Source of the DNA: Kutzneria viridogrisea
Lineage (GTDB): Bacteria > Actinomycetota > Actinomycetes > Mycobacteriales > Pseudonocardiaceae
Direction of reading: 5' to 3'
Assembly (NCBI GenBank): GCA_014138725.1
Contig: JACJID010000002.1
Location: forward strand, 386,001-450,000
DNA length: 64,000 bases
How positions within the stretch are numbered: the stretch's first letter is position 1; every line of letters starts with the position of its first letter. The notes under the pieces are model-generated. The model was not told where the DNA came from. It saw only the letters and a list, made by a program, of their open reading frames with translations, and made no database searches. A program made the translations under genes and the position numbers. This document shows positions 1-64,000 of this stretch, piece by piece.

Positions 1-854
1 GCGTCGGACAGGCGCTCCAGCAGCAGCATGCCGACGCCCTCGGACCAGCCGGTGCCATCGGCGTTGTCGGAGAAGGACTTGCAGCGCCCGTCGCGGGCGA
101 GCCCGCGCTGGCGGCTGAACTCCACGAAGGTGCCCGGCGAGGACATGACCGTCACACCACCGGCCAGCGCCAGCGTGCATTCCCCCTTGCGCAGGGCCTG
201 CGCGGCCCAGTGCAGTGCGACCAAAGAGGACGAACAGGCGGTGTCCACCGTGACGGCAGGACCTTCCAGGCCCAGGGTGTAGGCCACGCGGCCGGAGGCG
301 ATGCTGGCCGCACCGCCGTTGCCGAGGTAGCCCTCCAGGCCCTCCGGCACCTTGTCCAGGCGGGCGGTGTAGTCGTGGTACATCACCCCGGCGAACACGC
401 CGGTCTGGCTGCCGCGCACGGCCTCCGGCACGATCCCGGCGTGCTCGAAGGCCTCCCAGGACGCCTCCAGCAGCAGCCGCTGCTGTGGGTCGGTGGCCAT
501 CGCCTCGCGCGGGCTCATCCCGAAGAACTCCGGGTCGAACAGCGCCGCGTCGTGCAGGAACCCGCCCTGCGTGGTGTAGGTCGTGCCCTGGTGGTCGGGG
601 TCGGGGTGGTAGAGCGAGGCCACGTCCCAGCCCCGGTCCTCGGGGAAGGAGGAGACGGCGTCAGTGCCCTGCGAGACGAGCCGCCACAGGTCCTGCGGGG
701 AGCGGACCCCGCCGGGGTAGCGGCAGCTCATGCCGACGATGGCGATCGGCTCGCGATCAGCGGACTGGACCTCCTGCAGGCGCTGGCGGGTCCTGGTGAG
801 GTCCGCCGTCACCTTCTTCAGGTAGTCCCTGAGCTTCTGCTCACTGTCACTCAT
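1..854 (-). CDS. Type I modular polyketide synthase, N-terminal part (docking domain and ketosynthase), truncated by the window edge
   Basis: This is the fourth PKS gene in transcription order, and only its first 284 codons are inside the window. It starts [19 protein letters not shown], a DEBS-like N-terminal coiled-coil docking helix (residues 1-32). A ketosynthase follows from [16 protein letters not shown], with the active-site cysteine in [14 protein letters not shown] near residue 205. The catalytic histidines and everything downstream lie beyond the left edge. The ATG at 854 is chosen because it gives the standard docking-domain start; the nearest purine-rich stretch (GAGGGAG) is rather far upstream. 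The gene begins 20 nt after the stop of the preceding PKS, so the two are surely co-transcribed. The docking helix should accept the chain from the C-terminal [13 protein letters not shown] tail of that protein. Confidence 0.96.
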
Positions 855-874
855 CGCCAATCCATCCCACTCCC

Positions 875-3800
875 TCAGGAGATCCCGAGCTCGTTGTCGA
901 TGAAGTCGAACAGGTCGTCGTCGGTCGCCGAATCGATCTTGTCGGTGACCGCGTCGCCCTCGTGCTCCCCCAGTCGTGCCAACAACTCCTGCAACCGACG
1001 CGCCAACCCGGTGCGGGCCTGTTCGTCCTCGGCGATGCGCGGCAGCGCCAGCTCCACCCGGCTGAGCTCCTCGGCCACCGAGGGCACGGCGTCCCCGGTG
1101 TCCTCGGCCAGGCCCTCGGCGAGGAACCTCGCCAGCGGTCCGGGGGCCGGGTAGTCGAACAGCAGCGTCGCCGGGAGCTTCAGCCCGGTGGCCGCGGTGA
1201 GCCGGTTGCGCAGCTCCACCGCGGTCAGCGAGTCGAACCCGAGGTCCATGAACCCGCGACCGGCCTCCACCGCCGTGGACTCGGCGTACCCGAGCACGGC
1301 GGCGGCCTCCGCGCAGACGAAGGCCAGCAGCGCCTTGTCCCGCTCCGCGGGCGACTTGGCGGCCAGCTCACGGCGGAACCGGTCACCCGAACCGTCCACA
1401 GTGGCCGTACGCCGGGCGGGCGTGCGCACCAGGCCGCGGAACATGGAGCCGCTGAGCGCGGTCGTGTCCAGCTTGGCGGGCACCAGGGTCGCGTGCTCCG
1501 AAGCGGACAGTGCGTCGAACAGGGCGAGACCGTCCTGAGTGGACAGCGGGAGCACGCCGCCGCGCTGCATGCGGGACCGGTCGGCCTCGCTGAGCTGCTC
1601 GGTCATGCTGCTGTCCTCGGCCCACATGCCCCAGGCCAGGGACACCGCGGGCAGCCCCTCGGCACGGCGTCGCACGGCCAGGGCGTCCAGGAAAGCGTTG
1701 GCAGCCGCGTAGTTGCCCTGCCCGGGGCTGCCGGTCGTACCCGCCAGCGAGGAGAACAGCACGAACGCGGACAGCTCGCGGTCGCGGGTCAGCTCGTGCA
1801 GGTGCAGTGCCGCGTCCGCCTTGGGGCGCAACACGGTGTCGACCCGCTCCGGGGTCAACGAGGTCAGCACACCGTCGTCCAGGGTGCCCGCGAGGTGCAC
1901 GACCGCGTCCAGGTCGGTGACCCGGTCCAGCAGGTCGGCGACCTGCTCGCGGACCGCCACGTCGCAGGCGGCTGCCTCGACCTCGGCGCCCAGCCCGGTC
2001 AGCTCGGCGACCAGTTCCGGTGCGGGGCCGCGACGGCTGGCCAGCACGAGCTTGCGCGCGCCGCGCTCGGTGACCAGGTGACGTGCCACCAGGCTGCCGA
2101 TCGTGCCGCTCGCACCGGTGATCAGCACGGTGCCGCGCGGTTCCCACCGCGTGCCGGGCACCTCGGTGCGGACCAGACGGGCCGCGTGCAGCACGCCGTC
2201 ACGGACCAGCACCTGCGGCTCACCGCTGGCGATGGCCGCGTGCAGCGCGTCGGCACCGGGCTCGTCCACGTCGATGAGCACGAACCGGTCCGGGTTCTCC
2301 GACTGGGCGGAGCGGATCAGGCCCCACACCGGCGCCGCGTCCAGGTCGGCGAGGTCCGGGCCCGCGGCGCCCCTGGTGACGAACACCAGCTTGGCCTCGG
2401 CGAACTTCTCCTCGGCCAGGAAGCCCTTGGCCAACTCCAGCGCACGGTAGGCGTTGCCGCGCAGGTCACCGGTCAGGCCGACGAGTACCACGTCCGGCAG
2501 TGAGTCCACATCGGACAGTTCCGCGAAGGACTCGGCGGACAGCGCGACGGCCAGCTTGAGCTGGTCGTCCCCGACCACCGCCCAGTGCCCGGTGTCGGCG
2601 GCCGAAGCAGAGATCACCGGCCAGTCGACCCGGTAGAGCGGGGCCAGCTCGGCGGTGGAGATCTCACGCAGCACCAAGGAGTTCGCGGTCAGCACGGGCT
2701 GCCCGGACTCGTCGTGCACGGTCAGCGACAGGGTTTCGGGCCCGGTCAGCGAGACCTTCACGCGCAGGCTGGACGCGCCGCTGGCGTGCAGGGACACCCC
2801 GCTCCAGGAGAACGGCAGCTTCGCGGGCGCGGACCCGTCCTCGGCCCGCAGCGCCACGGACTGCACGGCCGCGTCGAGCAGCGCCGGGTGCAGGCCGAAC
2901 CGGGCCGCCGCGCTCTGCGGCACGCTGACCTCTGCGTAGACGTCCTCACCCTGCCGCCATGCGGCCCGCAAGCCCTGGAACAGCGGGCCGTAGGCGTAGC
3001 CCCTGGCGGCGTAGTTGTCGTAGAACTCGCTGACGTCCACGGGCTGCGCGCCGGTCGGCGGCCAGGTGGTCAGCGGTTCGGTGTCAATCTGCCCGGGGCT
3101 GAGCAGGCCGGTGGCGTGCTGGGTCCAGGGCACGTCCTCACCCTCGGCGCGGGAGTAGATGCCCAGCTGGCGGTTGCCCGTGGCGTCGGGAGCGCCGACC
3201 GTCACCTGGAGCACGAGCGCGCCCTGTTCGGGCAGCACGATCGGCGCGGCCAGGGTCAGCTCCTCCACCAGCCCGCAGCCCACCTGGTCGGCGGCGCGCA
3301 CGGCCAGTTCGAGGAAGGCCGTGCCGGGCAGCAGGACGCGGCCGAGCACCTCGTGGTCGGCGAGCCAGGGGTGGGTCCGCAGCGACAGGCGCCCGGTGAG
3401 CAGGTAGCCGTCCGAGTCGGCGACGGGCACGGCCGCGCCGAGCAGCGGGTGGTCGGCCGCGATCAACCCGGCGGTGGACACGTCGCCCGCGCCGCCCGGG
3501 GTCGGCCAGTACCACTGGCGCTGGAACGGGTAGGTCGGCAGGCCCACGCGCTGACCAGCACCGATGTACCGCGCGTAGTCCACGGTGGCGCCCGAGACGT
3601 GCAGCTGGGCAAGGGCCAAACCGAGAGCAGTGCTCTCGTCACGGTCCTTGCGCTGCGCGGGCACGACCACGCTGTCCTCGGGCAGGAAGGCGGCGGCCAT
3701 GGCGGCGAGCACGCTGGTCGGGCCGATCTCCAGGTACCGGGTCACCCCGTGCTCGGCCAGCCAGGTCGTGCCCTGGTGGAAGCGGACGGCCTCGCGCACG

Positions 3801-6139
3801 TGCCGCACCCAGTAGCCGGGAGTTGCCAGGTCAGGGGCGGGGGCGCCGGTCAGGTTGGACACGACAGACAGCCGCGGAGGGGCGTACTCCAGTCCCTCCG
3901 CGACCTCGGCGAACTCAGCCAGCATCGCGTCCATACGGGGCGAGTGAAACGCATGACTGACCCGCAAACGCCTAGACTTTCGATCGAGTTGCTCGACGGC
4001 GGCCAGCACGGCCTGCTCGTCACCGGAGAGCACCACGGAGGTCGGGCCGTTCAGCGCGGCGATCGACACACCCTCGCTGAGCAGCGGCAACACCTCCTCC
4101 TCGGTGGCCTGCACGGCGACCATGGCCCCGCCGGTGGGCAGCGCCTGCATGAGCCGGCCGCGGGCGGCGACCAGTTGGCAGGCGTCGGCCAGGGAGAAGA
4201 CCCCGGCCACGTGTGCGGCGGCCAGCTCGCCGATGGAGTGGCCCACCAGGTAGTCCGTCGTAACGCCAAACGACTCGATTAGGCGATACAGGGCGACCTC
4301 GAAGGCAAACAGGGCGCACTGCGTGTACTCGGTCTGGTCCAGCAACTCGGAGTCGCCGAACATGACGTCCTTCAGATCGTTGGAGAAGTGCGCGAGCACC
4401 TCGTCCAAAGCTCCAGCGAACGTTGGAAAAGCCTGGTAGAGCTCCCGTCCCATGCCCGCGCGCTGCGCACCCTGCCCGGAGAACAGGAAGGCCGTGCGCC
4501 CCTCGGCGGCCACGCCGGTCACCAGGTCCTGCGCGGACTCGCCCGCCGCGAGGGCGGCCAGCGCCTCGGGCGCCAGCACGACCGCGCGGTGCTCGAAGGT
4601 GGAGCGGGTCGTGGCCAGCGAGTGGGCCACATCCACCGGCCGCAGGTCGCCAACGGCGGACTGGAGCCGCTGCGCCTGCTCGCGCAGCGCACTGGCCGTC
4701 CGCGCGGACAGCACCCACGGGGTGGGGCCCTCGTGTTCGGCGGGCTCGGCCGCCTCGACCAGCGGCGGTTCCTCGATGATCGCGTGCGCGTTCGTGCCGC
4801 TCACTCCGAAGGAGGACACGCCCGCGCGGCGGTTCGGACCGGTCCACGGCACGGCCGAGTTCAGCAGCCGCACATCACCCGCGGTCCAGTCCACGTGGGT
4901 GGACGGGGTCTCAGCGTAGAGCGTGGGCGGCAGCACCCCGTGCCGCATGGCCTCGACGATCTTGATGACCCCGGCGACCCCGGAGGCCGCCTGCGTGTGG
5001 CCGATATTGGACTTCACCGAGCCCAGCCACAGGGGCCGCTCGCGGTCCTTGCCGTAGGTGGTGAGCAGGGCCTGGGCCTCGATCGGGTCGCCCAGCGAGG
5101 TGCCGGTGCCGTGCGCCTCCACCACGTCGATCTCGGCCGCGGACAGGCTCGCGTTGCTCAGCGCCTGGCGGATCACCCGCTGCTGGGACGGACCGTTCGG
5201 GGCGGTCAGGCCGTTCGAGGCGCCGTCCTGGTTCACGGCGGAACCCCGCACCACCGCCAGGACCGGGTAGCCCAGCCGCTGCGCCTCGGAAAGCCTTGCC
5301 AGCACGAGCATGCCCACGCCCTCGGCGAGGCCGATGCCGTCGGCCTCGTCGGAGAAGGCCTTGCAGTGCCCGTCCTCGGCCAGCCCGCGCTGGCGGCTGA
5401 AGCCGATGATCGCGCCGGGGGTGGACATCACCGCGATACCACCGGCCAGGGCGAGCGTGCACTCCTGCTGGCGCAGCGACTGGCACGCCAGGTGCAGCGC
5501 CACCAGTGAGGAGGAGCAGGCCGTGTCCATGGTGAGGGCCGGTCCCTCCAGGCCCAGCGTGTAGGCGATGCGGCCGGAGGCCACGCTGCCCGCGTTGCTG
5601 GTGATCAAGTGGCCTTCGGTGTCATCGGCCGCGTGATCGGCGTCGGCGCCGTAGTCGTGGAAGGACATGCCAACGAACACGCCGGACTTGCTGCCCTGCA
5701 AGGAGACCGGGTCGATGCCCGCCCGCTCCAGCGCCTCCCAGGAGGTCTCCAGCAACAGCCGCTGCTGGGCGTCCATGGCCAGGGCCTCGCGCGGGGAGAT
5801 GCCGAAGAAGCCCGCGTCGAACTCGCCCGCGTCGTGCAGGAAGCCGCCCTTGGCCGAGTACGTGGTGCCCGGGTGGTCGGGGTCGGGGTGGTACAGCCCG
5901 TCCACGTCCCAGCCGCGGTTGACCGGCAGGCCGGTGATCGCATCACCGCCCGCGGCGACCAGGTCCCACAGCTGCTCGGGGCTGTGCACCCCGCCGGGGT
6001 AGCGGCAGGCCATTCCCACGATGGCCACCGGTTCCTTGGCGGCCTCGTGCAGTTCGCGGTTCTGCTGGCGCAGCGACTCGATCTGCTTGACCGCCGAACG
6101 CAGCGCCTGCACGACCTGGTCGTTGGCGGCACCAGTCAT
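875..6139 (-). CDS. Type I modular polyketide synthase, one module (KS-AT-DH-KR-ACP)
   Basis: A single-module PKS of 1754 residues. Domains in order: N-terminal coiled-coil docking helix (residues 1-36), KS (38-460), AT (from about 546), DH (from about 896), KR (from about 1335), ACP (serine near 1633, [11 protein letters not shown]) and a C-terminal docking region ending [13 protein letters not shown]. The AT has GHSIGE and HAFH, the malonyl-CoA signature. The DH has the motif [10 protein letters not shown] and the downstream Asp. The KR has [11 protein letters not shown] (B-type) and the Ser/Tyr pair. There is no ER. The module should therefore add malonate and leave an alkene. The start at 6139 is preferred over an in-frame GTG at 6163 because AAGGAG lies 8 nt upstream. 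The docking helix ([20 protein letters not shown]) belongs to a different class from those of the other three PKS proteins here. The gene lies 29 nt downstream of the three-module PKS. Confidence 0.97.
1100..6028 (-). other. PKS module 7: KS, AT (malonyl), DH, KR (B-type), ACP
   Basis: Seen in the sequence: KS cysteine in [12 protein letters not shown], His in [13 protein letters not shown] and [12 protein letters not shown] with GHSIGE and [14 protein letters not shown] with H..G....P; KR with [20 protein letters not shown] and [14 protein letters not shown] serine in LGFDSL. Prediction from family knowledge: malonyl extension, B-type ketoreduction, dehydration to an alkene, normally E. The module count begins with the first complete module in this window and is not the biosynthetic number. 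Confidence 0.9.
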
Positions 6140-6168
6140 GACCTGATCTCCTTCTCGGGGCACTTCAC

Positions 6169-21153
<14,985 letters not shown>

Positions 21154-21213
21154 CCGATATTCCCCTGTGTCGCGTCGGCCGTGGGACGAACCCGCGCTGG
21201 CCCTAACGCGGGG

Positions 21214-24200
21214 TCATCCGAACTCCCTGTCGATGAAGTCGAAGAGCTCGTCGGTGGTGGCGCCCTCCAGCTTGTCGGCCGCAGTGGCACCGTCCTTCCG
21301 CTCCGCGACCTCGGTCAACCTGGCCAGCATGGTCCGAAGACGGGCGGTGATCATGGCGTGGGCGTCATCCTCTGGGGAAACTGCTGAAATCGCGGCGTCG
21401 ATCCGGTCCAGCTCCCCCAGCAGGGCCTGGTCGGCGTCCACGGCCCCGCCCAGCTCCCCGAACAGGTGCCCGGCCAGGGCGGTGGGGGTCGGGTAGTCGA
21501 ACAGGGTGGTGGCGGGCAGCCGCAGCTCGGTGAGGGTGCTCAGCCGGTTGCGCAGCTCCACCGCGGTCAGCGAGTCGAAGCCCAGCTCCATGAACCCGCG
21601 CTCGGCCGGTACGGCCTCGGGCGAGCCGTAGCCGAGCACGGCCGCTGCCTCCGCACGCACCACGTCGAGCAGCAGCTGCTCCTGCTCGGCCACGGCCGTC
21701 GCGGCGAGCCTTTCGCGTAGCGAGGTCCCGGCCGCACTGCTGGCCGTGCGCCGCGTGGCGGTGGCTGTGCCGCTGACCAGGCCACGCAGCATCGGGGCGA
21801 CAGTGCCGCCACGCAGCCGTGCGGTGTTCAGCCGGATCGGCACGACCACGGGCTCGTAGCCGTGGCGTGCGGTGTCGAACAGCTTCAGGCCGTCAGCGGT
21901 GCTGAACGCCTCCACACCCGAGCGGGCCATGCGCTGCATGTCGCCCTCGGTGAGCGCCGTGGCCATGCCCGCTTCGGCCCACGGGCCCCAGGCCAGCGAG
22001 GTCGCTGGCAGGCCCTGTGCCCTGCGGTGCTGGGCGAAGGCGTCCAGGAACACGTTGGCCGCCGCGTAGTTGCTCTGCCCCGCGTTGCCCAGCACACCGG
22101 CCGCGGAGGAGAACGTCACGAACATGGACAGATCGGCGCCCGCGGTGAGTTCGTGCAGGTTGACCACGGCGTCGACCTTGGGCCGCAGCACCTTGTCCAC
22201 CCGCTGCCCGTCCAGGGCCACGATCACGCCGTCGTCCACGACACCGGCCGTGTGCACCACCCCGGTGAGCCGCACGCCGTCCAGCACGGCGGCCAGTGCG
22301 TCCCGGTCGGCCACGTCGCAGGCCGCGATCCGCACGGTGGCGCCGAGCTCGATGAGTTCGGCGGCCAGCTCGGGGGCGGATCCGCGGCGGCTGAGCAGCA
22401 GCAGGTCGCGTGCCCCGTGCTCGGTGACCAGGTGCCGGGCCACCTCGGCGCCCAGCCCGCCGGTACCGCCCGTGACCAGCACGGTCCCGTCCGGGTCCAG
22501 CGGCACGGGCATGGTCAGCACGACCTTGCCCACGTGCTTGGCCTGGCTGACGAACCGGAACGCCTCCGGCGCACGACGCACGTCCCACGAGAGCACCGGT
22601 AGCGGCTTGAGAGCACCGCTCTCCAACAGCTCCAGGATCTCGGTGAGGATCTCGCCGATCCGGTCGGTCCCGGCATCGCCCAGGTCGAAGGACCGGTAGG
22701 TCACCCCTGCCGGGTCGCGCAGGTCGGTCTTGCCCATCTCGATGAACCGGCCACCCGGCTTGAGAAGCCGCAACGAGGCATCGATGAAGTCACCGGCCAG
22801 GGAGTTGAGCACCACGTCCACGCCAGCGGCGAACTGCTGCTCAAATTCCAAAGTTCGTGAGGACGCAAGATGCTCAGACCTCACGCCCAATGCCCGCACG
22901 GCGTCCCACTTGCCCGCACTCGCCGTGCCGTACACGGTGGCACCGAGGTGCTGGGCGATCTGCACGGCAGCCATGCCCACACCACCGGCCGCCGAGTGCA
23001 CCAGGATCGACTCGCCGCGCTTGAGCCCGGCGAGGTCGACCAGGGCGAAGTAGGCGGTCAGGAAGGCGATCGGCGCCGAGGCGGCCTCGGTGAACGACCA
23101 GCCCCGCGGCATGCGCACGACCGCGCGCCGGTCCACGGTCACCAGCGGGCCGAACCCGCCGCTGACCATGCCCATGACGCGGTCGCCGGGGGCCAGGTCG
23201 GTGACGTCGGCGGCCACCTCGGTGATCACACCCGCGGCCTCCAGGCCCATCGGCCCCGCCTCGCCCGGGTACATGCCCAGCGCGTTGAGCACGTCGCGGA
23301 AGTTCAGGCCGGAGGCACGGACCGACACCCGCACGTGGCCGGGGGCCAGCGGCGCCTCCGCCTCGGGCGCGGGCAGGAAGCGCAGGTTGTCCAGGCTGCC
23401 CTTGTCGGTGGAGTCCAGCCGCCACGCCCCGTGCTCGGGCACGGTGAGGTTGCCGGTGGCGACCCGGGCCAGGCGGCCCGCGTGCACCACGCCGTCGCGG
23501 ATGAGCACCTGTGGCTCGCCCGCCGCGACAGCACCCGGCAGCGCCTCCACGGAGGACTGCTCGTCGTCCACGTCGACCAGCAGGAACCGGTCCGGGTTCT
23601 CCGACTGGGCGGAACGGATCAGGCCCCACAGCGGGGCGTAGGCCAGGTCGCGGATGTCCTCGCCGACGGCGCGGCGCGTGACGAACACCAGCTTGGACTC
23701 GGCGAACCGCTGCTCGGCCAGCCAGGTCTGCACCAGGTCCAGCACGGCGTGGATCTTGGTCCGCACATCGGTGGCCAGGTGGCCGGTGGCCTCCCCGTTG
23801 GCCACCAGCGGCAGCAGCACGGTGTCCGCGGTGACCTCGGCGAGGTCGGCGGCGGAGTCGATGCCGAGTGCGGCGGCCAGCTTGAGGTTGTCGTGGCCGA
23901 GCACGGTCCAGCCCGCGGTGGGCTCCGCCGCCGCCACGGGCAGCGCGGTCCAGTCGACCCGGTAGAGCGAGTCGCGCTGCGCGGTCTGGATGCTGGTGAC
24001 CTCGCGGAGCACCAGTGACTCCACGGTGGCCACGGGCTGGCCCGCGGCGTCGCAGACGGTCAGCGCGAGCGTCTCGCCGCCGGTCTTGGCCAGCCTGACC
24101 CGCAGGGTGGTGGCGCCGGTGGCGTGCAGCGAGGCACCGGTCCACGAGAACGGCAGCCTGGGCCGGTCACCGCCCTCCAGCGGCACGAACACCAGTGCCT

Positions 24201-27200
24201 GGAGTGCGGCGTCCAGCAGGGCCGGGTGCAGGCCGAAGTTGACGGACTGGAGTCCGCTTGGCAGTTCGACCTCGGCGAGCACGTCGTCTCCGCTGCGCCA
24301 AGCGGACCGCAGTCCGCGGAAGGCGGGGCCGTAACCCACGCTGCCCGGGCGGTCGTAGAAGTCGCCGACCTCGATCGGCTCGGCGCCCGCGGGCGGCCAC
24401 ACGGTGAGCTGCTCGGTGGGCGCTACCGGCTCCGGGGCGAGCGTGCCGCTGGCGTGCAGGGTCCACGGCTGGTCCTCGGCCGGGCGGGAGTGCACGGTGA
24501 TCGGCCGGGTCCCGGACTCGTCGGGACCGCCGAGCACGAGTTGGACCTGGACCCCGCCGCGTTCCGGCAGCACCAGCGGCGCTGCCAGGGTCAGCTCCTC
24601 CACCTGCCCGCAGCCCACCTGGTCACCGGCGCGGACCGCCAACTCCAGGAAGCCGGTGCCGGGGAACAGGATGCTGCCCATGATCGAGTGGTCGGCGAGC
24701 CAGGGCTGGGTCTGCGTGGAGAGTCGGCCGGTGAACACGACCCCGTCCGAGTCAGCCAGCGCCACGGCGGCACCCAACAACGGGTGATCGGTCGCGGTCA
24801 GGCCCAGGCCACTCGCATCGCCGGTGCCGGAGGTGCTGTCCAGCCAGTAGCGCTGTCGCTGGAACGGGTAGGTCGGCAGGTCCACACGGCGTGCACCGGT
24901 GCCGTCGAAGTAGCGCGCCCAGTCGACCGGGACGCCGTTGACGTGCAGCGTGGCCAAAGCCGTCACGAACGCCGTGGACTCGTCACGGTTCTTACGCAAC
25001 GCGGGAACAGCCACGCCATTCGAGACCATCGCGGAAAGCACACCGTCCGGCCCCAACTCCAAGAACCGCGTAACGCCCTGCTCTTCCAAGTACTGCACGC
25101 CCTGGTGGAACCGCACAGCCTCACGCACGTGCCGCACCCAGTACTCAGCAGTGGTCGGATCACCCTCGGTGTTACCCACCACCGGGATCTGCGGCTCGCT
25201 GTAGGACAACTCGGCGGCGATGCGCCCGAACTCCGCCAACATCGGGTCCATCAACGGGGAGTGGAACGCGTGGCTGACAGTCAGGCGCCGGGTCTTGCGG
25301 TCGGTGAAGTTTGCGACCACGGTCTCAACCGCGTCCACCTCACCAGAGACCACGACCGAGTCCGGACCGTTGATCGCCGCGATCGACACCCGGTCACTCA
25401 GATGCGGCAGCACCTCGTCCTCAGTCGCCTGAATCGCGACCATCGCCCCGCCACTGGGCAACGCACCCATCAACCGACCACGAGCCGCCACCAAACGAGC
25501 CGCATCCGCCAACGACAGAATGCCCGCCACATGAGCAGCCGCCAACTCACCAATCGAATGCCCGATCAAGTAATCCGGCGTAACGCCAAACGACTCCGTA
25601 AGCCGATACAGCGCCACCTCAACCGCAAACAACGCAGCCTGCGTGTACTCAGTCTGATTCAACAGCTCCGACTCACCAAACATCACCTCACGCAGAGGCA
25701 GATCAAAGTGAGCCAACACAGCGTCGAGAGCATCAGCGAACACCGGGAACGCCTCATACAACTCACGACCCATACCCGCACGCTGCGAACCCTGACCAGA
25801 GAACAGGAACGCGGTCAGCCCGGAACCGGCGAGCCCGGTCACCTCATTCTGTCCGAACAGGACAGTCCGGTGCTCGAGCAGGGCACGTGAGGTGGCCAGC
25901 GAGTAGCCAAGGTCGACCAGTGCGGCGTCCACGGCCCGCACCTGGGCGACCTGCTCCCGCAGAGCCTCCTCGCTGCGCGCTGACACGACCAGCGGCACGA
26001 TCGGCAGCTCACCGCTGACCGTCGTGGCCTGCTCGACGACCGGAGCCTGCTCGATGATGACGTGCGCGTTGGTGCCGCTGACCCCGAAGGCCGAGACGCC
26101 CGCACGGCGCGGGTGACCGTTCTGCCGCCACGGCACCTCGTCGGTGAGCAGCCGCACGTCCCCGCGCGTCCAGTCCACGTGCGAGGTCGGCTCGCTGACG
26201 TGCAGGGTGCGGGGCAGCAGCTCGTGGTTGAGCGCCTGCACCATCTTGATCACGCCCGCGACGCCCGCGGCGGACTGGGTGTGGCCGATGTTGGACTTGA
26301 TCGAACCGATCCACAGCGGCTCGGACCGGTCCTGGCCGTAGGTGGCCAGCAAGGCCTGCGCCTCGATCGGGTCACCGAGGGCGGTGCCGGTGCCGTGCGC
26401 CTCGACAGCGTCCACATCGGACGGTTGCAGACCTGCGTTGGCCAGTGCGGCGCGGATGACCCGCTGCTGCGAAGGACCGTTCGGCGCGCTCAGGCCGTTG
26501 GAGGCGCCGTCCTGGTTCACGGCCGAGCCGCGCAGCAGGGCCAGCACCGGGTAGCCGAGGCGCTGGGCGTCGGACAGCCTGGCCAGCAGCACCACGCCGA
26601 TGCCCTCGCCCCAACCGGTGCCGTCGGCGTCCTCGGAGAAGGCCTTGCACCGGCCGTCCGCGGCCATGCCGCCCTGCCTGCCGAACTCGGCGAAGGCGCC
26701 CGGCGTGACCATGACGCTGACACCACCGGCCAGCGCCAGGGTGCTCTCCCCGGAGCGCAGTGACTGCGCCGCCAGGTGCAGTGCCACCAGCGAGGAGGAG
26801 CAGGCCGTGTCCACGGTGACGGCGGGGCCCTCAAGGCCCAGCGTGTAGGCGACGCGGCCGGAGACCACGGCGCCGGAGCTGCCCGTCAGCAGGTGCCCCT
26901 GCACCTCCTCGGCCGGGTCGACCAGACCACCGCCGTAGCCCTGGGTCGCGCAGCCGACGAAGACGCCGGTGTGGCTGCCCTTCATGCTGTGCGGGTCGAT
27001 GCCCGCGCGCTCGAAGGCCTCCCAGGAGGTCTCCAGCAACAGCCGCTGCTGCGGGTCCATCGCCAGGGCCTCACGCGGGGAGATGCCAAAGAAGGCCGGG
27101 TCGAACTCCGCCGCGTCGTAGACGAATCCGCCCGCGTGGGCGTAGTTGCCGTTGAGGTTGTCGATGTCCCAGGAGCGGTCGGTGGGGAACGCGGACAGCG

Positions 27201-30200
27201 CGTCGGTGCCCTCGGACACCAGTCGCCACAGGTCCTCCGGGGTCCGCACCTCACCGGGGAACCGGCAGCTCATGGCGATGATCGCCAGCGGCTCGTCGCT
27301 GGCGGCAGCCGCCGCGACGACCTGGGTCGTGGTCTGCTCGGCGCCGAACAGCTCGGCGCGCAGGTGCTCGGCCAGCGCCTTGGGCGTGGGGAAGTCGAAG
27401 GCCAGCGTGGTGGGCAGCTTCAACCCGGTGGCCGCGGTGAGCCGGTTGCGCAGTTCCACGGCGGTCAGCGAGTCGAAGCCCAGCTCGCGGAAAGCCCTTT
27501 GCTCGGCAACGGATTCCGCGTTCGGCAGCGCCAGCACGGCCGCGGCCTGCCCGCGCACGATCGCCAGCAGCTCGCGGTCGCGCTCGGCGGCCGACAGGCC
27601 CGCCAGCCGACCGCGCAGCCCGGACTCCTCCGCCACGGCCGGTTCCGCATCCAGCACCCGGCGTGCCTCGGGCAGCTCGTCGAGCAGCGGGCGCTTGCGT
27701 GCCGCCGCGAAGCTCGGCACGAACCGCTCCCAGTCCACGTCGGCCACGGCGAGGAACGTCTCGTCGTGGTCGATCGCCTGACGCAGCGCGGTGACGGCCA
27801 GATCCGGGTCCATGCCACGGATGCCGCGGCGGCTCAGGTGCTCCTCGGCCACGTCGGTGGCCGCCAGCCCGCTGCCCGCCCAGGCGCCCCAGGCCACGGA
27901 GGTCGCCGGCACGCCGCGTGCCCGGCGCACCTCGGCCAGCGCGTCGAGGAAGGCGTTGCCCGCCGCGTAGGCGCCCTGGCCCCCGCTGCCCCAGACACCC
28001 GCGTTGGAGGAGAACAGCACGAACGCGTCAAGTTCGTTGTCCGCCAGCAACTCGTCGAGGTTGATCGCCCCGTCGACCTTCGCGGCCACGTACTCCTCGA
28101 ACTGCTCGGGGGTCGTGTCGGCGATCTGCGTGACGTGCACCACGCCCGCCGCATGCATCACGGCGCGGACCGGCTCGTCCAGGGAGTTCAGCAGTGCCGC
28201 AAGGGATGCGCGGTCGGCCACGTCGCAGGCGGCGATCGTCACGCGCGCACCGAGCGCGGTCAGCTCCGCCTCCAGCTCGGCGGCACCAGCGGACTCACGG
28301 CCGCGGCGGCTGGTCAGCACGAGGTGCCCGGCCCCGGCGCGGGCGAGCCAGCGCGCGACGTGCCCGCCGATCGCCCCGGTGCCACCAGTGATCAGCACGG
28401 TGCCGCGCGGGGTCCACTCGCTCGCTGTCCGGGCGCCCAGCGGGGCATGCACGAGCCGACGGGCCAGCACCCCGTTGGCGCGCAAGGCAACCTGGTCCTC
28501 GTCCCCGGTGAGGATCGACCACAGCCGGGCGGTTGCCCGCTGGTCCAGGGCCTCCGGGAGGTCGATCAGGCCACCCCAGCGCTGGGGCTGCTCCAGGCCG
28601 ATGATCCGGCCCAGGCCCCACACCTGCGCCTTGGCCGGGTCGACGACCGAGTCGGCGCGGCCGGTGCTGACCGCCCCCCTGGTCGCGATCCACAGCGGGG
28701 CCTGGATGTCGGCGGCCTCCAGGGCCTGCACGAGCTTGAGCGTGGCGATCGGATCCTCGTGCAGGGACAGCACGCCAGCCAGGTCCAGGCCCTCCAGCGG
28801 CGCGTTGACCAGCACCTCGGCCCCGCTGCCGTCGAGCAGGCTCGTGTCCGCGCCCTCCGGCGCCACGATCAGCCAGGTCCCGTTCAGCGTGCCAGCCGAC
28901 AGAGTCACCGGCTTCCACGCGATGCGGTACCGCCAACTGTCGACAGTGGACTGTTGGCGCTGCTGGCGTCGCCAGCTCGACAGGGCGGGCAGGGCCCCGG
29001 TGAGCACGTCGTCGTCCAGGCCCAGCGTGCCCAGGTCCCCGTTCTCCACGGCCTCCCAGAACGCGGCGTCCACCGGGTCCGCGGCGGCCTCGGGCTTGGC
29101 CAGTTCCAACCAGTAGCGCTGCCGCTGGAAGGCGTAGGTCGGCAGGTCGACGCGCCGTGCGTCGGCCGGGAACACCGCCGACCAGTCCGGCTCCACACCC
29201 CGTACCCACAGCTCCGCCAACGAGGCGTAGAACCGGGGCAACGTGCCCTCGTTGCGCCGCAAGGTGCCCACCACGGCGCCGTCCACGACGTCCTGGAGGC
29301 CGATGGTCAGCACGGGGTGGGAGGACACCTCGATGAACGCCGTGTGCCCACTCTCGGCCAGTCCGCGGATCGCGGTCTCGAACTGCACCGTCTGCCGCAG
29401 GTTGGTGTACCAGTAGCCCGCGTCCATTGTGGACGTGTCGAGCCACTCCCCCGTCACCGTGCTGAAGAACGGGATGCCAGCGGTGCGGGGCTGGATCGGC
29501 GCGAGCACTTCACGCAGCCGGTCCTCGATCAGCTCCACGTGAGCCGTGTGCGAGGCGTAGTCCACCGGGATCTTGCGAGCCCGCTCGTGCGTGGCCACCA
29601 ACTCGTCCAACGCCGCCGGGTCACCCGCCACGACAATCGAGGACGGACCGTTGAACGCCGCGATGCTGACCTTGTCGCTCAGCAACGGCTCGACCTCGGC
29701 CAACGGCAGGTTAATCGACACCATGCCGCCGCGACCGGCCAGCTCGTCGGCGATGGCCTTGCTGCGCAACGTGACCACGCGAGCCGCGTCCTGCAAGGAC
29801 AGAGCGCCAGCAACAGCGGCCGCCGCGATCTCACCCTGCGAGTGGCCAACCACAGCATCCGGCGTGATCCCGTGCGCACGCCACACCTCAGCCAGCGACA
29901 CCATCACAGCCCACGACATCGGCTGCACAACATCGACCCGCTCAAACGCCTTCGCGTCATTCAACGACTCGAACAAATCCCAATCCACGAACTCACCCAG
30001 CGCGACAGCACACTCCGCCATCCGCTCAGCAAAAACCGTCGACGTAGCAAGCAAGTCAGTCGCCATGCCCACCCACTGCGAACCCTGACCTGGGAACACG
30101 AACACCCGCTTGCCCTCAACATCGGCGACGCCGTCCACACGGACGTCACCGATCAGCACGGCGCGGTGCTCGAAGGCGGCGCGGCTGGTCGCCAGCGAGA

Positions 30201-33200
30201 AGCCGACGTCCACGGACCGCTCGTCGCCGACCTGCGCCAGCACGCGGTCGATCTGCTCCTGGAGTCCCGACTCGGTGCGAGCCGACACCGGCCACGGCAC
30301 AACAGCATCGCCAGCGACAGACGCGGCGGCAGCGGCGTCGGGCCCCTGCTCGATCACGACGTGCGCGTTGGTGCCGCTCATGCCGAACGAGGACACGCCG
30401 CCGCGACGCGGGTGCCCGCGGTCCGGCCACGGGGTCTGCTCGGTCACCAACTCGACAGCACCGGCCGACCAGTCGATGTGCGTGGAGCGCTCCTCGGCGT
30501 GCAGGGTCTGCGGCAGGATGCCGTGCTGCAAGGACAGCACCATCTTGATGACACCGGCGACACCGGCCGCGGCCTGGCCGTGCCCGATGTTGGACTTGAC
30601 GGAGCCCAACAGCAGCGGCTCCTCGCGGTCCTGGCCGTAGGTGGCCAGCAACGCCTGCGCCTCGATCGGGTCCCCCAGCGGAGTCCCGGTGCCGTGCGCC
30701 TCAACGGCGTCCACATCGGACGGTCGCAGGCCCGCATTGGCCAGCGCGGCGCGGATGACCCGCTGCTGCGAAGGGCCGTTCGGGGCGGTCAGCCCGTTGG
30801 AGGCGCCGTCCTGGTTGATCGCGGTGCCGCGCACGACGGCCAGCACGGGGTGGCCGTTGCGCTGGGCGTCGGACAGCCGCTCAACCAGCAGCATGCCCAC
30901 GCCCTCGGCCAGGCCCATGCCGTCCGCGTCGGCGGAGAACGCCTTGCACCGGCCGTCCTTGGCCAAGCCGTTCTGACGGCTGAACCCGATGAAGCCCAGC
31001 GGATCGAACATGACGGCGGCGCCACCGGCCAGCGCGAGCTCGCACTCCCCGTTACGCAGGGCCTGCACGGCCAGGTGCAGTGCCACCAGCGAGGAGGAGC
31101 AGGCCGTGTCCACGGTCAGTGTCGGGCCCTCGAAGCCCAGGGTGTAAGCGATGCGACCGGACACGACGCTGGTGGCCGAGCCGGTGACGAGGTGGCCCTG
31201 CGCGTCGGCGGGCACACCGTCCATTGTGGTCCCGTAACCCTGGTACGAGGCGCCGATGAACACACCGGCCTGGGCCCCGCGCAGGGTGCGCGGGTTGATC
31301 CCGGCCCGCTCCAGCGCCTCCCACGAGGTCTCCAGCAGGAGCCGCTGCTGCGGGTCCATGACCTGGGCTTCGCGCGGGGAGATGCCGAAAAATGCCGGGT
31401 CGAACTCGGCGGCCTCGTGCAGGAATCCGCCGTCTCGGGCATAGGTCGTGCCCGGCTTGTCCAGGTCGGAGTCGAAGAGCTTGTCGAGGTCCCAGCCGCG
31501 GTCGGTGGGGAACGCGGTGATCGCGTCGCCGCCCTCGACCAGCAGGCGCCACAACTGCTCCGGGGAGCGCACGCCGCCGGGCAGGTGGCAGGCCATGCCG
31601 ACGATGGCGATCGGCTCGTCAGCGGAAACCGCTGTGCTGGCAGCGACCTGCTCCTCGACCGCCTCGCCGAGGACCTCGGTGCGCAGGAACTTGGCCAGCA
31701 CGGTCGGCGTCGGGTAGTCGAACACCAGCGTGGCAGGCAGCCGCAGGCCGGTGGCGGCGTTGAGCCGGTTGCGCAGTTCCACGGCCGTCAGCGAGTCGAA
31801 GCCCAGGTCGCGGAACGCCCGCTCGGCGCCGACCTGGCTGGCGCTGCCGTGGCCGAGCACGGCGGCGGCCTCGGCGCAGACCAGTTCGACCAGAGCGCGG
31901 ATCCTGTCCTGTTCGGACAGTCCGGACAGCTTCTGGCGCAGGGAGGAGTCGCTGGCGGTGCTGGTGGCGACCCGCCGGGCGGTGGTACGGACCAGGCCGC
32001 GCAGCAGGATCGGCAGCGTGCCCTCGGCCGCCTGCCTGCGCAGTGCCGCGGGGTCCAGCTTGATCGGGACCAGCAGCGGCTCGTCCACCCGCGCCGCGAG
32101 GTCGACCAGTTCCATTCCGTCCGAAGAGGACAGTCCGAGGATGCCGAGCCTGGCCAGGCGGGCCACGTCGGCCTCGCTGAGGTGGCCGGTCATGCCGCTG
32201 CGCTGCTCCCACAGGCCCCAGGCCAGTGCGACCCCGGGCAGGCCCTGAGCTCGCCGGTACTGGGCGAGCGCGTCCAGGTAGGCGTTGGCGGCGGCGTAGT
32301 TGCCCTGCCCCGCGTCGCCGAAGGTGCTGGCGCCAGCGGAGTACAGGATGAACGCGGACAGGTCGCGGTCCAGGGTCAGCTCGTGCAGGTTCCACGCGGC
32401 GTCAACCTTGGGCAGCATCACCGTGTCGAGGCGATCCGGGGTCAGCGCGGAGATCACACCGTCGTCGAGCACCCCGGCGACGTGCGTGACGCTAGTCAGG
32501 TCGGGGATCCGGTCCAGCAGCGCGGAAAGCGCCTCGCGGTCGGCGGCGTCGCAGGCCACGATCTCGACCTCGGCGCCCAGCGCGCTCAGGTCGGCGTGCA
32601 ACTCGGTGGCGCCGGGGGCGTCCATGCCGCGGCGGCTGGTCAGCACCAGCTTGCGCACGCCGTGTTCGGTGACCAGGTTCCTGGCCGCCAGCGCGCCCAG
32701 CGTGCCGGTACCGCCGGTGATCAGCGCGGTGCCCTCGGCACGGATCCGGTGCGGCATGCGCAGCGCGACCTTGCCGATGTGCTTGGCCTGGCTGATGAAG
32801 CGGAACGCCTCGGGCGCCCGTCGGATGTCCCAGGTGCGCAGCGGCAGTTCGGTCAGGTCCCCGCTGGCGAACAGCTCCACCACGTGGCTGAGGATCTCGC
32901 GCACGCGGTCCGGGGTGACCTCGACGGCGTCGAAGGCCCGGTACCAGACCCCGTTGTGCTGCGCGGAGACCTGCTCGGCATCGCGGATGTCGGTCTTGCC
33001 CATCTCGATGAACCGGCCGCCCTCGCCGAGCAGCCCCAGCGAGGCGTCCACGAACTCACGGGCCAAGGCGTTGAGCACCAAGGTGATCCCCGCGCCGCGG
33101 AACTGCTCGGCGAACTCCAGGGTGCGCGAGTTGGCGATGTGCTGCTCGTCCAGGCCAAGATCCCGCACGGCGTCCCACTTGCCGGTGCTGGCCGTGCCGA

Positions 33201-36200
33201 AGACCTCGGCGCCGAAGTGCCTGGCCAGCTGCACGGCGGCCATGCCGACACCACCGGCGGCGGCGTGCACGAGCACCTTGTCCCCGGCCTGGATCCGGCC
33301 CAGGTCGACCAGTCCGTAGTAGGCGGTGAGGAAGACCACGGGCACGGCGGAGGCCCGCTCGAAGTCCCAGTCCTGCGGGATGCGGACCACCATGCGGTGA
33401 TCGGCCACGGCCAGACTGGCCAGGGAGCGCGGGAAGATGCCCATGACCCGGTCGCCGATGGCGAGGTCGTGCACCTCGGAACCGACCTCCAGCACCACAC
33501 CGGCGGCCTCGCTGCCCATGGTGACGCCGTCACCGGGGTACATGCCCAGCGCGATCAGGACGTCCCGGAAGTTCAGGCCGGACGCCTCGACACCGACCCG
33601 GATCTCGTTGGGGGCCAACGGCTCCTGGGCCTCGGGCGCGGGCAGGAAGGCCAGGCCCTCCAGCGTGCCCTTGGTGGGCGCGTCCAGGCGCCAGGCCACC
33701 GAGTCGGGCAGGGTCAGCGAGTCGTGCGCAGTGATCTTGGCCAGGCGGGCGGCCAGCACCTCGCCCTCGCGGACGATCAGCTGCGGCTCGCCGGAGGCCA
33801 CGAAGCCCGCGTACTGCTCCGGGGCGGCTGCGTCCTCGTCCAGGTCCAGCAACACGAACCGGTCCGGGTGCTCGGACTGCGCGGACCGGACCAGGCCCCA
33901 GGCGGGGCTGGCGGACAGGTCGGTGACGTTGTCGCCGAGCGCGCCGCGCGTGACGACCACCAGCCGCGCGGAGCCGAACCGCTCCTCGGCGAGCCACTTC
34001 TGGATGACGGCCAGCAGTCGGTGCGTGGCCGCGCGCGGGTCGTCCTGACCGCCCTCGTGGTGCCAGAACACGAGTTCCGGCACGGCGGTCATGGTGTCGA
34101 GATCGGTCGCGAGCACACTGCTGAGCGGCTGACTGGCGGTGACCGGCTTCCAGTCCACGAAGTAGAGCTGGTCCCGCAACGGGTCGGCGTTCTCCTGCTG
34201 TGCGGCCAGCGGGCGGAGCACCAGCGAGCCGATCGTCGCCACGGGCTGGCCCACTCCGTCCGCCAGCGTGACGGACACGGAGTCGTTGCCAGTGCGGGCG
34301 ATCCGCACGCGCAGTGCCGAGGCGCCGGTGGCGTGCAGGGCCACGTCGGTCCAGGCGAAGGGCAGCACCGCCTCGTCCGCGAACGTTGGCGTGAAGCCGA
34401 TCGCGTGCAGCGCGGCGTCGAGCAGGGCGGGGTGCAGGCCGAACCGGGCCGCGTCCCCGCGTGCCGACTCGGGCAGGCTCACCTCGGCGAAGACCTCGTC
34501 CTCGCGCCGCCACAGGCCGTGCAGGCCTTGGAAGGTCGGGCCGTAGCCGTAACCGCGCGCCGTGAGCTGCTCGTACGCCTCGCTGACGTCCACCGGCTCG
34601 GCCCCGGCGGGCGGCCAGGCGGTCAGGTCCTCAGTGGACGCGGGCGTGGCCGGGGTGAGCGAGCCGGTGGCGTGCTTGGTCCACGGCTGGTCGTCGGCGG
34701 CGTTCTCGGGGCGGGAGTAGATCGTGACGGCGCGCGTCTCGTCCACCACGACCTGAAGTTGCAGTGCCTCGTCGGCGGCCAGCACGAGCGGTGCGTGCAG
34801 GGTCAGTTCCTCGATCGCCCCGCAGCCGACCTGGTCACCGGCCTGGATCGCCAGCTCGACGAAGGCCGTGCCGGGCAACAGGACCCGGCCCCCGACGGCG
34901 TGGTCGGCCAGCCAGGGGTGGGTGCGCAGCGAGAGCCGACCGGTGAGCACGACCTGCTCGGACTCGGCCAGCAGCATGACCGCGCCCAGCAGCGGGTGGT
35001 CGGCGGAGTTCAGGCCGGCCGAGGACACGTCCCCGGTGCCCGCGCTCATGTCCAGCCAGTAGCGCTCGCCGCCGAACTGGTAGGTGGGCAGGTCAACGCG
35101 CTGCGAGACGGTGCCCGCGAAAACCGCGTCCCAGTCCGGGCGCACGCCCTGGACCTGGAGTTCCGCCAGCGAGAGCAGGAACCGGTCCAGGCCGCCCTCC
35201 TCGCGGCGCAGCGAACCGACCGTGACCGCGCGCGCGTCGGCGGCCTCGATGGTGTCCTGCACGCCCATGGTCAGCACCGGGTGCGGGCTGGACTCCACGA
35301 ACACGTCGTGGCCCTGCTCCAGCAGCGCGCGGATGGCCGGTTCGAAGTGGACGGTCTGCCGCAGGTTGGTGTACCAGTAGCGGGCGTCCATTGTGGATGT
35401 GTCGAGCCAGTCGCCGGTGACCGTGGAGTAGAACGGGATCTGCGCCTGCCGAGGCGTGATCGGGGCCAGGGTCTCGGCCAGCCGGTCGGCGATCCGCTCG
35501 ACCTGGGCGGAGTGCGAGGCGTAGTCCACGGAGATGCGGCGCGCGCGGACCTCCTCGCGCTCGCACTGGGCCTGGAGTTCGTCGAGTGCCTGCGGGTCAC
35601 CGGACACGACGGCGGCGTTCGGGCCGTTGACGGCGGCCAGCGAGAGCCGCTCGCCCCACGGCGCGATGCGCTCGCGCACCTGGTCGGCGGGCAGCGACAC
35701 GGACATCATGCCGCCGAGCCCGGCGAGGTCGTCACGGATCGCCTGGCTGCGCAGGGTCACGACACGGGCCGCGTCCTCCAGGGACAGCGCACCGGCCACG
35801 CAGGCCGCCGCGATCTCACCCTGCGAGTGGCCGACCACGGCGGAGGGCTTGATGCCCTGGCTGCGCCACAGTTCCGCCAGCGACACCATGACCGCGAACA
35901 GCGCGGGCTGCACCACGTCGACCCGCTCCAGCGCGGCCTGGTCGTGCAGCACCTCGGTCAGCGTCCAGTCCACGAACTGGCCCAGTGCGCGCTCGCACTC
36001 GGCCATGCGGGCCGCGAACACCGGGGAGGAGGCGAGCAGGTCCACCGCCATACCGACCCATTGCGAACCCTGGCCGGGGAACACGAACACGGCGCGACCG
36101 TCCACTGTGGCCACACCCTGCCGCAGGTTCGCGGCGGACTCGCCGGAGGCGAGCGCGCGCAGACCGGCGGCCAGCTCGTCCGCACTGGAACCGACAACGG

Positions 36201-37779
36201 CGGCGCGGTGGTCCAGTGCGGCACGGGTGGTGGCCAACGAGTGGCCGATGTCCTCGGGACGTCCGTCCAGAGTGGACAGCAGGCGTTCGGCCTGGACACG
36301 CAGCGCGTCCTCGGTGTGCGCCGAGAGCACCCAGGTCACGGCGACCGCGTCGCGCACCGGCTCCGGCTCGGGCGCGTCCTCCGGCTCCTCGGGGACCGGG
36401 GCCTGCTCGATGATCAGGTGGCTGTTGGTGCCGCTGGCTCCGAACGCGGAGATCGCCGCGCGGCGCGGGCCCTCCTTCTCGGGCCAGTCGACGCGCTCGG
36501 TGAGCAGCCGCACGGTGCCGGAGGACCAGTCCACGTGCGGGGTCGGCTCGTCCACGTGCAGGGTCTTGGGCAGCACCCCGTGCCGCATGGCCAGGACCAT
36601 CTTGATGACCCCGACGACACCGGCCGCGGCCTGGGTGTGGCCGACGTTGGACTTGAGCGTGCCCAGCCAGAGCGGGTTGTCCTTGTCGCGGGCGCGGCCG
36701 TAGGTGGCCAGCAAGGCCTGCGCCTCGATCGGGTCGCCCAGCGTGGTGCCGGTGCCGTGCGCCTCCACGACGTCCACATCGGACGGTTCCAGGCCCGCGC
36801 TGCTCAGCGCCTGGCGGATCACCCGCTGCTGGGAGGGGCCGTTCGGAGCGGTCAGGCCGTTGGAGGCGCCGTCGGAGTTGACCGCGCTGCCCCTGATGAC
36901 CGCCAGCACCGGGTGGCCGTTGGCCTGCGCGTCGGACAGGCGCTCCAGCACCAGCACGCCGATGCCCTCGCTCCAGCCGGTGCCGTCGGCGCCCGCGGCG
37001 AACGCGCGGCAGCGGCCGTCGACCGACAGCCCGCGCTGGCGGCTGAACTCCACGAAGGAGCGCGGCGTGGCCATGACGGTCGTGCCCGCGGCCAGCGCCA
37101 GCGAGCACTCGTCGCGGCGCAGCGCCTGCACGGCCAGGTGCATGGCCACCAGTGAGGAGGAGCACATCGTGTCGACCGTGACGGCCGGGCCCTCCAGGCC
37201 GAAGTTGTAGGCGAGCCGACCGGACAGCACCGCCGTGCAGCTGCCGGTGAGCACGTGGCCCTCGATGCCCTCCGGGGCGGCGAGCGGACCGGTGCCGTAG
37301 CCCTGGTTGCTGGCGCCGACGAACACGCCGCTGCGGCTGCCGTGCAGGGAGGTCGGGTCGATGCCCGCGCGCTCCAGCGCCTCCCACGCGCCCTGCAACA
37401 GCAGGCGCTGCTGCGGGTCCATCGCGGTGGCCTCGCGCGGCGAGATGCCGAAGAAGGAGGCGTCGAACCGGCTGGCGTCCGCCAGGAAGCCGCCGGCCTT
37501 GGTGTAGCTCTTGCCGTGCTGCTCGGGGTCCGGGTCGAACAGCTCGTCCAGGTCCCAGCCGCGATCGTCGGGGAAGCCCCCGATCACGTCGCGCTCGTCC
37601 AGCAGCAGCCGCCAGACCTCCTCCGGGGTGCTGACCCCACCCGGCAGCAGGCAGCTCATGGACACGATGGCGATGGGCTCGTTGTGCCGCGACTGCACCT
37701 CGCGCAGTTGCCGACGAGCCTGGCGCAGATCCGCCGTGACCCTCTTCAGGTAGTCACGAAGCTTCTGCTCGTTCTCCAT
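21214..37779 (-). CDS. Type I modular polyketide synthase, three modules, first PKS gene of this operon
   Basis: A 5521-residue PKS. It has an N-terminal docking helix ([18 protein letters not shown]), three extension modules starting near residues 33, 2053 and 3494, and a C-terminal docking region ending [11 protein letters not shown]. Domain sets are KS-AT-DH-ER-KR-ACP, KS-AT-KR-ACP and KS-AT-DH-ER-KR-ACP. The ATG at 37779 has AGGAG 8 nt upstream. Because it starts with a docking helix and a normal KS, it is not the loading protein; it must receive a chain from a PKS encoded elsewhere. It follows the P450 gene on the same strand after a 191-bp gap. That gap holds four 9-mer repeat copies and no convincing promoter. 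Confidence 0.98.
21460..27300 (-). other. PKS module 3: KS, AT (malonyl), DH, ER, KR (B-type), ACP; fully reducing
   Basis: KS begins at [16 protein letters not shown] with [12 protein letters not shown]. The AT (from about residue 3988) has GHSIGE and [12 protein letters not shown] (malonyl). The DH (from about 4330) has [10 protein letters not shown]. The ER (from about 4785) has [15 protein letters not shown] and [11 protein letters not shown]. The KR (from about 5096) has [14 protein letters not shown] (B-type) and [11 protein letters not shown]. The ACP is [11 protein letters not shown]. Predicted unit: methylene. It is the near-duplicate of module 5. Confidence 0.9.
27300..31623 (-). 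other. PKS module 2: KS, AT (methylmalonyl), KR (A-type), ACP
   Basis: KS begins at [16 protein letters not shown] with [12 protein letters not shown]. The AT (from about residue 2558) has GHSQGE and [10 protein letters not shown] (methylmalonyl). The KR (from about 3125) lacks the LDD motif (GVVHVTQI in its place) and carries the A-type tryptophan in [13 protein letters not shown], with Q rather than H before the catalytic Tyr, which suggests A1. It is the only A-type KR in the seven modules. The ACP is [11 protein letters not shown]. Predicted unit: alpha-methyl, beta-hydroxyl of opposite carbinol configuration to the other alcohols. Confidence 0.88.
31640..37683 (-). other. PKS module 1: KS, AT (methylmalonyl), DH, ER, KR (B-type), ACP; fully reducing
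   Basis: KS residues 33-460; the nucleophile motif reads [14 protein letters not shown], with Met where Ala is usual. The AT (from about 563) has GHSQGE and [10 protein letters not shown] (methylmalonyl). The DH (from about 925) has [10 protein letters not shown]. The ER (about 1360-1660) has [15 protein letters not shown] and [11 protein letters not shown]. The KR (from about 1681) has [14 protein letters not shown] (B-type) and [11 protein letters not shown]. The ACP serine (LGFDSL) is near 1993. Predicted unit: alpha-methyl with a fully reduced beta-carbon. Confidence 0.9.
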
Positions 37780-37880
37780 CCAGTCAGCTCCTCATGCCGG
37801 TGCTCCCCACGTCATGTTTTCCGCTCACGGACGACCAGACGAGCCACGTGACACCAGGTCTAGGGCGACCACTAAGACCG

Positions 37881-37960
37881 CGAGTCCCGCTCCGCGGGCA
37901 ACCCGGGAGCGGGACTGGGCTGCGGCAGAGCGGGACTCGGCGTCGGGAGAGCGGGACTCG
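37881..37960. repeat. Four-copy CGGGACTCG-type repeat array behind the P450 stop codon
   Basis: One inverted copy (CGAGTCCCG at 37881) and three direct copies starting at 37910, 37931 and 37952, exactly 21 bp apart; the first of the three is the variant CGGGACTGG. The array ends 11 bp from the P450 stop codon and fills much of the gap before the PKS operon. It belongs to the same family as the arrays at 45125, 45298, 46730, 56045 and 56366. Confidence 0.85.
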
Positions 37961-37970
37961 CGGGGTGGGG

Positions 37971-39182
37971 TCAGTCCCAGGTGACGGGCAGCTGGTGCAC
38001 GCCGTAGTGCAGCATGTCCTCGCGGGTGGGGATCTCCTCGGCGGGCACGGCCAGCCGTAGCGTGGGGAAGCGGTCGAACAGGGCGCGGTAGCCCACGCGC
38101 AGGGTGAGCCGGGCCAGGTGCTGGCCCAGGCACTGGTGCACGCCGTGCCCGAAGGCCACGTGGCCCTGGGTGGAACGGCCCAGGTCGAGGCTGTCCGGCT
38201 CGGGGAACTTCTCCGGGTCGCGGTTGGCCGAGGGCAGGGACACCACGATGGTCTGCCCGGCCTCGATCAGCTTGCCGCCCAGCTCCACGTCCTCCAGCGC
38301 GGCGCGGCTGGCGCCCAGGTGGGAGACGGTCAGGTAGCGCAGCAGCTCCTCGATGGCGTTGTCGGTCAGCTCCGGCTCGGCGCGCAGGCGGGCCAGCTGC
38401 TCCGGGTGCTCCAGCAACGCCCAGGTGCCCAGCGCGAGCATGTTTCCGCTGGTGTCGAAGCCGCCGCCGAGCAGCGCCCAGGTAATGTTGATCAGTTCCT
38501 TCTCGTCCAGCTCGCCCGTGCGGGCCAGCGAACCGAGCATGTCGTCACCGGGGTTGGCGACCGCCTCTGAGACGACCGTCTGAAGCACCGAGCTGAGCGT
38601 GATGACAGCCTCGGTGATCTCCTCCACGGTGTAGCTCATCTTGGACACCACGGCCAGGTGCTTGGCCAGCGGCTCGCGGTGTTCGGGCTTGATGCCGACC
38701 AGCTCGCACATCAGCTCCACCGGCAGCGGCTCGGCGTAGGCGGTGACCAGGTCGGCCACCGGCCCCGCGGCGGCCATCTCGTCCAGCAGGCGCGCGGCGA
38801 TGCGCTCCACGACCGGCTCCAGCTCGCGGATCCTGCGCACGGTGAAGTGGCCCGCGAGCATCCTGCGGTACCGGCTGTGGTCGGGCGGGTCCATGGTGAT
38901 GAACGCGCCGGGTTCGGCCGCACCGGGCTTGTACTCGCCCTCACCCATGGGCAGCGGCGGCGGGATGGGCAGCGAGATCAGCTCCTTGCGGTGGCTGAAC
39001 CGCTGGTCCACCAGCACGGTCTTGGCGTCCTCCAGCCGGGTCACCAGCCAGCCGTCGCGGCCGTCCAGGCTCACCGGCATGGCCAGCGGGCTGACCGGGC
39101 ACTCCTGCCGCAACTGCTTGTACTGCTCGGGAGGGTCGAACGGGCAGCCGCGCTTGATCGGCAGCTGCACGGGCTCAGACAT
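37971..39182 (-). CDS. Cytochrome P450 monooxygenase
   Basis: A soluble bacterial P450 of 403 residues, normal for the CYP107/CYP105-like families of macrolide clusters. The heme loop FGHGVHQCLGQ has the ligand cysteine near residue 350. The ExxR motif (EELLR) is near 277. The I-helix reads LLGGGFDTSGN near 237, keeping the acid and threonine used in oxygen activation although the usual Ala of AGxxT is Gly. It probably hydroxylates or epoxidises the macrolide; the substrate cannot be told from sequence. The intact Cys means it is a working oxygenase and not a DesVIII/EryCII-type glycosyltransferase activator. Its ATG overlaps the stop of the upstream glycosyltransferase by 8 nt, so the genes are translationally coupled. 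Confidence 0.95.
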   Translation of the reverse strand: MSEPVQLPIKRGCPFDPPEQYKQLRQECPVSPLAMPVSLDGRDGWLVTRLEDAKTVLVDQRFSHRKELISLPIPPPLPMGEGEYKPGAAEPGAFITMDPPDHSRYRRMLAGHFTVRRIRELEPVVERIAARLLDEMAAAGPVADLVTAYAEPLPVELMCELVGIKPEHREPLAKHLAVVSKMSYTVEEITEAVITLSSVLQTVVSEAVANPGDDMLGSLARTGELDEKELINITWALLGGGFDTSGNMLALGTWALLEHPEQLARLRAEPELTDNAIEELLRYLTVSHLGASRAALEDVELGGKLIEAGQTIVVSLPSANRDPEKFPEPDSLDLGRSTQGHVAFGHGVHQCLGQHLARLTLRVGYRALFDRFPTLRLAVPAEEIPTREDMLHYGVHQLPVTWD

Positions 39183-40410
39183 CGCTACCTCCGGTCAGGG
39201 CGAGTCGGCTCTCGATCACGTCGGCGGCCTTGACCGCACCTCCCGCCTCGCGGGTGTACCGCTGCATCTCGGCGACCCGCTTGCGGGTGTCCACGTCCTG
39301 CGCGAGCTCCAGCACGGCACTGCGCAGCGCCTCGGCGGTGACGGTCGCGTGTGACAGTTCGCGCGCCAGCCCCAGCTCGACCAGTCGGCGCGTGTTCAGC
39401 TTCTGCTCGGGGTGGTGCGGCACGACGACCAGCGGCACGCCGAAGTACAGGGACTCCAGCACCGTGCCCATGCCCGCCTGGCACACCAGCACCGAGGCGT
39501 GCGGCAGCACCTCCGCGTGGGTGATCCACTGGTGGACCTCGATGTTGGGCGGGATCTCGCCCAGGTCGGCCGGGTCGATCCGCCCGCCCAGGGTCATCAC
39601 CACGTGCCACGGCGCCCCGGCGAACGCGCGGATGCACTCGCGGAAGAAGTCCGGCCGGTGGTTGACGGTGGTACCCAGGGTGACCAGCACGACGGGCTTG
39701 CCGTCGGCGGGCGGCTGCCACTGGCCAGCGGAGCCGCCGTCCTGGCACGGTCCGACGAAGGCGTGGTCCTCGCCGAAGGTGTCCCCGCCGAACTGGAACT
39801 CCCTGGGCACGAACACCAGGTTGAACTCGCGCGAACCGTGGTAGAGGGCGAGCATGTCCTCCTCGCCGACCGCGTACTCCTCGGCGTGCACGCCCATCAG
39901 GCGCACGAACTCCACCAGCCCGGGGTGGTTGGGGTCCAGCGGGCCGACGTCGTCGGGTTCCTTGCCGATCAGCCGCATGCCCTCACCGCTGAGCGAGAAG
40001 TTCTCGTTGGAGGCGAAGGTCGGAATGAGCTGGACCGAGGAGCACTTGCGGCGCCAGGAGATGAAGCGGCCCGGGGCCCACAGGGTGGTGTCGTAGCCGA
40101 TCAGGTCCGGCGGGTTGGCCGCGAACTCCGCCTCGACGCCCGGTGCCACGGCCATGGACTGGTTGAGCAGTTTCACCGGCAGCCAGGCGGTCTCGTCGGC
40201 GGTGTGCCAGTCGGAGGGCGGCCCGGAGTCCAGGTGCGCCGAGTACCGCACGGGCCGGGCGCCGACCGCGGCGATCTTCTCGGCGAAGGTGTCGGTGGTG
40301 AAGCAGGTGACCTCGTGCCCGCGTCGCACGAGTTCGCCCAGCACCGGCAGGACGGGGTTGGTGTGCCCGAACGCCGGGTAGGGCATGAAGGCGATGTGCT
40401 TGCCGCTCAC
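39175..40410 (-). CDS. MGT-family (macrolide) glycosyltransferase, GT1 fold
   Basis: A 411-residue GT-B enzyme. The N-terminal acceptor half starts SGKHIAFMPYPAFGHTNPVLP, with the catalytic-base His in FGH. The C-terminal donor half has GTLGTTVNH-like and HASVLVCQAGMGTVLESLYFGVPLVVVPHHPEQ-region motifs. It resembles the OleD/OleI/YjiC group that glycosylates macrolides, either for tailoring or for self-protection. The His that usually precedes the donor-loop glycines (HxGxGS) is Gln here, while the Glu of the loop and the terminal Glu-Gln are kept. The start is a GTG that overlaps the stop of the upstream glycosyltransferase (GTGA). It is the middle gene of the rmlA-GT-GT-P450 operon. Donor and acceptor are unknown. 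Confidence 0.93.
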   Translation of the reverse strand: MSGKHIAFMPYPAFGHTNPVLPVLGELVRRGHEVTCFTTDTFAEKIAAVGARPVRYSAHLDSGPPSDWHTADETAWLPVKLLNQSMAVAPGVEAEFAANPPDLIGYDTTLWAPGRFISWRRKCSSVQLIPTFASNENFSLSGEGMRLIGKEPDDVGPLDPNHPGLVEFVRLMGVHAEEYAVGEEDMLALYHGSREFNLVFVPREFQFGGDTFGEDHAFVGPCQDGGSAGQWQPPADGKPVVLVTLGTTVNHRPDFFRECIRAFAGAPWHVVMTLGGRIDPADLGEIPPNIEVHQWITHAEVLPHASVLVCQAGMGTVLESLYFGVPLVVVPHHPEQKLNTRRLVELGLARELSHATVTAEALRSAVLELAQDVDTRKRVAEMQRYTREAGGAVKAADVIESRLALTGGSDV

Positions 40411-41621
40411 AGCTTCGCCTCGATCGCGTCGGCGGCGGCCCTGGTGCCACCGGAGTCGCGCAGGTGCTGCTGCATCTTGCGCACGGCGGCCTGGGCCTGC
40501 TCGTCGGCGGCCAATCCGTTGACGGCCTCGCGCAGCGCCTCGGGCGTGGCCTCGGTGGGCAGCACCTTGCGGCCCAAACCCAGTTCCACCAAGCGGTCCG
40601 CGACCAGGTGCTGCTCACCCAGGCGCGGCACGACCACCGGGGCGACACCGTGGTACAGCGACTCCAGCGTGCTGCCCATGCCCGCGTGGGCCAGGAAACC
40701 GCTGGCGTGTTCGAGCACCGACAGCTGCGGCACCCAGGAGTGCACCTCGAAGTTGTCCGGCAGCGGGGCCAGTTCCTCGGGCTTGACCTGCGTGCCGATC
40801 GCCATGACCACGTGCCAGGGCTGGTCGGTGAAGGCCTGCACGCAGTTGCGGTAGAACTGCGTGCGGTTCTCGTAACCGTGGCTGCCCATGGTGATCAGCA
40901 GCACCGGCTTGCCGTCACCGGGCGGGGTCCACCGCCCGTCGCGGACCCCGTCGCCCAGCGAGGAACCGACGAAGTGGAACGTCTCGTCGAAGGTCTCCGC
41001 GCCGAGCTGGAACTGCCTGGGCACGAACACGATGGTCGAGTCCGGACCGGTGACGTTGAACTCCTCCATGGACAGCTCGGGAAAGCCCTGTGCCGCCATG
41101 GTTTCCGCGTAGGTCGTGGCCAGGCGCGCGAACGCGGGGTGCGCCGGGTCGATGACGATCGTGCTGGTCTCGGCCAGCTTCGCGTAGGGGCTGTACTGAG
41201 CGTTGGCCGCGAAGGTGGTGCAGGTCATGACGCCCGGCCTGCCCCACTTCTTGGCCAGCAGCCGACCCGTGTGGTGCGCGTACTGGTCGTACACCACCAG
41301 GTCCGGCCGCTGCGCCCCGAAGTGCTCCTCCGCGGCCGCCAGCGGGGCGAAGCCCTCCAGCAGCTGGAACAGGATGGCCACCGCCGCGTCGTCGCCGGTG
41401 GGTTCCTCGGGAATCGGCGTGTCCTCCCAGGACTCCGGCGCCTCGGACTGGTACAGCAGCACCGTCGCCCCGGTCGCGGCCACCGCGTCGGCGTAGGGCT
41501 TGGTGACCGCGTAGGTCACCTGGTGTCCCCTGCGCACCAGCTCGGCCACTACCGGAAGGGACGGGTTGAAGTGTCCGTGCGCCGGGTAGTTGAAGAACAG
41601 GATGTGGCCGCCGTCGGCCAT
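40407..41621 (-). CDS. MGT-family (macrolide) glycosyltransferase, GT1 fold
   Basis: A 404-residue GT-B enzyme. It begins MADGGHILFFNYPAHGHFNP with the catalytic His in HGH, and it keeps the complete donor loop AHAGMGSTLESLYHGV followed by PRLGEQ. Of the MGT-type enzymes in the window it is closest to the textbook pattern, so it is likely a true NDP-sugar transferase. The ATG at 41621 is chosen over an in-frame start 144 nt upstream because GGGGAG lies 8 nt before it and the family starts here. It lies 23 nt behind rmlA and overlaps the next glycosyltransferase, which suggests the two may act one after the other. Confidence 0.94.
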   Translation of the reverse strand: MADGGHILFFNYPAHGHFNPSLPVVAELVRRGHQVTYAVTKPYADAVAATGATVLLYQSEAPESWEDTPIPEEPTGDDAAVAILFQLLEGFAPLAAAEEHFGAQRPDLVVYDQYAHHTGRLLAKKWGRPGVMTCTTFAANAQYSPYAKLAETSTIVIDPAHPAFARLATTYAETMAAQGFPELSMEEFNVTGPDSTIVFVPRQFQLGAETFDETFHFVGSSLGDGVRDGRWTPPGDGKPVLLITMGSHGYENRTQFYRNCVQAFTDQPWHVVMAIGTQVKPEELAPLPDNFEVHSWVPQLSVLEHASGFLAHAGMGSTLESLYHGVAPVVVPRLGEQHLVADRLVELGLGRKVLPTEATPEALREAVNGLAADEQAQAAVRKMQQHLRDSGGTRAAADAIEAKL

Positions 41622-41644
41622 GCCGACTCCCCTCGTGAAGTGGT

Positions 41645-42511
41645 TCAGGCGCTGGCGATGCTCATCAGGTACTTGCCGTAGCCCGACTTCGCCAGCTTCT
41701 CGCCGAGCAGATAGCAGTCCTGCTTGCTGATGAAGCCCATGCGCATCGCGATCTCCTCCAGGCACGCGATGCCCACGCCCTGCCGGTGCTGCAACACCTG
41801 CACGTACTGCGCGGCGTCGATCAGCGAGTCGTGCGTTCCGGTGTCCAGCCAGGCGAAGCCGCGGCCCAGGTCGACGACCTTGGCCCTGCCCTGCGCCTGG
41901 TAGGCGCGGATCACGTCGGTGATCTCCAGCTCCCCGCGGGCGGAGGGCTTGAGCCCCTTGGCGATCTGCACGACCTCGTTGTCGAAGAAGTACAGACCGG
42001 TGATCGCCCGGTTGCTGCGCGGCTGGGTGGGCTTCTCCTCGATGGAGATCAGCTTGCCCTGCTCGTCCACCTCGCCGACCCCGTAGCGCTCGGGGTCCGA
42101 CACCGGGTAACCGAACAGGGTGCAGCCGTCGAGCTGCTGGGCGGTGCGCTCCAGGATCTCGGAGAACCCGGGACCGTGGAACACGTTGTCGCCCAGGATC
42201 AACGCGGCGGAGTCGTCGCCGATGTGCTCGGCGCCGATGATGAACGCCTCGGGCAGGCCGTTGGGCGAGGGCTGCACCGCGTAGTCGATCCGGATGCCCA
42301 GTTCCGAGCCGTCACCGAGCAGTCGCTGGAACAGCGGCAGGTCGGTGGGGGTGGAGATGAGCAGGATCTCGCGGATGTTCGCGAGCATCAGCACCGACAG
42401 CGGGTAGTAGACCATCGGTTTGTCGTAGACGGGGATCAACTGCTTCGACACCCCGAGTGTGGCCGGGTGCAGCCTGGTTCCGCTGCCCCCGGCGAGCACG
42501 ATTCCCTTCAC
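41645..42511 (-). CDS. rmlA: Glucose-1-phosphate thymidylyltransferase (dTDP-glucose synthase)
   Basis: Couples glucose-1-phosphate with dTTP to make dTDP-glucose, the first step to all dTDP-deoxysugars. It has 288 residues, the standard length of the short RmlA group. It carries the nucleotide-binding motif [17 protein letters not shown], the [12 protein letters not shown] substrate motif, the metal-site region [10 protein letters not shown], and EEKPTQP with ITGLYFFD. The start is GTG with a modest AGGT upstream. It heads the minus-strand tailoring operon and, together with the 4,6-dehydratase at 59917, supplies the common precursor of the sugars built in the right half of the window. Confidence 0.97.
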
Positions 42512-42633
42512 TGCGGGTACCTACTTCTCGGTCGACAACACGTGTGCACGTCGAACCCGACCAACCTGGGTCCGGCGCCTGCATCATGTCCGCCGGTGAC
42601 GCAAGGCGGGACGGGCTAGCAGCCGGGTACTGG

Positions 42634-44430
42634 TCAAATCCCCACAGGTGCCTCGACCTCGTCCTCGGCAGCGGCGGGCGTGACCCCGGCGATGCGCAGG
42701 GCCAGCACCAGCTCGCGGTACAGCTCGTCGGCCTCGAACAGCTCGTTGTGCGTGCCGCGGGCGCGCACGCGGCCCTTCTCCAGCAGGAAGATCTGGTCGG
42801 CGTCGATCACCGTGGACAGCCGGTGCGCGATGGTCACGACGGCGCCATTGCTGGAGATGCGCGTGATCGCCTCCTGGATCGCCGACTCGGTGAGCCCGTC
42901 CAGCTGCGCGGTGGCCTCGTCCAGCAGCAGGATCTCCGGCTCGCTCACCAGCGCGCGGGCCAGTGCGATGCGCTGCCGCTCGCCGCCGGAGATCGCCGCG
43001 CCGAACATCGGCGTGTCCAGGCCCTGCTCCAGCTGGCGGACCCGCTCCTCGAGGCGCACCGTGCGCAGGGCAGTCCAGAGGGCTTCCTCGTCGGCGTCGG
43101 CGTGGGTGTAGAGCAGGTTCTCGCGCAGGGTCCCGGGCAGCAGCGGGGCGTCCTGCTCCACGTAGACGATGCGCTTGCGCACGTCCTCAAGGGACCACTG
43201 GTCGAACGGGATGCCGTCCAGGGTCAGCTCGCCGTGCTCGGGCTGAAGGAAGCGCAGCATGAGGGAGAACATGGTGGTCTTGCCCGCGCCGGAGGGCCCG
43301 ACGATGGCCACGTGCCCGGTGCGCGGGATCTCGATGTTGATCCCGCTGACGGTCGGGTCCCCGCCGGGGGCGTAGCGGGCGGTGACGTCCCGGAAGGACA
43401 GCACGGTGCCGGAGGGGTCCCCGCCCTCGGGCTTGCCGGTGACGGCGTCGGCGGGCTCGATCTGCATGGCGTCGACCTCGCGGATGCGCGCGGCGGCGGC
43501 GACGCCCGACTGGAGCTGGCCGATCGTGGTGGTCAGGGTGGACACCGGCTCGGCGACCTGGAAGGCGTAGAGCAGGAAGGCGACCAGGCTGGACACCGCC
43601 AGCGCGCCCGCGCCGACCCGCCAGGCGCCGATCGCCAGGATGACCAGGATGGCCAGCCGCATGCCCATGCCCGCGGTGGTGAAGGCGATCGCCTCGATGC
43701 CGACGGCCCTGACCGCCTGACGCTTGGACTCCTTGGCCTCGGCCAGGATCCGGTCGCTCTCCCGGCTCTCGGCGCGGCTGGCCTTGACCGTGCGGATGGC
43801 GCGCAGCGCACCCTCCAGCGCGCCGCCCAGCCTGCCGACGGCGGCCTGCGCGCGCTCCTGGGCGGCGGCCATCTTCGGCATCAGGATGGCCACCGCGATG
43901 CCCACGCCGCCCAGCGCGGCGAAGGTGCAGGCCAGCAGCACCCAGTCCAGCAGGCCCATCGCGACCAGGGAGCCGAGCAGGGCGATGGAGCCGTTGAACA
44001 GCTCCACCACGCTGGAGGCGGCGGCCTGCCGCAGCAGCACGGTGTCGGAGGTGACGCGGGTGACCAGTTCACCGCTGGAGCGGGAGGTCAGCTCGCCGAC
44101 GCGGACCCGGAACAGCCTGCGCACCATGGAGCTGCGGGCGTCCAGCACGATCTGCTCGGCCAGCCGCCCCAGCAGCACCCACTCCCCCAGCGCGAAGAAG
44201 GCGCCGGCGATGAGCAGCGTGACCAGGGTGATCACCGGGCCGTCGATCGAGGCGTTGACCCCGAAGCCGTCCAGCACCGACTTGGTGACCAGCGGGGTGG
44301 CCAGCGAGGTCAGCGTGGTGCCCAGACCTAACAGGAAGCCGAGGAACAGGCGCAGGCGGTGCGGGCGGATGAAGGTCCACATCGTGCGCAGGTTCTGCCA
44401 GCGCTCGGGGGGAGGGGTCTGCTCGGACAT
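42634..44430 (-). CDS. ABC exporter, full half-transporter (TMD-NBD fusion), likely self-resistance or product export
   Basis: A 598-residue MsbA/Sav1866-type protein that should act as a homodimer. The N-terminal half has hydrophobic segments consistent with six helices (about 25-300). The ATPase domain has Walker A GPSGAGKTT (about 377), signature ISGGERQRIAL (about 480), Walker B ILLLDEAT (about 502) and the H-loop AHRLST. The ATG at 44430 is preferred over the ATG at 44448 because AAGGGA lies 9 nt upstream. The gene is divergent from a TetR regulator, with a dyad between them overlapping its putative -35. This is the classic layout of a drug-inducible exporter. It may export the mature glycoside or a protected form. 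Confidence 0.94.
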   Translation of the reverse strand: MSEQTPPPERWQNLRTMWTFIRPHRLRLFLGFLLGLGTTLTSLATPLVTKSVLDGFGVNASIDGPVITLVTLLIAGAFFALGEWVLLGRLAEQIVLDARSSMVRRLFRVRVGELTSRSSGELVTRVTSDTVLLRQAAASSVVELFNGSIALLGSLVAMGLLDWVLLACTFAALGGVGIAVAILMPKMAAAQERAQAAVGRLGGALEGALRAIRTVKASRAESRESDRILAEAKESKRQAVRAVGIEAIAFTTAGMGMRLAILVILAIGAWRVGAGALAVSSLVAFLLYAFQVAEPVSTLTTTIGQLQSGVAAAARIREVDAMQIEPADAVTGKPEGGDPSGTVLSFRDVTARYAPGGDPTVSGINIEIPRTGHVAIVGPSGAGKTTMFSLMLRFLQPEHGELTLDGIPFDQWSLEDVRKRIVYVEQDAPLLPGTLRENLLYTHADADEEALWTALRTVRLEERVRQLEQGLDTPMFGAAISGGERQRIALARALVSEPEILLLDEATAQLDGLTESAIQEAITRISSNGAVVTIAHRLSTVIDADQIFLLEKGRVRARGTHNELFEADELYRELVLALRIAGVTPAAAEDEVEAPVGI

Positions 44431-44468
44431 CTCGGCTGTTCCCTTCATGGAACCTGGTGTCGAACGCG

Positions 44469-44497
44469 AACGTAGCAGAATGGGACATCAGTGTCCC
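44469..44497 (-). promoter_or_regulatory. Putative promoter of the ABC exporter gene
   Basis: On the minus strand GGGACA (44497-44492) and TACGTT (44474-44469) are separated by 17 bp and lie 40-70 bp ahead of the exporter start. The -35 element is the left arm of the dyad at 44479-44500, so a repressor bound there would block the polymerase. Assigned from spacing and sequence only. Confidence 0.45.
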
Positions 44498-44500
44498 GTT
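44479..44500. promoter_or_regulatory. Putative TetR operator, dyad GGGACA-n4-TGTCCC
   Basis: Nine-base arms AATGGGACA and TGTCCCGTT around TCAG match with one mismatch; the inner six bases of each arm are perfect. A further half-site, GGTCCCGTT, follows at 44513-44521 on the TetR side. The dyad lies in the 120-bp gap between the divergent exporter and TetR genes, the usual place for an autoregulatory TetR operator. Confidence 0.6.
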
Positions 44501-44550
44501 TTTGGTGATCCAGGTCCCGTTTCGGTGCACTCATGGACTACTGTGGCCCC

Positions 44551-45123
44551 ATGCCGAGCAAGACGGAGCCGGAGTCGAGCACCCGCAGCCGCACCCGCCG
44601 CGCGATCCTGGACGCCGCGCTGGAGCTGCTCAGCCAGCGCCCCGGCACCTCGCTGGGCGAGATCGCCGAGGCCGCGGGCGTGGGCCGCAGCACCCTGCAC
44701 CGGTACTTCTCGGAACGGTCCGAGCTGATCGCCGCCATCGCGGGCGATGCCGTGGACAAGCTCACCAGCGGGGTGGCCGAGGCCGCGCTGAACCAGGGCA
44801 CGCCGGTGGAGGCACTGCGCCGCGTGGTGCACGTCTACTTCGAGTTCGGCCCCGTGCTGCTGTTCCTGGTCAGCGAACCCCAGGTCAGCACCGAGATCGT
44901 CACCGGCATCGAGACCGCCGACGTGCCCGTGCTGGAGCTGATCCAGCGCGGTCAGCGCGAAGGGTACTTCGACAGCTCGGTGAGCGCCCAGTGGATCAGC
45001 CGGGTGCTGGGCTGGATGGTGCACGCGGGCAGCGAGTCGGTGCGCGAAGGTGAGCTGACCCGCTTCGAGGCCGTGGAAACCGTGATCCGCACCCTGGAGC
45101 GCGGGGTCGTGTCCGCGGGCTGA
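44551..45123 (+). CDS. TetR-family transcriptional regulator
   Basis: A 190-residue regulator with an N-terminal helix-turn-helix (RRAILDAALELL, then SLGEIAEAAGVGRSTLHRYF) and a ligand-binding C-terminal part with no recognised subfamily. It is divergent from the ABC exporter and probably represses both genes until the product or an intermediate binds. The ATG at 44551 is preferred over the ATG at 44533. The best -10-like hexamer (TACTGT, 44539-44544) lies between the two, which would place the transcript start at or next to the 44551 ATG, so the mRNA may be leaderless. Immediately behind the stop codon a periodic repeat array begins. Confidence 0.9.
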   Translation: MPSKTEPESSTRSRTRRAILDAALELLSQRPGTSLGEIAEAAGVGRSTLHRYFSERSELIAAIAGDAVDKLTSGVAEAALNQGTPVEALRRVVHVYFEFGPVLLFLVSEPQVSTEIVTGIETADVPVLELIQRGQREGYFDSSVSAQWISRVLGWMVHAGSESVREGELTRFEAVETVIRTLERGVVSAG

Positions 45124-45124
45124 C

Positions 45125-45261
45125 CGGGACTCGCGCACGGCTGAGCGGGACTCGCCGTCGGCTGACCGGGACTCGCGCGTGGCTGGGGGCGGGACTCGCC
45201 GTCGGCTGACCGGGACTCGCGCATGGCTGGGCGGGACTCACGCGCCTGTGGACGGGACTCG
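45125..45261 (+). repeat. Seven-copy CGGGACTCG array, 21-bp period
   Basis: Copies start at 45125, 45146, 45167, 45190, 45211, 45232 and 45253, so the steps are 21, 21, 23, 21, 21, 21. The sixth copy ends in A. The 11-12 bp between copies also share wording (variants of CCGTCGGCTGA). The array begins 2 bp after the TetR stop codon. With the facing array at 45298 it fills the 378-bp gap before the next gene. No gene, tRNA or clear promoter is visible in that gap. Confidence 0.9.
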
Positions 45262-45297
45262 CCGGGTGGGGGCGCGCGACGTGCCCACCACCACCGG

Positions 45298-45432
45298 CGT
45301 GTCCCGCTCTGGGTAGCGCGAGTCCCGCCGTGGGTAGCGCGAGTCCCGGCCTGGGGTACGCGAGTCCCGGCCTCCAGCACGCGAGTCCCGCTCTGGAACC
45401 CGCGAATCCCGCTCCCCCGATCCCGAGTCCCG
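45298..45432 (-). repeat. Seven-copy inverted CGAGTCCCG array, exact 21-bp period
   Basis: Copies start at 45298, 45319, 45340, 45361, 45382, 45403 and 45424, exactly 21 bp apart each time. The first (CGTGTCCCG) and sixth (CGAATCCCG) are one-base variants. The 9-mer is the reverse complement of the one in the array at 45125-45261, so two seven-copy arrays face each other across about 36 bp. Confidence 0.9.
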
Positions 45433-45501
45433 TCCTGGGGAAATCCCCACTCCTGAGCTGGTTCGCTTCGCCCGCGCGGCCCGTGCCGCCAAGCTGCTGG
45501 G

Positions 45502-46722
45502 GTGCGGCACATCGCGTACTTCAGCTTCGCCGGGTACGGCCACATCGCGCCCTCGCTGCCGGTGGTCACCGAACTGATCCGTCGCGGGCACCGGGTCACC
45601 TACAGCGTGGCCGAGCGCTACGCCGACCTGGTCGCGGCCACGGGCGCGCGGGTGCTGACCTACCCCTCCACGTTCCCGGAGCGGATCGGCCACATCGAGA
45701 CGGCCGACGACGGGGCCCGGTTCATCGCCCAACTGCTGGCCGAGGACTTCACCCCGCTGCGCAAGGCGATCACCGAACTGGCCGCCGACCCGCCGGACGT
45801 GGTCGTGCACGACACGATCGTGCCGCTGGCCGCCCGCGTGGTCGCCAAGCACTTCGACCGGCCGGTCATCCGCGCGTACCCGGTCTTCGCCGAGATCGAC
45901 GGGGAGCTGCCCGGTGGGCCGAAGACCGACCCGCAGCACCCGGCGGCCACCACCCCGTCCGAGCAGGAACCGCCGGAGGTCGTGGCGTTCCGGCAGTGGA
46001 TGGACGCCGAGATCGACGTGCTCGTGGAGCAGCACGGGGTGGCGCCCGAGGCGTTCGAGCACGCCTTCGTCGACGGCCTGGAAGACCTGAACCTGCTCTA
46101 CATGCCGCGCTCGTTCCAGTACGGCGGCGAGCTGTTCGACGACAGCCACGTCTTCGTCGGCCCACCGATTCCCGAGCCGGTGCCCGCGAAGGTGTGGCGG
46201 CGCCCCGACGACGGCCTGCCCGTCGCGGTGATCACCGCCAGCACCTCGACCGAGTACCCGCTGGAGTTCTTCCGCGCCGCCGCCGAGGCGTTCGCGGAGC
46301 TGCCGTACCACGCGGTGCTGACCCTGGGGCGCGGCATCGACCCAGCCGAACTGGGCCCGCTCGCGCCCAACGTCGAGGCGTTCCAGTGGCTGCCGCACGC
46401 CGAGGTGCTGCCCGACACCGAGCTGTACGTGTGCCAGGCGGGCATCACGGGCATCATGGCGGCGCTCAGCCACGGCGCGGCGGTCATCTCGGTGCCCTCG
46501 GTGACCGACGAGCAGATCGCCGAGTCGGTGCGGGTCGAGCAGCTGGGGCTGGGACGGATGATCCGCCCTGAGGAGCTGACCGCGCAGTCGCTGCGGTCCA
46601 CCGTGCTGGAGATCGCGCGGGACAACGGGGTGCGGTCCGCCGTGCAGGACATGCAGCGGCAGATCAAGGAGGCCGGTGGCGCGATCGCCGCCGCCGACCA
46701 GATCCTGTCGAAAGTCCGGTGA
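45502..46722 (+). CDS. MGT-family glycosyltransferase with a divergent donor loop
   Basis: A 406-residue GT-B protein starting MRHIAYFSFAGYGHIAPSLP; the catalytic-base His (YGH) is kept. The donor loop that in relatives reads HxGMGSxxE is VCQAGITGIMAALSHGAA here. The His is Gln, the GMGS glycine/serine pattern is broken and the Glu is Ala; the later D-E-Q (PSVTDEQ) remains. It may use another donor or be impaired. The start is the GTG at 45502, the only suitable in-frame start, and has no good Shine-Dalgarno sequence. It stands alone between two periodic repeat arrays and converges with the glycosyltransferase at 47009. Overall fold and family are certain; activity is not. Confidence 0.88.
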   Translation: MRHIAYFSFAGYGHIAPSLPVVTELIRRGHRVTYSVAERYADLVAATGARVLTYPSTFPERIGHIETADDGARFIAQLLAEDFTPLRKAITELAADPPDVVVHDTIVPLAARVVAKHFDRPVIRAYPVFAEIDGELPGGPKTDPQHPAATTPSEQEPPEVVAFRQWMDAEIDVLVEQHGVAPEAFEHAFVDGLEDLNLLYMPRSFQYGGELFDDSHVFVGPPIPEPVPAKVWRRPDDGLPVAVITASTSTEYPLEFFRAAAEAFAELPYHAVLTLGRGIDPAELGPLAPNVEAFQWLPHAEVLPDTELYVCQAGITGIMAALSHGAAVISVPSVTDEQIAESVRVEQLGLGRMIRPEELTAQSLRSTVLEIARDNGVRSAVQDMQRQIKEAGGAIAAADQILSKVR

Positions 46723-46729
46723 CGCACGG

Positions 46730-46903
46730 CGAGTCCCGCCCACACGCAGCTGAGTCCCGCTCTGCCAATGGCCAAGGCCGACGGCAGCGCGGGATTCGCT
46801 TGCCCCAAACCGGGACTCATGCTCCCCTGGGCGGGACTCGCGTACCCCAGACCGGGACTCGCACGCCCCAGACCGGGACTCGCGTCCCCCAGAGCGGGAC
46901 TCG
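46730..46903. repeat. Eight-copy CGGGACTCG-family array, 21-bp period, with one orientation switch
   Basis: Two copies in CGAGTCCCG orientation start at 46730 and 46751 (the second is TGAGTCCCG). Six in CGGGACTCG orientation start at 46790, 46811, 46832, 46853, 46874 and 46895, exactly 21 bp apart. The array starts 8 bp after the stop codon of the preceding glycosyltransferase. Confidence 0.9.
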
Positions 46904-46921
46904 CACACGGCTCCGGAACGT

Positions 46922-47004
46922 CCGACACGCCGTACACGAAGCGCCGACACGCGGGGGTCAGGACCTCAACCCCGCGTGTCGGCGCTTGCGGTACGGCGTG
47001 TCGG
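46922..47004. terminator. Long hairpin built from the 22-bp-period CCGACACGC repeat, likely bidirectional terminator
   Basis: CCGACACGC copies at 46922 and 46944 (22 bp apart) face GCGTGTCGG copies at 46974 and 46996 (22 bp apart). The inner arms 46939-46956 and 46970-46987 pair perfectly over 18 bp around a short loop. The outer 14-base arms (46922-46935 with 46991-47004) also pair. It lies between two convergent glycosyltransferase genes and ends 4 bp from the stop of the second. Confidence 0.8.
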
Positions 47005-47008
47005 CGTG

Positions 47009-48226
47009 TCAGCCGCGCGCGATCGACTCGATGTAGTCGGCGGCCCGGGCCGCTCCGCCCGCGGCCTGGATGTCCTGCTGCATGGTGCGGACCCGCTCAC
47101 CGATGCCCTGGTCGGCGCCGACCGCCAGCACGGCGTCCCGCACGACCTCGCCGGTGACCTCCTCCATCAGCAGCCGCTTGCCCAGTCCGAGCTCGACGAC
47201 CCGCTGCGAGTTCACGCGCTGCTCGCCGTGCTGGGGGACGACCACCAGCGGGGTTCCGCAGTGCAGGGACTCCAGCACGCTGCCCATGCCCGCGGCGGTG
47301 ACGAACACGCTGGCGTGCTGCAACACCTGCGTGTGCGGCACCCAGTTGTGCGCCTCCACGTTGGCGGGCAACGGTTCCAGCTCCTCGGGGCGCACGCCGC
47401 CGCCGAGGGTCATCACCACGTGCCACGGCAGGTCCGCGAAAGCCCTCGCGCAGTCGCGGAAGAACTCGGGGTGCCGGTTGAAGGAGGACGTGCCCAGCGA
47501 GATCAGCACGATCGGCCGACCGTCACCGGGCGGCGACCAGTTGCCGGGCTCCGGCGCACGGTCGTCCACGCACGGGCCGACGAACACGTGGCTGTCGTCG
47601 AAGGTCTCGCCGGCGAACTGGAACTGCTTGGGCAGGAACACCAGACGGGGTTCCTCGCCGGCGAAGAACTCCTCCACCGTCACGTTGGCGGCACCGGCGT
47701 CGGCGAGGAACTTCTCCAGCGCCACGAAGAACTCGACGCCTATACCCTCCTCACCGGCGGGCTCGTCGGGCTCGTCGGCGTCCTCAGTGGACGCCTCGGT
47801 GACGTCGGTGATCAGCGAGAAGTGCTCGTTGGAGGCGAAGCACGGGTAGAGCTGCAACGCGGGCTTGTCCAGCGACTTGACCAGGGTCCGGCCCGCGACC
47901 CACATCGTGGCGTCGAAGGCGATGACGTCCGGGGCGCTGCCGATGGCGGCCGCGGCCGAGGACACGATCTCGGCGTGCGAGGGGATGTCCCGCAGGGCGT
48001 CCCACGCGTCGGCGCTGGTGAACTTCTCACCCGGCTTCATGGCCGGGCTGAAGTCGTAGCGCACGACCTCGGCCCCGGTGGCCGCCGCCTTGGCCGCGAA
48101 CTCGTCACTGGTCAGGAACGTGACCCGGTGACCGCGCCGGACCAGCTCGGTGGCCGTGCCCAGCACCGGGGTGACGTGCCCGAACGCGGGCACGGTCATG
48201 ATCGCTACGTGCAGGCGGTCAGCCAC
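47009..48226 (-). CDS. MGT-family (macrolide) glycosyltransferase, GT1 fold
   Basis: A 405-residue GT-B enzyme. The N-terminus VADRLHVAIMTVPAFGHVTP has the catalytic His in FGH; the donor loop reads FVTAAGMGSVLESLHCGT with PQHGEQ after it. The usual His before the loop is Ala, while the Glu and the terminal Glu-Gln are kept. An acidic insert (TEASTEDADEPDEPAGEE) sits in the middle. The GTG at 48226 is chosen because GGGGAG lies 7 nt upstream and the family starts here, although the frame is open further upstream. Its start overlaps the end of the SDR gene by 8 nt, so the two are translationally coupled and the SDR may make the sugar this enzyme transfers. Confidence 0.92.
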   Translation of the reverse strand: MADRLHVAIMTVPAFGHVTPVLGTATELVRRGHRVTFLTSDEFAAKAAATGAEVVRYDFSPAMKPGEKFTSADAWDALRDIPSHAEIVSSAAAAIGSAPDVIAFDATMWVAGRTLVKSLDKPALQLYPCFASNEHFSLITDVTEASTEDADEPDEPAGEEGIGVEFFVALEKFLADAGAANVTVEEFFAGEEPRLVFLPKQFQFAGETFDDSHVFVGPCVDDRAPEPGNWSPPGDGRPIVLISLGTSSFNRHPEFFRDCARAFADLPWHVVMTLGGGVRPEELEPLPANVEAHNWVPHTQVLQHASVFVTAAGMGSVLESLHCGTPLVVVPQHGEQRVNSQRVVELGLGKRLLMEEVTGEVVRDAVLAVGADQGIGERVRTMQQDIQAAGGAARAADYIESIARG

Positions 48227-49019
48227 TGACCTGCTCCCCTCCCACCGGCGGGGTCGGGCCGTCGATGCGCTTGTCGGCGGCCGGACCCACGTACCGGTCC
48301 AGCAGCGCGTCCAGATAGTCCGGGCCGAAACCGAAGTCATTGGCGTCGGGCACCAGCTCGCGCAGCTTCTCGGTGGACACCACGGTCGCGTCCAGGGGCC
48401 GGTCCACGATCTTCCAGCTCGCCTGCACGCCCAGCCGCTGTTCGATGCCCGACACGATGCGCTCGATCGGCTCCGGCACGCCGGAGGCCACGTTGACCAC
48501 GGTCCGGCGCACCCCGGTCTCCAGCAGGTGCTCGATGATCCGGATCGAGTGGCGCACGTCGACCAGGTCCCGGTGGGAGTTGCGGAACACCGTGACGTCA
48601 CCGGACTTCACCATCGACACCAGGAAGGGCAGCAGCTGGTGCGGGGGCTGCCAGTCACCGACGAGGTGGCTCAGCCGCAGGGTCAGCCAGTCCACCCCGG
48701 AGGCCGCGATGGCCGCCTCGATGGCCAGCTTGTGCCTGCCGTAGATGGACTGCGGGAACACCGGGCCGTCCTCGGTGCCCGGTGAGTCCTCCGCCCCGTA
48801 CATGCCTGCCGAGGCGGTGGAGAAGAACAGCGCGGTGTGCCCGTCCTTCCGGCAGTCGCGCAGGACCTCGTAGACGGCGTTGGCCTCCCGGTCGAACTCG
48901 GAGACCGTGCCGTGCACCGTGCTGGACACACCGACAGCGATGGCGGTCACGTCGGGGAACCGGTCGCCGAACGCCAACGAGAGGTGGCGGGCGAGGAACC
49001 CCTTGCCAATGATCTTCAT
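48219..49019 (-). CDS. Extended SDR-family NDP-hexose epimerase/ketoreductase, probably the C4-ketoreductase
   Basis: A 266-residue NAD(P)-dependent SDR. The dinucleotide loop is short: MKIIGKGFLARHL, only GxGFLA. The catalytic Ser is in FFSTASAGMYG and the Tyr/Lys pair in YGRHK. This outline fits NDP-4-keto-6-deoxyhexose reductases or epimerases of antibiotic clusters, and it is the only candidate in the window for the last reduction of a vancosamine-type pathway (the EvaE role). The ATG at 49019 with GGAGAG just upstream is preferred over an in-frame start 54 nt earlier. It is the first gene of a two-gene operon with a glycosyltransferase. Exact reaction and stereochemistry are inference. 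Confidence 0.8.
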   Translation of the reverse strand: MKIIGKGFLARHLSLAFGDRFPDVTAIAVGVSSTVHGTVSEFDREANAVYEVLRDCRKDGHTALFFSTASAGMYGAEDSPGTEDGPVFPQSIYGRHKLAIEAAIAASGVDWLTLRLSHLVGDWQPPHQLLPFLVSMVKSGDVTVFRNSHRDLVDVRHSIRIIEHLLETGVRRTVVNVASGVPEPIERIVSGIEQRLGVQASWKIVDRPLDATVVSTEKLRELVPDANDFGFGPDYLDALLDRYVGPAADKRIDGPTPPVGGEQVSG

Positions 49020-49118
49020 GCGCTCTCCGCTCCTGGGCACGGCGGCTTCGTCATCGCGTGATGCCACGTGCAATGGTGTCGCGACGTAACGTGCATCTGG
49101 AGTGCTAACACCGAGTGT

Positions 49119-49134
49119 GTAGAGATGTCCCTAC
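49119..49134. promoter_or_regulatory. Weak candidate PAS-LuxR box upstream of the SDR-glycosyltransferase operon
   Basis: GTAGAGATGTCCCTAC matches about 12 of 16 positions of the PimM-type consensus CTVGGGAWWTCCCBAG and is itself a dyad. It lies 100 bp ahead of the SDR start, but no good -10 hexamer is found at the spacing shown by the other boxes, so this is tentative. Confidence 0.3.
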
Positions 49135-49138
49135 ATGC

Positions 49139-50752
49139 TCAGCGGGCGGGCCAGGGGATCTGCGGGGACCGGTAGTAGTCGATCCCGGCCACGTCCATGT
49201 GCGGGCCCTGTGCGGCCAGGCGCGTCTTGAACGAGTCCCAGTCGTGCGTGGACTTCGGGGACCAGCCGATCTCACCGATGGCGGCCAGCCTGGGGAACGC
49301 CAGCTGGTCGATGTCCTTGCGCTCGAACACCAGCTCGGTGAACATCGCGGCGGACACGCCCGAGATCGCGTTGGCGGGCAGACCCGCCAGCTGGGTCTCG
49401 GGGTCCCAGTTGTAGGAGTCCTGGACCTCGACGAAACCGGCCCAGTAGTTGCCGACCGGGTAGGCGGGGTTCTTCTCGTCGTACTTCATGTCCAGGTAGG
49501 CGTGGTCGGCCGGGGACATGACCACCTTGGCGCCCGCCTTCGCGGCCTTGATCACCGCGTCGTCGTTGAGCTCGTTGAACCAGAACTGGCCCATGGTGGC
49601 CTCGGGCTTGGTCAGCACGCTCAGCGTCTCCTGCCAGCCCAGCACCTTCTTGCCGTACTTGGCGACCATCGCGGAGACCTTGTTGACGTACTCGGCGTAC
49701 TGGGTCTTGTCGACCTTGTCCACCTCGTCACCGGCGATGTTGATGTACGGGCCGGGCGTGATCTTGGCCAGCTGGCGGATCACGTCGTCCATCATCTTGT
49801 ACGCGGTGCCGTTGGTCAGGCACAGCACCGAGTTCGGGCTCTCGGTGATGTCCAGCCACAGCGGCGGGGTCTTGCCATCGCAGTTGAGCCCGGCGTAGGA
49901 GGAGCGCGCCGCGTTGGAGTGCGAGGGGCCCTCGATCTCGGGCACCACGGTGATGAACCGCTGCTGGGCGTACTCCACGATCTTGCTGTAGTCGGCCTGG
50001 GTGTAGAAGCCGGTGCGCTCACCGCCGACCCCGCTGCTGCCGCCGATCTCGGTCAGCTTGGGCCAGCCGTCGATCTGGATGCGCCAGCCCTGGCTGTCGG
50101 TCAGGTGCAGGTGCAGGTAGTTGATCTTGTACTGGGCGATCTCGTCGATGTAGCTCTCGACCTCGGGCACGGTGAAGAAGTGCCGCGCCACGTCGAGCAT
50201 CGCGCTGCGGTAGCCGTAGCGGGGGTGGTCCAGGATCGTGCCGCCGGGCACGCCGAAGGGCCCCTGCTGCTTGGTCTTGGCCAGCGCCTTGGCGGGCAGC
50301 AGCTGCTTGAGGGTCTGCACACCGCGGAACAGGCCCGCGGCGGCGTTGGCCTTGATCACCACGCCCTGCTTGCTCGAGCGCAGCTGGTAGGCCTCATCCC
50401 CCAGCTTGCCGTCGACCCCGCCGAGCAGCAGCGAGATCCCGGTCGGCTGGTAGAACTGCGTGGCGGGCACCACGGGCAGCGGGTAACCGGTGGCGGTGCG
50501 CAGCTGGCCCGCCAGGGTCTCGACGATCTGCCTGGCCTGCGGCGAGCGGATGTCGAAGGAGACCGCGGCCATCGGGCTGAGCTGGTAGGGGTTTGCGGCA
50601 TCGGGCTGCACGCTGGCCGGGACCGGGACCACCTGGCCCAGCGCGCCCGCGTCACGCGGGCTCGCCTGCGCCAGTGATGCGGGCACCACCAGGGTCGTGA
50701 GCAGCAGCAGCGCCAGCCACACCACTCGCAGCCTGCGGGAGAACGTTCTCAT
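49139..50752 (-). CDS. Secreted beta-N-acetylhexosaminidase, glycoside hydrolase family 20
   Basis: A 537-residue exported GH20 enzyme that should cleave terminal beta-linked N-acetylhexosamine outside the cell. The signal peptide is clear: an Arg-rich start, the hydrophobic stretch VVWLALLLLTTLVVPASL and a likely cut after AQA near residue 31. A GH20b-type N-domain (about 40-150) precedes the catalytic barrel with LDVARHFF, HLHLTDSQGWRI, VPEIEGPSHS and the catalytic Asp-Glu in AGDEVDK (near 342). The ATG at 50752 is used (GAGGAAG 7 nt upstream; a GTG lies directly before it). It sits among glycosyltransferase genes with a PAS-LuxR box in its promoter region, so it probably belongs to the cluster. 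It might unmask an inactive, glycosylated precursor as OleR does for oleandomycin; simple chitin catabolism is the alternative. Confidence 0.93.
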   Translation of the reverse strand: MRTFSRRLRVVWLALLLLTTLVVPASLAQASPRDAGALGQVVPVPASVQPDAANPYQLSPMAAVSFDIRSPQARQIVETLAGQLRTATGYPLPVVPATQFYQPTGISLLLGGVDGKLGDEAYQLRSSKQGVVIKANAAAGLFRGVQTLKQLLPAKALAKTKQQGPFGVPGGTILDHPRYGYRSAMLDVARHFFTVPEVESYIDEIAQYKINYLHLHLTDSQGWRIQIDGWPKLTEIGGSSGVGGERTGFYTQADYSKIVEYAQQRFITVVPEIEGPSHSNAARSSYAGLNCDGKTPPLWLDITESPNSVLCLTNGTAYKMMDDVIRQLAKITPGPYINIAGDEVDKVDKTQYAEYVNKVSAMVAKYGKKVLGWQETLSVLTKPEATMGQFWFNELNDDAVIKAAKAGAKVVMSPADHAYLDMKYDEKNPAYPVGNYWAGFVEVQDSYNWDPETQLAGLPANAISGVSAAMFTELVFERKDIDQLAFPRLAAIGEIGWSPKSTHDWDSFKTRLAAQGPHMDVAGIDYYRSPQIPWPAR

Positions 50753-50793
50753 CACACGACTTCCTCACCAGCTCGTCGACTCGGCTGCCTGGT

Positions 50794-50799
50794 TTCCTA
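50794..50799 (-). promoter_or_regulatory. Possible -10 element of the hexosaminidase gene
   Basis: TAGGAA on the minus strand lies about 49 bp from the centre of the box at 50841-50856, close to the 47.5 bp seen at two other genes. The hexamer itself is a poor match, so it rests on spacing. Confidence 0.3.
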
Positions 50800-50840
50800 A
50801 CCCATTTGAGCTATGGGCGTCCCCCGGCCCGTCGGCAGGT

Positions 50841-50856
50841 CTGGTGATTTCCCCAG
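50841..50856. promoter_or_regulatory. PAS-LuxR (PimM-type) operator box 1, hexosaminidase side
   Basis: CTGGTGATTTCCCCAG matches 15 of 16 positions of the operator consensus published for PimM (CTVGGGAWWTCCCBAG). It lies in the 286-bp gap between the divergent hexosaminidase and 4-aminotransferase genes, nearer to the former. The gap holds nothing else recognisable apart from box 2 and the promoters. Confidence 0.7.
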
Positions 50857-50907
50857 TCGAGTAGTGGCAGAACTACTCCAGGTGACCCTGTGCCCTCGGC
50901 GCAAAGT

Positions 50908-50923
50908 CTGGTGATTGCCCGAG
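50908..50923. promoter_or_regulatory. PAS-LuxR (PimM-type) operator box 2, aminotransferase side
   Basis: CTGGTGATTGCCCGAG matches 14 of 16 consensus positions. Its centre is 47.5 bp from the upstream edge of the -10-like TAGCAT at 50963-50968 of the aminotransferase gene. Confidence 0.7.
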
Positions 50924-50962
50924 AGTGAGGTCTCACCCGTGATCGTGTGCCGCCCTCACACC

Positions 50963-50968
50963 TAGCAT
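50963..50968 (+). promoter_or_regulatory. Putative -10 element of the sugar 4-aminotransferase gene
   Basis: TAGCAT, with no good -35 partner, as expected for an activator-dependent promoter. Its distance from box 2 equals that at the 2,3-dehydratase promoter. Confidence 0.45.
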
Positions 50969-51038
50969 CGCGCTTCCGGGGGGATTGCCGTTTCCACAAC
51001 GACTTCCGGATCGGGTGCCTACGACTCGAAGGACGGCC

Positions 51039-52274
51039 ATGAAGCGCGGAGTTGACGACCTCGCCCTGTTCGGCGGCCACGCGGAGTTCGACCAGACCCT
51101 GCTGGTCGGCCGCCCCAGCACCGGCGACCGCACAAAACTCTACGAACGCCTCGACCGCGCACTGGACAACGGCCGCCTCACCGGCGGCGGCATGCTCGTC
51201 CGCGAGTTCGAGGACCGCATCGCCCACATGGCCGGAACCCGCCACTGCATCGCGGTCTGCAACGCCACCGCCGCCCTGGAAGTCATCATCCGCGCCCAGA
51301 ACCTGCACGGCGAGATCATCATCCCCTCGATGACCTTCATCGCCACCGCCCACGCCGTGCGCTACATGGGCGCCACCCCCGTCTTCGCCGACATCGACCC
51401 GGTCACCGGCACCATCGACCCCGACCACGTCGAAACCCTCATCACCCCCCACACCACCGCCATCATCGGCGTCCACCTCTGGGGCCAACCCTGCGACGTC
51501 GACCGCCTCGCCGACATCGCCCACCGCCACAACCTCACCCTCGTCTACGACGCCGCCCACGGCATCGGCTGCAGCCACGGCCCCACCCCCATCGGCGGCT
51601 TCGGCCACGCCGAGGTCTTCAGCTTCAACGCCACCAAAGTCGTCAACTCCTTCGAGGGCGGCGCCATCGTCACCAACGACGACGACTTCGCCCTGCGCGT
51701 ACGCCAGGCCCACAACTTCGGCTTCATCGCCCCCGGCCTGATCGGCGGCCTGGGCACCAACGCCAAGATGAGCGAGGCCTCCGGCGCCATGGGCCTGACC
51801 TCCCTGGACGTCTTCGACGAGGTCGTCGCCCACAACAAGGCCGGCTACGACCTCTACCGCGACCTGCTCGCCGGACTCCCCGGCCTGACCGTGCACGCCT
51901 ACGACCCACGCCACCGCAACAACTTCCAGTACGTCGTGGTCAAGGTCGACCAGGACCACGCCGGCCTGCACCGCGACGTCCTGCTCGACGTGCTGCGCGC
52001 GGAGAACGTCTACGCCCTGATGTACTTCTCACCCGCCTGCCACCAACTCGAGCCCTACCGCAGCGAACACCCCGTCACCCTCCCGCACACCGAACGCCTG
52101 GCCGAACAGGTCATCGCCCTGCCCACCGGACCGGCCACCACCTCCTCCGACATCCACCGGGTCTGCGAGATCGTCCGCTTCGCCATCGAACACAGCGCCG
52201 AGATCGCGGCCCAGTGGCAGGACAACCAACCCGAGACCGCCGAGCAGCTGGTCTCCAGCCACGGAGAGGCATGA
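51039..52274 (+). CDS. PLP-dependent sugar 4-aminotransferase (DegT/DnrJ/EryC1/StrS family, DesI/VioA-like)
   Basis: Transfers an amino group onto a 4-keto NDP-sugar, most likely dTDP-4-keto-6-deoxyglucose. It has 411 residues. The N-terminus DDLALFGGHAEFDQTLLVGRP is typical of the DesI/VioA-type C4-aminotransferases and differs from the C3 group. PLP contacts are seen in CNATAALE and YDAAHGIG, and the Schiff-base lysine in FSFNATKVVNSFEGG. The ATG at 51039 has AAGGA 6 nt upstream. Its stop overlaps the next glycosyltransferase start (ATGA), so the aminosugar and its transferase are coupled. Codon use is unlike the neighbours: many CTC, CCC and CAA codons and long C runs, which hints at separate acquisition. 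A DesI-type role is inferred from the N-terminal pattern. Confidence 0.88.
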   Translation: MKRGVDDLALFGGHAEFDQTLLVGRPSTGDRTKLYERLDRALDNGRLTGGGMLVREFEDRIAHMAGTRHCIAVCNATAALEVIIRAQNLHGEIIIPSMTFIATAHAVRYMGATPVFADIDPVTGTIDPDHVETLITPHTTAIIGVHLWGQPCDVDRLADIAHRHNLTLVYDAAHGIGCSHGPTPIGGFGHAEVFSFNATKVVNSFEGGAIVTNDDDFALRVRQAHNFGFIAPGLIGGLGTNAKMSEASGAMGLTSLDVFDEVVAHNKAGYDLYRDLLAGLPGLTVHAYDPRHRNNFQYVVVKVDQDHAGLHRDVLLDVLRAENVYALMYFSPACHQLEPYRSEHPVTLPHTERLAEQVIALPTGPATTSSDIHRVCEIVRFAIEHSAEIAAQWQDNQPETAEQLVSSHGEA

Positions 52275-53521
52275 ACCACAACGACCGCAAGCACTTCGCC
52301 TTCTTCTGCCTTCCGCTGTACGGGCATGTGAAGCCGACGCTGGGCCTGGTCGAGGAACTGGTCTCCCGCGGGCACCGGGTCAGCTACTTCGTGGCGGACC
52401 GGCTGGCCGCGACCGTGGCCGAGACCGGCGCGCGGGTGCTCAGCCACGAGTCGGTGTTCCACCAGTACTCGCTGCCGCTGGGGCTGCTCGACGCGATCGT
52501 GGCCTTCGCCGAGGAGGGCTACGCCCCGCTGCCCGCGGCGATGGAACTGTTCGAGCAGGATCCGCCGGACGTGGTCGCCTACGACGTGCTCACCTCCGAG
52601 ACGGCACTGGCCGTGGCGCGCAGGTACGAGGTGCCCTCGGTGCGGCTCTACGCCGGGTTCGGCGGCAACGAGCACGTGGGGCTGGGCCAACTCGGGCCGC
52701 CCACGGCGGAGCCGGACGTGACGCTGGACCCCGCCGACCCGCGGCTGGTCTCGCTGGGTGAGCAGGTGGACGGGCTGATCGCCGCGGCGGGCGCCGAGCA
52801 GTTCGTGCGCGAGCAGCCCACGGCCGAGGAGGCCAAGGGCGACCTGAACATCGTCTTCGTGCCGCGTGAGTTCCAGCTCGCCGCGGAGACCTTCGACGAT
52901 TCCTACGTGTTCGCGGGCCCGTGCTTCCGCGCCGCCGAGTTCACCGGCGGCTGGCAGCCGCCCGGTGACGGCCGTCCGATCGTGCTGGTCACCATGGGCA
53001 CGACCAGCAACCAGGTGCCGGAGTTCTTCCGCTCCTGCGTCACGGCCTTCGGCGAGCTGCCCTGGCACGTGGTGATGACGATCGGCCGGGACGGGGACCG
53101 GGCCGCGCTGGGCCCGCTGCCGCCCAACGTCGAGGTGCACGAGTGGCTGGACCAGCACGCCGTGCTGGAGCACGCCAGCCTGTTCGTGTGCCAGGGCGGG
53201 GCGGGCAGCACCATGCAGGGCCTGTACTGGGGCGTGCCGATGGTGATCGTGGCCAGCGGGGACGACACCGTGATCACGGCGCACCAGGTGGCGGAACTCG
53301 GGCTGGGCCGCAGCCTGTCGGTGGACACCGTGACCGCCGACTCGCTGTGCGCCGCGGCCAAGGCCGTCATGGCCGATGAGACGGCCCGCGCCAACGCGCG
53401 GGCGATGAGCGCGCACGTCCGGGAGTCCGGGGGCGCGGCGCACACCGCTGATCGGCTGGAAGCCCTGATCAGCGGGGGTGCGGACCAAACACCGGGGAAA
53501 CGCCTAGCAGTGCCGCAGTAG
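52271..53521 (+). CDS. MGT-family glycosyltransferase with altered donor-site residues
   Basis: A 416-residue GT-B enzyme starting MNHNDRKHFAFFCLPLYGHVKP, with the catalytic His in YGH. The donor loop reads FVCQGGAGSTMQGLYWGV: the usual His is Gln and the Glu is Gln. The terminal Glu-Gln that contacts the donor sugar is replaced (VASGDDTV). These changes suggest a donor other than UDP-glucose, perhaps the 4-amino sugar made by the coupled upstream enzyme. The ATG at 52271 overlaps the upstream stop by 4 nt and has GGAGAG just before it. It is the second gene of the aminotransferase-GT pair, followed 85 nt later by a second aminotransferase gene on the same strand. Confidence 0.9.
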   Translation: MNHNDRKHFAFFCLPLYGHVKPTLGLVEELVSRGHRVSYFVADRLAATVAETGARVLSHESVFHQYSLPLGLLDAIVAFAEEGYAPLPAAMELFEQDPPDVVAYDVLTSETALAVARRYEVPSVRLYAGFGGNEHVGLGQLGPPTAEPDVTLDPADPRLVSLGEQVDGLIAAAGAEQFVREQPTAEEAKGDLNIVFVPREFQLAAETFDDSYVFAGPCFRAAEFTGGWQPPGDGRPIVLVTMGTTSNQVPEFFRSCVTAFGELPWHVVMTIGRDGDRAALGPLPPNVEVHEWLDQHAVLEHASLFVCQGGAGSTMQGLYWGVPMVIVASGDDTVITAHQVAELGLGRSLSVDTVTADSLCAAAKAVMADETARANARAMSAHVRESGGAAHTADRLEALISGGADQTPGKRLAVPQ

Positions 53522-53606
53522 GGGTTGCGCCTCACCCGCGCGACGGGATTGCCTTGGCCGGACCGGCGTCGAGACACGTCAGCTACGCAGGAGGTAGAGC
53601 GCACCG

Positions 53607-54716
53607 ATGACGACCCTGGTGTGGGACTACAAGCAGGAATACGAGAACGAGCGGGACGACATCCTCGACGCGGTGGACACCGTCTTCCGCTCCGGCCAGC
53701 TCGTGATGGGCAAGAGCGTGGCCGGGTTCGAGCAGGAGTACGCCGCCTACCACGGGATGAAGCACTGCGTCAGCTGTGACAACGGCACGAACGCCATCGT
53801 GCTGGGCCTGCGCGCCGTCGGCGTGAAGCCCGGCGACGAGGTGATCACCGTGTCCAACACGGCGGCGCCCACGGTCATCGCGATCGACCAGATCGGCGCC
53901 ACGCCGGTCTTCGTCGACATCAACGAGTCCGACTACCTGATGAACGTGGATCAGGTGGAGGCGGCCATCACGCCGAAGACCAAGTGCCTGCTGCCGGTGC
54001 ACCTGTACGGGCAGTGCGTGGACCTGGCCCCGCTCAAGGCGCTGGCGGAGAAGTACAACCTGGAGCTGTTCGAGGACTGCGCGCAGTCCCACGGCGCCAG
54101 GCAGAACGGCGTGCTCGCGGGCACCACCGGCAAGGCGGCGGCGTTCTCGTTCTACCCCACGAAGGTGCTCGGCGCCTACGGTGACGGTGGCGCGATGGTC
54201 ACCAACGACGACGAGGTCGCCGACAACATGCGCAAGCTGCGCTACTACGGCATGGCCAAGCAGTACTACGTCGTGCAGACCCCGGGCCACAACAGCCGTC
54301 TGGACGAGGTGCACGCGGAGATCCTGCGCCGCAAGCTGACCCGCTTCGACGGCTACCTGGCCGCCCGTCGCAAGGTCGCTCAGCGCTACCAGGAGGGCCT
54401 GGGCGACACCGAACTGGGCCTGCCCGCGATCACCGAGGGCAACGACCACGTGTACTACCTCTACGTGGCCCGCCACCCCAAGCGCGACGAGATCATCGAG
54501 CGCCTGAAGAGCTACGACATCCTGCTCAACGTCAGCTACAAGTGGCCGGTGCACACCATGACCGGCTTCGAGCACCTGGGCTACAAGACCGGTGCCCTGC
54601 CGGTCACCGAGAAGCTGGCCGACCAGATCTTCTCGCTGCCCATGTACGCCTCGCTGACCGAGGACACTCAGGACAAGGTGATCAACGCGCTGCGCGAGGT
54701 GCTGCGCACGCTGTAA
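53607..54716 (+). CDS. evaB: PLP-dependent NDP-hexose 3-aminotransferase (EvaB/TylB/EryCI type)
   Basis: Aminates C3 of a dTDP-3-keto-6-deoxyhexose; in the vancosamine route this follows the 2,3-dehydratase. It has 369 residues. The N-terminus [20 protein letters not shown], the pattern [30 protein letters not shown] and the lysine in [15 protein letters not shown] are characteristic of the EvaB/TylB/EryCI group. GGAGG lies 12 nt before the ATG. It is on the same strand as the preceding aminotransferase-GT pair and is followed by a strong hairpin (54729-54768) before the EryCIII-type glycosyltransferase. The gene name is by family resemblance; the substrate depends on the actual sugar. Confidence 0.9.
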
Positions 54717-54728
54717 CAGCTCCAGCTC

Positions 54729-54768
54729 GCGGCCGGGACTCGGCGGGTGGTCGCCCGGTCCCGGCCGC
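54729..54768 (+). terminator. Stable stem-loop between the 3-aminotransferase and the EryCIII-type glycosyltransferase
   Basis: Arms GCGGCCGGGAC (54729-54739) and GTCCCGGCCGC (54758-54768) pair perfectly over 11 bp, with a further GGCG/CGCC pairing inside. The left arm contains one CGGGACTCG-type repeat copy (54734). It has no T run; it may terminate or reduce transcription into the next gene, which starts only 26 nt later. Confidence 0.55.
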
Positions 54769-54793
54769 TCCGTTGTGTGAGAAGGGATCTGCC

Positions 54794-56041
54794 GTGCGTG
54801 TCCTGTTCGCGACCCTGTCGGAGAAGTCGCACGTGTACGCGCTGACGCCGCTGGCCTGGGCGTTCACCACCGCGGGGCACGAGGTCCGCGTGGCGAGCAC
54901 CCCGGACATGGCACCGGTCATCGCGGGCACCGGTCTGAGCGCCGTGGCCGTGGGCGAGAACCACAACATGCACGAGATCCTGTTGGAGTTGCAGGGAGCC
55001 GGGCTGCTGGAGAGCGAGGAGGCCGACTGGTCGCGCCCCTTCGCCCAGGACCTCACCTGGGAGCAGGTGCACGCCAAGGTGGAGCGCAGCATCCTGGCCC
55101 TGGGCAACTACAACGACCCGATGGTCGACGACCTGGTCCGCTTCGCGCGGGCCTGGAAGCCCGACCTGGTGGTGTGGGACGTGCTGACCTACTCCGGCGG
55201 CATCGCCGCGCAGGCCTGCGGCGCGGCCAACGCGCGGTTCACCTGGTCGCTGGACCTGTACAGCCCGATGCGCAAGGCCTTCCTGGAACTGCGTGGCGCG
55301 CGCGAGGTCGACCCGATGGCCGACTGGTTCGGCGGCCACCTGGAGCGGTTCGACTGCGAGTACGACGAGGACCTGTTGCACGGCAGGTGGACCGTGGACA
55401 TGGTGCCCTCCAGCTTGCAACTGCCGGTCACCGGTCAGCGGGTCCCGGTGCGCTACACCCCGTACAACGGTCCGTCCGTGGTGCCGGATTGGGTTCTCGA
55501 AGCTCCGGAGCGCCCGCGGGTCTGCCTCACCCCCGGCGTGTCCTTCACCGGGGACGGCTCGTACCTGCCGATCCGCACCGTCATGGAGTCCTTGGCGGAC
55601 CTGGACATCGAGGTCGTCGCCACGATGAGCCCCGAGGACATGGACCCGGCAACCGTGCCCGCCAACACCCGGCTCACCGGCTTCGTGCCGCTGCACGCGT
55701 TGCTGCCCACCTGCTCCGCGGTGATCAACCACGGCGGGTTCGGCACCCGGTCCACCGCCATGTACTACGGCGTGCCCCAGTACCTGCTGCCGATCCGGCA
55801 CGGTGACGTGCTCGTCTACTCCGAGGCACTGGACCGGGTCGGCGCCGGACTGTACAGCCACGCCTCGGAGGTCACCGCCGAGAAGATCCGTGACGGCGTG
55901 GTGCGCCTGCTCGGCGAACCTGGCTTCGCACAGAGCGCGAACAGGCTGCGGCAGGAGATCCTCACCACGCCCAGCCCCAACGAGGTCGTGCCGCTGCTGG
56001 AACGGCTCACCATCCAGCACCGCACCTCCGTCCCCGTCTAA
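54794..56041 (+). CDS. EryCIII/DesVII-type macrolide aminosugar glycosyltransferase
   Basis: A 415-residue GT-B enzyme of a different group from the other six. It starts VRVLFATLSEKSHVYALTPLAWAF, has the His in KSHVY, and carries the donor region INHGGFGTRSTAMYYGVPQYLLP with a downstream Asp. This pattern is that of the macrolide and aminosugar transferases EryCIII, DesVII and TylM2, many of which need a P450-like activator (EryCII/DesVIII). No such activator gene is seen in the window. The GTG start at 54794 has AAGGGA 7 nt upstream. It follows the 3-aminotransferase and is the best candidate for attaching the 3-amino sugar. Directly behind its stop a five-copy 21-bp repeat array begins. Confidence 0.92.
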   Translation: MRVLFATLSEKSHVYALTPLAWAFTTAGHEVRVASTPDMAPVIAGTGLSAVAVGENHNMHEILLELQGAGLLESEEADWSRPFAQDLTWEQVHAKVERSILALGNYNDPMVDDLVRFARAWKPDLVVWDVLTYSGGIAAQACGAANARFTWSLDLYSPMRKAFLELRGAREVDPMADWFGGHLERFDCEYDEDLLHGRWTVDMVPSSLQLPVTGQRVPVRYTPYNGPSVVPDWVLEAPERPRVCLTPGVSFTGDGSYLPIRTVMESLADLDIEVVATMSPEDMDPATVPANTRLTGFVPLHALLPTCSAVINHGGFGTRSTAMYYGVPQYLLPIRHGDVLVYSEALDRVGAGLYSHASEVTAEKIRDGVVRLLGEPGFAQSANRLRQEILTTPSPNEVVPLLERLTIQHRTSVPV

Positions 56042-56044
56042 CCG

Positions 56045-56137
56045 CGAGTCCCGCCCAGAGGCGCGCGAGTCCCGCCCAGCCGCACGCGAGTCCCGCTCTG
56101 GGAGGCGCGAGTCCCGCCCACAGGTCGACGAGTCCCG
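56045..56137 (-). repeat. Five-copy CGAGTCCCG array, exact 21-bp period
   Basis: Copies start at 56045, 56066, 56087, 56108 and 56129. The array begins 3 bp after the stop codon of the EryCIII-type glycosyltransferase. It is the first part of a 351-bp gene-free gap that is filled by this array, the 22-bp-period array, a stem-loop and two further 9-mer copies. Confidence 0.9.
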
Positions 56138-56144
56138 CCCTGCG

Positions 56145-56282
56145 CCGACACGCCCAACTCCCCGCGTGTCGGCGCTTCGCGTACGGTGTGTCGGCGCCTC
56201 CCGCACCGCGTGTTCGCGCCTCCCGCACCGCGTGTCGGCGCTTCGCGTACCGTGTGTTGGCACTTCCCGCACCGCGTGTTCG
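56145..56282. repeat. 22-bp-period GCGTGTCGG array in a convergent gene junction
   Basis: One CCGACACGC copy at 56145 faces six GCGTGTCGG-type copies starting at 56164, 56186, 56208, 56230, 56252 and 56274, exactly 22 bp apart. Variants are GTGTGTCGG, GCGTGTTCG and GTGTGTTGG. The bases between copies alternate between two wordings (near CGCTTCGCGTAC and CGCCTCCCGCAC). The first pair (56145 with 56164) can form a hairpin. Confidence 0.85.
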
Positions 56283-56310
56283 CACCTGATACCGGTGACC
56301 CGAACACGAC

Positions 56311-56349
56311 GATGCCGCCACCTCACCCAACGGGTGGAGCAGCGGCATC
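56311..56349. terminator. Stem-loop in the gap between the convergent glycosyltransferase and 2,3-dehydratase genes
   Basis: GATGCCGC (56311-56318) pairs with GCGGCATC (56342-56349), with an inner CACCC/GGGTG pairing. It lies between convergent genes and may work as a terminator in either direction. Confidence 0.55.
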
Positions 56350-56365
56350 AACCAACCCCGCAGAC

Positions 56366-56395
56366 CGGGACTCACGCGCCCCAGAGCGGGACTCA
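56366..56395 (+). repeat. Two CGGGACTCA copies, 21 bp apart; the second contains the stop codon of the 2,3-dehydratase gene
   Basis: Copies start at 56366 and 56387. Read on the minus strand the second is TGAGTCCCG, and its TGA is the actual stop codon of the dehydratase gene (56395-56393). Confidence 0.8.
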
Positions 56396-57859
56396 GGCGT
56401 AGGCGGTCTGGGGGCTCCAGAGGCTGTGCATGCAGGCGATGAGGCTGCGCGCCTGGATGTTCACGTAGTGGCTGTGCCGCAGCAGTTCCGCCAGCTGGCC
56501 CAGCGAGAGCCAGCGGTAGTCGGGGTGCTCCTCCGGCGAGATCTCGCGCTCGGTCTCCACCACCAGGTACCGGTTGCGGGCGTGGTAGAACCGGCCGCCC
56601 TCCTCGGACAGCACGGTCTCGTACCGGATCGCGGCCGGGTCGGCGCCCAGCACCTCGTCCAGGAACGGCGGCCGGGCCGCGCTGGGCAGCAGGTCGTAGT
56701 TCTCCGGCGTGCACTGCACGGTCGGCGCGAGCTCGATGACGTCGAGGTAGCCGGGCTCGACCCTGGTGTGCATCAGCGCGTGCAGCACACCGTTGATCCG
56801 CTTGACCAGCACGGCGACCACGCCGATGCCCAGCGGTTCGATCATCGGCTGCATCCACTGGGCGACCTCGCGACCGCCCGCCTTGACGTTGACCCCGATG
56901 ACGTTGAAGAAGGCGCCCGACTCGTGCCAGATCAGCTCGTCGCTGCGGCACCAGTTGCGCACCTGGTTGAGCGGGATGCGCCGGGCGTCCACGTCGTAGC
57001 GGGTGCGCGCGTCGGTGATCCAGGTCAGCACCTCGCCGGTGCTGTGCGCGCTGCCGAACTCCTCACCGCAGGAGCGCACGAGGCTGGCGCGGAAGCCGTC
57101 CCCGGACACCTCGGGCAGCTGGGCGCCCGCGAAGGGCAGGCAGGACAGCACGGTGCGCGCGTCCATGTTGATCAGGTCCTCGACCGCGAGCAGCTCGTGC
57201 ACCTGGCCGATGGTCAGCCAGCAGAAGCCCTCCAGCAGCTCGACGTCCTCGAACACCTCGATGATGATGTTGCGGTTGCGCTTCTGGTGGAACCAGGAGC
57301 CCTGCTCGGACTGCCGCACGTCGGCGATCACCCGGTGCGGGCGCGAGCGGTCCCGGAAGTACTCCAGATAGGGCACGGACTTGCCCTGGTGCACCTTGGT
57401 GTAGTTGCTCTTGGTGGCCTGCACGGTCGGCGAGAGCTGGACCCCGTTGAAGTTGCCCGGCTCCACCTTGGCCTGCATCAGGCAGTGCAGCACCCCGTGG
57501 AACTCCTTGACCAGGATGCCCAGGATGCCGACCTCGGGCTGGTTGATGATCGGCTGCGTCCAGGAGGACACCGCGGCCTCGGGCAACTGCACGTCCAGGC
57601 CCTCGACGGTGAAGAACTTCCCGCTGTCGTGCCCGATGTTGCCGGTCTCCGGCTCGATGTGCCAGCGCTCGAGATCGGCGAGCGGCACCTTTTCCACATG
57701 CGTGTAGTTCTCTTCACCACACGCAACAAGCCAGCGGTTGAAATCGGACAGACTCTCGACCTGCCCCGCTGAGGACAATGCAGAGCCAGCGATCCGGAGA
57801 TGAATATCGGAGTCGCTCGCCGACGCGGAGTGAGAAGATGCCGCGGCAACGTCGGTCAT
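56393..57859 (-). CDS. evaA: NDP-hexose 2,3-dehydratase (EvaA/TylX3 family)
   Basis: Removes the C2 hydroxyl from dTDP-4-keto-6-deoxyglucose to open the 2,6-dideoxysugar branch. It has 488 residues, the usual length. It is made of two tandem repeats of about 210 residues, each with a WL or TI-GQ(V/L) xEL element, a V(K)x(I/F)xGVLH(C/A)LM motif and a P-T-V-Q-(A/C)-T element. The ATG at 57859 has GAGGAG 6 nt upstream. The start at 57877 is rejected because it lacks a ribosome binding site. It follows the 3,5-epimerase on the same strand, but the 97-bp gap has its own -10 element and a PAS-LuxR box, so it can be controlled separately. It is an essential step for a vancosamine-type sugar. Confidence 0.95.
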   Translation of the reverse strand: MTDVAAASSHSASASDSDIHLRIAGSALSSAGQVESLSDFNRWLVACGEENYTHVEKVPLADLERWHIEPETGNIGHDSGKFFTVEGLDVQLPEAAVSSWTQPIINQPEVGILGILVKEFHGVLHCLMQAKVEPGNFNGVQLSPTVQATKSNYTKVHQGKSVPYLEYFRDRSRPHRVIADVRQSEQGSWFHQKRNRNIIIEVFEDVELLEGFCWLTIGQVHELLAVEDLINMDARTVLSCLPFAGAQLPEVSGDGFRASLVRSCGEEFGSAHSTGEVLTWITDARTRYDVDARRIPLNQVRNWCRSDELIWHESGAFFNVIGVNVKAGGREVAQWMQPMIEPLGIGVVAVLVKRINGVLHALMHTRVEPGYLDVIELAPTVQCTPENYDLLPSAARPPFLDEVLGADPAAIRYETVLSEEGGRFYHARNRYLVVETEREISPEEHPDYRWLSLGQLAELLRHSHYVNIQARSLIACMHSLWSPQTAYA

Positions 57860-57894
57860 GGGAACTCCTCGTCGCACGGGGGTTCGTCGCCCAC

Positions 57895-57900
57895 AACATA
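57895..57900 (-). promoter_or_regulatory. Putative -10 element of the 2,3-dehydratase gene
   Basis: TATGTT on the minus strand, 36 bp ahead of the start codon, with no good -35 partner. Its upstream edge is 47.5 bp from the centre of the box at 57940-57955. Confidence 0.5.
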
Positions 57901-57939
57901 ATTGACCGCCCGTGCGCGAGAAGAAGTCCGCGACCCTCT

Positions 57940-57955
57940 CTGGTGATACCCCTAG
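57940..57955. promoter_or_regulatory. PAS-LuxR (PimM-type) operator box 3, 2,3-dehydratase promoter
   Basis: CTGGTGATACCCCTAG matches 14 of 16 positions of CTVGGGAWWTCCCBAG. It lies directly behind the stop codon of the 3,5-epimerase gene, upstream of the dehydratase. Confidence 0.7.
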
Positions 57956-57956
57956 T

Positions 57957-58550
57957 TCAGGGTAGACGGAAGTGCCGCTGGCAGTAGTCGTAGTCGGGCA
58001 GCATGCCCAGGGCCGCGGCCTCCGACAGCTTCGGGGCCACGGTGTCGCGCTCGGACATGACCGGGTCGATCCCGGCCGGGATGGGCAGTCCGATCTCCGG
58101 GTCCAACGCGTTCACCGACAGTTCCTGCTCCGGCACGTAGGAAGCCGAACACAGGTACGACATCACGGTTTTGTCCTCGAGCGCGACGAACGCGTGCCCC
58201 AGGCCGGGGGCCAGGAACATGGAGCGGAAGGACACGTCGTCCATCTCCACGCTGTCCCACTGGCCGAAGGTCGGCGAGCCCAGCCGGGTGTCCACCACGA
58301 AGTCCAGCGCCCGGCCGCGCGAGCAGTAGACGTGCTTGGCACAACCCGGTGGGATCGTGGTGAAGTGGATTCCGCGCACCACGTCCTTGCGGGACAGGCT
58401 GTGGATCGTTCGCCGCAGCTCGAACGAGACACCGACGACCTCGCTGAAAGCGGGCTCCTGAAACGGCGAGACGAACACGCCACGACTGTCCGGGAAAACT
58501 TTGGGGGTCAATTCGAGAGCCCCCTCGATCGCGAGTTTGCGAGCCTCCAT
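57957..58550 (-). CDS. evaD: dTDP-4-keto-6-deoxyhexose 3,5-epimerase (EvaD/RmlC family)
   Basis: Epimerises the 4-keto sugar, converting the D to the L series. It has 197 residues and the cupin fold of RmlC. Motifs: MEARKLAIEGALELTP at the start, PDSRGVFVSPF, the catalytic His in VRGIHFTTIPPG, SRGRALDFVVDTRLGSPTFG, and FLAPGLGHAFVALED with the active-site Tyr region SYLCSASY. The ATG at 58550 is used because family members begin here; an in-frame ATG at 58562 is possible, and neither has a strong ribosome binding site. It is upstream of the 2,3-dehydratase on the same strand. Its presence argues for an L-configured sugar such as L-vancosamine. Confidence 0.94.
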   Translation of the reverse strand: MEARKLAIEGALELTPKVFPDSRGVFVSPFQEPAFSEVVGVSFELRRTIHSLSRKDVVRGIHFTTIPPGCAKHVYCSRGRALDFVVDTRLGSPTFGQWDSVEMDDVSFRSMFLAPGLGHAFVALEDKTVMSYLCSASYVPEQELSVNALDPEIGLPIPAGIDPVMSERDTVAPKLSEAAALGMLPDYDYCQRHFRLP

Positions 58551-58574
58551 GGCCAGCAGCATACAACCCCGACT

Positions 58575-58590
58575 GTGCTGGTTTCCCCAG
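58575..58590. promoter_or_regulatory. Degenerate PAS-LuxR box 4, between the 3,5-epimerase and the glycosyltransferase at 58689
   Basis: GTGCTGGTTTCCCCAG matches box 1 at 13 of 16 positions, with the right half perfect. It is about 48 bp from the -10-like GACAAT at 58631-58636, the same spacing as at the other boxes. Confidence 0.5.
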
Positions 58591-58630
58591 TCCCGCCGTG
58601 CTAGCGGGACCACCTCTCGGCGCCGGGCAC

Positions 58631-58636
58631 GACAAT
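58631..58636 (+). promoter_or_regulatory. Possible -10 element of the glycosyltransferase-RmlB operon
   Basis: GACAAT, 52 bp ahead of the glycosyltransferase start, at the spacing expected from box 4. No good -35 is seen. Confidence 0.4.
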
Positions 58637-58688
58637 CTGGCACCTGTAGGGGTGTATTCGGTAATCGAGGCGGACGAGGTTGGCGAGC

Positions 58689-59888
58689 ATGACCGGTCAC
58701 ATCGCGTTCTTCAGCTTCCCGGCCTACGCGCACCTGGCGCCCACACTGCCGGTGGTGCGCGGACTGGTCGAGCGGGGCCACCGGGTCACCTGCGTGGTGG
58801 CCGACCGGTTCGCCGACCGGGTTGCCGAGACCGGGGCCGAGGTGCTGGGCTACGAGTCCACCTTCCCGTGGCAGACCGGACTGTCCGACGACGGCTCCCG
58901 CGAGGCGATGGTGCAGACGGTGATCAGCTTCGTGCGCGAGGGCCTCGCCCCGCTGGAGGTCGCGCTGCGCCGGTTCACCGGGGACGTGCCGGACCTGTTC
59001 GTACACGACCTGGCGGCTTCCGAGACCGCGCGCATCCTGGCCAAGCACTGGGGCAAGCCGATCGCGCAGAGCTGCCCCACCATGGCCTCCAGCGCCGCCT
59101 TCTCCATGAACGAGGCGCAGGCCGCCAACGGCGAGTCCGCCATGGACGTGGCCGATCCCGAGGTGCTGGAGTTCTTCGCCGCGCAGACCAAGCTGATCGA
59201 GGACCTGGGCCTGGGCGAGGTGGACATCGAGGGCTTCGGCGGGGACCACGCCCCGAACCTGGTGTTCCTGCCCAAGCAGTTCCAGGTCAACGGTGCGGAC
59301 TTCCCGGAGACGCACGCCTTCGTCGGGCCCTGCGTGGTGCCCGCCAGCGACGAGGAGTGGAACCCGCCCGCCGACGGCCGCAAGGTCGCGCTGATCTCAC
59401 TGGGCACCTCGTACAGCCCGGGTCGCATCGAGTTCTTCCGCCGCTGCGCCGAGGCCTTCGCCGAGCAGCCCTGGCACGTGGTGATGACACTGGGGTCCGC
59501 CGTGGACCCCGCCGAACTCGGCGCGCTTCCGTCCAATGTGGAGGCTCGCCAGTGGGTGGCCCACCCCGCGGTGCTCAAGCACACCAACGTCTTCGTCACG
59601 CACTGCGGCATGGGCAGCGTCATGGAGGCGCTCAGCCTTGGCGTGCCGATGGTCTGCGTGCCGCACCACGTGGACCAGCAGGTGATCGGCGGCCAGGTGG
59701 CGAACCTGGGACTGGGCCGCATGATCGACCGCGGCACGGCGGGTGCCGGTGAGCTGGTGGCCGCCGTCACCGCGGTCGCCGCCGACCCCGGGTACCGGCA
59801 GCGCGCGCAGGAGATGCGCGGGCACATCGAACAGGCCGGCGGCACCGACCGCGCGGTCTCGCTGGTCGAGTCGTGGCTGGCGGTCTGA
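58689..59888 (+). CDS. MGT-family (macrolide) glycosyltransferase, GT1 fold
   Basis: A 399-residue GT-B enzyme starting MTGHIAFFSFPAYAHLAPTLP. The catalytic His is in YAH, and the donor loop FVTHCGMGSVMEALSLGV is complete, with His, GMGS and Glu; the terminal pair reads DQ. By motif it is a fully competent transferase. The ATG at 58689 is chosen over an in-frame TTG at 58680. It is followed 28 nt later by the 4,6-dehydratase gene, so it is the first gene of a two-gene operon. A PAS-LuxR-like box and a -10 candidate lie upstream. Confidence 0.93.
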   Translation: MTGHIAFFSFPAYAHLAPTLPVVRGLVERGHRVTCVVADRFADRVAETGAEVLGYESTFPWQTGLSDDGSREAMVQTVISFVREGLAPLEVALRRFTGDVPDLFVHDLAASETARILAKHWGKPIAQSCPTMASSAAFSMNEAQAANGESAMDVADPEVLEFFAAQTKLIEDLGLGEVDIEGFGGDHAPNLVFLPKQFQVNGADFPETHAFVGPCVVPASDEEWNPPADGRKVALISLGTSYSPGRIEFFRRCAEAFAEQPWHVVMTLGSAVDPAELGALPSNVEARQWVAHPAVLKHTNVFVTHCGMGSVMEALSLGVPMVCVPHHVDQQVIGGQVANLGLGRMIDRGTAGAGELVAAVTAVAADPGYRQRAQEMRGHIEQAGGTDRAVSLVESWLAV

Positions 59889-59916
59889 GAGCACTGCACC
59901 GAAAGGACACGAGAAG

Positions 59917-60891
59917 ATGCGCATACTGGTGACGGGCGGCGCCGGCTTCATCGGCTCGCACTACGTCCGTCAGCTGGTCGGCGGCGCCTACCCGGCCTAC
60001 GCCGAGGCCGAGGTCGTCGTGCTGGACAAGCTGACCTACGCGGGCAACCTGGCCAACCTCGCACCCGTGGACACCAGTTCGCGGCTGCGCTTCGTGCAGG
60101 GTGACATCTGCGACCCCGCGGTGGTCTCCGAGGTGATGGCGGGCACCGACCTCGTGGTGCACTTCGCCGCGGAGTCCCATGTGGACCGTTCCATCGCGGG
60201 CTCGGCCGACTTCGTGCTGACCAACGTGCTGGGCACCCAGATGTTGTTGCAGGGCGCGCTGGACGCGGGCGTGGGCAAGTTCGTGCACGTGTCCACCGAC
60301 GAGGTGTACGGCACGATCGAGACCGGCTCCTGGCCGGAGACCCACCCGCTGGAGCCGAACTCGCCGTACTCGGCCTCGAAGGCCTCCTCCGACCTGCTGG
60401 CGCGCTCGTTCCACCGCACGCACGGGCTACCGGTGTGCATCACGCGCTGCTCCAACAACTACGGGCCGTACCAGTTCCCGGAGAAGGTCATCCCACTGTT
60501 CGTGACGAACCTGGTGGACGGCAAGCAGGTCCCGCTCTACGGGGACGGCCTGAACGTGCGCGACTGGCTGCACGTGGACGACCACTGCCGCGGGATCCAG
60601 CTGGTGGCCGAGGGCGGCCGTCCCGGTGAGATCTACAACATCGGCGGCGGTACCGAGCTGACCAACCGCGAGCTGACCGAGAAGCTGCTGGCCGCCACCG
60701 GCCGGGACTGGTCCTCGGTGCGCCCCGTCGAGGACCGCAAGGGCCACGACCGGCGCTACTCGGTGGACATCACCAAGATCTCCACCGAGCTGGGCTACAC
60801 CCCGCAGGTGCCCTTCGAGCAGGGGCTCGCGGACACCGTGCAGTGGTACGAGAAGAACCGGGCCTGGTGGGAACCGCTCAAGTCGGCCTGA
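59917..60891 (+). CDS. rmlB: dTDP-glucose 4,6-dehydratase
   Basis: Converts dTDP-glucose to dTDP-4-keto-6-deoxyglucose, the branch point for all sugars made here. It has 324 residues and is an extended SDR. The NAD loop is TGGAGFIGSHYVRQL, the Thr/Asp/Glu of the active site are in STDEVYGTI, and the Tyr/Lys pair is in YSASKASSD. HVDDHCRGI and NIGGGTELTN are further RmlB signatures. The ATG at 59917 is supported by AAAGGA upstream and by the family start MRILVTGG; the frame is open further upstream but that part is the end of the glycosyltransferase in another frame. A strong hairpin follows the stop. Confidence 0.97.
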   Translation: MRILVTGGAGFIGSHYVRQLVGGAYPAYAEAEVVVLDKLTYAGNLANLAPVDTSSRLRFVQGDICDPAVVSEVMAGTDLVVHFAAESHVDRSIAGSADFVLTNVLGTQMLLQGALDAGVGKFVHVSTDEVYGTIETGSWPETHPLEPNSPYSASKASSDLLARSFHRTHGLPVCITRCSNNYGPYQFPEKVIPLFVTNLVDGKQVPLYGDGLNVRDWLHVDDHCRGIQLVAEGGRPGEIYNIGGGTELTNRELTEKLLAATGRDWSSVRPVEDRKGHDRRYSVDITKISTELGYTPQVPFEQGLADTVQWYEKNRAWWEPLKSA

Positions 60892-60905
60892 GGCCGACGC
60901 CGAAC

Positions 60906-60939
60906 AGGCCGTTGGGGAGCCCAGTCCCCCCAACGGCCT
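60906..60939. terminator. Bidirectional rho-independent-type hairpin
   Basis: AGGCCGTTGGGG (60906-60917) pairs perfectly over 12 bp with CCCCAACGGCCT (60928-60939) around a 10-base loop. It lies between the convergent 4,6-dehydratase and PAS-LuxR genes, 15 bp from each stop. It is the only convergent junction here without the 22-bp repeat. Confidence 0.85.
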
Positions 60940-60956
60940 TCCGGTGTGTCGCGGTA

Positions 60957-61697
60957 CTACTTGATGTACTCGGCGGGCACGTGCGGCGGCCAGGCGCCGA
61001 CGGTGAGGATGCCCATGGAGTAGCTCTTCGAGACCAGTGCCGCGCGGTTGGGCACCTTGAACTTCCGCAGCATCGTGCTGACGTGGTACTCCACGCCCTG
61101 ACGGCTCAGGTAGAGGCTGGTGGCCAGCCGCACCGTGCCGGTACCGACGGCGACACCCTCCAGGATGCGCGCGTCGAGCTCGGTGAGCAGCTTCTTGCTC
61201 TGCGGGACCACGGCCTGGCTGTCGCCCTGGCTGCGCTCGGGCTTGATGAACACGATGATGTTGCTGATCCGGTGCGCGTCCCCGTGCACGGCGATGCCGG
61301 TCAGCTCGCCCGCGAAGGCGGGACGGCCGCCGGGCGGCAGCGCCACCACGCGGTCGGTGAACCGGGTGCGGTGGTTCTCCGTGAGCCTGCCGAACTGCCG
61401 CAGCAGGTGCTGCTTGACGCTCGGGTGGAAGAACTCGAACAGCGCCTTGCCCTGCAGGCCGGTGCTCGTGATGCCGAACTGCTGCAGGAAGTCGGTGTTG
61501 GCCTCCTGGATGCGCAGCCGCGCGTCCAGGATCGCCATGCACATGCCGTAGCGCTCGAAGAAGGACTTGAAGATGTGCTCGTACCCCCCCAGGTACCCGG
61601 CGGTGGCCCTGGCGATGCTCTGGCCCTGCTCCGCGGACAGCGCGCCCCCGTGCGCGACGTCCTGCCGGGTTTCCTCCATGACCTGTGACTGACCCAT
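60957..61697 (-). CDS. PAS-LuxR transcriptional activator, PimM/AmphRIV family
   Basis: A 246-residue likely pathway-specific activator. A PAS sensor domain (about 40-160, from GYEHIFKSFFERYGMCMAIL through FFHPSVKQHLL) precedes a C-terminal LuxR-type helix-turn-helix (LTELDARILEGVAVGTGTVR, then LYLSRQGVEYHVSTMLRKFK and NRAALVSKSYSMGILTVG). The HTH and the tail WPPHV closely follow the PimM/AmphRIV group that controls polyene macrolide clusters. That group binds CTVGGGAWWTCCCBAG, and three to four such sites occur in this window. The protein is longer at the N-terminus than PimM. The ATG at 61697 has GGGGGC about 7 nt upstream; an in-frame start at 61748 is less likely. No convincing site of its own consensus is found in its promoter region, so autoregulation is not supported. 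Confidence 0.92.
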   Translation of the reverse strand: MGQSQVMEETRQDVAHGGALSAEQGQSIARATAGYLGGYEHIFKSFFERYGMCMAILDARLRIQEANTDFLQQFGITSTGLQGKALFEFFHPSVKQHLLRQFGRLTENHRTRFTDRVVALPPGGRPAFAGELTGIAVHGDAHRISNIIVFIKPERSQGDSQAVVPQSKKLLTELDARILEGVAVGTGTVRLATSLYLSRQGVEYHVSTMLRKFKVPNRAALVSKSYSMGILTVGAWPPHVPAEYIK

Positions 61698-61759
61698 GCC
61701 TAGCCCCCAGCTCGTCGTACTGTCACCCCAGAAAGAAACGCATACCACCCGAAACAGCG

Positions 61760-61778
61760 AGAAATAATGCTTATTTCT
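61760..61778. promoter_or_regulatory. AT-rich perfect dyad upstream of the PAS-LuxR gene
   Basis: AGAAATAA and TTATTTCT around TGC are perfect 8-bp arms, 63 bp ahead of the regulator start. Unusually AT-rich for this window; probably an operator or part of the promoter. The 494-bp gap 61698-62191 holds this dyad, the elements listed next, and no gene. Confidence 0.45.
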
Positions 61779-61851
61779 GGTGGGACGTACCGAAGCTACC
61801 TCCGCCCCACTTACACGTCAACGTGATGCATGGCCCATAGGCTAATCTTGT

Positions 61852-61876
61852 GGTCCGAAAGGACTTGGTTCGGACC
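61852..61876. promoter_or_regulatory. Dyad GGTCCGAA-n9-TTCGGACC
   Basis: Perfect 8-bp arms separated by 9 bp, in the divergent gap between the PAS-LuxR regulator and the F420-type oxidoreductase. A smaller dyad, CACGT-CA-ACGTG, lies at 61814-61825. Candidate operator for an unknown regulator. Confidence 0.4.
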
Positions 61877-61907
61877 GCCGAGGGCACCCAACAGCATTTG
61901 GTACGGT

Positions 61908-61945
61908 CCCCTACGTACCCCTACTCAGGTACCGCCGAACCCCTA
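61908..61945 (+). promoter_or_regulatory. Three CCCCTA repeats with helical spacing
   Basis: CCCCTAC at 61908 and 61918 and CCCCTA at 61940 are 10 and 22 bp apart, so they lie on about the same DNA face. Possible binding site for the activator of the oxidoreductase or the regulator gene; no known consensus is claimed. Confidence 0.35.
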
Positions 61946-62119
61946 TTCACCCCCGCGCAGAGCCCTAGTCGACCGGAGTTCACCCCTGTTGCAGCAGCTC
62001 AGGGCCCTGCGAGGCACAGTGGGCACGCGGAGGCAAGTCTGAGGGGACTATCAGGCAGTCACGCTTTCCCATAACGGCACCTGAAGCACCGCCAAAAGAA
62101 TCAGATAACATGAACAACG

Positions 62120-62174
62120 TCAAAAAACGACTTCACAACCGTTTTTGAACGCCCACTTCACCGGAAGCTAACAG
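62120..62174 (+). promoter_or_regulatory. Putative promoter with dyad ahead of the LLM oxidoreductase
   Basis: A -35-like TTGAAC (62145-62150) and -10-like TAACAG (62169-62174) have an 18-bp spacer and end 17 bp before the start codon. TCAAAAA (62120-62126) and TTTTTGA (62142-62148) form a dyad over the -35. Tentative. Confidence 0.35.
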
Positions 62175-62191
62175 GAACGGAACACAAAACT

Positions 62192-63079
62192 ATGGACACG
62201 AGCAGGGCTCCGTTGCGGTTCGGCGTGGTGCTGATCTCCGAGGGCTGTGGCCGCGCCGAGTGGGTGGCCAAGTGCCGCCGGGCCGAGGAGTTGGGCTACG
62301 ACGTGGTCGCGGCACCCGACCACGTCAACCTGACCTCGCCGTTCCCCTCGGTGGTGCTGGCCGCCGAGGCCACCGAGCGGCCCAGGATCGGCACCTACGT
62401 GCTCAACGCCAGCTTCCACAACCCGAGGCTGCTCGCCCGCGACATCGCCACCATGGACCAGTTCCTGGACGGCAGGCTGGAGATCGGCCTGGGCACCGGG
62501 TACGTGCAGTGGGAGTTCGAGGATGCCGGGGTGCCCTTCGGCAGCCCGGGCAGTCGCGTGGACCGCCTGGAGCACGCCGTGGTCGAGCTGGACCGGCTGC
62601 TGACCGACCCGGAGCTGCCCAAGTCCGTGCAGCGGCCCAGGCCGCCGCTGCTGGTCGGCGGGCACGGGAACCGGGTGCTGCGGCTGGCCGCCCAGCGGGC
62701 CGAGGTGGTCAGCTTCGTGGGGGCGCAGTTCGACCCCAGGTACGGGCGGATGACCATCGCCACCGCCGAGCAGATGCGCGAGCGGGTCCGCTTCGTGCGG
62801 GCCGCGGCGGGCGAGCGCGCCGACCAGCTGGAGTTCAACGTGCTGTCCAAGGCCACGCTGCTGACCAAGGACCGCGCGGCGGCCGTGGAGCAGCTGCGCC
62901 GGTTCGGGCCTGAGCTGTCCGAGGAGGACCTGCTCGGCGCGCCGGTGATCGGGGTGGGTACGGCGGCCGACATCGCGGAGAAGGTGCGCGAGAACAACGA
63001 GGTGTACGGCATCAGCTACACCACGGTCATGGAGAACGCCATGGAGAGCTTCGGCAAGGTGATCGAACTGCTCCGCTGA
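62192..63079 (+). CDS. LLM-class (luciferase-like) F420-dependent oxidoreductase, role in the pathway unknown
   Basis: A 295-residue TIM-barrel flavin/F420 enzyme of the bacterial luciferase-like superfamily. Typical elements are FGVVLISEG at the start, AEELGYDVVAAPDHV, IGTYVLNASFHNPRLLARDIATMD, GRLEIGLGTGYVQWEF and PPLLVGGHGNRVLRLAA. The length and the GTGY motif fit the actinobacterial F420-dependent subgroup (the MSMEG_2516-like type) and not the two-component monooxygenases. It could reduce a polyketide or sugar intermediate, but nothing in the sequence fixes the substrate. The ATG at 62192 has only a weak GGAACGGAA upstream. It stands alone, with its own AT-rich control region, and converges with the C-methyltransferase gene. 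Confidence 0.85.
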   Translation: MDTSRAPLRFGVVLISEGCGRAEWVAKCRRAEELGYDVVAAPDHVNLTSPFPSVVLAAEATERPRIGTYVLNASFHNPRLLARDIATMDQFLDGRLEIGLGTGYVQWEFEDAGVPFGSPGSRVDRLEHAVVELDRLLTDPELPKSVQRPRPPLLVGGHGNRVLRLAAQRAEVVSFVGAQFDPRYGRMTIATAEQMRERVRFVRAAAGERADQLEFNVLSKATLLTKDRAAAVEQLRRFGPELSEEDLLGAPVIGVGTAADIAEKVRENNEVYGISYTTVMENAMESFGKVIELLR

Positions 63080-63107
63080 AAGCTACTCACACGGCAAACC
63101 GGAAGCG

Positions 63108-63181
63108 CCGACACACCGTACCGGAACGTCCGACACGCGCTGTCAACCCCGCGTGTCGGACGTTCGCGTACGGTGTGTCGG
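63108..63181. repeat. 22-bp-period CCGACACGC / GCGTGTCGG repeat, hairpin-forming
   Basis: CCGACACAC at 63108 and CCGACACGC at 63130 (22 bp apart) face GCGTGTCGG at 63151 and GTGTGTCGG at 63173 (22 bp apart). Flanking bases also pair, so a long stem can form. It is the third convergent junction carrying this family (oxidoreductase against C-methyltransferase). Confidence 0.85.
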
Positions 63182-63197
63182 ACGTTCCGGTACGCAC

Positions 63198-63233
63198 GCC
63201 AGTGCCCCCGGGCGGATCGCCGGGGGCACTGGC
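63198..63233. terminator. Strong hairpin between the LLM oxidoreductase and C-methyltransferase genes
   Basis: GCCAGTGCCCCCGG (63198-63211) pairs perfectly over 14 bp with CCGGGGGCACTGGC (63220-63233) around an 8-base loop. It follows the 22-bp repeat and lies 33 bp from the methyltransferase stop; a bidirectional terminator. Confidence 0.85.
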
Positions 63234-63265
63234 GCGTGCGACTGATGTAACGGCCTAACGGCGGG

Positions 63266-64000
63266 TCAGACGATGTGCACCTCGGGCACGTAGAGGATCC
63301 ACTTGCCGCCCGCCTCGCGGAACGCCTTCTCCTTCGCCATGATCTCCTCGGCGTGGTTCCAGGCGAACAGCAGGGCGTAGTCCGGCGGCGAGTCGGTGAA
63401 CGCCTCCGGCGTGCGCACCGGGATGTGCGAGCCGGGGGTCAGCCGGTTCTGCTTGGCCGGGGTGGTGTCGGTGACGAAGGACACCAGCTCCGGGCCCAGG
63501 TCGCAGAAGTTCGCCACGGTCGCGCTCTTGGCGGTGGCGCCGTAGGCCACGACCGTCTTGCCCTCCGCGCGCAGCTTCTCCAGCAGCGCGACCAGGTCGG
63601 TGCGGATCTTGCTGACCTTGTCGCCGAAGCCGCGCAGGGTCTCCAGCGTGGACAGGCCCTTCGCGTCCTCCTCGGCGATCATCTCGGCCACCGCGGCGGA
63701 GGGGGTGCGGGCGCCCTGGCGGGCCACCGTGTACCGGACCTCGCCGCCGTGCACCGGGAAGCGCTCCACGTCGACCAGGTCGAAGCCGAAGCTGCGGGCC
63801 ATGGCGCGCACCGAGCGGGCGGTGAAGAAGTAGTAGTGCTCGTCGTAGATCTGGTCGAACGAGGTGCGATCCACGATGTCGCCCAGGTACGGGTCCTCGA
63901 ACACGAAGATGCCGTTGGGCTTGAGCAGCGCGTCCAGGCCGCGGAAGACCGAGTCCAGGTACGGGATGTGGCAGATCGTGTTGGCGGAGAACACCACGTC
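63266..64000 (-). CDS. evaC: NDP-hexose 3-C-methyltransferase (EvaC/TylC3 family), 5' end beyond the window
   Basis: S-adenosylmethionine-dependent enzyme that adds the branching methyl at C3 of a 4-keto deoxysugar. Only the C-terminal 244 codons are present; the SAM-binding N-terminal zinc and Rossmann parts are cut off by the right edge. The visible part begins DVVFSANTICHIPYLDSVF and contains FEDPYLGDI, YDEHYYFFTARSV and VHGGEVRYTVAR, then the C-terminal domain VVAYGATAKSATVANF and PVRTPEAF. These are typical of EvaC/TylC3 (compare NTLCHIPY and DEHYYFFT). Together with the 2,3-dehydratase, 3-aminotransferase and 3,5-epimerase it points to a vancosamine-type sugar. Confidence 0.93.
   Translation of the reverse strand, partial: DVVFSANTICHIPYLDSVFRGLDALLKPNGIFVFEDPYLGDIVDRTSFDQIYDEHYYFFTARSVRAMARSFGFDLVDVERFPVHGGEVRYTVARQGARTPSAAVAEMIAEEDAKGLSTLETLRGFGDKVSKIRTDLVALLEKLRAEGKTVVAYGATAKSATVANFCDLGPELVSFVTDTTPAKQNRLTPGSHIPVRTPEAFTDSPPDYALLFAWNHAEEIMAKEKAFREAGGKWILYVPEVHIV

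Follow-up and report, generated by a model that had tools for sequence, protein, structure and literature searches.

Between the gene for a TetR-family regulator and that for an EryCIII-like glycosyltransferase, the genome of Kutzneria viridogrisea carries two facing arrays of a 9-mer repeated at a 21-bp period, and the question is what such arrays are and how they came to lie there. The window analysed here is a stretch of 64,000 nucleotides of this 10.25-Mb genome (G000, C2:386001-450000), and positions without a contig name refer to it. Array 1 (45125..45261, plus strand) adjoins the TetR gene (44551..45123, plus strand), beginning 1 bp past its stop codon, and consists of seven copies of CGGGACTCG starting at 45125, 45146, 45167, 45190, 45211, 45232 and 45253 (steps of 21, 21, 23, 21, 21 and 21 bp), of which the copy at 45232 has a single mismatch and the other six are exact. 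Array 2 (45298..45432, minus strand) holds seven copies in the opposite orientation, starting at 45298, 45319, 45340, 45361, 45382, 45403 and 45424 at steps of exactly 21 bp throughout; five are exact, and the copies at 45298 and 45403 each carry a single mismatch. The last copy of array 2 lies 69 bp ahead of the called start of the glycosyltransferase gene (45502..46722, plus strand), which is situated 3' of both arrays. A sequence-only reading of this DNA had reported seven plus seven facing copies with these steps, and all of them are indeed present within one mismatch, 11 of the 14 being exact. In addition, the arrays give rise to long open frames that are spurious and encode a seven-residue repeat of the RESR type (e.g. 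45238-46950, minus strand), which automatic annotation may call proteins.

The repeat unit in the window and across the genome

Exact copies of the 9-mer, hereafter the core, occur 25 times in the window, against 2.24 expected from shuffles (maximum of 100 shuffles: 6), and are spread over five intergenic regions. A sister locus at 37881..37960 has a reverse core at 37881 and forward cores at 37931 and 37952, and is found 10 bp from the stop of a minus-strand gene (37971-39182). Seven bp past the glycosyltransferase stop codon there is a reverse core (46730..46738, minus strand), and the same convergent intergenic region contains a sister array of four exact cores at 21-bp steps (46832..46903, plus strand). 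Further on, a single core (54734..54742, plus strand) lies 17 bp past the stop codon at 54716, and a sister array of five exact cores at 21-bp steps (56045..56137, minus strand) starts 3 bp past the stop codon at 56041. A second repeat family, of the GTGTCGG type and with a 22-bp period, shares the intergenic region of this last array (56162..56287); repeats of this type are also present at 63089-63194 and occupy the same kinds of place as the 21-bp arrays. An Rfam search of positions 36000-58000 returned one match at gathering score and none over the arrays; the lone match, to ASpks (36652-36726, 59.2 bits with a cut-off of 52), possibly reflects conserved coding sequence of a polyketide synthase region.

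A count of the 9-mer and its spacings over the complete genome, proposed in the sequence-only reading as a check, reveals that neither density nor spacing is random. The genome has 1570 exact cores versus 157 for the reversed 9-mer used as control, and 679 same-strand pairs exactly 21 bp apart versus none for the reversed pattern; these 679 make up nearly all of the 700 same-strand pairs spaced 10-39 bp. Within an 840-kb sample the spacings peak at 21, 42, 63 and 84 bp (81, 61, 32 and 24 pairs, respectively), and 196 of 209 array steps measure 21 bp, the others being 20 (6), 22 (4) or 23 bp (3). The array had no match in a PLSDB plasmid search. Among the literature matches listed, no title was relevant to CGGGACTCG or CGAGTCCCG, or to intergenic repeats of Pseudonocardiaceae and other actinobacteria.

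Over 264 units, one base accounts for 94-99% at each of positions 1-8, with G (0.78) or A (0.22) at position 9 and C (0.84) at position 10, but this set was gathered by likeness to the core, which inflates the apparent core conservation. Conservation was therefore remeasured on 61 unselected middle units, i.e. those between two exact cores 42 bp apart, which were not chosen for a core of their own. The core is exact in 45 of them, has one mismatch in 13 and more in 3, corresponding to a mean identity of 96.5% to CGGGACTCG. Outside the core, positions 10 and 14 are C (0.93 each) and position 19 is G (0.87) in these units, while the rest range from 0.33 to 0.75; spacer identity amounts to 0.55 within arrays and 0.49 between arrays, with 0.32 expected from base composition. 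Given a core identity of 0.965 in unselected units and these spacer values, the core and the 21-bp phase are far better kept than the spacer, which retains a partial consensus. The earlier suggestion that the spacing is preserved better than the sequence in between thus stands for core and phase, although the spacers are not free.

Gene ends, related genomes and rival readings

Gene calling relied on a home-made hexamer method, which missed several of the DUF222-HNH genes described further below. With 6 further cores at segment edges dropped, 163 cores of the sample could be placed, 78 between convergent, 75 between co-directional and 4 between divergent genes, and 6 inside called genes. Counting intergenic regions of 40-1500 bp in the 840-kb sample, with those over 1500 bp left out, an array is present in 9 of the 44 convergent regions (enriched, p 0.0002), in 9 of the 188 between co-directional genes and in 1 of the 91 divergent ones (depleted, p 0.019). 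In 17 of 18 cases no more than 20 bp separate the array from a stop codon (median 10 bp), compared with a mean of 8.7 and a maximum of 14 cases in 400 runs of random placement in the same regions; the sole divergent array region lacks a flanking stop codon and is therefore not counted among the 18. All nine co-directional arrays are on the side of the upstream stop, eight of them at 1-18 bp from it and one at 104 bp, with the next called start 56-463 bp away, and some arrays fill the full span from stop codon to stop codon. Relative to the gene whose 3' end they adjoin, 89 cores show CGAGTCCCG in the sense direction and 41 are oriented the other way, array 1 of the window belonging to the rarer class. 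This anchoring to stop codons bears on how transcription ends between convergent genes in high-GC actinobacteria. Like the genome-wide amplification, the hairpin form in relatives and the DUF222-HNH link, it goes beyond what the sequence-only reading had noticed.

Six other genomes of the genus contain between 0 and 7 of the 21-bp pairs each, versus 679 in G000, yet in all seven genomes the cores outnumber the reversed control, in the relatives from 83 versus 70 up to 466 versus 164. A lack of arrays in other strains, combined with no other sign of function, had been named as what would speak against a functional array; the pairs are indeed nearly lacking in these same-genus genomes, but the core exceeds its control, and in G005 and G001 it is part of hairpins in comparable positions. 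There, long hairpins have a single core at their outer end (e.g. TGA-CCCC-GCGAGTCCCGC ... GCGGGACTCGCGGGG). In the 11 inverted-pair loci of these two genomes, picked among the matches listed mostly for two nearby opposite cores (L289, overlapping L290, was omitted), the cores are 64 bp apart in 5 and 56 to 180 bp apart in the others, 9 of the 11 are no more than 10 bp away from a called stop codon, and folding energies range from -45 to -128 kcal/mol; eight other picked loci (L296, L300-L306) are not hairpin pairs. Versions with two cores in mirrored arms exist as well (G006, G003, G005). Beyond the genus, the GGGACTCGC pair was found in 18 of 200 Pseudonocardiaceae genomes, and loci of Amycolatopsis and Pseudonocardia show the same array type as in K. 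viridogrisea. In other genera, by a crude ORF filter, 11 of 20 loci have a called stop codon no more than 40 bp from the array, and 11 of 12 such gene ends show CGAGTCCCG in the mRNA sense.

Because the core is found at hairpin ends by stop codons in G005 and G001 and is in excess throughout the genus, we read the array as the amplified end of a palindrome. The 9-mer would then be the outer end unit of a palindromic REP/BIME-like 3'-end repeat of Pseudonocardiaceae that is of mobile type and recognised as DNA, a reading to which we assign a probability of roughly 0.55. The hairpin would represent the older form and the 21-bp array its amplified end, propagated as a mobile element or by recombination. 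Core and phase might persist while spacers drift because a protein recognises the core along one face of the double helix, and the element could spread or be copied by nicking and repair, with copies surviving beside stop codons since they would do least harm there. Where two orientations meet, the transcript might in addition form a terminator-like hairpin. The DNA-binding array proposed earlier is compatible with these observations. Counting against the mobile reading are the mixed orientation towards the gene (89 versus 41 cores) and an array gap at C1:700-900 kb despite ample intergenic space, and no empty-site pair that would show an insertion event came to light.

The same phase of two helical turns and the same conserved core would also be expected if an abundant host protein bound on one face of the DNA and turned the array into a roadblock terminator, an insulator or a topology site at gene 3' ends, and the enrichment between convergent genes and at stop codons fits such a role. 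So does the conserved DUF349 locus, where a strong intergenic hairpin is visible by eye in five same-genus species (G001, G002, G003, G005 and G006; none in G004) and cores are present in K. viridogrisea, although, as read from the sequence, those cores can themselves make a hairpin. A role run by the host sits poorly with an amplification in one species among seven, and 200-kb samples of G005 and G006, taken around known core or DUF222 places, did not yield another periodic repeat that would fill it. As no candidate protein emerged either, we consider this explanation unlikely.

Folded as RNA, the two arrays of the window pair as one long hairpin (45124..45440, plus strand; -226.3 kcal/mol, z -10.3), whereas array 1 alone reaches a z of only -0.43. 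Facing arrays could thus act at the RNA level, as a bidirectional terminator or as a stabiliser of mRNA 3' ends, and the hairpin form in relatives would suit this. Among 19 array regions, folded over stretches limited to 350 bases, 8 contain at least two cores per orientation, and 6 of these reach a z of -5.2 or lower. The array units run in blocks of one orientation, and the other 11 regions have essentially one orientation only, with z from +1.3 to -4.3 and a single value below -2.2, i.e. mostly no better than shuffles. Array-bearing 3' ends even fold worse than others (mean z -1.19, n=21, versus -2.22 for 90 sampled from 188), the best hairpin energy of convergent regions does not differ with and without arrays (p 0.14), and hairpins that beat shuffles, as expected of intrinsic terminators, were not found at most loci. 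Hairpin RNA therefore arises mainly where both orientations meet, as at the window locus, and is not a general principle; the structured RNA suggested by the sequence-only reading holds for this locus and fails for most of the arrays with one orientation. Since an RNA role does not call for a 21-bp phase either, we regard it as quite improbable.

Ordinary tandem duplication by slippage or unequal crossing-over, without any recognition of the unit, has some observations in its favour: identical multi-unit blocks follow each other at 84-bp steps at C1:400797-401162, and spacers of different arrays resemble each other more than base composition predicts. From these blocks and the partial spacer consensus it follows that part of the array may be ordinary duplication. 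As an account of the whole it appears very unlikely, since spacer identity within arrays is barely above that between arrays while unselected cores keep 96.5% identity. The earlier preference for other readings over a simple tandem duplication is thus borne out by the contrast of core and spacer and by the regular steps, with the qualification that plain tandem growth also occurs.

That the array is a form of the 7-bp tandem repeat (CGGGACT)n, which contains the same 9-mer and also yields it at 21-bp steps (21 = 3 x 7), and which accounts wholly or mostly for 76 of the 80 examined loci of a contig scan, is ruled out for K. viridogrisea by its spacers, which lack a 7-bp repeat and vary around a conserved core, and loci of the K. 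viridogrisea type in Amycolatopsis and Pseudonocardia leave this reading hardly any probability. The scan found at least 85 loci with 9-mer arrays, of which the 80 and L115 were classed and L111-L114 left out; CGGGACT repeats of 7 bp are present in many contigs of Lysobacterales, Xanthomonas, Microbulbifer and Craterilacuibacter (L031-L110).

The linked DUF222-HNH genes

Five unusually long array regions hold near-identical genes that the gene finder had missed. The one copy scanned matches Pfam DUF222 with 110.2 bits (cut-off 24.4), followed by HNH with 20.1 bits, just under the cut-off of 21.4, and on this copy we count the family as DUF222-HNH (13E12); its residues 296-354 bear a weak resemblance to the HNH part of IscB. 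The genome has 33 DUF222 matches, of which 26 were examined, 14 belonging to the array-linked family (74-92% identical to the query copy) and 12 not, while two more are further parts of examined genes. A fifteenth family copy at C1:399578 has same-orientation array pairs upstream (C1:400797-401162). Upstream of all 14 fetched copies there are 3-25 cores in one orientation, and none occur within 1500 bp downstream. Three or more same-orientation cores precede 9 of 608 other genes, the family being scored within 1500 bp of the match and the background genes within 1200 bp. Repeats of the 22-bp GTGTCGG type, too, precede all 14 examined copies.

In the 13 copies with a start found, 104-260 bp separate the last exact core from the ATG, and in 12 of them this distance is a multiple of 21 within 2 bp, an offset that was noticed first and tested afterwards. 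The single orientation and the mostly fixed register to the ATG indicate that the array is built into the DUF222-HNH unit. Furthermore, alignment of the 14 copies reveals the same 3' end in 12, at about CTCAGnCGnAG, beyond which the flanks differ and supply the stop codon (in the other two the aligned window did not reach this end), so that gene and array together have the look of a mobile unit, as far as sequence comparison can tell. The unit ends without a stop codon of its own, e.g. at L142:3005-4114 (minus strand), where the flanking DNA provides it; at C1:342893 the unit end appears to supply the TGA of a convergent gene.

Homologues of the protein in other genomes are at most 54% identical among the matches listed, and five of the six same-genus genomes have 17-58 DUF222 matches. 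A search for any core within 2600 bp upstream came up empty for 11 of the 12 other examined DUF222 copies of K. viridogrisea, and one of the core-less copies is 52% identical to the family over 181 residues. G006 has 58 DUF222 matches yet only 7 pairs. No upstream 21-bp periodicity of the family kind was found in 8 DUF222 loci of G006 or in 12 of G105, G002, G005 and G003 (one locus of the 20 fetched was partly unreadable). Conversely, the draft genomes G074 (90 contigs, 17 array pairs) and G147 (220 contigs, 7 array pairs) have no DUF222 match, and the DUF222 protein is therefore not generally needed. As a candidate for a dispersed array equivalent in G006 and G002 we considered GTGTCCGCACCGCG, which occurs 12 times in each, but 20 of these 24 copies precede a listed DUF222 match by no more than 1 kb, so that it is a gene-bound motif rather than a dispersed array. 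Among the DUF222 papers listed, no title concerns an array.

Going by linkage alone, the DUF222-HNH protein would be the most likely reader and spreader of the repeat in K. viridogrisea. It is tempting to extend this to a RAYT-independent REP/BIME-like system, in which a DUF222-HNH nuclease with its own 21-bp array might spread arrays behind stop codons, replacing hairpin terminators; judged from sequence patterns, we regard this extension as speculative and rather doubtful. DUF222-HNH genes are multi-copy in many actinobacteria, and the phase-locked array before one family offers a concrete handle on them.

Relation to REP elements and spread along the chromosome

RAYT transposases are thought to read and spread REPs, and the link between array and gene family bears on how REP-like repeats arise outside RAYT systems. 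As far as passages of two papers describe them, REP/BIME systems with a RAYT have cognate repeats beside the gene, species-specific copy numbers, 3'-end placement and tandem clusters (PMC2817692, PMC3733652), and a passage of a third puts REPs within 15 nt of stop codons (PMC12306157). The K. viridogrisea arrays resemble the systems of these passages in being high-copy extragenic repeats (more than 100 copies; here 1570 cores, with 157 of 163 placed sample cores intergenic), in amplification specific to a species and in the use of both orientations (PMC2817692, PMC3733652). They also share the position at 3' ends in convergent and co-directional regions, close to or providing stop codons, and the cognate copies beside an enzyme gene (PMC2817692, PMC3733652, in the same passages); downstream placement applies to 17 of 18 arrays, and 1 of 91 divergent regions has one. 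The DUF222-HNH gene holds a place analogous to that of the RAYT (Y1 transposase) gene.

There are differences as well. REPs are imperfect palindromes of 20-40 bp, with a GTAG/CGTC tag in large families, whereas the unit here is a non-palindromic, tagless core of 9-10 bp (CGGGACTCG), phased at 21 bp and separated by poorly conserved spacers; the linked gene encodes a DUF222-HNH protein and not a tyrosine transposase, and arrays are found only upstream of it. The palindrome is partly echoed in G005 and G001, where a longer palindrome has the core at its ends. Lacking the palindrome that defines a REP, the repeat is not filed as a REP here but likened to one. The REP13E12/DUF222-HNH repeats of Mycobacterium, named in a passage of PMC10589994, have in common with the K. 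viridogrisea family a multi-copy DUF222 gene with an HNH end; the phased array as an upstream module sets the latter apart from REP13E12 as that passage describes it (PMC10589994).

Regular spacing of this kind is familiar from other systems. Iterons and transposon ends present several protein sites spaced 21-22 bp, about two helical turns, and thus resemble the arrays in their period; they sit at replication origins or element ends, however, whereas the arrays lie behind many unrelated genes.

The arrays are unevenly spread along the chromosome. The gap at C1:700-900 kb comprises 29 convergent regions of at least 40 bp, yet only three single cores and no 21-bp pair, and the paired forms of all three repeat families are absent from it; across C1 462-1300 kb (about 840 kb) no 21-bp pair was among the matches listed. 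Simple random spread does not explain this gap. Accumulation of the arrays in dispensable DNA is unsupported, as the stretch without a pair at C1:700-900 kb has a coding cover of 78% by the home-made gene finder. The third of the repeat families is a hairpin of the form CATGAAAGTGCC...GGCACTTTCATG whose half sites are separated by 37 bp; it is located mostly in convergent or co-directional regions (C1:8465-8532, 125489-125565, 1318640-1318706, plus 15 further intergenic regions in the sample); the 18 regions listed for it and the 28 listed for the 21-bp core are entirely separate sets.
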